Part shown: in pieces, positions 1 through 37,644 of the stretch
Layout of the letters: each line of letters begins with the position of its first letter
Numbering within the stretch: position 1 is the stretch's first letter
Assembly: GCA_015061845.1 (NCBI GenBank)
Contig: SUVT01000016.1
Span: 1 to 37,644, forward strand
DNA: 37,644 bases
Reading direction: 5' to 3'
From: Lentisphaerota bacterium
Lineage (GTDB): Bacteria; Verrucomicrobiota; Lentisphaeria; Victivallales; UBA1829
The notes under the pieces: generated by a model
The model's input: only the letters and a program-made list of their open reading frames with translations
What the model was told of the DNA's origin: nothing
The model's database searches: none
Program-made: the position numbers and the translations under genes

Positions 1-230
1 CCCATCATAAAGGCTTCTTTGATGACAGCCTGTGCCTGGGGTGGTCCCATGGTGATAACGGTCAGCTCTGCACCGTATTCCTGTTTGAACCGCAAAGCGG
101 TTTCCAATGCGTAAAGATCGTATGGATTCATTTTTGATTCCACACCATCCCGTTTCAAAACGCCGGTGACGGGGTCGATTTCAACCTGAGCCGTCCCCGG
201 AACCTGCTTGATACAGACAGCAATTTTCAT
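1..230 (-). CDS. etfB: Electron transfer flavoprotein beta subunit, N-terminal part
   Basis: The first 76 codons of a gene that runs off the left edge of the window. The protein begins [18 protein letters not shown] and continues with [15 protein letters not shown] and [11 protein letters not shown], which is the characteristic N-terminus of the ETF beta subunit. This subunit forms a heterodimer with EtfA, binds AMP and FAD, and passes electrons from acyl-CoA or other dehydrogenases to the quinone pool or to bifurcating partners. The ATG is preceded by an AGAGGT ribosome binding site, and a promoter candidate lies at 268-295. An etfA gene would be expected just outside the window. The family call is secure, but the electron donor cannot be inferred from this fragment. 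Confidence 0.93.
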
Positions 231-267
231 AAGATACCTCTGCTTAAAAATCCCTTCATTATCAACT

Positions 268-295
268 AATATAGCATTGCCGCCATACATTACAA
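268..295 (-). promoter_or_regulatory. Candidate sigma-70 promoter of etfB
   Basis: Reading the minus strand, TTGTAA (290-295) and TATATT (268-273) are separated by 16 bases and lie about 40 bases before the etfB start. They fall between the terminator at 303-344 and the gene, so etfB is probably transcribed independently of the upstream glycan operon. This is a match by eye only. Confidence 0.5.
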
Positions 296-302
296 ATCAT
301 AC

Positions 303-344
303 TTTTAAAAAAGAAAGAGCAATGGAAGATTTTTTCCATCGCTC
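303..344 (-). terminator. Rho-independent terminator of the 370-11320 operon
   Basis: On the minus strand an 11-bp stem (arms 334-344 and 317-327, with one G-U pair) closes a 6-base loop. It is followed by a T-rich tail (TTTCTTTTTT) at 307-316. It sits 26 bases past the stop codon of the SGNH hydrolase gene, so it marks the end of the seven-gene operon. Confidence 0.8.
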
Positions 345-369
345 CAAGTGAAAAACTTTTACAACATGC

Positions 370-1857
370 TTATTTTGCAAGGAATTTCAGAATTTCATCA
401 GCGATCACTCTGCCGCCGAGAGGACTCAGGTGAACACCATCTGAAACATAAAGATCCTTGATGGAGGGTGCAGCCCGCATGACAGAGAGAATGTCGATGT
501 AAGGAATGTTATTGGCAGCGCAGAATTTTTTGTTTTCTGCGTGGTAGAGATCAACCAGATCTTTCTTTCCGTACATGACCATATTATTGGAAGGAGCCCA
601 TTTCTTTGCGCGATCCAGGAACAGCTGTTCATCGGAGGGAGAGGGCGCAATCATGATGATCTTTGCCTGAGGGAATTTGCTCTTGAGGATCTTGCAGATA
701 TTGGTCAGGCATTTCTGCTGCAATGCGGGCGGTGTTTCCTGTTTGGTGAAGTTGGTCTTACGGAACGATCTGGTGTCATTCTGTCCGAGGAACAGGAAGA
801 TGATATCAAACTTTTCATCGAAAAGCCCGTTGTACATATTCTGTCTGTACGCATAGTTTCTCTTGACCAGCGCACCGTTCAAGCGGTCTTCCATGCGTTT
901 GCAGAAGTCGCCGCCGACTCCGGCATTGCGGAAGGTGAATTTTCCGGGATTGTACTTGTTGACCCAGAAACTGATGCGGTCGATGTAGTTATAGCCGCGA
1001 TAGAAGTCGGAGAGAGAGTCTCCGAGGAAAAGAACTCTTACCGGTTTGGCAAGTTTGATTTTCTTTGCAGTATTGCTGGTTGCCTGATAGACATTTTCCG
1101 GCTGGACTTCTACATAGGCAAGGGCATTTTTTCCGTTATTGGAAGCTGAAATTTCCCAGAAGCCGGGTGTCAGCTTGTCAGTTGCAACAGAGATTTTTCC
1201 ATTGGAATCAGCTTTGACTTTCTGATAAGTGACATTGTTGCCGTTTTTCAGAGAAATGGTAAATTCCTGATTCTTGAGACTGGTTGAAAATGTGACTGCT
1301 TTGACCGGATTTTTGACAGAAGCCATCTGGATATCTTTATCAGACTTCACAGAACCGGATGCAGGAACAACTGTTTCCATGTGGAAAGATTCCACATAAA
1401 CTTTCCCGACACCCTGAACTTCAATGAAAGAAAGAAGTTTTTCAAACCGTTCATTCAGCTTGCAGGTGAATGTGAAAGTCTGGAACTCAGAGGTGAGATC
1501 TCTTGCTCCGTCACGGCAATAGTTGGGCTGACCTTTTCCGAAATGATAGGACAGTGCCCCGCAGGCAAGTTTCCCTTCGCCTTTTGCTTTGACAGTGATT
1601 TTAACAGTATCGCCGGGGAAATAATTGATATTTCTGTTGTAGCCCAACGCTCTGCCGAAAAGTTCGCTGCCCCGTTTGCCGGATTCCAGAAGAAGACAGT
1701 CTTTGCCGTCAACTTTTACTTTAGAGACTTTTCCAGCCCAGTAAGCCGGAGCGTTCCAGCCGCGGAGATTTTTTGCAAAAGTATCATTTTTCAGAACTTC
1801 TGCGGAAAGAGGCAGAATACATGCTGCAAGCAGCAATGATGTGATGAGATGTTTCAT
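370..1857 (-). CDS. Secreted SGNH/GDSL-type hydrolase with N-terminal binding-like domain
   Basis: A 495-residue protein with a signal peptide (MKHLITSLLLAACILPLSAE). Residues 20-165 look like a beta-sandwich carbohydrate-binding module and are followed by a short linker domain. The C-terminal half is an SGNH hydrolase: GDS at 279-281 (nucleophile S281), Gly313 in NAGVGG, GQND at 358-361 (N360), and DGVHLSP with D473 and H476. SGNH enzymes remove acyl or acetyl groups, and in a glycan operon a carbohydrate esterase is most likely; the substrate is unknown. The start at 1857 was chosen over an in-frame ATG 24 codons upstream because it begins the signal peptide and has an AAAGGA site. That site lies in the 3' end of the preceding gene (5-base gap), which suggests translational coupling. 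It is the last gene of the operon. Confidence 0.86.
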   Translation of the reverse strand: MKHLITSLLLAACILPLSAEVLKNDTFAKNLRGWNAPAYWAGKVSKVKVDGKDCLLLESGKRGSELFGRALGYNRNINYFPGDTVKITVKAKGEGKLACGALSYHFGKGQPNYCRDGARDLTSEFQTFTFTCKLNERFEKLLSFIEVQGVGKVYVESFHMETVVPASGSVKSDKDIQMASVKNPVKAVTFSTSLKNQEFTISLKNGNNVTYQKVKADSNGKISVATDKLTPGFWEISASNNGKNALAYVEVQPENVYQATSNTAKKIKLAKPVRVLFLGDSLSDFYRGYNYIDRISFWVNKYNPGKFTFRNAGVGGDFCKRMEDRLNGALVKRNYAYRQNMYNGLFDEKFDIIFLFLGQNDTRSFRKTNFTKQETPPALQQKCLTNICKILKSKFPQAKIIMIAPSPSDEQLFLDRAKKWAPSNNMVMYGKKDLVDLYHAENKKFCAANNIPYIDILSVMRAAPSIKDLYVSDGVHLSPLGGRVIADEILKFLAK

Positions 1858-1862
1858 TTGTT

Positions 1863-3893
1863 TTATCCTTTCTTCGGAATTTGAATTGCAAAATAGTGGA
1901 AGATGGAAAGATCTTTTGTGATCTTCCATTTTCCGTCATCCAGTTTGACCGCGATTTCCGTGAACGGACGGAGCTCTCCATCTTCCCGGAGATATTTTCC
2001 GTTTTCCGGATCCAATGCCTTGTCGGTAAAGGAGATGGTCAATTCATGGGCGATATCATAGGATGTATTGGTAAGCCCGATGAGGACATCTTTTCCGTTG
2101 TCGAAATACTGAACGGCGAAGCAGGTGGGATCTTCCACAAAAGCGGGAATCGCCATGGGATCCATCCAGTTCAGAATGTTCCGCATGAGCAGCTGTTTCT
2201 GATAGCTGATGAAGTGGCGCAGATCGTATGCGGCAGGTCCCACACGGAGAGCCATGACAGCGACTTTTCCGCCCAGTTTGTTTTCAAAGATGGTCATTGC
2301 CGGACAGATGGTTTCCAGATCGTGGTTTGTCAGTTCGGAAAGAACTTTTGCACCTTCCTGAACATCAACGATTTTCTGGACATCGCTCAGCGGAGTATCT
2401 TTCAGCGGGCCGTAAGTTCCGGCATATTCTCCGCAGTATTCCGGATCGGAGAAGTATTCTGCACCGAAGGGGACATTCATCTTTGCCGTGCTTGCTCCGG
2501 TGTATTCCAGAAGTCCGCGGTCCGCAAATGCTTTGGCTGCAACGGAATCAAGGATCAGATTTCCTTTGAGATAATCCATGAGCTGTTCATCGGAGAAGGA
2601 ATAAACACTGTCTCCGGCAAGGAATGTCACGGGGGATTTGTCGTAGGTCAGACAGAATCCGCTGTTGGCGAGGAAATCGTGGTGGGCGAAAGCCGGGAGA
2701 TAATAGTCAGAGATAGCGGAGTACATATTGGGTGTGTTCAATGCGGAACTCCGGTGATATCTCAAGCCGACTCCCTTTTTGGTGCCGCGTTCCGGAGCGA
2801 TTTTCCGCAATGCTTCAAAGTAGGGCTTTTCCCGTTTGAGCATTTTGGCGATTTCCGGTTCAAAGAACGGGCTGTTTCCCACATATCCGCAAGCAGAGAT
2901 CGCCGGGTTGAACATCCGGTTGATGATCCCCTGGGAGATGTGGAAACGGATGACTTCCATACTCTTTGAGAAGCGGGTAAAGGGAGTGGTTTCGATTTCC
3001 GGCGTGTATTCGGCAGAATCGCCCATGATGTGTCCAATGGTTTCCATGTAGAACAGCCCCGGTACGATCTGCTGACGGTCGCGGTCGCTGTAAGGTCCGA
3101 TACAGGGGCGCAGCAGAAGTTTGCCTTCAGGCTGGAAAATCCGTGCCATTTTCGGCAGATCATAGTCATAAAGCGTTGTGCAGTGGAGACAGGGAACCAT
3201 AACCCCGACCGTCATTTCCGGATTGACGCTGTGGACTGCATTGCTGATGACAGCCGCCAGCTCTTCCAACGGTTTTTTCAGGAACATGATCCACTGTTTC
3301 TGAACAGTTTTGTCATTGAGGATCGCTTTCTGAAGTTCCGGTCTTGTCCACTCTTTGCCCGTGAGTTTGGAAAACTCCGCAAGGTGCAGGTCGCACATGC
3401 AGCCCCAGGTGTTGTTCCGTCCGGCAAAAATATACCGGTGGTCATCGTCGATATAGATATATTCTGCATTGGTTGCGGCAAGGATCCGGTAGAACTCATC
3501 CAGATACACTTTCAGAGCGGGATCCAGCAGACACGGCGTGCGTTTATCACAAGTGCCGTCTGCCAGAGTTGCCCAGTGTTTGTACTGCGGATTATGTTCC
3601 GTGTGGTCGAACCGCGACATGAGCATGTTGTAGGAAGAGTTGATCCCCACTTTGATGCCGTGTTTGCCGAGATCTGCAATGGCGCGGCTGATATTTTCCG
3701 CTTCTTCCCGGGCTTCTTCGATGGTCAGCTGGTTCCAGACCATGTGCTGCGCATCGGTGAAGAGCATCACATGCTCCGTGCCGGTTTCTTTGCAGAATTT
3801 GATGATATCTGCAATGATTTTTTCATAGTTCCAACGGGGCAGATACATCCGCAGAACATAGTTGACCTGATTTTCAGGAAAAACTGTCTTCAT
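1863..3893 (-). CDS. Cytosolic TIM-barrel protein resembling GH42-like glycosidases
   Basis: A 676-residue protein without signal peptide or membrane segment. The N-terminal 350 residues have the beta-strand/helix rhythm of a TIM barrel. One strand ends in IYIDDDHRY (about 146-154), an acidic cluster where glycosidases place catalytic or metal-binding acids, and a Cys-rich WGCMCDLHL follows at 163-171. The rest contains a Rossmann-like region, such as the trimerisation domain of beta-galactosidases, and a C-terminal beta domain. The layout is like GH42-type enzymes, but no catalytic pair can be assigned with confidence. It may act on oligosaccharides imported after extracellular cleavage. The start has AAGGA 6 bases upstream. 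It lies 9 bases after the LamG-like gene and 5 bases before the SGNH gene. Confidence 0.6.
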   Translation of the reverse strand: MKTVFPENQVNYVLRMYLPRWNYEKIIADIIKFCKETGTEHVMLFTDAQHMVWNQLTIEEAREEAENISRAIADLGKHGIKVGINSSYNMLMSRFDHTEHNPQYKHWATLADGTCDKRTPCLLDPALKVYLDEFYRILAATNAEYIYIDDDHRYIFAGRNNTWGCMCDLHLAEFSKLTGKEWTRPELQKAILNDKTVQKQWIMFLKKPLEELAAVISNAVHSVNPEMTVGVMVPCLHCTTLYDYDLPKMARIFQPEGKLLLRPCIGPYSDRDRQQIVPGLFYMETIGHIMGDSAEYTPEIETTPFTRFSKSMEVIRFHISQGIINRMFNPAISACGYVGNSPFFEPEIAKMLKREKPYFEALRKIAPERGTKKGVGLRYHRSSALNTPNMYSAISDYYLPAFAHHDFLANSGFCLTYDKSPVTFLAGDSVYSFSDEQLMDYLKGNLILDSVAAKAFADRGLLEYTGASTAKMNVPFGAEYFSDPEYCGEYAGTYGPLKDTPLSDVQKIVDVQEGAKVLSELTNHDLETICPAMTIFENKLGGKVAVMALRVGPAAYDLRHFISYQKQLLMRNILNWMDPMAIPAFVEDPTCFAVQYFDNGKDVLIGLTNTSYDIAHELTISFTDKALDPENGKYLREDGELRPFTEIAVKLDDGKWKITKDLSIFHYFAIQIPKKG

Positions 3894-3902
3894 ATCCGAT
3901 CC

Positions 3903-4655
3903 TTATTTTTTGAAGTAGTACTCGTAGATCTCAGAGAGTTCCACGTCGCTCAAACGGCGGCTGTAGATGGTGAACTCGTCAATATAATATTCCCAGTGGG
4001 AACAACTGCCGACAGAGAAGTTGTTTGCCGGGAAATCGGCTTCTGTCATTTCAAAGGATGTGGGATAGTTCTTGGACGGTTCATTGTCAAATTTGATGCT
4101 TATCTGTCCGGGAGCCCAGGAAAATGCAAGCATGTGCCACTTTTCGCAACCGGCTTCCCCGCCGGAAAGTTTGGTGAAGAATGTCCGGTTTTTGATCCGC
4201 TTTCCGAAAAGGTACATGGTATGAAGTTCCCGTTTGCAGGGACACAGGGTTTTGGGATCGTTTGCAAGGTGCTGTCCGATATAACCGGAGTTGGATTCGA
4301 TTCCCCAGAAGAATGTCCGGGGACCGGATTTCAGGGATTTGAATGCACCTTTGTAGAAGAAAACAATGGTTCCCGCCTGATCAAAGTTCAGGTTGTCCTT
4401 GCGGTAATAGCGGAACTGTGCGCCGTTCTGTCCGCAGAGAGCCGCTTTCCCGCGGATCCCTTCTGCAAAGACTTTTTTGCCCCGTACAACCATGGGTTTG
4501 TGCCTGCCTTCCGTGATATCCGCATCGGCTGTCTCATCATCGAAAGAGATGTAGAACGAGACTGCATCCACAAATTTCGGCATGGGGGCGGATTTCTGTG
4601 CCGCCGCCCCGCAGACAATCGCTGCTATGGAAAGAATTGTCAAAAGTTTTTTCAT
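3903..4655 (-). CDS. Secreted LamG/concanavalin A-like lectin domain protein
   Basis: A 250-residue protein with a signal peptide (MKKLLTILSIAAIVCGAAAQ). The mature part is one LamG-like beta-sandwich: an opening SFYISFDDETADADI, GIRGKAALCG, TIVFFYKG, a central WHMLAFSWAPGQISIKFDN strand pair, and a closing YYIDEFTIYSRRLSDVELSEI. That last element is the typical end of LamG domains, where the fold closes and the helix after RLS begins. Such domains bind carbohydrate or act as accessory modules, and no catalytic residues were recognised. A strong ribosome site (AAGGAG) precedes the start, and the gene lies 13 bases after its upstream neighbour. A role in substrate binding at the cell surface or in the periplasm is inferred from context. 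Confidence 0.78.
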   Translation of the reverse strand: MKKLLTILSIAAIVCGAAAQKSAPMPKFVDAVSFYISFDDETADADITEGRHKPMVVRGKKVFAEGIRGKAALCGQNGAQFRYYRKDNLNFDQAGTIVFFYKGAFKSLKSGPRTFFWGIESNSGYIGQHLANDPKTLCPCKRELHTMYLFGKRIKNRTFFTKLSGGEAGCEKWHMLAFSWAPGQISIKFDNEPSKNYPTSFEMTEADFPANNFSVGSCSHWEYYIDEFTIYSRRLSDVELSEIYEYYFKK

Positions 4656-4668
4656 GATATTCTCCTTT

Positions 4669-7600
4669 TTACTTTACACTGATGATCTTGAAATCATGTT
4701 TCTTGAGGTCGATTTCAACGGAATCTCCACTGACGGGAAGAGATTCTCCTGATTCAAGGTTCTTGGCTTCCTTCACAGGGAATGCAAATTTGATTTTTGC
4801 TTTTCCGGCATGACCGAAACTGCAGGCTGCAACAAGCGTTCTGCCATCTTTCAAACGGTATTCTGTCAGACGGAGTTTCTTTGCATCGGTTGAAACTTTG
4901 CCGGACGGAGCGAAGCAGGGGAAGACTTCCATCTTGTCTGTTCCGTAGCCGAGCCCTTTGAGCTTTGTCCAGGTCTTGTTCCAGACAGCTGTCGGTCCTC
5001 CGCCGTTGAGAACCATGGGGATATCATAAGCCAGTGTGACCGCAAGGAATGTTCTTGTGACAAAATCCCTGTTGTTTCCGGAGATCTGGATCAGAACTTC
5101 CGGAATACTTCCAGTCTGCAGACCGAGCGTACAGACTTTGATGTAATCTTCACTGAACCGATCCTGGAAATCCATTGCGCCGAACATGGCTTCCATGTCA
5201 AGCTGGATACTTCCCAGACTCATGAACGGAACAAGGTTGGTGTTCGTCATATGCAGAACCAGAAGAGGTCTGTTGTCAAAGATCTTTGTTCCTTCCTGAT
5301 AAACCATGATCGCAGTACGTTTGATCAGGTTGCGCATGTCAAAGATATCGAAATAAGGCTGGACTTTTCCGTTTTCCATGACATAAGCAGGTCCCGTCAC
5401 AGGGTTCGGATTGTGCCAGTCGCGGATGTTGTCATAGTAGATCCCCTGAAGACCTTCCCGGACAAGTTTCCGGTTACTGTAAAGCAGGAAATCCTGATAA
5501 CTCTTTGACGGTGTGTTGTTGTAATCATCTTCATTATTCGCCCGGAAATCGGAGCAGAACCATTCATCCATGAAGACCTGAAACTCTTCCCAGCGCAGAT
5601 GTGTGGCACGGGGGTTCATGTAAGGAACCATGACATCACTGATCCGGGCGTAGATGAATCCGCGATCCATGTGCCGCTGATAGAATCCCTGCCGGTCGGT
5701 GGGGAGATTTTTGAAGTGACGCATCATTTTTTCAACGACTGCTTTTTCGTGGGCTCTGTCTCCTTTGCCGCCGAGAGACTTCTTCAGTTCGTTGAGAAAA
5801 GTATAATCTTTGTTGATGGGCCAGAAGTCATACTCGAACGCTGCCCAGCATCCGGATCCAGCCAACAGAGACATCCGCACGGAGTTGGGGGCACTGAACC
5901 GTTCGGTCAGCTGACGGCTGGAATTCGGACGGGTTCTTGTGGGAGTTGCCTGGAAGCCGAAAACAAGTTTGAACGGTTTGCTTCTGACTGTCGGTTTATC
6001 CACAAAGTTGATCCGCAGAATGGTTTTGTTGCCTTCCCGGATGACCTGCGCCATGGGCTTCTTGGGATCGCGGCTCCAATTCTTGTCGCTTTCCGCAAAG
6101 AATGCCAGACCTTCTCCCATGTTTCCGACCCAGATGTAAGGACGGAAGTTGTTGGAAACTGCAGTGTGGATTTTGCCCTGCATGGAGTTCCAGAGTTCGC
6201 CCTGTTTTTCCGGAAGAGCGGCTGCAATGTTGTACTTCATGGTGTTGCAGGTGGCGTGGATCTGTTTCGCAAAGGCTGTATTCAGCGGAATGTCAAGCGT
6301 CATGGAGTTGAACTTGTAACTCTTCCCCGGGTTAACTGTGACAGTCGTCTTGATGAAGTTATCGAATTCCAGTTCATGTCTGACATCGACAGCAGGACCG
6401 TTTGTAATTGCAACGGAATCTTCCACAATGGCAAGATCTTTTGATTTTTCGATCCAGCGGAACCCGAGGTTTGTATATCCGGGAACCTGACCGTTGATTT
6501 TCAACACAACCGGTTCAGCAAGAAGTTTTTCTGCTTTTCCGGAAGCGATCTGTTTGAAAAATCCTTTGTCAAAATCATATCTGGACATCAGAGTTTTCAC
6601 GCTCTTGCCGGAATACTGCAGCGGTTTATAAGGCGGAAGAACAATGCGGTCCATACCGATCTTGTTGTGTTCCCATTCAAATTTATTGAAGTAGAATTTT
6701 GCCTTGTAAACATCCACTTTGCCGTCGTTTTTTTTCAGTCTCGCTTCGACAAAATAGTTCCCTTTCTTCAAAGCGGGCAGGGGCATTTCTGCATAGAATC
6801 CGGAAGTTCCCTGCTTGACAGGTACGAAATCTTTGCTGACCGGATTACCTTTTTCATCGGTGATCCGCATGACAGCAGAGGTCACTTTCTGAACATTGAT
6901 GGGGCTGCCGTGGTTTCCGATCCTTGCCCGGATCAGTTTGTAGTAGGGGTAGACCCCGATTTCCAGCTGGGCGCCGGTTTTGAGATCCGGAGTGATCCAG
7001 CGTTTCCCTTGAGGCAGCTGCCAGCCGAGGGTTCTCTGAAGCAGGATCTTTCCGGTCGCGACATCGGTGAAAAGAATATTCATATCGCAGGAAACACGGG
7101 CTTTTTCCTGATATTTCAGTGCAACGGCTTCTGTTTTTCCGGGAGCAACAACGATTTCATTGTCAAGGTTCCGGGGAGCAGCTTCGGAGGTGACGAAGAC
7201 CTGATATCTGATCTTCACAGGCTTTGCTGTGGGGTTGTCGATCTTGAATGCAATGTCATGATCTCCCTTCGCATAATTGCCCATGCCGGTGAAGCGGACA
7301 ACGGGAGTTGCAACAGCAAATTTCACCGGGTTCATGTGGTCAACATTGGCAAAAATAGTGGCTTTGTTGAAAGAACACTGCTGTCTGGGGAAGTTCCAGG
7401 TGCGTGCAAACTGGAAGTACCAATCCTGATTCCGTTTTCCGGGTTTGACACCCATTTCTTTCAGGGGAATCCGTGCTTCAATGGTCCAGAGTTTGTTTTC
7501 TATCGTGGACTTTGCCTTGATTTCCGGGTCCCAGTCTCTGGAAACCTGTGTGCTGACTCCGCCGTTGACCACCGGATAGAGAATATCATAAGAGACATCT

Positions 7601-8013
7601 GCCGGGTTGAGGATCAGGTGATAAAGTGCTTTTCCGCCTTTGGGCATGAAAAGGAATTCCACACAATCGTCGATGGGGATCTGACTGTCCCGTTTCTTGA
7701 ACCGTTTTTTCAGTTTGACTTTAGATTCCGGATCGGGCAGTTCGCTCTGACATGCCAGATAAAGATACTGACCGTCGATCGCGGCAAAACTCTTTGCCTG
7801 ACGTGTCGCCAGAAACGCAGAGTTGTAGGATACCATACCGAAGTTTTCAAAGGATCCGGCATATTCGTTGGGGCTGATCACGCCATCAACAACGGGTGCT
7901 TTTTTCGCAAAAGAAACCGTTGTGACTGTCTTCGCGGGTGAAAATTCCACTTTCGGCGCAGCAGTGAGAGAAAGTGCCGCTGCCAAAGCAGAGAAAATCA
8001 GTAATTTTTTCAT
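4669..8013 (-). CDS. Large secreted protein with CBM9-like domain and GH-like barrel (DUF6067/GH123-like)
   Basis: A 1114-residue protein with a signal peptide (MKKLLIFSALAAALSLTAAP). Residues about 35-240 form a CBM9-like module (VDGVISPNEYAG, YLYLACQSELPDPES, DDCVEFLF, LWTIEARIPLKEMGV). Beta-sandwich regions follow to about 700. Next comes a barrel-like catalytic region with GLQGIYYDNIRD around 855-864, an acid-rich strand end typical of retaining glycosidases, and a short beta-sandwich at the C-terminus. The organisation resembles proteins annotated DUF6067 or GH123-like; this is recognition by eye. It is the likely main depolymerase or binding protein of the operon, but the substrate is unknown. 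GGAG in the final codons of the prepilin-like gene serves as its ribosome site, 11 bases before the ATG. Confidence 0.72.
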   Translation of the reverse strand: MKKLLIFSALAAALSLTAAPKVEFSPAKTVTTVSFAKKAPVVDGVISPNEYAGSFENFGMVSYNSAFLATRQAKSFAAIDGQYLYLACQSELPDPESKVKLKKRFKKRDSQIPIDDCVEFLFMPKGGKALYHLILNPADVSYDILYPVVNGGVSTQVSRDWDPEIKAKSTIENKLWTIEARIPLKEMGVKPGKRNQDWYFQFARTWNFPRQQCSFNKATIFANVDHMNPVKFAVATPVVRFTGMGNYAKGDHDIAFKIDNPTAKPVKIRYQVFVTSEAAPRNLDNEIVVAPGKTEAVALKYQEKARVSCDMNILFTDVATGKILLQRTLGWQLPQGKRWITPDLKTGAQLEIGVYPYYKLIRARIGNHGSPINVQKVTSAVMRITDEKGNPVSKDFVPVKQGTSGFYAEMPLPALKKGNYFVEARLKKNDGKVDVYKAKFYFNKFEWEHNKIGMDRIVLPPYKPLQYSGKSVKTLMSRYDFDKGFFKQIASGKAEKLLAEPVVLKINGQVPGYTNLGFRWIEKSKDLAIVEDSVAITNGPAVDVRHELEFDNFIKTTVTVNPGKSYKFNSMTLDIPLNTAFAKQIHATCNTMKYNIAAALPEKQGELWNSMQGKIHTAVSNNFRPYIWVGNMGEGLAFFAESDKNWSRDPKKPMAQVIREGNKTILRINFVDKPTVRSKPFKLVFGFQATPTRTRPNSSRQLTERFSAPNSVRMSLLAGSGCWAAFEYDFWPINKDYTFLNELKKSLGGKGDRAHEKAVVEKMMRHFKNLPTDRQGFYQRHMDRGFIYARISDVMVPYMNPRATHLRWEEFQVFMDEWFCSDFRANNEDDYNNTPSKSYQDFLLYSNRKLVREGLQGIYYDNIRDWHNPNPVTGPAYVMENGKVQPYFDIFDMRNLIKRTAIMVYQEGTKIFDNRPLLVLHMTNTNLVPFMSLGSIQLDMEAMFGAMDFQDRFSEDYIKVCTLGLQTGSIPEVLIQISGNNRDFVTRTFLAVTLAYDIPMVLNGGGPTAVWNKTWTKLKGLGYGTDKMEVFPCFAPSGKVSTDAKKLRLTEYRLKDGRTLVAACSFGHAGKAKIKFAFPVKEAKNLESGESLPVSGDSVEIDLKKHDFKIISVK

Positions 8014-8019
8014 GATGTT

Positions 8020-8769
8020 TTATTCTCCATACCAAAAAATGTTCGGCTTTGTATCTTTGTTCTTGATACCGTTCAAATTCCTTGCACTGACATGTCCATC
8101 GAAATAGAAAAGATTGAATTTTCCACCATGCCGATCCAGGTCAAACCAGGCCGCAGTCGTTGCGGAAGGATTTACATTGTAAAGGTTGTAGGCATAGTTG
8201 TAACCGGTGGGATTGGAGTGCTCCGGATGGTTCCTTGTTTCTGCCATATAGAAGACCTGGGAATGATTTTTGACTGAGCCGAACTTCCGGACAGTTTTCC
8301 AACCGTTTGCACTTTGAATACTGGGAAGTCTCATAGTGTTGTTCGCCCAGGAATAGAACCCCATATCGGTATTATTATACTTGGATTGCGGAACAGAAGG
8401 ACACATATATTTATACATCTTTCCAGCTCCGGTAAGAAATGAATCGGTGTAGACGATACCGCACCTTTTCAGGAACATCATCCAAAGTAAACCTGACCAG
8501 TCACCGTAAGAACCGGGATTCCCGGTATGAAGCGGAACGACATGGTCGTTGTAAGTATCTGCATACATACGGATTGCCATTGATGCTGTTTTCATGTTGT
8601 TTTTACAGGAAGAACTTCTTCCGGCATCTCTTGCTTTGTTCAGGGCGGGGAGCAGCATTCCGGCGAGGATCGCGATGATTGCAATCACAACCAGAAGCTC
8701 GATCAGGGTGAAGCACCGGTGCTTCATGCCTGTACACAGGCATGATTGTTTGTTACAAGCCTTTTTCAT
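8020..8769 (-). CDS. Prepilin-like (type II/IV pseudopilin) protein
   Basis: A 249-residue protein with a type III (prepilin) signal: a basic leader ending KHRC, then [18 protein letters not shown] with the conserved Glu at +5 (E24). Cleavage would fall between C19 and F20. The -1 residue is Cys, not the usual Gly. The hydrophobic helix continues to [10 protein letters not shown]. The C-terminal domain has a YFDGHV motif with an upstream HGGKFN, as in the DUF1559-like pseudopilins abundant in Planctomycetes and Lentisphaerota. The protein is presumably anchored in the inner membrane and exposed to the periplasm. Its place between an esterase and a large glycan protein suggests a role in substrate handling or export, not a pilus; this is inference. 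The start has AAAGGAA, and a second ATG 14 codons in is possible. Confidence 0.88.
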
Positions 8770-8799
8770 TTTTCGTTCCTTTCGTTATTTGCAATGTGT

Positions 8800-10206
8800 T
8801 CATTTCATATTGAAAACTTTGTCTGCAACGTTGTAATAACACTCCCAGTCTCTGGCAGTGACGGCATGTTTTCCTTCCCGGAGATTGTAGAAGAGTTTTT
8901 CGCTGCCGAGCGTTTGCGGTGTGGCTGGCATCGTATCAGTTCCAAGCCCTTTCAGTCCGTAAAGTTTCCAGATAGGTTCTGCATTGAGGGTCGAGAGAAA
9001 TTCCCCTTCCGGGTCGGCGTGGAGATCTTCGGTGGCACTTGCGACACACAACGCGCGGGGGGCGATCAGTGCAAGGTACATGTGCTGGTCAAAGGGGAGC
9101 GTTTCCGGGCTGTCGACATACCATGCAAGTTTTCCGCAATACCACATGCGATGGAACCAGTAGGAAACCGGCAGGGTTTCGCCGAATTGGCGGCGGGAGA
9201 GTTTTGCTCCGCAACTGCCTGAGTTATTGGAAATCACAAGTTTGAAACGCTGGTCACATACCCCGGCAAAAAGGGCGGCTTTCCCCAATCGGGAATGTCC
9301 CATGACAGCTGCACGGTTTGCATCAACGAGCGGCTCTTTTTCCAGTGCATCAAGAATGCGGGACATTCCCCACGCCCATGCGCCGATCATTCCGACAGGG
9401 CGGGTCCATGTGTCGATTTGGGCTTCACGGTAAGAGACCTCATAGTCCATGCGTAACGCTTTTTCGTCATAGAACAGAGTGAAAGGACTTCTTTTGATGC
9501 CTGTCCACCAATCGGGGCAGACTTCCCAGTAGCATGCAGTTGCAACAGCATAACCCCGCTTTATTGCTTCACGGAAATTCCATGTTTGATTATCGAACCG
9601 ACCGTGTTGATATTTTGAAAGCGGATAAAATTTGCGTTCCATGGTGCTGAATTCCATGCCGCGCGAAATTTTTACAGACGGTTCTTTGGTATAAGCATGG
9701 TTGCCTGAAAAGTTCAAACCGACAAAAACAGGCGGCGGAGTTTTTGTATTTTTCGGTACCACAAGCAGGGTGTCGAAGTGAAATTTTTTCCCGTTTTTCA
9801 TGCGGCAGTGAATGCGGAACTCTTTCAATACGGCGGTTCCTTCATAGGCATCGTTGACCTGCGTGAGGAGTTCGACATCCAGAAAGTCGGGGGCAGGCGG
9901 CATTTCGCCGTAAAAACACTCCTTGACCTGCTTCAAAATGCGGGGGCGTTCCACTTCTTCCCACTCTTTGACACTTTTTGAGGTGAACTGCGGCAAAGTA
10001 TAGGGCGGAATATTGTTTTTATCGCGGTTGTAATATTTGTATATGACGGCTGCTGCGTAGGGCTGGGCAAATTGAAGTGCCATCTCAGCACGTTCCTGAT
10101 CGGGAGGAATACAATGTTCCGGATAAGTGTAATTGGCTTGTTCGTTCATGGCGCATCCTGTTAAAATGGTTATGATTACTGTGGTAAAAATAAGAGTTTT
10201 TTTCAT
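8800..10206 (-). CDS. CE15-like carbohydrate esterase lipoprotein (glucuronoyl esterase family)
   Basis: A 468-residue alpha/beta hydrolase with a lipoprotein signal (TILTGC, lipidated Cys18). The nucleophile motif GHSRLGKAAL (303-312, Ser305) matches the G-x-S-R-x-G-K pattern of CE15. The following ISNNSGSCGAKLSRRQFGE, LPFDQHMYLALIAPRALCVAS and ATEDLHADPEGEF blocks match bacterial CE15 proteins in order. Probable catalytic acid is E393 (or D398) and the base is H447 in GKHAV. CE15 enzymes hydrolyse 4-O-methyl-glucuronate esters linking lignin to xylan, but several bacterial members have broader or unknown substrates. It lies 19 bases after the regulator gene with AGGAG upstream of the ATG, so it is the first enzyme gene of the operon. 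An uronic-acid-bearing plant glycan is a reasonable substrate guess. Confidence 0.85.
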   Translation of the reverse strand: MKKTLIFTTVIITILTGCAMNEQANYTYPEHCIPPDQERAEMALQFAQPYAAAVIYKYYNRDKNNIPPYTLPQFTSKSVKEWEEVERPRILKQVKECFYGEMPPAPDFLDVELLTQVNDAYEGTAVLKEFRIHCRMKNGKKFHFDTLLVVPKNTKTPPPVFVGLNFSGNHAYTKEPSVKISRGMEFSTMERKFYPLSKYQHGRFDNQTWNFREAIKRGYAVATACYWEVCPDWWTGIKRSPFTLFYDEKALRMDYEVSYREAQIDTWTRPVGMIGAWAWGMSRILDALEKEPLVDANRAAVMGHSRLGKAALFAGVCDQRFKLVISNNSGSCGAKLSRRQFGETLPVSYWFHRMWYCGKLAWYVDSPETLPFDQHMYLALIAPRALCVASATEDLHADPEGEFLSTLNAEPIWKLYGLKGLGTDTMPATPQTLGSEKLFYNLREGKHAVTARDWECYYNVADKVFNMK

Positions 10207-10225
10207 TTTATGCTCCTGTGATCCC

Positions 10226-11320
10226 TTACTGCTTCAATACACTGCCCCGGTCGATCAAATCGGGTTCAATGTAAATTTTTTTCGTTTTACTGCTGTCTTC
10301 AAAGAGCATTTCCATCGCCATTGTGGCAATTTCCCGTTCCCGGATGTTCAACGAAGTGATGGGGCGTGCCTCTCCATAGGTATCATAAAAACCGATCACG
10401 GAAAGATCTTCCGGAATTCTTATTTTCAAATTGGTCTTATAATTCCCATAATAGCAATTCAGGACAGAGTCAGAAGAGAGAGCCGCTGCCGTTATTTTCT
10501 TTTCGTGAAGACTCCGGAAGATATCCGGTTCAAATGCAGAATTCCACATTTGGAAAGGAATGGTTTCGTCATATTCCATACCCAATTCCAGACATGCTTT
10601 CTTTAATGCAAGATGATAATGATATTGCGGCGGTTTCAGTAAAAATTTATCAATTGTCTTAACCGGAGTCGTCAGAAAAGTCATTTTCCGGTGTCCTTTT
10701 TTTTTGAAATGCGTCACAACCTTCTGCGCTGCTGCAGCATAATCAATCAAAACATATTTCGCCGGCAACACCTTCGTATTGGGATAGTTGCAGATAAAAA
10801 CCAGTTTTCCGATCTTTGACAAATTCCGCTCCAGCATGTCATAAGGAATAAAACGTTCTCCGTGAACGATCATGCCGTATGGCATGTTATTGATGGCATG
10901 TTCCATATATTGATGAAACTGCTTGCTGTCCAGACGGTACGAGATCCCTGCATTAAAAAGAGCGGGAGGAACCCAAACTGGATAGAAACCACGCTTCAAA
11001 GCCTGTGTGATGATCTCTGATTCCATATTGCTGTAAACATCCCCTCCGCTGTGCGTAACACAAACAACTGCATTGGTATGCTTTGTAACGATTTTCTGCC
11101 GGACAACAATAGATCCCCGACCGGGTGTTCTGGAAATCAACCCCTCGGCAACCAGTTGCGCCATTCCTGCAGCAACAGTGCGCTTGTTGATTCCGTAGGC
11201 ATTGGCAATGATCTCATCAGAAGGCAGTCTGCTCCCCTGCTGATAAACACCGGAAAGAATCTCATTCCGGAACTTTTCAGCCATCTGCAGATATTTCGGA
11301 TCTTTTGCCAGAGAAACCAT
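10226..11320 (-). CDS. GntR-type transcriptional regulator with LacI-like sugar-sensor domain
   Basis: A 364-residue regulator. Residues 8-75 are a GntR winged helix-turn-helix (LPSDEIIANAYGINKRTVAA, then LVAEGLISRTPGRGSIV). Residues 82-355 resemble the periplasmic-binding-protein-like sensor of LacI-family proteins (VVCVTHSGGDVYSNMESEII, YVLIDYAAAAQKVVTHF, GHRKMTFLT, DLSVIGFYDTYGEARPITSL). This combination (AraR-like) normally binds a sugar or short oligosaccharide and releases DNA. As first gene of the seven-gene operon it probably controls its own operon, with the tandem repeats at 11339-11360 as likely operator. The ribosome binding site is weak (GAGAG), consistent with a low-abundance regulator. 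The effector is unknown. Confidence 0.88.
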   Translation of the reverse strand: MVSLAKDPKYLQMAEKFRNEILSGVYQQGSRLPSDEIIANAYGINKRTVAAGMAQLVAEGLISRTPGRGSIVVRQKIVTKHTNAVVCVTHSGGDVYSNMESEIITQALKRGFYPVWVPPALFNAGISYRLDSKQFHQYMEHAINNMPYGMIVHGERFIPYDMLERNLSKIGKLVFICNYPNTKVLPAKYVLIDYAAAAQKVVTHFKKKGHRKMTFLTTPVKTIDKFLLKPPQYHYHLALKKACLELGMEYDETIPFQMWNSAFEPDIFRSLHEKKITAAALSSDSVLNCYYGNYKTNLKIRIPEDLSVIGFYDTYGEARPITSLNIREREIATMAMEMLFEDSSKTKKIYIEPDLIDRGSVLKQ

Positions 11321-11338
11321 TTTAACTCTCTTTTTTTT

Positions 11339-11360
11339 AGTTAGTGCATAGTTAGTGCAT
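11339..11360. promoter_or_regulatory. Tandem 11-bp repeat, candidate operator of the GntR/LacI-type regulator
   Basis: Two perfect direct copies of AGTTAGTGCAT (plus strand) sit head to tail at 11339-11349 and 11350-11360. They lie between the candidate promoter at 11372-11399 and the regulator's ATG at 11320, just after the expected transcription start. An exact tandem repeat one helical turn apart next to a regulator gene is a typical autoregulatory arrangement. Binding is inferred. Confidence 0.55.
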
Positions 11361-11371
11361 CTCTAATATTT

Positions 11372-11399
11372 AATTTAGCATAAATTGAAAAAAAATCAA
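11372..11399 (-). promoter_or_regulatory. Candidate promoter of the seven-gene glycan operon
   Basis: On the minus strand TTGATT (11394-11399) and TAAATT (11372-11377) are separated by 16 bases in a very AT-rich stretch. The predicted start lies a few bases before the tandem repeat at 11339-11360. The hexamers are imperfect, so a regulated promoter is plausible. Confidence 0.45.
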
Positions 11400-11432
11400 G
11401 TTTCAGAATAATATTTTCTTGATCCCGAATAT

Positions 11433-11467
11433 AAAAAACTCTCTCCCGGAAAATTCCGGAAGAGAGT
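11433..11467 (-). terminator. Rho-independent terminator of the lipoprotein gene
   Basis: On the minus strand a 12-bp stem (arms 11456-11467 and 11438-11449, one G-U pair) with a 6-base loop is followed by TTTTTTA. It begins 31 bases after the stop codon of the 11499-12233 gene. It separates that gene from the regulator promoter downstream. Confidence 0.85.
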
Positions 11468-11498
11468 CGCCAATCAATAAGTTTGCAAGAGTTACTGA

Positions 11499-12233
11499 TT
11501 ATTTCACTTCGCTGATATCAGCATTGGCTTCAACAGTGATCTTGCGTTTGGTGCAGAAGACTTCAAATGTAATGAGTCCAACATCTTCAAGACCGTCAGC
11601 CTCAAAATCTTCATCAATATCTTCAAACGCATCATAGAGAGATTCGCCGTTTGTTGCACAAGCAAACACTGCATCGGCATCAAGAGCAGAAGCAAGTTTG
11701 CTCTTGTTTGACTTTTCAAAGATTTCAGGCTCATCTTCAAAAGCGAAGTGCAATTCATTATCGTTAACTAAAACAACACTGAGCACAATATCGTCATCAT
11801 CTTTTGAGTTTTTAGAGTAAACCTTAAAGGCATCGCAATCATCGACATCGTCTTTTTTGACTTTATAACTATCCTGATCGTTGAAATGGTTGCGAAGCTT
11901 CTTAAAAATCTTTTCCGCTTCATCTTCATTCAAGCATACAACCATACCATCAGGCTTCGGTCCTTTCTCCTTGAAACGTCCCCAAAGAACAATTTTTCCT
12001 GAGAGATCTTCAAGATCAAACCCAAATTCCTTTTCAAAAGATCTGATGACCTCTTTAGAGAAAACTTTATTGCTTTCAAGAGCATCCCAAATCTTGGATT
12101 CCAAGACACCTTCCATATTGCTGTAAACGACAAACTCAGCATCTTCAGGAACGTAGTTCAAGGGTTTCTTTGTACAACCGCTTACCAGCACAACAACTGC
12201 AATTGCTGCCAACAATGTGTTTAAAATTTTCAT
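11499..12233 (-). CDS. Acidic lipoprotein of unknown function
   Basis: A 244-residue protein with a lipoprotein signal peptide (lipobox LVSGC, Cys20). The mature protein is strongly acidic, with clusters such as KDDVDDCDAF, NSKDDDDIVL and EDIDEDFEADGLEDVG. It shows alternating strands and helices starting with LNYVPEDAEFVVYSNMEGVL. The opening 'P..A..VVY.NM..ll.s..w' resembles a family of PVC-group lipoproteins that I cannot name with certainty. No catalytic motif or repeat was recognised. Its ribosome site is GAGGAG, 8 bases before the ATG. It is monocistronic by appearance: its own terminator lies downstream and metW lies 83 bases upstream on the same strand. The coding sequence is more AT-rich than its neighbours. 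Confidence 0.75.
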   Translation of the reverse strand: MKILNTLLAAIAVVVLVSGCTKKPLNYVPEDAEFVVYSNMEGVLESKIWDALESNKVFSKEVIRSFEKEFGFDLEDLSGKIVLWGRFKEKGPKPDGMVVCLNEDEAEKIFKKLRNHFNDQDSYKVKKDDVDDCDAFKVYSKNSKDDDDIVLSVVLVNDNELHFAFEDEPEIFEKSNKSKLASALDADAVFACATNGESLYDAFEDIDEDFEADGLEDVGLITFEVFCTKRKITVEANADISEVK

Positions 12234-12316
12234 TTCTTAACTCCTCTCGTTATAAAATAAAATGAAAATGACTTATATAATATGCACCGATCCGGATAGC
12301 TATCCAACTCTGGATT

Positions 12317-12946
12317 TTATTTTTCAATAATAAAAACGCAGGTGGATGCAAAGAGATTCGGCCACAGACGGCATCTCCACGGAATACGGTTGCGCTCCTG
12401 CAGCGGAATTTCTGTTACGATCCTGATATTACGGTCGCGGCAGAGTTTCCGGAAATCACTGATGGTTCCCAGGTGAATATTGGTCGTATCATACCACTGC
12501 ATGGGAAGGGTCCGGGTCACCGGCATATTTCCAAAGGCAATCTGGATCCGGGCGCGCCAGTAACCGATGTTGATGAAACTGACGATCCCACGTTTTCCGA
12601 TCCGCAGCATCTCATCCAGAATCACATCAGGACGCTTCACCGTCTGGAACGTTTGGCTGAGAATGACAAAATCAAAAGAGTTGTCTTTGAAATCACTCAA
12701 TCCGTCATCAAGGTTTTTCTGGATCACAGGCACACCGCGTCCGATACACTCAATGACTTTGCTTTCGTTCATTTCGACTCCCATGACACGGGCTCCTTTC
12801 AGAACCTGCATCGCTTTCAAAAGCCGCCCGGTCCCGCAGCCCAAATCAAGAATACGGACATTCTCCGGGATCATTTCTGTCATTGTGGAAAGGTCCCGGC
12901 GGGAGTAGATATACTCTTCAGATGCTTTGATCAGATCACTTCGCAT
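12317..12946 (-). CDS. metW: MetW-like methyltransferase associated with methionine synthesis
   Basis: A 209-residue class I SAM-binding protein. Motif I is ILDLGCGTGRLL (32-43), followed by GVEMNESKV, the acidic VIQKNLDDGLSDFKDNSFDFVILSQTFQ region and a GYWRARIQIAFGNMPVT block. The last two are hallmarks of MetW. MetW is found next to MetX and is reported to be needed for MetX activity in some bacteria, though its own methyl acceptor is not settled. The start at 12946 overlaps the metX stop by 11 bases and has GGAGG upstream. A longer in-frame reading (to 13177) runs antisense to metX logic and is not supported. Confidence 0.92.
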   Translation of the reverse strand: MRSDLIKASEEYIYSRRDLSTMTEMIPENVRILDLGCGTGRLLKAMQVLKGARVMGVEMNESKVIECIGRGVPVIQKNLDDGLSDFKDNSFDFVILSQTFQTVKRPDVILDEMLRIGKRGIVSFINIGYWRARIQIAFGNMPVTRTLPMQWYDTTNIHLGTISDFRKLCRDRNIRIVTEIPLQERNRIPWRCRLWPNLFASTCVFIIEK

Positions 12947-14084
12947 TTTCGTCCTCCCGTCTGTCATAAAGATTATCAAGGAATCCGGAAAGCATTCTTC
13001 CCAGCGTTGCCTCTTCCAGAAGGAACGCATCATGACCGTAACTGGATTCAATATTACAGTAGGTCGTGTCAATGTCATTATCCAGCAAGGCCCGGACAAG
13101 TTCCTTTGACTGTTCCGGCGGGAAAAGCCAGTCACTGGAGAAGGAGACGACCATGAACGGACACTTGACATGTTCAAACGCCTTTTTCAGTTCTCCGTCG
13201 TGCCGCCCTGCCACGTCGAAATAGTCAATGGCACGGGTGATATAAAGATAGCTGTTTGCATCGAACCGTTCCACAAAACGGCTTCCCTGATGTTCCAGAT
13301 AACTTTCCACACTGAAATCTTTTTTGAACGCATAAGAATAATCTTCAGATGATTGCAGACGGCGTCCGAACTTCTGGCGCATGGATTCTTCACTGAGATA
13401 GGTGATATGAGCAAGCATCCGGGCTGTTGCAAGACCATGTTCCGGCTGATCTTCGTAATTTCCGCCGTTCCAGTCCTGATCATCCATGATTGCTTCTCTG
13501 CCGACCCAGTTGAATGCAATAGACTGGGCAGAGATCCGAGCTGTTGTTGCAATGGCGATCACACTGTCCATTTCTTCGGGATACTTGATCCCCCACTGGA
13601 TCGCCTGCATTCCGCCCATGGAACCGCCGGCAACAGAAAGCCACTTCTGAATACCAAGGTGTTCTTTCAATTTCCGCTGGGCATCCACCATGTCTTCAAT
13701 GGTAATGACAGGGAACGACATGTTGTAAGGTTTTCCGGTAGCAGGATTGATGGAGCCTGGTCCGGTGGAACCGCTGCAGCCGCCGAGAATGTTGGAACAG
13801 ACAATGAAATAGCGGTTTGTATCAAAAGGTTTTCCGGGACCGATCATGCTGTCCCACCAGCCGGGTCTTCCATCGCCTTCGGCATAATAACCGGCAGCGT
13901 GTGCATCTCCGGAGAGGGCATGTTCAATGAGGATGGCATTGTCCTTTTTTTCGGACAGAGTGCCGTAGGTTTCATAACGGAGGGTGACAGGAGCGAGGAT
14001 CTGTCCGCTGTGCAAGCGGATCCCTTCCTGTAAAATGAAATCGTGCGGCTGAACGATGCCAACGGAATCTGATTTAGTTGTCAT
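12936..14084 (-). CDS. metX: Homoserine O-acyltransferase (MetX family)
   Basis: A 382-residue alpha/beta hydrolase-fold enzyme. The nucleophile elbow is AGGSMGGMQA (S155), and the other triad residues are D318 (FSSDWLFPPEQ) and H351 (SSYGHDAFL). The conserved HALSGDAH and NILGGCSGSTGPGSINP blocks identify MetX. It activates homoserine with acetyl-CoA (or succinyl-CoA in some members) in the first committed step of methionine synthesis. The acyl donor cannot be decided by eye. The start is preceded by AAAGGAG at good spacing. metW overlaps its 3' end, and the intrinsic terminator at the end of purC lies about 30 bases upstream. There is little room for a separate promoter, so some read-through from purC is implied. 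Confidence 0.95.
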   Translation of the reverse strand: MTTKSDSVGIVQPHDFILQEGIRLHSGQILAPVTLRYETYGTLSEKKDNAILIEHALSGDAHAAGYYAEGDGRPGWWDSMIGPGKPFDTNRYFIVCSNILGGCSGSTGPGSINPATGKPYNMSFPVITIEDMVDAQRKLKEHLGIQKWLSVAGGSMGGMQAIQWGIKYPEEMDSVIAIATTARISAQSIAFNWVGREAIMDDQDWNGGNYEDQPEHGLATARMLAHITYLSEESMRQKFGRRLQSSEDYSYAFKKDFSVESYLEHQGSRFVERFDANSYLYITRAIDYFDVAGRHDGELKKAFEHVKCPFMVVSFSSDWLFPPEQSKELVRALLDNDIDTTYCNIESSYGHDAFLLEEATLGRMLSGFLDNLYDRREDENAK

Positions 14085-14116
14085 GCCGCACTCCTTTCAA
14101 AAAACGCAGGGGCGCC

Positions 14117-14147
14117 GGAAAAAAGAGAACCCTTCTCAGAGGGTTCT
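14117..14147 (-). terminator. Terminator formed by the last codons of purC
   Basis: On the minus strand an 8-bp stem (arms 14140-14147 and 14126-14133) with a 6-base loop is followed by CTTTTTTCC. The first arm is the final purC codons, and the TGA stop (14136-14138) lies in the loop. metX starts at 14084, close downstream, so this may be a partial or conditional terminator. Confidence 0.75.
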
Positions 14148-15032
14148 TCCAGCGATCCGCTGCAATGCGTCAAGATATTTGTCGCGGGTTTTGAGGACGA
14201 TATCCTGCGGGAGTTCCGGCGCGGGAGGCGTCTTATCCCAATCAAGGCTTTCCAGATAATCGCGGACAAACTGTTTGTCAAGGCTGACAGGGGAGCAACC
14301 GATCTGATAAGCATCCTTGGGCCAGTATCTGCTGGAGTCGGGAGTCAGAACTTCATCGATCACGATCACTTCGCCATCAACTTCGCCGAATTCAAATTTG
14401 GTATCAGCCAGAATAATGCCTTTTTCTTCCGCATAATCAGCAGCTTCGGAATAGAGACGGATTGCCAGTTCAGCAACGCGTTCTGCTTTTTCTTTGCCGA
14501 CGATCTTTGCAGCTTCTTCGGGGCTGATGTTGATATCATGACCTTCTTCCGCCTTGGTGGAAGGTGTGAAGATAGGCTTGTCAAGCTTTTCTGCCTGACG
14601 GTAACCTTCGCGGAGTTTCATTCCGCAAACGGTACCATCCTTTTTGTAGGAGGACCATCCGCTTCCGGTGATATAGCCGCGGACGATACATTCCAGAGGA
14701 ATGGTTTTTGCTTTTTTAACGATCATTGAGCGACCCTGAAGATCCTTTTCGTAAGGCTTCAGAGCTGCGGGGAACTGCGATGCATCGGCGCAGATCAGGT
14801 GATTGGGAGCCCAAGTGAACTTCTCGAACCAGAAAAGCGACATCTGAGTAAGAACACGTCCTTTGTCCGGGATCCCGTTCGGCATAACGCAGTCGAACGC
14901 ACTGATACGGTCCGTTGCGATAAACAGAAGCGAGTCGCCAAGATCGTAAATATCACGGACCTTGCCGCGGCTGATGGGGGTCATCCCCGCAATTTCTGTG
15001 CTCAGAAGAGCGCCGTTTGCATCGTATTTCAT
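14136..15032 (-). CDS. purC: Phosphoribosylaminoimidazole-succinocarboxamide synthase (SAICAR synthetase)
   Basis: A 298-residue enzyme that condenses CAIR with aspartate using ATP in purine synthesis. Family hallmarks are SRGKVRDIYDLGDSLLFIAT near the N-terminus, TDRISAFD, ECIVRGYITGSGWSSYKKDG, KLDKPIFTPSTKAEEGHD, ILADTKFEFG and IDEVLTPDSSRYW. The length matches the longer PurC subtype (near 300 residues, as opposed to about 240 in E. coli). It starts 8 bases after rplU and is probably cotranscribed with it. Its stop codon lies in the loop of an intrinsic terminator. Confidence 0.97.
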   Translation of the reverse strand: MKYDANGALLSTEIAGMTPISRGKVRDIYDLGDSLLFIATDRISAFDCVMPNGIPDKGRVLTQMSLFWFEKFTWAPNHLICADASQFPAALKPYEKDLQGRSMIVKKAKTIPLECIVRGYITGSGWSSYKKDGTVCGMKLREGYRQAEKLDKPIFTPSTKAEEGHDINISPEEAAKIVGKEKAERVAELAIRLYSEAADYAEEKGIILADTKFEFGEVDGEVIVIDEVLTPDSSRYWPKDAYQIGCSPVSLDKQFVRDYLESLDWDKTPPAPELPQDIVLKTRDKYLDALQRIAGRTL

Positions 15033-15040
15033 AGTCGTTC

Positions 15041-15346
15041 TCAGCCCACAGAAACAATTTTAACTTTGGTGAGTTCCTGTCTGTGACCTTTGCGGAGACG
15101 ATAGCCTTTGCGGCGTTTCATCTTGAATGCAATAAGTTTGGGACCGCGGAAATGTTCCACGATTTCTGCTTCGACCTTTGCGCCGGCTGCTTCTGCACCG
15201 ACTTTGAGACCTGCGCCTTCGCCGATTGCGAGAACTTTATCAAAGGTTACTTTGCTTCCAACTTCGCCTGCAAGACGTTCAACTGCAACGATTTCTTCGT
15301 TGCGGACCGTCAACTGCTTTCCGCCTGTGCTGATGATTGCGTACAT
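15041..15346 (-). CDS. rplU: 50S ribosomal protein L21
   Basis: A 101-residue protein starting MYAIISTGGKQLTVRNEEIV and containing FDKVLAIGEG, VGAEAAGAKVEAEIVEHFRG and KMKRRKGYRLRKGHRQELT, all diagnostic for L21, which binds 23S rRNA domains in the large subunit. The start at 15346 was chosen over an in-frame ATG 26 codons upstream because L21 proteins begin with MYAII and because AGGAG precedes it. A strong promoter-like sequence lies at 15395-15424. In most bacteria rpmA (L27) follows rplU; here purC does, 8 bases away. Confidence 0.97.
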   Translation of the reverse strand: MYAIISTGGKQLTVRNEEIVAVERLAGEVGSKVTFDKVLAIGEGAGLKVGAEAAGAKVEAEIVEHFRGPKLIAFKMKRRKGYRLRKGHRQELTKVKIVSVG

Positions 15347-15394
15347 CTTTCTATCTCCTATTGTTGTTTGTGTACAAAAAATCCATAGAGACGT

Positions 15395-15424
15395 ATAATA
15401 TATCACCTTTTTCCGATTTCGCAA
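15395..15424 (-). promoter_or_regulatory. Promoter of rplU-purC
   Basis: On the minus strand TTGCGA (15419-15424) precedes an AT-rich -10 region that can be read as TATATT (16-base spacer, 15397-15402) or TATTAT (18-base spacer, 15395-15400). It lies about 50 bases upstream of the rplU start. The untranslated leader is T-rich. Confidence 0.65.
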
Positions 15425-15480
15425 GTCATTTTTTGATTTTTTTTCAAAATGAACTCAAAGAAAAAGGTTTTTTGCCTCAT

Positions 15481-16458
15481 TTACATCAATTTCAAGCCCG
15501 GCAAATCCTGAATATCAACCAAACCGACCACTTTTCCATCGGCATCGACCACCGGAAGATCGTCAATGGATTTATTCTCCACAACTTTCAGAATTTCCAC
15601 TGCAAACGCATCAAACCGGATGGAAATCGGGTTCTTGACCATGACTTCTCCGATCTTCTTTTCAAAAATTCCGGGTGTCTGTGCGATTCTCCGGAAGTCT
15701 CCGTCAGTAAAGATCCCCTGCAGATTGTTTTCTGCATCAGCAATGATTGCAGAACCGCAGCGGGCTTCTGTCATCTTCACCAGTGTTTCTGCAACAGTAG
15801 CATCTGCCGTCACTTTTGCCATACGGTCACTGTCGCGCATAACATCTGTAACTTTCATTGTCACTGCGCGCCCGATCGCTCCGGAGGGATGAAGTCTGCC
15901 GTAATCAGCCTTGGTAAAGTTGCGCAGGTGCATGAGTGTAACTGCCAGAGCATCCCCGAGCGCAAGATGTGCTGTGGAAGAGGTTGTCGGAGCAAGATTG
16001 AAGGGGCAGGCTTCACGGGGAACGGGGGCAACCACCGCAATATCGCTGAGTTTTGCAAGAGAAGATTCTGCATTGCCGGAGAAACTGGCGATCTTGACAC
16101 CCAGACGTTTTGCAGGCAGGATCACATGGAGCAGTTCATCTGTTTCACCGCTGTAACTCAAAGCAAGGAGCAAGTCCCCTTCCTGGATCATTCCAAGGTC
16201 GCCGTGCATTGCTTCCACAGGGTGCAGGAAAATTGCCGTCGAACCGGTACTTGCAAGACTTGCAGCCATCTTTTTGCCGATATGACCGCTCTTGCCAACA
16301 CCTGTTACAACGATTTTTCCGCCGTTTTTGATCAAATCAATGATCGTTTCCACCAATTCCAGAAAGGAATCGCCGAGAGAATCCCGGATCTGTGCGATTC
16401 CGGCGATTTCGATATCCAAAACTTCACGGGCTTTTTCCAATGCTAATGCTCTGTCCAT
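15481..16458 (-). CDS. kdsD: Arabinose-5-phosphate isomerase (KdsD/KpsF)
   Basis: A 325-residue enzyme converting ribulose-5-phosphate to arabinose-5-phosphate, the first step to KDO for lipopolysaccharide. The N-terminal SIS domain carries GVGKSGHIGKKMAASL, HPVEAMHGDLGM, LSYSGETDE and ACPFNLAPTTSSTAHLALGD, followed by GRLHPSGAIGR. Two CBS domains occupy about 205-325 (VTDVMRDSDRMAKV; GEVMVKNPISIRF ... DDLPVVDADGKVVG). Length and domain order match KdsD fully. The ribosome site is AAAGGTAG. It is separated from the HAD gene upstream by 89 bases with no clear terminator, so it may be read from the upstream operon or from a weak local promoter. Its presence supports a lipopolysaccharide-bearing outer membrane. 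Confidence 0.95.
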   Translation of the reverse strand: MDRALALEKAREVLDIEIAGIAQIRDSLGDSFLELVETIIDLIKNGGKIVVTGVGKSGHIGKKMAASLASTGSTAIFLHPVEAMHGDLGMIQEGDLLLALSYSGETDELLHVILPAKRLGVKIASFSGNAESSLAKLSDIAVVAPVPREACPFNLAPTTSSTAHLALGDALAVTLMHLRNFTKADYGRLHPSGAIGRAVTMKVTDVMRDSDRMAKVTADATVAETLVKMTEARCGSAIIADAENNLQGIFTDGDFRRIAQTPGIFEKKIGEVMVKNPISIRFDAFAVEILKVVENKSIDDLPVVDADGKVVGLVDIQDLPGLKLM

Positions 16459-16547
16459 AGATCTCTACCTTTGTTTTCAGAATAATTTCATTCTTTTTAA
16501 ATTACTGCAATTTTCAGATTTTTCAAGCTCTTTTATGAAAAACATCA

Positions 16548-17204
16548 TTACATTTCAGTCAAAACAGTCGAAAGAAGTTTTACACATCCCGAAAAACTGT
16601 TGACCGTATATGATGTTTCCGCATCCGCTTTCACACCGAACCCGTATTCACAGAAAACACTTTTTACCCCTGCGGCTTTTGCAAAATTCAAGTCCGTGTG
16701 GTTGTCTCCGATGACGTAAATATTCTCCGCTGGCACTTCGTATTTTTCCATCAGAGAAAACAGTGCATCCGGAGCAGGTTTCAGCGGAAAACCGGAACCT
16801 CCGCCAATATTTTCCGCCAGATACGGCATCAGCCCGAAGTGTGTGAGAATTTTTTCACTGACAACTACCGGTTTGTTGCTGACAACTGTCACGATCCATC
16901 CGGCGTTATGCAGTTCCCGGATCCCTTCTGCAACGCCATCGTAGAGAAATGAATCCACTACCGGATCATTTGCATAGTGCTGAACCATTTTCCCGACAGC
17001 TTCTTCCAGCGGAACCGGAAGCCGGACATCAGAAAAAGAGCGTTCGATCAATTTTTTTGCGCCGTCTCCGGTGAAAGATGCGACCTTCTCCGGCGAAAGC
17101 GGCGCAAAACCATAATCAGCTCTTGTTCTGTTGACGGATGCTGCGATTCCTCCGACAGAGTCAAGCAGCGTACCGTCAAGGTCAAAGACAAGAAGTTTTT
17201 TCAT
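16548..17204 (-). CDS. gph: HAD-family phosphatase, phosphoglycolate phosphatase-like
   Basis: A 218-residue HAD hydrolase. Motif I is FDLDGTLLDS (D8, D10), motif II VTVVSNKP, motif III the Lys of PLKPAPDAL, and motif IV VIGDNHTDLNFAKAAG. An alpha-helical cap lies between motifs I and II. This is the Gph/PGP pattern; many relatives act on other small sugar phosphates. The start at 17204 (MKKLLVF) was chosen over an in-frame start 49 codons upstream because the catalytic motif must be near the N-terminus. It starts 8 bases after the secreted 300-residue protein, so it is the last gene of the DUF4838 operon and might dephosphorylate a sugar phosphate from that pathway. The gene symbol reflects the family, not a proven substrate. 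Confidence 0.85.
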   Translation of the reverse strand: MKKLLVFDLDGTLLDSVGGIAASVNRTRADYGFAPLSPEKVASFTGDGAKKLIERSFSDVRLPVPLEEAVGKMVQHYANDPVVDSFLYDGVAEGIRELHNAGWIVTVVSNKPVVVSEKILTHFGLMPYLAENIGGGSGFPLKPAPDALFSLMEKYEVPAENIYVIGDNHTDLNFAKAAGVKSVFCEYGFGVKADAETSYTVNSFSGCVKLLSTVLTEM

Positions 17205-17212
17205 TGCTCTGT

Positions 17213-18115
17213 TCAGCGGGTGAATGCTGCTTTTTCTGCGTTGAGTTTCTTGTCGAAATCGGCGTTGGAGATGGGCATCTGCTGCTGCCACATTCCAAAC
17301 TTGAACTCTTTCATAGCAGGATTCAGGTTGAGCTGGATCCAATTTGTCCATTCGTTGGTGGAGCGGATCTTTCCTTTGACAACGCTTGTCTGGTCGATCT
17401 GAAGCCAGACAGGTCCCTGTCCTTTGCTCTTGTCTTTCGCAGAACCGTCAAACTTGGTGTCGCGGAAAATGAAAGAGGTGTCATCTTTGGCAAGCGGATA
17501 AACTTTTGCTGAAGCCGGATAGGTTCTTGCATTTGTCACGATTTCCCGTCCATATTCCGGACCACCCCAGATTGGAACCTTTTTTGCATTTCTTGCAAGT
17601 GTTGAGGGAATGCAGGAGAAGGTCATAACCGCATTTTTTATATCTTCCAGCGTGTTTGCAGAAGGTCTGATCATGCCCCAGAGAACAGGAGAATCCGGAC
17701 GCATATAGAAAATGACATCAAGTTTGCAGCCATCGTAGTTCAGAGCGATCTTGATCCCGGCGTTTCTGCCCTCTTTCCACGGCTGAACATCACTTGTTTT
17801 CACGTTAAGTTTTTCCATGCCGATTCCGTTGACATCAAGTTTGAAACTTCTTGTCAGCGGACAGAACCCGAAATCACCAGCCCAGATACGGATCCACGTC
17901 TGAGTCGGTTTGTTGTTCATCGGTTTTGTCATAGCAAGAATGACTTCATAAGAGTTCAACTGATTGGAGATTTTTGCGCCCTGACGAACCGCCCAGGTGT
18001 TCGGCTGATAAATATACATCTGCCTGACATCTGCTCTGACAGGTGCATAGTTTTGAGCAAAAACCGCTCCGGATAACAATGTAAGGGCTGCGATTGTAAT
18101 GTTTTTCAGGTTCAT
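17213..18115 (-). CDS. Secreted partner protein of the DUF4838 module, copy 2
   Basis: A 300-residue secreted protein (signal peptide MNLKNITIAALTLLSGAVFA) with a probable all-beta mature part. It is a paralogue of the 20682-21557 product. Shared blocks include LNYDG(C/A)K, FYMRPDSPVLWG versus LFMRPDSPVLWG, DDTSFIFRDTKFDGSA versus ADTSFIFQDGELDGSA, the following K..G P-W-ID-T, and a C-terminal P/R-ISNA-KL-AAFT block. I do not recognise a known family. Its start lies 1 base after the stop of the DUF4838 gene, whose last codons provide GGAG, so the two are translationally coupled. Strict pairing with DUF4838 in both copies suggests that they act on the same extracellular glycan or form a complex. 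Confidence 0.75.
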   Translation of the reverse strand: MNLKNITIAALTLLSGAVFAQNYAPVRADVRQMYIYQPNTWAVRQGAKISNQLNSYEVILAMTKPMNNKPTQTWIRIWAGDFGFCPLTRSFKLDVNGIGMEKLNVKTSDVQPWKEGRNAGIKIALNYDGCKLDVIFYMRPDSPVLWGMIRPSANTLEDIKNAVMTFSCIPSTLARNAKKVPIWGGPEYGREIVTNARTYPASAKVYPLAKDDTSFIFRDTKFDGSAKDKSKGQGPVWLQIDQTSVVKGKIRSTNEWTNWIQLNLNPAMKEFKFGMWQQQMPISNADFDKKLNAEKAAFTR

Positions 18116-18116
18116 T

Positions 18117-20657
18117 TTATTCTCCTTTCCCTGCGAATTTAATGAGACCGTACATATTCAAATTGTGATTATTTCCCAATGTCATAGCGGTTCCGCTGTA
18201 TTCTCTCTCTTTTCCGGCTTTGTTGCGGACAACATTGCAGTGCCAGGTGTCGTAAACTTTCGGAATGGAGTTTTCTGTTTTGAATACAGAGAACGGAATG
18301 TAAAATTCAGCGGTCCAGTACTCTTTCCCATACTTCGATTCCAGTTTGAATCCGGGTGCTTTCCAGAAAGAATCGAAGGGCTGCGGGATCGGCAGCAGAC
18401 GGTGGGTTCCCAGGAACATCTGTTTCAAGGGGTCAAAGACAAACTGAAACTCCACTTCTTTTCCCAGACCGGGTGAGAAGAAAATTTCAAAATTGTCATT
18501 GTAAAACACATCTTTGTTTTTGTCCACCGTTGTGGGATATTTCGTTTCAAAAAGACCATAGATCCCGGTTTTATCCCATGCGAGTTTGATGGATGCCGGG
18601 TATTTCGGCTTAGTGCTGGAACCTTTGGGATCGATCAGTTTCATAGGCTTGACGTTCGTCCAGAACGCTTCATCTCCTTTCCCGTCGATGGTGACTTTGT
18701 CCCTGCTGAGCAGCTGATAAACACTGTAAACCGGGCGTTCATAGGAGAGCTGATTCTTCACAGATTCGATTGCCTTTGCCCATGGAGCCATGAAGAGTTT
18801 CAACCGTTTTTCTTCCACGCTTCCGGGCTTGACAGATTTCTGAGCTTTTGCAAGCAGAGCTTCCATCTTCAGCAGTTCCGGCATGGGATAAACCACATTC
18901 CGGGCAGTTCCTTCCGCATCAATAGCATATTTCATGTAACAATCCCGGAGAAACTGGTGGAACTGACGCAGATATTTTCCGGTTTCTTTGCCATAGAACG
19001 GTTCCCAGTGGGCATCGATCGCCGCCGCGGCATCCCACCACGGGTTCCACATGGAACGGTATGCCGCATAGGAAGAATAGTAGTAATGCCAGATATGCCC
19101 GGGCGCATTGATACAATGGTCAAAGAACATTGTGGTTCTGCCGAAATATTTTCCGAGAACTTTCGGGATATCTCCAACCATTTCCCCGTTGACCGCCTGC
19201 ACAAAGGGGTTCGTTCCGGTATAGAGCCAAAGCCCCTGAACCGGACGGTTTCCAAGGGATTCATACCATTCACGGGCAACCTGCTTGATGAATTTCTGTT
19301 TTTCCTTGCTGCGGATCTTGTTCGGGATATCGCCCAGACAGAGGAAGACTTCCGTATTTTCGGGAAGGGTCCAGCGGGGATCATCTGCGGCAAACTGGAC
19401 ATTGTAATATGCCATGATATAAAGTTTTGTACCGGGAATTTCCTTCTGCAGTTTCTTTGCAAGATACTGATGAAGTCTGCCGTAAACATTTGCCATTGCA
19501 GCAGAACGGGCTCCTTTGATATCGGTATAACGCTTCAAATCCTTTTCCGTCATCAGCCCAAGTTTCCGCACGATTGGATGATTGATCAGGTCAGAGTCCG
19601 GAAGGAGCGTATCGCAGATCCCGAAAGAGAAATAAGTGGAGTTGCAGGCATGGATATATCCGCCTTCGTCGATTTTTCCGTTGGACTGATAGAACTTTTT
19701 CGCAGAACTGATCAGCAGATCTGCAAATTCCAGATTGACCGGATCATAGTAATTCCCGATATGAGCTTTCGGATTGTACCAGAAGTTTCCGGAGGGGGAT
19801 TTGTAGAAAATCGTTTCCAGCTTATCGGGGTATGCCTTGGCGATTTTTTCCGGAAACGGACAATGTGTTCCGCCGCCGGGGATGGTTCTGCCCATGCGCC
19901 AGCGATCCCAGAAAAGATGATCCGTGTCGCTCAATTTCCCCAGATAAGGCTCCCAATGCTTTCTTGAAGCGGGCTTGCGGATGCTGTCTCCCAGATAGTA
20001 GATCCCGTTTCTGCCGTTCATGTAAGGAGCGTCGGTGTAAGAGACCGGTGTAAGAGTCAGATTCTTTACAGCGGGCCAGAGCGTTCCGTATTCTCCGGGG
20101 AAGAAGTAACGGACACCGAGAAAGCGTTCCACAAAGTCATACGCGGCATATTTTGTGCCTGTGCTGGAGCCTCTTGCTTCCAGCGGTTTCATGTTATAGC
20201 CCTCAATGAGAGATGAGTCGTTCCCTGCAAGAATGATACCCCGTTCAAAGGTCTTGACAGCCAATCCCTGCGGCGGGAGTTTCTTCACATCCACACCATA
20301 CTTCCGTGTGATGGCGTTATCACCGACAACGATCATGAATTTTGCTTTTGCGGCATCTTTCACATCCAGAACGACCGGTTCGAGCCCGGTGCATTTTTTG
20401 ATGGCTTCTTTCAGGATCACAACAGCCGGAGCGATACTTTTTTCTGTTTTATTTTTCCGCTGCATCCGGTTTTCTGCTTGAAGATCGGCAACGATGGCAA
20501 AATTCAGCTTTCCATTTTCCACCATTTTGACGGGTGCATGAGACGGTGCTTTTTCAAACTTGACCGGAACGAGTTCTACGGTTTTGACATCGTATGCAGA
20601 GAGAACTGCAGTGATTCCGGATAGAATCACTCCAAAGATTTTTTTGATACTGATCAC
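18117..20657 (-). CDS. Secreted DUF4838-like protein with C-terminal CBM9-like domain, copy 2
   Basis: An 846-residue secreted protein. It starts with GTG (20655-20657) behind GGGAGG. After the signal peptide, residues about 30-230 resemble the N-terminal domain shared by GH20 and alpha-glucuronidase-type enzymes (FMIVVGDNAITRKYGVD, RGIILAGNDSSLIEGYN, YAAYDFVERFLGVRYFFPGE). The middle (about 300-620) is the DUF4838 region with a probable TIM-barrel fold (IMAYYNVQFA, GLWLYTGTNPF, HWEPFYGKETGKYLRQFHQ). The C-terminus (about 660-840) is CBM9-like (KVTIDGKGDEAFW, WDKTGIYGLFE, NDNFEIFFSPG, WTAEFYIPFSVF). It is clearly paralogous to 21561-24071. The role is likely glycan hydrolysis or binding; no catalytic pair is assigned. 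Confidence 0.8.
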   Translation of the reverse strand: MISIKKIFGVILSGITAVLSAYDVKTVELVPVKFEKAPSHAPVKMVENGKLNFAIVADLQAENRMQRKNKTEKSIAPAVVILKEAIKKCTGLEPVVLDVKDAAKAKFMIVVGDNAITRKYGVDVKKLPPQGLAVKTFERGIILAGNDSSLIEGYNMKPLEARGSSTGTKYAAYDFVERFLGVRYFFPGEYGTLWPAVKNLTLTPVSYTDAPYMNGRNGIYYLGDSIRKPASRKHWEPYLGKLSDTDHLFWDRWRMGRTIPGGGTHCPFPEKIAKAYPDKLETIFYKSPSGNFWYNPKAHIGNYYDPVNLEFADLLISSAKKFYQSNGKIDEGGYIHACNSTYFSFGICDTLLPDSDLINHPIVRKLGLMTEKDLKRYTDIKGARSAAMANVYGRLHQYLAKKLQKEIPGTKLYIMAYYNVQFAADDPRWTLPENTEVFLCLGDIPNKIRSKEKQKFIKQVAREWYESLGNRPVQGLWLYTGTNPFVQAVNGEMVGDIPKVLGKYFGRTTMFFDHCINAPGHIWHYYYSSYAAYRSMWNPWWDAAAAIDAHWEPFYGKETGKYLRQFHQFLRDCYMKYAIDAEGTARNVVYPMPELLKMEALLAKAQKSVKPGSVEEKRLKLFMAPWAKAIESVKNQLSYERPVYSVYQLLSRDKVTIDGKGDEAFWTNVKPMKLIDPKGSSTKPKYPASIKLAWDKTGIYGLFETKYPTTVDKNKDVFYNDNFEIFFSPGLGKEVEFQFVFDPLKQMFLGTHRLLPIPQPFDSFWKAPGFKLESKYGKEYWTAEFYIPFSVFKTENSIPKVYDTWHCNVVRNKAGKEREYSGTAMTLGNNHNLNMYGLIKFAGKGE

Positions 20658-20681
20658 GAAAAATATCCTCCCATATAATTT

Positions 20682-21557
20682 TTATTTGAATGTAAATGCA
20701 GCTGGTTCTTTCTTCAATTTTTCAGCCATTTCTGCATTGGAGATCCGTGCTGCCGGGTGCCACAATCCGAAATTTACGACCTGACAATCTTTTTTCAGGT
20801 CAAATTTCAGGAAGATTTTCCACGAATTGCGGACAAATGCCTGACTTCTGGAAAGGTTTGTCCGGTCGATCCAGAACCAGCAGGGACCGGAACCCTTATC
20901 TTCAGCCGAACCGTCAAGTTCTCCATCCTGGAATATAAAACTGGTATCAGCAGATGTCAGATTGACCCATTTGTTGTTGTGGGAATATTTCGTTGCAGGC
21001 GTGACAAGCTCCCGTGTGTAGGCGTTGCTGAACAGTGTCTTCTGGTTCACGATCTTCAACATCGAGGGCAGTGCCTGAATGTCGATCGTTGCTTTCCGGA
21101 TGGGATCAATGCTGTCTTTGTCATAGATCAGAGAACCCCAGAGGACAGGAGAATCCGGGCGCATGAAGAGACGGAGCGTAAACTTTGCACCGTCATAGTT
21201 CAATTTCAGTTCCATCCCGGAATGGTCGCCATCCTGCCAGCGGGTGATTTTCTCTTTGGTGAAGTCCAGCTCACTCATCTTATAGCCGTTGACCGTAAGA
21301 GAGAAAAAGCCGCCGACAAAGTTGCAGTTTTTCTTTCCGACGAGATTCATTGCAAAGACTTCACCTTTTTCATTAACGGGCTTCGTCAAGGTGAACTGCA
21401 GCGGATAGGTGCAATATTTATTGGCGATGGTCACACCCTCCCGCAGAGAATACCGCTGGGGTCTGTAAACCCGTGCGGGTCCCTGCTGAACCTGAACAGG
21501 AGAGGCAATAACCGCTGCCGTTCCAATAAGAAGAGTTGTCAGCAGAAGTGATTTCAT
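20682..21557 (-). CDS. Secreted partner protein of the DUF4838 module, copy 1
   Basis: A 291-residue protein with signal peptide (MKSLLLTTLLIGTAAVIAS) and an all-beta-looking mature part: ARVYRPQRYSLREGVTIANK, FFSLTVNGYKMSEL, LNYDGAKFTLRLFMRPDS, PVLWGSLIYD, DTSFIFQDGELDGSAED, FGLWHPAARISNAEMAEKL. It is a paralogue of 17213-18115, with the same block order. No known family or catalytic motif is recognised. It starts 3 bases after the stop of the copy-1 DUF4838 gene, using AAGGAG in that gene's last codons, and is followed 24 bases later by the copy-2 DUF4838 gene. The beta-sandwich feel suggests a carbohydrate-binding or structural role. Confidence 0.75.
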   Translation of the reverse strand: MKSLLLTTLLIGTAAVIASPVQVQQGPARVYRPQRYSLREGVTIANKYCTYPLQFTLTKPVNEKGEVFAMNLVGKKNCNFVGGFFSLTVNGYKMSELDFTKEKITRWQDGDHSGMELKLNYDGAKFTLRLFMRPDSPVLWGSLIYDKDSIDPIRKATIDIQALPSMLKIVNQKTLFSNAYTRELVTPATKYSHNNKWVNLTSADTSFIFQDGELDGSAEDKGSGPCWFWIDRTNLSRSQAFVRNSWKIFLKFDLKKDCQVVNFGLWHPAARISNAEMAEKLKKEPAAFTFK

Positions 21558-21560
21558 TTT

Positions 21561-24071
21561 TTAATCTCCTTTTCCCATGAATTTAATGATTCCGAACATG
21601 GAAAGATTTCTGTTCGTTCCCAGAGTCATAGCTGTTCCGCTGTATTCATTTTGGGCTCCGGTTTTGTTGCGGACGATATTACAGAGCCAGTTCTGATAAG
21701 CACGGGGAGCAGGTAAATCAAAGACTTTGAAGGGAACATAAAATTCAGTTGTCCACTCATTCCCCTTATTGACCATCGCGATTTTCACGCCTTGAGCCTT
21801 CCAATGTGTATCAAAGGGCTGAAGGATCGGCAGGAAACGCTGGGTTCCGAAGAATTTCTGATTCAGCGGGTCAAAGGCGATTTGATAGACCGTTTCCTTC
21901 TTCATTCCGGGAGAGAAGATCACTTCAAAATTGTCATTGAGGAATACGGATCTGTTCTTGCTGAATGTGGGCTTGTAGGGCGTCTTTGTGAACCCGTAAA
22001 TGCCTGTTTTATCCCAAACGAGCTTGATTTCGGCAGGATACTTCACCGGAGTTCCGGTTCCTTTGGGATCAAGCAGTTTCATGGGCTTGACCTTTGCCCA
22101 GAACGCTTCATTTCCCTTTCCGTCAACATTCACGTTTTCTTTGGGCAGAAGCTGACGGACTTTATAGACCGGGCGTTCATAGGAAAGCTGATTCCTGACA
22201 GAGCTGATTGCATTTTTCCACGGAGCCATGAAGAGTTTTAGCCGTTTCTCTTCCACAGATCCGGGCTTGACAGATTTCTGCGCTTTTGCCAGCAGCTCTT
22301 CCATCTTTCTGAGTTCCGGAATGGGATAGATGATGGACTGTCCGTTATCATCGTTGAGCGCATATTTCATATAGCATTTCCGGAGAAGCTGATGGAACTG
22401 CCGCAGATACTTTCCGGTCTCTTTCCCGTAGAACGGTTCCCAGTGGGCATCGATCGCTGCCGCTGCGTTCCAGTTCGGATTCCATTCGCTGCGGTAGGCT
22501 GCGTAAAGGGAGTAATAGTAAAACCACATATCCCCGGGAATGCCGCAGCACTGACCGAAATAAATATGGGTGTTGCCAAGATATTTACCGAATTTTTTCG
22601 GGATGTCTCCCACAAATTCCCCGTTGATCGCCAGCACAAAGGGACTTGTACCGGAATAGGTCCAGATTTTCTGAACCGGACGGTTTCCGAGAGAGGTGTA
22701 CCACTCTTCTGCAATCTTGAGCATCTGTTTCATATGTCGCGGACTGCGGACTTTGTTCGGAAGATCGCCAAGACAGAGCTGGACTTCTGTGTTCGGCGGA
22801 AGTGTCCAGCGGGGATCATTTCCGGCAAAACGGACGTTGTAGTACGCCATGATCCAGAGTTTTCTTCCGGGCCATTCCTGTTGGATACGCTTTGCCAGAT
22901 ACTGGTGGAAACGGGCGTAGATATTTGCCATGCCGGAGTTTGCACCGCGCTTCATATCCTGCACGGTCATCAGGTTGAGTTTCCGGACAGTGGGATCATT
23001 AAAGACTTCAGCATCGGGCATAAGCGTATCGCACATCCCGAAAGAAATGTTGGTCAGGTTTGTACAGGCATAACCGCCTTCGTTGATTTTTCCATTGGAG
23101 TTGTAGTATCTCTTCAGAGAATCGACCAGAAGATCGGCAAAGGCGAGATCGACTACATTGAAATAGTTTCCGACATGCCCTTTCGGGTTGTACCAGAAAT
23201 TTCCGCCGGGGGAGGTGTAGAAGATCGTTTTCAGCTTGTCGGGGAAGGATTTTGCCATCCGTTCCGGACGGGGATTGTGTCCGCCGGAACCGGGCAGATC
23301 TCCGCCAAGACGCAGCTTCTCATAAAACTTTTGATCTTCGTTCGTGAGAGGTCCGAGCCACTGCTCCCAGAACTTCCGGGGACGTCCGGGAGCAAGACAG
23401 GAGATGACAGAGTAGATCCCGCCGCGAGTCTGGAAGTAAGGGGCATCTGTATAAAAAACAGGCGCAATCGTAAGATTTTTCACTTCCGGCGTCAATGTAC
23501 CATATTCCCCGGGGAAGTAGTAGCGGACTCCGAGAAACCGTTCCACAAAGTCATAAGCTCCATATCGTGTTCCAGTGCGGGGGCCAAGCTGTTCCAGCGG
23601 CTTCATGTTGTACCCTTCGATCAGAGAAGAGTCATGTCCGGCAATGATGATACCCCGGGGAAATGTTTTTACAGCAAACCCCTGATTGGGGAGCTTGAAC
23701 ACATCGATGCCGTTTTCTCTGGTGATGGAGCAGTCGCCCACAACGATCACATTTTTTCCGGCAGGGATATTTTTGACATCCACCACCTGAACTTTTTTAC
23801 CGGTACATTTTTCGATCGCTTCCGAAAGAATCTGGATGGCAGGTGCAATACTTTTCGCACTTTTGCACTTGGATGCCATTCTCTGTTCCGCTTTCAGGTC
23901 TGCAGCGATCACAAAGTTCAGTTCCCCGTTGACAACCATCTTCACCGGGGCGTGCGACGGAGCTTTCTGATACTTTACCGGAAATACTTCTGGTGAATTC
24001 AGATCGTAGGCATGAACTCCGGTCATAAGAAGACACAGCGGGAGCAGCCAGACTTTCCATGTCAATTTCAT
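21561..24071 (-). CDS. Secreted DUF4838-like protein with C-terminal CBM9-like domain, copy 1
   Basis: An 836-residue secreted protein (signal peptide MKLTWKVWLLPLCLLMTGVH). The domain order equals that of its paralogue at 18117-20657: a GH20b/alpha-glucuronidase-like N-terminal domain (VIVVGDCSITRENGIDV, YGAYDFVERFLGVRYYFPGE), a central DUF4838 region (IMAYYNVRFAGNDPRWTLP, KIWTYSGTSPFVLAINGEF) and a C-terminal CBM9-like module (NVNVDGKGNEAFW, WDKTGIYGFTKTPY, WTTEFYVPFKVF). Long stretches are identical between copies, for example HWEPFYGKETGKYLRQFHQ and KAQKSVKPGSVEEKRLKLFM. The start has GTGAGGT overlapping the upstream stop, a 7-base gap. It is the first secreted protein of the operon. Confidence 0.8.
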   Translation of the reverse strand: MKLTWKVWLLPLCLLMTGVHAYDLNSPEVFPVKYQKAPSHAPVKMVVNGELNFVIAADLKAEQRMASKCKSAKSIAPAIQILSEAIEKCTGKKVQVVDVKNIPAGKNVIVVGDCSITRENGIDVFKLPNQGFAVKTFPRGIIIAGHDSSLIEGYNMKPLEQLGPRTGTRYGAYDFVERFLGVRYYFPGEYGTLTPEVKNLTIAPVFYTDAPYFQTRGGIYSVISCLAPGRPRKFWEQWLGPLTNEDQKFYEKLRLGGDLPGSGGHNPRPERMAKSFPDKLKTIFYTSPGGNFWYNPKGHVGNYFNVVDLAFADLLVDSLKRYYNSNGKINEGGYACTNLTNISFGMCDTLMPDAEVFNDPTVRKLNLMTVQDMKRGANSGMANIYARFHQYLAKRIQQEWPGRKLWIMAYYNVRFAGNDPRWTLPPNTEVQLCLGDLPNKVRSPRHMKQMLKIAEEWYTSLGNRPVQKIWTYSGTSPFVLAINGEFVGDIPKKFGKYLGNTHIYFGQCCGIPGDMWFYYYSLYAAYRSEWNPNWNAAAAIDAHWEPFYGKETGKYLRQFHQLLRKCYMKYALNDDNGQSIIYPIPELRKMEELLAKAQKSVKPGSVEEKRLKLFMAPWKNAISSVRNQLSYERPVYKVRQLLPKENVNVDGKGNEAFWAKVKPMKLLDPKGTGTPVKYPAEIKLVWDKTGIYGFTKTPYKPTFSKNRSVFLNDNFEVIFSPGMKKETVYQIAFDPLNQKFFGTQRFLPILQPFDTHWKAQGVKIAMVNKGNEWTTEFYVPFKVFDLPAPRAYQNWLCNIVRNKTGAQNEYSGTAMTLGTNRNLSMFGIIKFMGKGD

Positions 24072-24078
24072 AGTTACC

Positions 24079-25044
24079 TCACTTTGCGGCTGTAAATTCT
24101 TTCTTTAAAAACTCTTTGACAAAAGCGGACTCTTCCGGACATTTTTTGACCTCGCGGTCTCCAAGGATCACAAGATCATGGATCTTTCCATCTGCAAGAT
24201 ACTTTCTGGCGCGTTTCAACTGGATCTCAAGGAACTTTTTCCCGTTGGGGTTCGCTGCTGCAAAATAATCGTAGATGAAAATTCCAAGCATGATCGGTTT
24301 CCCGGGAAATGCCAGACGGAATTTTTCAATGGCAAGGTCAAGATTCGGAAGCTGATATTTGTAACCGACCCAGAGATTGATGGCATCAACATAGGGTTCA
24401 ACCAGTTTCAGGAAGGGGGAATCCATCTCTCCGACATAAACGACAGAGTAAAGCTTCAGATCCGGGTTATGTTTTTTCAATGCTTCGGAAATCTTTTTGA
24501 CCTCTTTCAACGAGATGTTACGCCCAAAATTCCCGATCAGATCGTCGATCATCCCGCCTTTGATATTCGGATATTTCAGGGAAAGTTTACTGATGAGTTC
24601 TGCATTCTCTTCATCGGTTCCGCAGACCACGCCAGGTGACCGGCTGATGGAGGAGAGCTGGCAAATCAGCTTTTTCGCATTCTTATGGATCCTGATTGCA
24701 TTTTCATCGGTTGGACCATACATATAAACAACGTTTTCGAGGTCGAAATATTCCGCCCCTTTCATGGCGCAATCCGGTTCATCGGAACCGCCCCAGTAAG
24801 GTGTGGGACCGCCCCAGATCCAGGTGTTTTCTCTGGAAAAATGTTCCGGACCTTCCTGATCCATCAGAGCAAATGTTTCTGCAATCGCTTTATCCAGAGA
24901 TTTATTGTATGCTGCCAATTTTTTCCGTTTTACCGGAGAATCAGGCTTTCCGGCTCTGATCCCGCGATCAATTTCAATTCTCAACTGTTCTGCAGTCGTG
25001 CCGATCTCAAATGTTTTTTCCAGTGCTTTCTTTAACATTTCCAT
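24079..25044 (-). CDS. Cytosolic TIM-barrel-like protein of unknown function, paralogue A
   Basis: A 321-residue soluble protein with no signal peptide. It has a repeated strand/helix pattern suggestive of a TIM barrel: TWIWGGPTPYWGG, ENVVYMYGPTDENA, KKLICQLSSISRSPG, YPNIKGGMIDDL, LKLYSVVYVGEM, VDAINLWVGYKY, FPGKPIMLGIFIYDY, LVILGDREVKKCPEE. The 30060-31079 product has the same blocks in the same order. The acidic MIDDL strand end could be catalytic. I do not recognise the family. It is first in the operon, behind a consensus promoter. AGAGGA is only 3 bases from the first ATG but 9 bases from an ATG two codons later, so translation may begin at 25038. Confidence 0.7.
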   Translation of the reverse strand: MEMLKKALEKTFEIGTTAEQLRIEIDRGIRAGKPDSPVKRKKLAAYNKSLDKAIAETFALMDQEGPEHFSRENTWIWGGPTPYWGGSDEPDCAMKGAEYFDLENVVYMYGPTDENAIRIHKNAKKLICQLSSISRSPGVVCGTDEENAELISKLSLKYPNIKGGMIDDLIGNFGRNISLKEVKKISEALKKHNPDLKLYSVVYVGEMDSPFLKLVEPYVDAINLWVGYKYQLPNLDLAIEKFRLAFPGKPIMLGIFIYDYFAAANPNGKKFLEIQLKRARKYLADGKIHDLVILGDREVKKCPEESAFVKEFLKKEFTAAK

Positions 25045-25114
25045 AATTCCTCTGTTTTGGAGCCAATTTCAAAAGTCCTTATGAAATTGCCTCACTGAAA
25101 AGATATACAGAGTA

Positions 25115-25143
25115 ATTATATCACTTTAACAGTGATTTGTCAA
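25115..25143 (-). promoter_or_regulatory. Perfect-consensus promoter with a palindromic operator in its spacer
   Basis: On the minus strand TTGACA (25138-25143) and TATAAT (25115-25120) are exact consensus hexamers with the ideal 17-base spacer. The spacer with one flanking base contains a perfect inverted repeat, ATCACT-5-AGTGAT (25120-25136). A repressor bound there would block RNA polymerase directly. The promoter lies about 70 bases upstream of the 24079-25044 gene and should drive the DUF4838 operon. Confidence 0.88.
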
Positions 25144-25176
25144 CAGAAAACAGAATTTTTTTTGAACTTCCGGGAT

Positions 25177-25207
25177 AAAAAAACGTGCCTGAAATGTTCC
25201 AGGCACG
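25177..25207 (-). terminator. Rho-independent terminator of the BspA-like gene
   Basis: On the minus strand an 8-bp GC-rich stem (arms 25200-25207 and 25184-25191) with an 8-base loop is followed by TTTTTTTA. It begins 10 bases after the stop of the leucine-rich-repeat gene and insulates the DUF4838 operon promoter from it. Confidence 0.9.
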
Positions 25208-25217
25208 CCGTTAAGAA

Positions 25218-28200
25218 TTATTTTCTCTTAATCTGACACTTTCTTGATAAGCTCCAGGTTTTTACGTCTTTATCAGTAAAATGTTTTGGAATTGTGATGC
25301 TGGCAAGATTTTTACAACCCCAGAAAACGTTTTTTCCCATTCCCATTCCTCGTTCTTCGTTTTCTTTTACCTTTTCATCTTTAGGCTGAAGTCTGACACT
25401 TTCTGGAATTTCAATAGTTTTCAGACTTGAACAATAAGCGAATGCATACTCTTCAATGGTCTTTACTCCATAGAAAATGGTAATATTCTCCAGGCTTGAA
25501 CAAGCCTGGAATGCCTGCTTCCCTATTCTCCGGACTCCGGGCAAAACACGGAATTCTTTCAGTGCAGAACATCCGCCGAATGCTTTTTCGTCAATCAGAT
25601 CGACATCAGAAGGGTATGTCACCTTCCTGAGAGATTTGCAATAAAGGAAAGCTTCTTTGGGGATTGTTTTCAGTTTCGGGGGTAAGCTGATGCTTTCAAG
25701 CCCGCTTTCTGCAAAAGCAGATACTCCAATTTCTGTTACATCCATCGGTATTTCGATTTCTTTCAGCTTTTTACATCCCGTGAAAGCTCTTCCTCCAATT
25801 TTAGTGAGGCTGTCTCCAAAAACAACTTTTTGCAAATTGGAAAGCCCTGCAAAAAATCCAGCCGGTATTTCCTTTAACGCTCTCGGAAGTACTACGTATT
25901 CAAGAGATTTATTCCCGGATATGATATTATATGGCAGTTTTTCCAAAAAGTCAGGGAGTACGAGCTCTTTCAGACTGGTACAATTGGCAAATGCATTTAT
26001 TCCGATAGAATTGACCTTGTTATGCAATAAAAGTTTTTTCAGACCGGTACAGCCTTCCAGAAGTGAATGCGGAACTGTTGTTACTCCGGGAGGGAGAATA
26101 AACTCCTGCAGACTGGTACAGTTGGCAAAAGCTTTGCTTCCGATAGAATTGACCTTGTTATGCAATGAAAGTTTTTTCAGACCGGTACAGCCTTCCAGAA
26201 GTGAATGCGGAACTGTTGTTACTCCGGGAGGGAGAACGAACTCCTTCAGACTGGCACAACCGCTGAATACATTTCCTCCGATTTCTGCAATTTGATCATG
26301 CAGCGTAATTTTTTCAAGACCTGAACAACCAAAGAATACGCCATCTTGGATTTTTGTAACATTCTTCGGAATACGGATTTGTCTCAAACTTGAACAACCG
26401 GAGAATGCGTACTCGCCTATAGATTTCAGACATTGGCTTAATGGTATGGATTCAAGATTTTTACATCCGGCAAATGCTTCATCTCCAATTTCTGAAATGC
26501 CCTGCATCATAGTCGGAGCACTGATCACTACATTTTTGCCCTTAAAAAGGTCAAAATCAATGATAACTTCTTCCGATGCCGTTGAAATATCCTGTGCTGA
26601 TACCGGTGCCTTGATCACAACTCTTTTTCTTTCAAAAAGATTAAAATCAATAATGATCCAGTCGTAGGGAAGATCAATATTTTTAAGATTTGAACATCCA
26701 CTGAAAACACCATTGTTTATGACAGTAATTCCTTCCGGAATTTTGATGGATGTCAAGCCGGAACAATTTTCAAAAGCGTAATCTTCGATATCATAAAGAC
26801 GTTCCGGGAGAATAATTTCCTGTAATTTCCTGCAACCGTAAAAAGCTTCTTTCTGGATCGTTGACAGGTCTTCAGGAAGCGTGATTTTCTCAAGATTGGC
26901 ACAGCGGTTGAACGCGCTTTCGCTGATTTTAGAAACCCCTTCCGGAATTATGATTTCAGTAATGGCACTGCCCAGAAATGCAGCCTGTCCGATATCTGTT
27001 ACAGATTCAGGAAGCGTGATTTTTCTCAAGTTCCTGTTATACAAAAAGGCGCCTTCTCCGATCTTTACGAGACTGGATGGAAGCACAATCTCTTCCAGCC
27101 TGCTGCAGCCGGAAAACATATAATCATTCAGCGTGGTAATTTCTGTTTGGATGTCAACTTTCCGGAGAGATCTGCAATTCAGGAAAACGTAGTCCTCTAT
27201 TTTCATGATTCCCTTCGGGATTGTAATTTCCGTTAATGCTGTACAATTCAGGAACAGATACCGGCGCAATTGCTTTATTTCTGCCGGAATTTTGATGAAT
27301 GTCAATTTTCTGCAATTATAAAAAGTTCCGCTTCCAAGGGAAGTCATTTGTTCAGGCAGTTCGATTCGTACTAAACTCTGACAATTTGCAAATGTATATT
27401 TCTGAATCGTCTTGAGAGTTTTGGGGAGTTCCACCATTTTCAGTGAAGTACAATTATTGAAAGTATATGCCGGCAGGGTTTCGACCCCATCTTCAACTTT
27501 GAGATTTGTCAAAGCTAAACATCCATCAAAAACAGAGTGTCCTATTGTTAAACCTTTTGGAATAACAACAGATTTGAGTCCTGTTCTGGAAAAAGCTCCG
27601 GTATCCAGATTCTTTAATTTTTCCGGCAGATTTATATGAGAAAGATATTGGCATTGATAAAAAGCTCCTTCGCCTATGCTTGTTAAACCGGTCGGCAATT
27701 TGATCTTAGACAAATTCCTGCATCCCATAAAGGCTTCTTTTTCAATAACTTTTAATTTTTCAGGCAACGTGATCGCTCTTAAACCATGGGATTTGTTTCT
27801 TCTGGCAAAGTATTTTTCATGTTCCTGTATATATTTTTTCCTCGCATCTTCTTTTGAGACACTCTGCTGTCTTGGATTCCGCTGGTGGGTAGGTTTATAA
27901 CTCTCTTTTTGATATTCATATTCAAAAGAAGTTGAAGTTTTTTCTATTGAACCTTTCTTATTTTTGTCTCCTTTGTAATATTTGTTGAATTTGAATGATT
28001 CTTCTTCACGCCCTCCGTAATTGTTATAGGCGTAATCATTCTTATTCTCTTTTTCAATTACAAAAGCCTGTTTTCCGATTTTTTCAACCTTTCCTGGGAT
28101 GTTGATAACGGTCAAGTTCGGACAGTTTGCGAAAGAACGTGGTGCCACTTCTTTCAAGGCTTCCGGAAGTTTGACATTGCTCAGCGTTTCACAACCTTCA

Positions 28201-29828
28201 AAAACACTGTTTCCAAAGGTTTCGATGGTCGGAGGTAATACAATTTTCTGGAGTCTCAAACAGTCAAAAAATGCCTCATTCCCAATGCTGAGCAGGGTGT
28301 CGGGAAGATTAACTTTTGTCAAACTGTAACAGTCTGCAAAAACCCGGTCTCCAAGTTCTTTCAATCCTGTTTTTAATATTATTTCAGATAAGTTCTGACA
28401 ATCAAAGAACACTTCCTGACCAATAGATTCAACACCTGCCGGAATTTCGATTTTTTTCAGTGCATTGCATCCGCTGAATGCATTGGCTTCGATCTTTTTC
28501 AGACCTTTCTGTGCAAATTTAATAGTGTTTAATGCACTGCATTTTTCAAACATTCTCGCCCGGATAACTTCTGTTTTTTCGTGCAATGTTATCTTTTTCA
28601 AATTTCTGCATCCGGAAAAAACTCCAGCTCCGAAGTCTGTTTTGGAATCCGGGAAATTCAGGTACTCTATCCCTGCGCAGGAAGCATAAGCATAATCACC
28701 GATTTTTATGTTGAGAACAAGACTTTCTGTTGTCAAAGAACTGCATCCATAGAAAGCATAGGCCTTGACCTCTTTTATCCCGGAAGGCAGCTTTATTTTT
28801 TTCAAATTTGTACATCCATAGAAGACTCTTTCGTTAATAACTTTTATGCTTTCCGGAAGTGTAAGATTCAGAAGACATGTGCAATTGGCAAAAGCTTCGC
28901 CCTCAATTTCTGTAACACTCTCCGGAATATTGACATCCACCAGCAATTTACAGCCGGAAAATGTTTTCTTTCTGATAATTGATAATTTTTTGGGAAGAGA
29001 AGCCTTCTGCATACTGGAACAATTTTCAAACGCTGCGATCCCAATGTTTTGAACCGTATCTGGAATTTGAACTTCCGGTAATTTTATACATCCGGCAAAG
29101 GCATAATCTGCAATGTTGATAATGTCTTCCGGAACAGTGTAAACGCTTCCGATACTCCGGGGAACATAGAGCAATGTTTTACTCTTGATTTCTATCAATT
29201 CACCAGATTTACCAAGTTTAAAGAACTCATTCTTGCCAGTAAGTACGACTTTTCTGACTTTATTCAAACTTCCGGGAGTGATTTTCCTGACGGACTCCGG
29301 AATATGCAGTTCCAGAACATCTTTTTGAACAGAACCCGGTTTTATATCAATTGCTCTGATGGTGTTGTCAATAACAAAAACTTTCTGCTCTTGATCTTTA
29401 AAATCGAATCCAACAACTTCGCCGGAATCCAGAAAAAATCCTTTTCCAGGCTCTTTTGTATAATTTTCGGCTGCCTCAGGCTCTTGCTGCGGAACAGGTT
29501 GTCCCTGTTCCTGTTGAGAAGTTTGAGCCGGAGCTTGTGCAGGAGCCGCAGCGGTTTTCTTATCATCTTTTTCTTCTTTATCATCGCCGCCGGTCATTTT
29601 CCAGCCGACGATGATCGCAACGATGATACCCACCAGAATCAGGATATTTTTAACAACACCAAAGTCAATTCCGGAAGACTTCTTGCCTTTTTTTCCGGAT
29701 TTTCCAGCCTTTCCGGATTTCGGTTTTGTGATCGTAAAGGTATTACCACAGTCACATTCAGCAACTTCACCGATCATATCTTCAGTGACATCATATTCCT
29801 GTTTACAGGCAGGGCAACGTATAATCAT
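25218..29828 (-). CDS. Giant BspA-like leucine-rich-repeat protein with zinc ribbon and membrane anchor
   Basis: A 1536-residue protein. Residues 1-37 form a zinc ribbon (CPAC at 5-8, CDC at 25-27), then a Lys/Gly-rich linker, one membrane helix (about 58-76, VVKNILILVGIIVAIIVGW), and a Gln/Ala/Pro/Glu-rich spacer. From about 165 to the end are dozens of 23-residue BspA/TpLRR (LRR_5) repeats of the form 'aF.gC.sL.ki.lP..v..Ig'. Positive residues before the helix predict the zinc ribbon in the cytosol and the repeats outside. A charged segment (about 588-679) interrupts the repeats. BspA-type repeats mediate adhesion or surface protein contacts. The gene is more AT-rich than its neighbours. 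The ribosome site AGGAG is 11 bases from the ATG. The family call is secure; the ligand is unknown. Confidence 0.9.
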   Translation of the reverse strand: MIIRCPACKQEYDVTEDMIGEVAECDCGNTFTITKPKSGKAGKSGKKGKKSSGIDFGVVKNILILVGIIVAIIVGWKMTGGDDKEEKDDKKTAAAPAQAPAQTSQQEQGQPVPQQEPEAAENYTKEPGKGFFLDSGEVVGFDFKDQEQKVFVIDNTIRAIDIKPGSVQKDVLELHIPESVRKITPGSLNKVRKVVLTGKNEFFKLGKSGELIEIKSKTLLYVPRSIGSVYTVPEDIINIADYAFAGCIKLPEVQIPDTVQNIGIAAFENCSSMQKASLPKKLSIIRKKTFSGCKLLVDVNIPESVTEIEGEAFANCTCLLNLTLPESIKVINERVFYGCTNLKKIKLPSGIKEVKAYAFYGCSSLTTESLVLNIKIGDYAYASCAGIEYLNFPDSKTDFGAGVFSGCRNLKKITLHEKTEVIRARMFEKCSALNTIKFAQKGLKKIEANAFSGCNALKKIEIPAGVESIGQEVFFDCQNLSEIILKTGLKELGDRVFADCYSLTKVNLPDTLLSIGNEAFFDCLRLQKIVLPPTIETFGNSVFEGCETLSNVKLPEALKEVAPRSFANCPNLTVINIPGKVEKIGKQAFVIEKENKNDYAYNNYGGREEESFKFNKYYKGDKNKKGSIEKTSTSFEYEYQKESYKPTHQRNPRQQSVSKEDARKKYIQEHEKYFARRNKSHGLRAITLPEKLKVIEKEAFMGCRNLSKIKLPTGLTSIGEGAFYQCQYLSHINLPEKLKNLDTGAFSRTGLKSVVIPKGLTIGHSVFDGCLALTNLKVEDGVETLPAYTFNNCTSLKMVELPKTLKTIQKYTFANCQSLVRIELPEQMTSLGSGTFYNCRKLTFIKIPAEIKQLRRYLFLNCTALTEITIPKGIMKIEDYVFLNCRSLRKVDIQTEITTLNDYMFSGCSRLEEIVLPSSLVKIGEGAFLYNRNLRKITLPESVTDIGQAAFLGSAITEIIIPEGVSKISESAFNRCANLEKITLPEDLSTIQKEAFYGCRKLQEIILPERLYDIEDYAFENCSGLTSIKIPEGITVINNGVFSGCSNLKNIDLPYDWIIIDFNLFERKRVVIKAPVSAQDISTASEEVIIDFDLFKGKNVVISAPTMMQGISEIGDEAFAGCKNLESIPLSQCLKSIGEYAFSGCSSLRQIRIPKNVTKIQDGVFFGCSGLEKITLHDQIAEIGGNVFSGCASLKEFVLPPGVTTVPHSLLEGCTGLKKLSLHNKVNSIGSKAFANCTSLQEFILPPGVTTVPHSLLEGCTGLKKLLLHNKVNSIGINAFANCTSLKELVLPDFLEKLPYNIISGNKSLEYVVLPRALKEIPAGFFAGLSNLQKVVFGDSLTKIGGRAFTGCKKLKEIEIPMDVTEIGVSAFAESGLESISLPPKLKTIPKEAFLYCKSLRKVTYPSDVDLIDEKAFGGCSALKEFRVLPGVRRIGKQAFQACSSLENITIFYGVKTIEEYAFAYCSSLKTIEIPESVRLQPKDEKVKENEERGMGMGKNVFWGCKNLASITIPKHFTDKDVKTWSLSRKCQIKRK
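25971..26246 (-). repeat. Near-identical 138-bp tandem duplication inside the LRR gene
   Basis: Units 25971-26108 and 26109-26246 differ at only about ten positions by eye and include a stretch of roughly 70 identical bases. Each unit encodes two 23-residue repeats (46 residues). The high DNA identity, in contrast to the divergent other repeats, points to a recent duplication or gene-conversion event. Confidence 0.88.
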
Positions 29829-29888
29829 AATAAAATAAGCTCCTATGTATTCAATATTAAACAGTTAAAAGAGGTAATTGCAAAAGAT

Positions 29889-29916
29889 AATATAATGTTG
29901 TTTTTACAAAAATCAA
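29889..29916 (-). promoter_or_regulatory. Candidate promoter of the BspA-like gene
   Basis: On the minus strand TTGATT (29911-29916) and TATATT (29889-29894) have a 16-base spacer, about 60 bases before the start codon. The 231-base gap between this gene and the next holds only this promoter and the terminator at 29975-30013. Confidence 0.5.
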
Positions 29917-29974
29917 TTGTTTCAGGAGGTAAATACAGGGAATTATTTTTCATATTTTTCACAAAAAGATGAAA

Positions 29975-30013
29975 TAAAAAAATATCCCATTAAAATAAAT
30001 TTTAATGGGATAT
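29975..30013 (-). terminator. Rho-independent terminator of the 30060-31079 gene
   Basis: On the minus strand a perfect 14-bp stem (arms 30000-30013 and 29982-29995) with a 4-base loop is followed by TTTTTTTATTTC. It lies 46 bases after the stop codon. The upper stem is AT-rich, and the lower part contains ATATCCCAT paired with ATGGGATAT. Confidence 0.88.
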
Positions 30014-30059
30014 CCTGCAATTTCAGTCTTTGTGAAATTGTTTTCTGCTTTTTCAGAGA

Positions 30060-31079
30060 TTACTGATTCTGCAGATATTCGCGGATGGCACTTGCCACTT
30101 CGGGCCACTTCTTGATTTCACGGTCACCAAGAATGATAACACCGATCACATCGCCTTTTGCCATGTATTCGCGGGCTCTGTCAAGCTGATATTTCAGCAG
30201 TTCGATCACGTTGCCGATATCAGCTCTGCCGTATTCGTGGAGGAAGATCCCCTGAATGATGGGCTTTCCGGGGAATGCTTTTTTGCATGCCGCAATGTAT
30301 TCATCATATTCCAGAATGTCATCTTTGTGCCAGAGCCAGAGGTTGATCACATCCATGTACTGCTGGATCAGAGAGAAGTCTTTGTTAAGTTCATGTGCAT
30401 AGACAACTCCGAACATCTTCAGCTTGTCATTGTATTTTTTCAGACCTCTGTAGCGGGCTTCAAAGGATTCCGGGAGCGCAACTTTCAGGAAGGGGGTTGT
30501 CACGTCATCGCACATTGCACCGATGATGTTGGGATACTTCAGAGAGAGCTGGCTGAGGTATTCCGCATTTTCTTCGTCAGTGAAAGAACCCTGCGCCCCG
30601 GGAGTACGGCACTGGGAGTTGATCTGACAGAGCATCCGTTTGTACTTGCTGTGCATGGTCATCATTTTGTCATCGGTGGGACCGTAAACGTAAACCACGT
30701 TTTCTGCGCCGTAGTAATCGGCACCTTTGACGAGGGTGTCATCAGCCATGGTTCCGCCCCAGAAGGGAGTCGGTCCGCCCCAGACCCAGAGATTTTCTCC
30801 GGTGAGCTTTGCCATTTTTGCCGGATCTGTCTTGGGGAATGTGGACAGGATTTCCAGCATGACTTTGTCCAGTTCTTCATTTTCGGGATTGAGATATCCA
30901 GCCCATTCCACGCTGCCGCGAACTCTCAGCGGATCATCTTCCACATAACCTTCCGGGGAGGGAGCTTCTGTTTCACCGAGTTTTACTTCCGGATGTGCTT
31001 TCTTCACTTCACGGACTTTCAGGAGCAGGCGTTCCAGAGCGAGATTGAGCTTTTTTCTTTGTTCTGCGCTGATCTGCAT
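30060..31079 (-). CDS. Cytosolic TIM-barrel-like protein of unknown function, paralogue B
   Basis: A 339-residue soluble protein related to the 24079-25044 product. Matching blocks are LWVWGGPTPFWGG, AENVVYVYGPTDDKM, KRMLCQINSQCRTPGAQ, YPNIIGAMCDDVTTPF, LKMFGVVYAHEL, MDVINLWLWHKDD, FPGKPIIQGIFLHEYG and VIILGDREIKKWPE. The N-terminal 60 residues are longer and charged. No signal peptide is present. The conserved Trp/Gly cluster and the DD after a strand suggest a carbohydrate-active or sugar-binding barrel, but the family is not recognised. It is monocistronic: promoter region shared with a divergent AraC regulator, terminator downstream. AAAGGA lies 9 bases before the ATG. Divergence from AraC suggests it is that regulator's target. 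Confidence 0.72.
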   Translation of the reverse strand: MQISAEQRKKLNLALERLLLKVREVKKAHPEVKLGETEAPSPEGYVEDDPLRVRGSVEWAGYLNPENEELDKVMLEILSTFPKTDPAKMAKLTGENLWVWGGPTPFWGGTMADDTLVKGADYYGAENVVYVYGPTDDKMMTMHSKYKRMLCQINSQCRTPGAQGSFTDEENAEYLSQLSLKYPNIIGAMCDDVTTPFLKVALPESFEARYRGLKKYNDKLKMFGVVYAHELNKDFSLIQQYMDVINLWLWHKDDILEYDEYIAACKKAFPGKPIIQGIFLHEYGRADIGNVIELLKYQLDRAREYMAKGDVIGVIILGDREIKKWPEVASAIREYLQNQ

Positions 31080-31090
31080 TTTCTTTTTCC

Positions 31091-31128
31091 TTTGTTTTTT
31101 TTGTTTTTTCTGTTTTTTTTGTTTTTTG
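31091..31128. repeat. Homopolymer-rich A/T tract in the leader of the 30060-31079 gene
   Basis: The 5' leader of the minus-strand gene consists of A runs of 6-8 bases punctuated by single C or CAG, a near-repeat of about 16 bases. It lies between the divergent promoter and the ribosome site. It could keep the leader unstructured or be prone to slippage; no function is proven. Confidence 0.6.
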
Positions 31129-31131
31129 TAC

Positions 31132-31163
31132 TTGCGGTTTTTAGAAATTACAACTATATTATA
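31132..31163. promoter_or_regulatory. Overlapping divergent promoters of the AraC regulator and the 30060-31079 gene
   Basis: For the plus strand TTGCGG (31132-31137) and TATATT (31155-31160) have a 17-base spacer and point to the AraC gene. For the minus strand a consensus TATAAT lies at 31158-31163, without a good -35 hexamer, as expected for an activator-dependent promoter. The two -10 boxes overlap by three bases, so both cannot be open at once. Confidence 0.55.
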
Positions 31164-31205
31164 CTCAAAATTCAGAAAAATAAAATGTCAGGATTTAATT
31201 TTCTT

Positions 31206-32000
31206 ATGTCAAATCATCCTTTTTTTATCATTTCCACTGATGCCCGGGAGTCTTTTGATATTGCCATGATAGAGTGCTGTTTTTCCGATGTGGATAACTG
31301 GATCTACCCGGAAGCCGTCTTTTCCTGCTGGATCTTCTACTGGAATCCGGAGCCGGGGGCTGAAATCATTTTCAATGGAAAAAAGATCTCTTTGAACGCT
31401 GATACCTGTATTCTCATTCCGCCTTATACAAAATTCTCCACTGAAAGTACCCGGAAATTCCGTCAGTTCTATCTTCACTTCATGGTTCCCGAACCATTTG
31501 ACCGTGTCCGACGGAAAGTTTTTTCTTTTGCCGCAGAGACGATCCGTTCCCGGGTGGATGGAATTCTGAATTGTTCCGATGAAAACCGCCGTGCGCTGCT
31601 TTTGCGTTCTCTGATCTACAGTTATCTGGCTGAAATCCCCGAAAAGGATTTTCTGGAACCGGAAGAACAGATCATGAGCCCCGGGATCCGGAAAGCGGTG
31701 GAGAGCATCAACCGGAATTTACAGCAGCCGCTTTCCAACAGTGAACTTTGCCGGAAAGCCGGTATGAGCAGAAATCTCTTCTATGAAATGTTCGGAAAAG
31801 AGATGGGCATGTCCCCCGGAAGGTATCTTCTGAACGTCCGGATGGAATATGCAAGAAGAAAATTGATTTATTCCGATGAAACCATTGACGAGATTGCCAC
31901 AGGCAGCGGTTATGCTGACCGTTTTCATTTTTCCAAAGCATTCAAGAAATTTTATGGATTTCCCCCCGGAAGTTACCGCCGCCCGGTGAAAAAAATTTAA
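31206..32000 (+). CDS. AraC-family transcriptional regulator
   Basis: About 264 residues. The N-terminal part is a cupin-like effector domain (ISLNADTCILIPPYTKFSTE, KFRQFYLHFMV). The C-terminal 100 residues hold two helix-turn-helix units typical of AraC/XylS: LSNSELCRKAGMSRNLFYEM, then EMGMSPGRYLLNVRMEYARR, and ETIDEIATGSGYADRFHFSK followed by AFKKFYGFPPGSYR. Such proteins usually activate sugar-use genes on ligand binding. The frame stays open far upstream, but that part is antisense to 30060-31079. The start was set at 31206 because of AGGA 12 bases upstream; an in-frame ATG at 31185 (7 residues longer) is possible. It probably regulates the divergent TIM-barrel gene and perhaps the related DUF4838 operon. 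Confidence 0.87.
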   Translation: MSNHPFFIISTDARESFDIAMIECCFSDVDNWIYPEAVFSCWIFYWNPEPGAEIIFNGKKISLNADTCILIPPYTKFSTESTRKFRQFYLHFMVPEPFDRVRRKVFSFAAETIRSRVDGILNCSDENRRALLLRSLIYSYLAEIPEKDFLEPEEQIMSPGIRKAVESINRNLQQPLSNSELCRKAGMSRNLFYEMFGKEMGMSPGRYLLNVRMEYARRKLIYSDETIDEIATGSGYADRFHFSKAFKKFYGFPPGSYRRPVKKI

Positions 32001-32091
32001 GTCCCGGTGATTGTACTCTGATTTTTTTTGCGGCATTTTTTGCCTGACCTGTCGTTTTTTAATTTTTTTACAAAAATATTCTTTTTAAGAC

Positions 32092-32132
32092 TTGAAAATG
32101 GAAAAATTTGGATTATATTGGAACAAAATGGA
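32092..32132 (+). promoter_or_regulatory. mraZ promoter overlapped by four MraZ-type TGGA repeats
   Basis: TTGAAA (32092-32097) and TATATT (32114-32119) with a 16-base spacer form the promoter. Four TGGA motifs, each followed by A or T, lie at 32099, 32109, 32119 and 32129, exactly 10 bp apart. Known MraZ sites are TGGGN-like motifs repeated with 5-base spacers (10-bp period) upstream of mraZ. Here the array spans the spacer, the -10 box and the start site, as expected for autorepression. A fifth TGGA at 32147 touches the start codon out of register. Confidence 0.82.
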
Positions 32133-32149
32133 AAAAACAGGTTGTTTGG

Positions 32150-32620
32150 ATGCTTACTTTCTGCGGAATAGATTATTGCTCCATGGATTCCAACGGCAGA
32201 GTGAAACTCAGCCCGAAGATACTGGAGGATTTTACTTCCAAGGGTGTCGATGTTGTATTGCATTGTCTGCCTGAGGGAGCCGTTGCCGTGTACCCGGAAG
32301 AGACGTATCTCAAGATCCGTCAGGAACGGGAAGTCACGGAAAACAGAGCAGCAAGCAGTTTTACCGGACGGCAGATGCTCCGGCGTTCCGGAGCGTGGTC
32401 ACAGTCTCAGCGGATCTCCGCACAGGGACGGATCACTTTGCCGCAGGCGTTCAGGGAACATGCCGGTTTCGGTTCCGGAAGCCAGAAAATGGTGGTGGTC
32501 GGCGTTGAGATCGGAGTGGAACTCTGGACACTGGAACGCTGGGAAGCCGAACGGAAGCGTATGGAAGAACATGACAATCTGAAACGTGATCAGGAAATGC
32601 AGGCTGATCTGAATTTCTGA
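32150..32620 (+). CDS. mraZ: MraZ-family transcriptional repressor of the division/cell-wall cluster
   Basis: A 156-residue protein with two SpoVT/AbrB-like MraZ repeats: FCGIDYCSMDSNGRVKLSPK near the N-terminus and SQRISAQGRITLPQAFREHA in the second half, followed by KMVVVGVEIGVELWTLERWE. This 'D..GR..LP..R...' doublet is unique to MraZ, which forms ring-like oligomers and binds tandem motifs before the dcw cluster. The start at 32150 was chosen because MraZ proteins begin a few residues before the first repeat and because the TGGA array and promoter end just upstream. It is followed 19 bases later by a small membrane protein gene; rsmH, the usual next gene, is absent. Confidence 0.9.
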   Translation: MLTFCGIDYCSMDSNGRVKLSPKILEDFTSKGVDVVLHCLPEGAVAVYPEETYLKIRQEREVTENRAASSFTGRQMLRRSGAWSQSQRISAQGRITLPQAFREHAGFGSGSQKMVVVGVEIGVELWTLERWEAERKRMEEHDNLKRDQEMQADLNF

Positions 32621-32639
32621 TAAAAGACAGGGAACAGAA

Positions 32640-32909
32640 ATGGTAAAAACAGGAAAAATCGTAAAGTATTTGATCTGCCTCTTTGCAGCGGCAGCTGTCC
32701 TGTTGCTTGCCGGCGGAGCAAAAATGATGCTCAGCGCAGATTCCCACAGTATTGCAGCCGAAAAAGTCAAAGAGGCTGCCACCTTTTATATTTCTGCTGC
32801 AGAAAAAGGTGATGAACTCCGCGAACTGGCGGAAGATTCCCCGGAATTTCTCCTTTATGCAGCATCCAGCTCCGAACTCAAAACGCTTGAAGCGGGTACT
32901 CTTGAATAA
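32640..32909 (+). CDS. Small bitopic membrane protein in the FtsL position
   Basis: An 89-residue protein with a short cytosolic N-terminus (MVKTGKIVK), one membrane helix (about 9-28, YLICLFAAAAVLLLAGGAKM) and a 60-residue periplasmic tail rich in Ala, Glu and Leu that may form an amphipathic helix or coiled coil (AAEKVKEAATFYISAAEKGD). Size, topology and location between mraZ and a PBP-like gene match FtsL, which is poorly conserved in sequence. The assignment is by position and topology only. AGGGAA precedes the ATG. The stop codon overlaps the next start (TAATG), so translation is coupled. Confidence 0.7.
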   Translation: MVKTGKIVKYLICLFAAAAVLLLAGGAKMMLSADSHSIAAEKVKEAATFYISAAEKGDELRELAEDSPEFLLYAASSSELKTLEAGTLE

Positions 32910-33490
32910 TGGAAGAGCCTGACGGCCAATCTTTCCGGAAACGAAGCGGCTGGATCATTATTGCAGTTTTGATCTGGACGGCTCTCTGTTTCGGCAGCGT
33001 TGTTTATTTTTCGATCTTCAAACGGAAAGAATATCAGAAAATCTCTCTTGAAACTGCCTGGAGACAAGGGAAAATCCCTGCGTTGCGCGGTTCGATTTAT
33101 GCCTCAGATGGTACAGTGCTGGCTTCTTCCAAACTGGAATTCTTTCTTTTCTGGAAAAATGATAAAGCGAAATCTGCGGCAGAGAGAATCTTCGGGCGTT
33201 CCCTGACTAACGGTTCTGAAATCTCCGGAAAAGAGATATCGCTTCTCAGGGAAGTTTTTCAGGAGCATCCATCGGAAATCTGGGTGGAGACCCGGGAACG
33301 GCGCACAAGTACCCCCGGGTTGGAACACATTGAAAAGAAATATGATTCCGTTCTGAAAGGAGAAGACGGTCTTTTTGTTGTGATGCATGACCGCTATGGC
33401 AGAAAGGTTCCTGGTTCGCTGAAAATTATCCGGAAACAGGTGCCCGGACGTTCTGTGACGTTGGCTCCGGGTGAGGAGAAGTCGGAATGA
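32909..33490 (+). CDS. Class B PBP-like pedestal protein lacking the transpeptidase domain
   Basis: A 193-residue protein with a membrane helix (about 14-36) and a periplasmic part that follows the non-catalytic region of FtsI/PBP2: ALRGSIYASDGTVLASS (58-74; the RG.I.DR.G..LA motif), a short middle, then GLEHIEKKYDSVLKGEDG (137-154) and VVMHDRYGRKVPGS. The last two are the blocks that end the pedestal in class B PBPs. It stops at PGRSVTLAPGEE, where PBPs continue into 'LTID..lQ' and the transpeptidase with SxxK, SxN and KTG; none of these is present. The ATGA overlap with the SEDS gene excludes a hidden downstream domain. It probably partners and activates the SEDS enzyme, without crosslinking activity. 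Confidence 0.8.
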   Translation: MEEPDGQSFRKRSGWIIIAVLIWTALCFGSVVYFSIFKRKEYQKISLETAWRQGKIPALRGSIYASDGTVLASSKLEFFLFWKNDKAKSAAERIFGRSLTNGSEISGKEISLLREVFQEHPSEIWVETRERRTSTPGLEHIEKKYDSVLKGEDGLFVVMHDRYGRKVPGSLKIIRKQVPGRSVTLAPGEEKSE

Positions 33491-34650
33491 ATGAACGGAG
33501 AAAAATTTTTGGAAATCTTCTGATCGGCTTGCTGGTGATCGGACTTGGCGGGTGTGCCGCAGTTTATTGTGCAAGAGCCTATGGCGTGAATCCATGGTAC
33601 TTCGCTGGGAAACAGATGATTTGGCTGGCAATCGGAACGCTGCTTTTTTTATTGATTGCCCATACTCCTTTTGCCAAGTTGAAAAAAGCTGCCTTCCCTG
33701 CAATGATCATCTTTCTGATCGTTCTGATTCTGACCGCATTTTTCGGGACAAAGGTCAATAACATGAGCGGCTGGATTCAGATTCCCTTTACCAAGATCCG
33801 GATCCAGCCTTCTGAACTTGCAAAACCGGTCTATCTGCTCTCTCTCTGTCTGCTTGTAACACAGGAAAAATGGAGTGAATGGAAGCGGTTCGCAGCGGCA
33901 TTTTGTCTGACAGCAGCATTTTGTATTCTGATTCTGATACAGCCTGACTTCGGAACTGCTACGGTTTATGCCGCAGCTTTGCCTTTTCTGCTCTTCTGCG
34001 CAGGATTCCGGACACGTTATATTCTTTCCGTGTTATTCGGCTGGATCCCGCCGACAGTTCTTTTTGTTCTTCTTCATCCTTATGCGCTGCGGCGTATCAA
34101 TGCATTTCTCTCTCCGGCAGATGACCAGCTCGGAGCAGCCTGGCACATCAACCAGTTTCGTATCACCATGGCAAACGGCGGCTGGTTCGGAGCAGATGGA
34201 AACAATGTGACCTGGGCAAATGCTTATCTTCCGTATTCTCACAGTGACTCAGTTTTTGCGACACTGATTGAGGCTTCCGGCTTGATCGGCGGAACTCTTG
34301 TGCTGCTCGGTTTCTGTGTGATGATCATTCTGTTCCGGAAAGCGGCTCTTGATACCAGAGAAAAAGATGCCCGGCTTGTGATTTTCTGTGCCGGGCTTAT
34401 GCTGATAACGCAGGCATTCCTGCATATCGGGGTAAATGTAACGATCATTCCTCCGACAGGTTTGCCATTGCCGTTTTTCTCATACGGCGGCAGCAACCTT
34501 GCCGGAGTGATGCTCCTGCTGGGAACAGCCTGTTCCGCTTACAGGAGCGGTTCTTCAGAATCCCAGATTGATTCCAAGACTGTGAAGGAAGACAAAGAAG
34601 ATAATGACCGGAGCGAAGAACCGTGTCAGGATCGCCCACAATGTGGTTAA
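33487..34650 (+). CDS. SEDS-family peptidoglycan glycosyltransferase (FtsW/RodA-like)
   Basis: A 387-residue polytopic membrane protein with about 9-10 helices. SEDS hallmarks: GWIQIPFTKIRIQPSELAK (95-113), LIQPDFGTA (151-158), GGWFGADGNNV (231-241), the catalytic-loop LPYSHSDSVFA (248-258) whose D254 aligns with the essential Asp of FtsW/RodA, and PTGLPLPFFSYGGSNL (323-338). These enzymes polymerise lipid II into glycan strands in partnership with a class B PBP. The start overlaps the pedestal-protein stop (ATGA). The hydrophilic C-terminal tail overlaps the convergent symporter gene by 96 bases. By position after mraZ it is probably the FtsW-type paralogue; FtsW and RodA cannot be separated by eye. 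Confidence 0.93.
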   Translation: MNERRKIFGNLLIGLLVIGLGGCAAVYCARAYGVNPWYFAGKQMIWLAIGTLLFLLIAHTPFAKLKKAAFPAMIIFLIVLILTAFFGTKVNNMSGWIQIPFTKIRIQPSELAKPVYLLSLCLLVTQEKWSEWKRFAAAFCLTAAFCILILIQPDFGTATVYAAALPFLLFCAGFRTRYILSVLFGWIPPTVLFVLLHPYALRRINAFLSPADDQLGAAWHINQFRITMANGGWFGADGNNVTWANAYLPYSHSDSVFATLIEASGLIGGTLVLLGFCVMIILFRKAALDTREKDARLVIFCAGLMLITQAFLHIGVNVTIIPPTGLPLPFFSYGGSNLAGVMLLLGTACSAYRSGSSESQIDSKTVKEDKEDNDRSEEPCQDRPQCG

Positions 34651-36189
34651 GGTCAAACCGGAATAAAGCATCTGACGGTAGAACGGTTCTTTCCGGAATC
34701 CGGAGAGCAGAAGGAGGATATTCGTATCCATCAATCTGTTTGTATCGCCTTCCCGCAGTTCACGGGCTGCACGTCTTGCTGTCCAGATCCATCCGGTGAA
34801 GATCGCTGTCATCATACCTGCCAGCGGCAGACACCAGTTGGATGTTATATAGTCAAGAACATCAAAGAAGCTTCCTTTGACATAATCCGGACTGAAGCAG
34901 AAGTCAAAGGCTTTCTTCAACCAGGGAATATTTTCCCATCCGGCAATGGAGATTGCAGACAGAACACCCAGTGCGCTGATAACGACGAACAGGACGGCAA
35001 TTGCCTTTTTACGGCCCCATTTCAGCTGGTCCATCAGGAAGGTAACTCCCATTTCCAGCAGAGATGCTCCGCTTGTGAATGCGGCAATGGTAAGCATGAG
35101 GAAGAACAACCCTGCCCAGAACCAGCCGAATCCACCGGGGAAGTGGTTGAATGCCACAGGAAGAACCTGGAAAATCAAACTGGGGCCCGCAGCAGGTTCG
35201 TAATTCATGGCAAACACTGCCGGGAAGATGGCAAGACCCGCCATAAGAGCTGCAACCGTGTCGAGAATAATGATATAAACGGATGTCTTCAGGATGTTTT
35301 CCTGTTTTTTCATGTAACTTCCGTAAGTGATCATGATACCCATACCCAGACTCAGAGAGTAGAAGGAGTGCCCGAGCGCTTCCAGAATACTTCCGGTGGA
35401 CAACTTGGAGAAGTCCGGATAAAGGAAGAATTTGACCCCTTCAATAGCTCCGGGAAGTGTCACTCCGCGGATGATCACGGCGATAAGAAGCAGAAGAAGA
35501 GCAGGCATAAGAATCTTGCTCCAACGTTCCACACCATTCCGGATCCCGCCCCAAAGCATCGCTGCACAAAGAACCATAAAGATCAAGTGCAGTATTGCCA
35601 CTTTCCAGGGCTGACTGATAAAGCTGCCAAACGCTTCCTTTGCATCAGCAACTGTTTCAAACTGAATATTCTGAGAGAAGGAGAGATAGACGTATTCAAG
35701 GATCCATCCGCCCACAACGGAGTAATAGGAGAGAATCGCAAGTCCTGTGAGAATGGAGAACAGCCCCACCATTGCAACCCCTTTCCAGATGATCAATCCA
35801 CCGGCAATAGCAGAAATGACGCCGAAGCCGATCATTCCGGAATTTGTGCCATTGTCGATAACGTTATCAACTCCCGAATAAATCATGAAAACAGCCTGCA
35901 GGAGCAGAAGCGCACCCAAAACATAAGAGAATTTTGAACCGGCAGGAGAAATTGTCTTGAACGCTCCGTAAGGGTTGCGTGCTGTTTTTCTTCCGATCGC
36001 AATTTCACTCAGCATCAAAGGTGTGCCGAGGAGAAAAATACAAATCAGATAGACGATAACGAAAGCTCCGCCTCCGTTCATTCCTGTGATGTAGGGGAAC
36101 TTCCAGATGTTGCCCAGCCCGATGGCTGAACCGGCTGCTGCAAGCACAAAACCTATCGTGCCGCCCCATGTTTCCCGTTTTTGTTCCAT
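34555..36189 (-). CDS. Neurotransmitter:sodium symporter (NSS/SNF) family transporter
   Basis: A 544-residue membrane protein with about 12 helices. The N-terminus (RETWGGTIGFVLAAAGSAI then GLGNIWKFPYITGMNGGGAF) is the TM1 signature of the NSS fold with its unwound substrate and sodium site. LLGTPLMLSEIAIGR follows, and later FYSLSLGMGIMITYGSYMKK matches TM6 and beyond. Bacterial members import amino acids or related amines with sodium; tryptophan-, tyrosine- and leucine-type specificity cannot be told apart here. It starts 18 bases after hisB with AAAGGA upstream and may be cotranscribed with it. Its 3' end overlaps the SEDS gene tail, and no terminator was found. Confidence 0.93.
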   Translation of the reverse strand: MEQKRETWGGTIGFVLAAAGSAIGLGNIWKFPYITGMNGGGAFVIVYLICIFLLGTPLMLSEIAIGRKTARNPYGAFKTISPAGSKFSYVLGALLLLQAVFMIYSGVDNVIDNGTNSGMIGFGVISAIAGGLIIWKGVAMVGLFSILTGLAILSYYSVVGGWILEYVYLSFSQNIQFETVADAKEAFGSFISQPWKVAILHLIFMVLCAAMLWGGIRNGVERWSKILMPALLLLLIAVIIRGVTLPGAIEGVKFFLYPDFSKLSTGSILEALGHSFYSLSLGMGIMITYGSYMKKQENILKTSVYIIILDTVAALMAGLAIFPAVFAMNYEPAAGPSLIFQVLPVAFNHFPGGFGWFWAGLFFLMLTIAAFTSGASLLEMGVTFLMDQLKWGRKKAIAVLFVVISALGVLSAISIAGWENIPWLKKAFDFCFSPDYVKGSFFDVLDYITSNWCLPLAGMMTAIFTGWIWTARRAARELREGDTNRLMDTNILLLLSGFRKEPFYRQMLYSGLTLTTLWAILTRFFAPVIIFFVFLHSLGINLGF

Positions 36190-36207
36190 AACAAGAAAAT
36201 CCTTTTC

Positions 36208-36792
36208 TTAGAGTGAACCCTTTGTCGAGGGAATCCCAACGACTCGCGGGTCATGTGTGACTGCTGTACAAAGCGCACGTCCGAACCCCTTGAAGATGGA
36301 TTCAAAGACATGGTGGGTCTCCCCGGTTTCAAGCATCCGGATGTGCAGATTCATCCCTGCCGTATTGGAAAGTGCCCGGAAAAATTCGCCGAACAGGTCA
36401 GTATCAATATCTTTGATATACTGCGCCCGCGGCTCTACCCGGTAAACCAGATAAGGTCTTCCGGAAAGATCCACGGCAACCATGGAAAGCGTTTCATCCA
36501 TGGGAAGAATACAGCTGCCGCAGCGGGTGATCCCGGCTTTGTCACCGAGAGCATCCGCAATCACTTTCCCCAGAACCAGTCCGGTATCTTCCATACTGTG
36601 ATGAGCATCCACTTCCAAATCACCTTTGACTTTGACTGTCAGATCAAATTTGCCGTGTTTTGCAAAAAGGATCAGCATGTGATCGAAAAACGGAAGCCCC
36701 GTGTCGATATCTGAAACTCCGGAACCGTCAAGATCGATCTTGACATAAATATCCGTTTCCTTTGTCGTACGGGAAAGTTCAGCTGTTCTCAT
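36208..36792 (-). CDS. hisB: Imidazoleglycerol-phosphate dehydratase
   Basis: A 194-residue single-domain enzyme for the sixth step of histidine synthesis. The metal-binding signatures are all present: GLPFFDHML, DAHHSMEDTGLVLG, CILPMDETL and GETHHVFESIFKGFGRAL. The length fits the monofunctional dehydratase, without the phosphatase half found in E. coli. AGGA lies 8 bases before the ATG. It starts 24 bases after the DUF1015 gene, so the two are likely in one operon with the symporter downstream. No other his genes are in the window. Confidence 0.97.
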   Translation of the reverse strand: MRTAELSRTTKETDIYVKIDLDGSGVSDIDTGLPFFDHMLILFAKHGKFDLTVKVKGDLEVDAHHSMEDTGLVLGKVIADALGDKAGITRCGSCILPMDETLSMVAVDLSGRPYLVYRVEPRAQYIKDIDTDLFGEFFRALSNTAGMNLHIRMLETGETHHVFESIFKGFGRALCTAVTHDPRVVGIPSTKGSL

Positions 36793-36816
36793 ATTATTTT
36801 TCCTGTATTGATCCGC

Positions 36817-37644
36817 TCAGCACTTGAAGTTGTGAACAACAAGTCCGTCACGGAGTTTCGGTTCAAACCAAGTGGACTTCGGAGGCATGATCTCTCCGGC
36901 ATCTGCGATATCCATCAACTGATCCAGCGTTGTGGCATACATGGAGAATGCAACTTCAGCTTTGCCGCCGTCAACCAGACGTTCCAGTTCGCCGGTTCCG
37001 CGGATCCCGCCGACAAAGTCGATTCTCTTGTCAGTTCTGGGATCGCCGATGCCAAGCAGCGGAGCAAGGACATTATCCTGAAGCACGCTGACGTCAAGGC
37101 GTTCAATGACGCCCAGGGATGCTGTATCGAATTTCGGAGCAAGTGCATACCACTGCTTGCCGAGATACATACGGAATGTTCCGCTCTTTTCGGGAGCCGG
37201 ATCAGATGTCTTTTCCACGGTGAACTTTTCAGCCAGCTTGTCAAGGAATGCTTCTGCGGTCAAACCGTTGAGATCTTTCACAACACGGTTGTAGGGCAGG
37301 ATCTTGAGTTCGCTTGCGGGGAAGGTCACAGCAAGGAAGAAGTTGTAATCTTCTGCGCCGCTGTGCATGGGATTGCGTGCCATACACTGGGCTTTTGCGC
37401 GGGATGCGGAAGCTGCACGGTGGTGACCGTCAGCGATATACATGCAGGGAACTTCCTTGCGGAAGAGTTCGGAAATCTGATGTCCGCGTTCGGTTCCGGT
37501 CTTCCAGAGCTTGTGTTCGATCCCATCCGGAGCAACGAAAGAGAAGTACGGCGTTTCGTTGCAGATTTCTTTGACGATGGCATTGATCTTGTCATTGTCA
37601 CGATAGGTCAGGAAGACAGGTCCCGTGTGAGAACGGAGTTCCAT
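36817..37644 (-). CDS. DUF1015 family protein, C-terminal part
   Basis: The last 275 codons of a gene that runs off the right edge. Hallmarks of the DUF1015 family are TGPVFLTYRDND, CMYIADGHHRAASASRAKA, FFLAVTFPASELKILPYNRV, GGIRGTGELERLVDGG and the near-terminal EIMPPKSTWFEPKLRDGL. Full-length members have about 400-430 residues, so roughly 130-150 N-terminal residues are outside the window; the ATG at the very edge is internal. The biochemical function of the family is not established to my knowledge, though members often sit near serine-synthesis genes. It is upstream of hisB with a 24-base gap. Confidence 0.9.
   Translation of the reverse strand: MELRSHTGPVFLTYRDNDKINAIVKEICNETPYFSFVAPDGIEHKLWKTGTERGHQISELFRKEVPCMYIADGHHRAASASRAKAQCMARNPMHSGAEDYNFFLAVTFPASELKILPYNRVVKDLNGLTAEAFLDKLAEKFTVEKTSDPAPEKSGTFRMYLGKQWYALAPKFDTASLGVIERLDVSVLQDNVLAPLLGIGDPRTDKRIDFVGGIRGTGELERLVDGGKAEVAFSMYATTLDQLMDIADAGEIMPPKSTWFEPKLRDGLVVHNFKC

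Follow-up and report, generated by a model that had tools for sequence, protein, structure and literature searches.

Two similar gene pairs that stand one behind the other, each composed of a gene for a large putative enzyme and a gene for a smaller secreted partner, raise the questions of how the pairs came to lie together and whether the members of a pair work as a unit. We addressed both for a stretch of 37,644 nucleotides (the window), contig C115 of a genome (G000) of 3.2 Mb and 83% completeness. Based on a single-protein scan and three named loci, the closest named relatives of this genome are MAGs of Lentisphaeria recovered from the cecum of roe deer and the colon of sheep. A first-pass annotation, made from the sequence alone, had read positions 16,548 to 25,044 as a tandem duplication of a module consisting of a DUF4838/CBM9-like protein and a secreted partner of an uncharacterized family, and had predicted from the constant pairing that the two form a functional unit.

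The gene pairs of the window and their history

All four genes are real (Table 1). On the minus strand they run in the order enzyme A, partner A, enzyme B, partner B, each enzyme gene being followed by a partner of ~295 aa after gaps of 3 bases (A) and 1 base (B), and both proteins of each pair begin with a signal-peptide-like stretch, as read from the sequence. The range first given to the module is too wide, as it takes in a HAD phosphatase gene at one end and an unrelated gene for a 321-aa protein at the other. Both were rejected as module members. The 321-aa gene is not upstream of the pair in genome G001, and profile matches to its product were limited to two in the window and to L060 and L064. 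The HAD gene is retained at the site of pair B in G002, a sister species, yet is no widely recurring neighbor. The 321-aa protein is related to a 339-aa protein of the window; relatives also lie near two other DUF4838 loci (L060 and L064), and neither window protein has a Pfam or NCBIfam match.

Table 1. Positions of the gene pairs and other features in the window, with predicted domains of enzyme A given by residue
Feature	Position	Strand	Length	Description
DUF4838-like enzyme A	21561..24071	-	836 aa	Putative signal peptide; N-domain + TIM barrel; C-terminal CBM9
Enzyme A, N-domain + TIM barrel	residues about 22-631			Predicted; GH115/GH84/GH20-like
Enzyme A, CBM9	residues 634-835			Predicted
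Partner A	20682..21557	-	291 aa	Putative signal peptide; predicted galactose-mutarotase-like beta-supersandwich
DUF4838-like enzyme B	18117..20657	-	846 aa	GTG start; C-terminal CBM9
Partner B	17213..18115	-	300 aa	Same family as partner A
HAD phosphatase gene	16548-17207			Outside the two-gene module
321-aa protein gene	24079-25044		321 aa	Unrelated; outside the two-gene module
339-aa protein gene	30060-31079		339 aa	Related to the 321-aa protein
Leucine-rich-repeat protein gene	25218-29828		1536 aa	BspA/HupY-like; N-terminal CxxC zinc-finger-like motif; one membrane stretch

The strong similarity reported for both members of the module holds for the enzymes (63% identity between A and B), but that of the partners is moderate (33-34%). 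In neither the enzyme tree nor the partner tree are A and B sister sequences: B clusters first with G002:C4 and C8, next with the C96 pair, and A lies apart. AU tests, for which groups were picked after the first tree had been inspected, rejected a single clade uniting A, B, and the G001 orthologues of both (p 1.4e-6 for the enzyme and 4.3e-5 for the partner). When the wider B clade was included, they did so again (enzyme p 3.6e-4; partner p 0.0275, the weakest of these results). Further, G002 carries a B pair without A at the same site, flanked by the HAD gene, a SIS-CBS gene, and others, three of these flanking genes being 91-97% identical, and has an A-type enzyme without a partner at another place. 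Separate clustering of the copies, which the first-pass annotation had set down as evidence against its reading, is in part what we see, with A and B in different branches of both trees. A recent tandem duplication is ruled out by these branches and the AU tests; together with the B site of G002 that lacks A, they mean that the window holds two older paralogous pairs that were brought adjacent. Pairs can nonetheless duplicate as segments: next to a second B-like pair in G002 (L061/L136, G002:C8) lies a piece of the HAD gene, the scar of a segmental duplication.

Families, folds, and conserved residues

The DUF4838/CBM9 label is apt in that both domains are detected, but the matches are weak. 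PF16126 scores 23.1 bits in enzyme A and 25.3 bits in enzyme B, under the Pfam gathering cut-off of 26.6, and CBM9_1 scores 21.7 bits in A and 26.1 bits in B, respectively below and above its cut-off of 23.4. We therefore class both as DUF4838-like and not as DUF4838 members. The C96 paralogue, with its neighbors, scores 27.4 bits for PF16126, and a profile of the enzyme clade finds canonical DUF4838 ORFs of the own genome full-length, with E down to 4.6e-41 (L008), so that the window enzymes are profile-homologous to canonical DUF4838 over their whole length. NCBIfam has no match for either protein, and a PDB sequence search with the enzyme profile returned only CBM9-like chains at E < 0.01. 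A single table row links DUF4838 to GH163 (PMC9870897), and the one GH163 whose characterization is described in PMC10154615 cuts GlcNAc-beta1,2-Man on complex N-glycans, removing LacNAc antennae.

The model of enzyme A (36 sequences, single chain, pLDDT 92.5) comprises a barrel plus CBM9. Residues 22-630 resemble GH115 (4zmh, Z 15.9, rmsd 4.6, 453 aligned) and GH84 (2v5c, Z 13.3, rmsd 6.0, 420 aligned), with GH20 also similar, and residues 634-835 resemble CBM9 (7nwn, Z 21.5, rmsd 2.4, 176 aligned). As modeled, the enzyme is a GH115/GH84/GH20-like barrel plus CBM9 and a putative glycosidase. H265, D348, Y410, and N427 are invariant in 36/36 aligned enzymes; three partnerless relatives outside this alignment have Glu instead of H265. 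At residue 506, which lies at a barrel strand end, 31 of the 36 clade members have Asp, and enzyme B keeps Asp at the equivalent site. The canonical proteins differ here (the acid is Glu in 12/13 DUF4838 alignments), and so do enzyme A and its orthologues in G001 and G002, which have Gly; enzyme A may be inactive or catalytically altered. The window enzymes also differ from DUF4838/GH163 in being paired with a separate supersandwich protein.

The family of this partner is uncharacterized, as had been supposed: its 46 members gave just scattered single-member matches to Pfam and NCBIfam and no named family, and a PDB sequence search found no sequence relative (best E 0.88). Prediction of the structure of partner A alone, one of the checks proposed at the outset, yielded a confident galactose-mutarotase-like beta-supersandwich (46 sequences, single chain, pLDDT 93.1, pTM 0.89). 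The fold matches in the PDB are mostly enzyme domains or mutarotases. GH38 mannosidase domains (7vqo, Z 14.2, rmsd 3.6, 206 aligned), the GalNAcase NagBb (Z 13.8, rmsd 3.5, 208 aligned), and the aldose epimerase 3ty1 (Z 13.6, rmsd 4.4, 234 aligned) tie for the top place, and the other matches include chains of a GH174 fucanase (8jd7, Z 12.1, rmsd 3.7, 229 aligned), the YidC P1 domain (3blc_B, Z 12.1, rmsd 3.8, 204 aligned), and GH97 (2zq0, Z 11.9, rmsd 3.4, 206 aligned).

Mutarotases use a His/Glu pair. No His or Glu is conserved at 80% or more across the 46 partners, in which D211 is the sole invariant residue (46/46), R182 occurs in 44/46, and N274 is also conserved. Thus, the partner has the fold of galactose mutarotase/aldose 1-epimerase (3ty1, GalM 4bze) but not its conserved His/Glu, and it differs further in being exported and linked to glycosidases; a galactose mutarotase enzyme was rejected on account of the missing pair. 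That the partner is itself some enzyme, whether a mutarotase/epimerase, a lyase, or a hydrolase, acting before or after the DUF4838-like enzyme, would suit a fold common to aldose epimerases and near that of the GH174 chains, as well as the conservation of D211 and R182, but the lack of a conserved His or Glu makes it quite unlikely, and a single invariant D211 is what would be expected of a binding domain. The YidC match raises another alternative, that the partner helps the large secreted enzyme to assemble or to be exported, and the partner is indeed coupled to several large secreted enzymes. We consider a helper very unlikely, given that carbohydrate enzymes commonly have this fold, with scores that equal or exceed that of YidC, and that only 3 of the 37 DUF4838 genes in the own genome are accompanied by a partner.

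Pairing, fusion, and co-inheritance across related genomes

Those 37 DUF4838 matches appear to be a large set for a single genome of this size, and its three close partners all follow a DUF4838-like gene. With a wider profile, the own genome also yielded two partners next to GH42-like genes, one (C66) as a domain fused to CBM9 and another at C59. Across the order, the co-occurrence search that had been proposed found the partner in 26 of 137 genomes, with 56 matches (two in the window itself), and the surroundings of all 56 were inspected. Forty adjoin a DUF4838-like gene, and in 38 cases the partner follows that gene immediately on the same strand; at L054 one gene lies between, and at L057 the enzyme comes after the partner. 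In 26 of 37 measured pairs, enzyme and partner are separated by -4 to +4 bases. Another 11 adjoin a GH42-like enzyme, with one gene between at L127 and a CBM9 gene between at L125; the GH42 label reflects Pfam matches in nine of these neighbors, the GH42 trimerisation domain only at L129, and length and layout at L130. Two partners are fused to CBM9 in frames of 1129 and 1154 aa. In the remaining cases, the DUF4838-like gene is two genes away (L128), or the partner adjoins an 874-aa protein without a Pfam match (L131) or a beta-helix gene (L073). Relative to the syntenic locus in G004, most of the DUF4838-like gene at L073 has been replaced and the partner has no signal peptide, so this one clear orphan is the remnant of a pair.

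Viewed from the enzyme side, all 15 genomes of the order with a listed DUF4838-like gene of at least 650 bits also hold a partner somewhere (at most seven candidates were scored per genome, and the counts refer to listed genes only). Seven of the 47 such listed genes have no adjoining partner, among them the G002 gene that is closely orthologous to enzyme A (85% identity), and their genomes hold partners elsewhere; the partner is therefore not strictly needed in cis.

In the wider phylum, the partner was found in 26 of 387 genomes drawn. There were 22 new matches, and 20 of these were inspected in context, with GH42-like calls made by a profile built from the earlier GH42-like neighbors and the place of the partner at L185 taken from the phylum profile search. 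Two lie beside a DUF4838-like gene and 12 beside a GH42-like gene. At L184, partner domain and GH42-like enzyme share one 1512-aa frame; at L181, the partner lies at the end of an 847-aa frame; and L177 and L190 are contig starts with no recognized neighbor. The other two partners are fused to CBM9, at L187 beside a GH42-like gene and at L188; with the two fusions from the order (L132 and L133), such partner-CBM9 frames measure 1120-1154 aa. CBM9 itself may be found inside DUF4838-like enzymes, fused to the partner, or as a separate gene (L125, L175, L178, L182, L186, L189). The GH42-like enzymes of these bacteria (~1150-1500 aa) thus resemble the DUF4838-like enzymes in being paired with or fused to the partner, but they represent another barrel family and their CBM9 is often a separate gene. 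Barrel, CBM9, and supersandwich look like a three-part kit divided in different ways.

A partner specific to DUF4838 is ruled out by these neighbors and fusions. The first-pass annotation had named occurrence of the partner without DUF4838 as a point against its module, and to the extent of the 11 GH42-like neighborhoods and the CBM9 fusions this is borne out. The pairing of enzyme and partner genes is real and, because the partner also occurs with GH42-like and CBM9 proteins, broader than first claimed.

Where enzyme and partner are immediate neighbors (37 loci), the 128 flanking proteins fell into 73 clusters, 59 of them single. The flanking genes are scrambled, and the only widely recurring cluster, a prepilin-type protein, is present at 24 of these loci (confirmed with Pfam on six examples). 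Mirror trees of 39 enzyme-partner pairs gave a distance correlation of r = 0.87, compared with 0.35 for the best of 2000 permutations. Since the permutations leave in species relatedness and the shared descent of linked genes, this value supports co-inheritance and is no proof of contact. Further, co-duplication of linked genes also gives mirrored trees, which counts against taking the two proteins as subunits of one enzyme. Adjacency might even be inherited linkage, the pair being copied together without functional need, and pairs do move as a unit (the second B-like pair of G002 with its HAD fragment) and enzyme genes do occur without an adjoining partner. We regard mere linkage as highly improbable, however, in view of the retention of the pair across genera while other neighbors changed and of the association, including fusion, with an unrelated barrel family.

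The frequency of pairing, the scrambled flanks, and the mirrored trees leave a constant two-gene functional unit with an uncharacterized partner family well supported. What falls away from the original prediction is the restriction to DUF4838, and the unit is more aptly described as a supersandwich partner, a CBM9, and a TIM-barrel glycosidase, DUF4838 being the commonest barrel.

A putative two-subunit exported glycosidase

Relatives keep enzyme and partner together or fused, so the two probably work as one machine. A supersandwich as a covalent domain beside the barrel is a known architecture in many glycosidases. GH97 (SusB, BtGH97a) likewise combines supersandwich and TIM barrel (PMC2670981), and 2zq0 matches the partner fold, but in GH97 the supersandwich is covalent, whereas the partner is a separate gene with no PDB sequence similarity found. 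According to PMC2670981, Glu194 of BtGH97a belongs to the super-sandwich (residues 1-317) and is among the four glutamates that act as Ca ligands in the barrel, so a supersandwich that shapes a barrel's active site has a precedent. An accessory domain need not do so: in the account of GH31 accessory domains in PMC8245568, none takes part in oligomer contacts and PA14 alone extends to the active site.

Taken together, the directly observed gene pairing, fusions, and correlated trees, the flank scrambling, the fold models, and the GH97 precedent lead us to favor, at about even confidence, the reading of each pair as a two-subunit exported glycosidase in which a familiar domain, the partner, serves as a subunit of its own. 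The large subunit would be the DUF4838-like (distantly GH163-like) TIM-barrel enzyme with its CBM9, and the small subunit a non-catalytic galactose-mutarotase-like beta-supersandwich. The partner would share a transcript with the enzyme, be exported by virtue of its own signal peptide, and assemble with the barrel outside the cytoplasm, where it may pack against the barrel/CBM9, form part of the substrate-binding wall, and set specificity. Copies A and B would probably serve related glycans.

Alternatively, the partner could be secreted to bind glycans on its own, capturing the enzyme's substrate with no stable complex between the two. Its own signal peptide, the absence of conserved catalytic-type residues apart from D211/R182/N274, and its faster divergence than the enzyme between A and B, as in substrate binders, would all fit, and the enzymes already carry CBM9. 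This is nevertheless unlikely, as the fusions to GH42-like/CBM9 proteins and the tight tree agreement favor physical association, and the fold matches are mostly enzyme domains or mutarotases.

What is known is the supersandwich beside a barrel, and what is new is a free-standing unnamed family, common to two barrel families and both split and fused. A search of a collection of open papers found nothing on split or heteromeric glycoside hydrolases. Should the partner prove to be an obligate subunit, many of the DUF4838-like and GH42-like enzymes in gut Lentisphaeria would seem to lack activity if produced without it, and members of the partner family would flag multi-subunit glycosidases. A bolder version, which we think improbable, is a general split-glycosidase kit in which a single family of free supersandwich subunits completes, in trans, the active sites of both the DUF4838-like and the unrelated GH42-like enzymes, and that in the window an impaired A (Gly506), an intact B, and the two partners form a mixed four-protein complex.

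Other genes accompany these loci. The prepilin-type protein (N_methyl, often DUF1559) is encoded directly upstream of the enzyme gene, for example, at L024, L053, L058, L085, and L087, and was recognized by motif at 12 of 22 GH42-like partner loci. LacI-like regulators, read from the sequence, lie upstream of some operons (L142, L143, and L147).

Follow-up and report, generated by a model that had tools for sequence, protein, structure and literature searches.

The window, a 37,644-nucleotide stretch of DNA from a Lentisphaerota bacterium, carries on its forward strand a gene of the MraZ family (32150–32620, 156 aa), here termed type B, preceded by a promoter. A promoter scan identifies this promoter as sigma70-like, with a −35 hexamer TTGAAA (32092–32097), a 16-nt spacer and a −10 hexamer TATATT (32114–32119), giving 10/12 matches. 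The sequence-only reading had reported four copies of TGGA over this region, and they start exactly where it placed them, at 32099, 32109, 32119 and 32129, in 10-bp steps. They head four predicted operator boxes on the same strand: box 1, TGGAAAAATT (32099–32108); box 2, TGGATTATAT (32109–32118), whose spacer holds the −10; box 3, TGGAACAAAA (32119–32128); and box 4, TGGAAAAAAC (32129–32138). All four boxes are predicted from the sequence and from its alignment with type B promoters, 104 of which were aligned. Box 1 lies directly 3′ of the −35, box 3 opens with the T that ends the −10, and boxes 3 and 4 span the expected transcription start, which is predicted from the −10 position to lie near 32126; the proposed cover of the −10 and start site agrees with these positions. 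A fifth TGGA (32147–32150, forward strand) is likewise present and out of phase as claimed, overlapping the start codon (TGG-ATG). Only 3 of 109 relatives have a counterpart, all three from the window's own GTDB family, and for this reason the fifth copy is probably accidental; as an unconserved motif it was rejected as a genuine box.

Three further genes follow on the forward strand. The first encodes a small single-TM membrane protein (32640–32909, 89 aa) with no Pfam match; the second a PBP-like protein (32909–33490, 193 aa) with the dimerisation domain only (PF03717, no PF00905); and the third a SEDS protein of the RodA/FtsW family (33487–34650, 387 aa, PF01098), the third copy in the genome. 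Most type B mraZ genes are followed by a small one-TM protein of about 70–110 aa, with a conserved tail W...NPxLLL and no match to any Pfam family; in family f4 the position is occupied by a small CxxC protein instead. The dimerisation-only PBP-like gene followed by a SEDS gene recurs across many of the families but is rare in f8, and the same pairing was seen at 1660–3540 of locus L144, as at 32909–34650 of the window. It also occurs on the complete chromosome of strain WC36, so the missing transpeptidase domain is not the product of an assembly break. Three SEDS genes are present in the window's genome and its two full transpeptidase genes lie elsewhere, so that the operon contributes an extra SEDS protein whose partner has no cross-linking domain; this transpeptidase-less PBP could act as an activator-only partner of the third SEDS enzyme. 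On the reverse strand of the window, at 25218–29828, lies a gene for a 1536-aa protein whose sequence reads as an apparent long run of BspA-like leucine-rich repeats, together with a CxxC stretch at the N terminus and a single hydrophobic segment.

A second MraZ paralogue in Lentisphaeria

Descriptions of MraZ usually present a single conserved regulator that heads the dcw cluster. The window gene is instead a second, divergent MraZ paralogue and not the canonical mraZ of its genome. The canonical gene, termed type A, lies on another contig (C164) with rsmH directly after it and with AGGGG boxes at 10-bp steps, which identifies the window gene as the additional copy. The window's type B gene has no rsmH or other dcw genes beside it, and small TM, PBP-like and SEDS genes come next. 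The type B protein belongs to the Pfam MraZ family (PF02381, 54.9 bits against a cut-off of 23), but it falls below the cut-offs of both NCBIfam equivalog models (31.8 bits against 98.35 for TIGR00242; 36.4 against 162 for NF001476). The description of this region as an mraZ promoter is therefore right in that an MraZ-family gene lies downstream, although the canonical mraZ–rsmH pair, with its AGGGG boxes, is elsewhere.

A search of the PDB with the type B sequence alone gave nothing useful, and a fold search succeeded. The AlphaFold monomer model (pLDDT 82) has the two-domain MraZ fold, and its best Foldseek matches are all MraZ structures, with query TM scores of 0.63–0.75 and E values down to 4.7e-9. 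The significant matches are exclusively MraZ structures, both crystal structures and MraZ–promoter cryo-EM complexes. Among the latter, the model matched protein chains of 9r4j and 9sz7, complexes of Mycoplasma genitalium MraZ, of which 9sz7, by its description, contains a promoter with four boxes, like the four TGGA boxes here; the sequence identity to these proteins is 16–18% and the box sequence differs. Type B MraZ probably forms a ring, an oligomeric state which we infer.

Of 198 Lentisphaeria genomes, at least 110, spanning about 20 GTDB families, carry type B genes called at E below 1e-15. Named matches come from Lentisphaeria, Victivallales and related Lentisphaerae MAGs, with one labelled Verrucomicrobia, and from the complete WC36 chromosome. 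Outside the class, type B was not seen in a sample of 388 genomes from the phylum: the best E value was 6e-10, and matches at this level or worse are weak matches to canonical MraZ, which rules out a wider spread within that sample. A tree built from 203 MraZ proteins places type B and type A each on one side of a branch, with SH-aLRT support of 98 and 97. The branches are long and the rooting of this tree is uncertain, so B may, but need not, have arisen from A by duplication within the class.

Conservation and uniqueness of the box array

Upstream sequences were compared for 109 type B genes, 72 type A genes from the class and 20 MraZ genes from other Verrucomicrobiota (the outgroup). At least two TGGA motifs at period 10 precede 100/109 type B genes, one of the 72 type A genes and none of the outgroup; at least three are found in 72 and at least four in 52 of the 109 type B promoters, and none of these counts are independent, because the rows are related and mostly from metagenome assemblies. 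In shuffled sequence, phased TGGA occurred at rates of 1.1% (at least two) and zero (at least three and at least four). The other groups have cores of their own, since phased AGG[GT]G occurs in 45/72 type A promoters (0/109 type B, 0/20 outgroup) and phased GTGG in 14/20 of the outgroup (0/72 type A); type B, with phased GTGG in 0/109, is without the GTG(GG) core. With looser cores in the same phase, AGG[G/T] is found in 60/72 type A promoters and TGG[A/T] in 106/109 of type B, so that conservation, the absence of which the sequence-only reading had named as refuting its proposal, is very strong. Periods other than 10 yielded about zero, except that 8/72 type A promoters have AGG[GT]G phased at 11 bp. 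The E. coli mraZ promoter, as a positive control, gave TGGG at 292, 302 and 312 of its sequence (L327), again in 10-bp steps. The proposed description of TGGA as a lineage-specific variant of the operator core needs qualifying: TGGA does replace TGGG, but the variation is also paralogue-specific.

Alignment of the 104 type B promoters gives an operator of four TGGAA-N-AAAA units, laid out as in the window. A TTG[A/C/T] motif lies 7–8 nt 5′ of box 1 in about 80 of them, and the −10 most commonly starts 15 nt after box 1, an offset shared with the window by 51 promoters. The boxes of WC36 read TGGT in the same phase, and at one locus (L161) the four-box array lies about 105–110 bp 5′ of the type B start codon, compared with about 60 otherwise, leaving a longer leader. 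The A-rich spacers and a period that fits the helix would also suit a promoter bent by phased A-tracts, in which no protein is dedicated to reading TGG. Such bending is, however, a very improbable explanation, given that TGG is 94–100% conserved while spacer positions reach about 45–88%, and that type A and outgroup promoters hold the period and change the core, always before an MraZ gene.

Chance can be dismissed as the origin of the array on the strength of the shuffles, the other periods and the conservation. In none of 20,000 dinucleotide shuffles of the 130 bases 5′ of the gene did the number of phased TGGA motifs reach three; for the three-box pattern with up to one mismatch, 0.32 matches are expected in the window, which contains two overlapping exact ones. 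The whole 3.2-Mb genome has three matches to TGGA-N6-TGGA-N6-TGG, two of them in the array at 32099 and the third, with GC-rich spacers, in an unrelated place; the array is thus single in the genome. A genome-wide TGGA regulon was also rejected, as additional three-box matches in sixteen relatives are scattered and for the most part GC-rich in their spacers; none of the sixteen showed a second AT-rich array of four boxes. Separately, three genomes (G068, G069 and G070) contain TGGAC-type three-box repeats by the hundred, spaced 10 bp apart and present on both strands (152 and 166 matches, for example, against 0 in the reversed control); these are apparently a dispersed repeat and not MraZ sites.

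A gene of the AraC family stands in tandem upstream of the array, ending at 32000, and a regulator encoded there might be supposed to use the boxes. In the relatives examined this gene is absent near type B mraZ, apart from one weak match, while the array is retained. AraC sites are not known to take the form of short direct repeats with a 10-bp period like these. The AraC-family gene was accordingly set aside as unconserved beside the array, and use of the boxes by this or some other regulator is extremely improbable.

Box recognition and a candidate second MraZ circuit

At dcw promoters MraZ acts as a repressor (PMC8475190, PMC7761207). Its repeat in Mycoplasma is (AAAGTGKN3)3 (PMC5282649), and in the Burkholderia operator four repeats of 7 nt, separated by 3 nt, lie across the start site (PMC7761207). 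The type B array has the architecture that had been claimed for it, namely four direct repeats that recur every 10 bp, cover the −10 and start and stand before an MraZ-family gene. In this it resembles the dcw operators of E. coli, Mollicutes and Burkholderia, with their three to four direct repeats of the same period at the promoter or start before mraZ; it also exceeds the minimum of three such repeats used to recognise an MraZ operator. It differs from them in three respects: its core is TGGA(A) without GTG, a core said to be conserved among distant bacteria (PMC7761207); its boxes begin right past the −35 and not past the −10; and the genes it is predicted to control are not the dcw cluster. 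Compared with type A of the same genomes, the family, the period and the upstream placement of the boxes are the same, whereas type A has rsmH next, AGGGG/AGGTG boxes and glutamine in the first-domain loop, and type B has TGGA boxes, asparagine in that loop and serine or threonine for the second-domain aspartate.

These residues belong to the D-x-x-x-R loops, which bind DNA in MraZ. In type B the aspartate and arginine of the domain 1 loop are 100% conserved, as is the arginine of domain 2, where the aspartate, invariant in the outgroup and type A, has become S/T. The position two residues before the first-domain arginine, which corresponds to E. coli K13 (and the arginine to the essential R15), is K in 20/20 outgroup proteins, Q in 72/72 of type A and N in 90% of type B. 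The residue two positions past the arginine is T in the outgroup, A in type A and either K or R in type B. The three box types thus coincide with three residue types, and also with three clades; since both follow the clades, the match could be a coincidence of descent, and it is a strong lead rather than proof. A single loop residue is not the whole code, because type B proteins with S, A or D in place of N keep TGGA, and two outgroup proteins with K (L262 and L263) have TGGA-like boxes. Together with L258, these are single canonical MraZ genes of one other Verrucomicrobiota family, with AATGGAA- or AGTGGAG-like boxes and loop K, which indicates that the box can drift without a change of residue.

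The array, its overlap with the promoter, its conservation, the paralogy, the disjoint box types and the residue differences are all read from sequence, and from them we infer binding, repression and orthogonality. Very probably, the TGGA boxes are an autoregulatory operator of type B MraZ, separate from canonical MraZ. In this mechanism type B MraZ would lie on a single face of the DNA, touching every box from immediately after the −35 to beyond the start, and when bound would block RNA polymerase. It would thereby repress its own operon of mraZ-B, the small membrane protein, the transpeptidase-less PBP and the SEDS protein, while the canonical MraZ of the same cell would read AGGGG boxes at the dcw cluster. 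The two regulators would be kept apart by their different boxes, matched by the changed loop residues; loss of the GTG core in different ways in the two Lentisphaeria paralogues would serve to separate the circuits.

Type A MraZ might instead bind the TGGA array, or both proteins might cross-bind both operators, such that the dcw cluster and the type B operon are co-regulated. The 10-bp architecture and a GG core are common to both operators, and Mycoplasma MraZ tolerates a related repeat in vitro (PMC5282649). Yet phased TGGA is almost absent from type A promoters, which have AGG[GT], with the reverse in type B, and both paralogues have diverged from the canonical loop K in different directions; binding by type A alone or by both proteins is unlikely. 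Orthogonality of binding by the two paralogues may nevertheless be incomplete, because the related repeat bound by Mycoplasma MraZ had other spacing and no regulation accompanied it in vivo (PMC5282649).

There is a bolder reading, for and against which the balance is about even: a natural orthogonal MraZ pair, in which K to Q or N and neighbouring loop changes would rewrite GTGG to AGGG or TGGA, the second pair running a separate cell-wall operon with a third SEDS protein, a transpeptidase-less PBP and a new small membrane protein. A second copy across the class with its own operator means that MraZ has been duplicated and its specificity probably changed. The more than 100 natural type B variants provide a ready set for working out how MraZ reads DNA, and the type B locus draws attention to an unstudied cell-wall operon under separate control.
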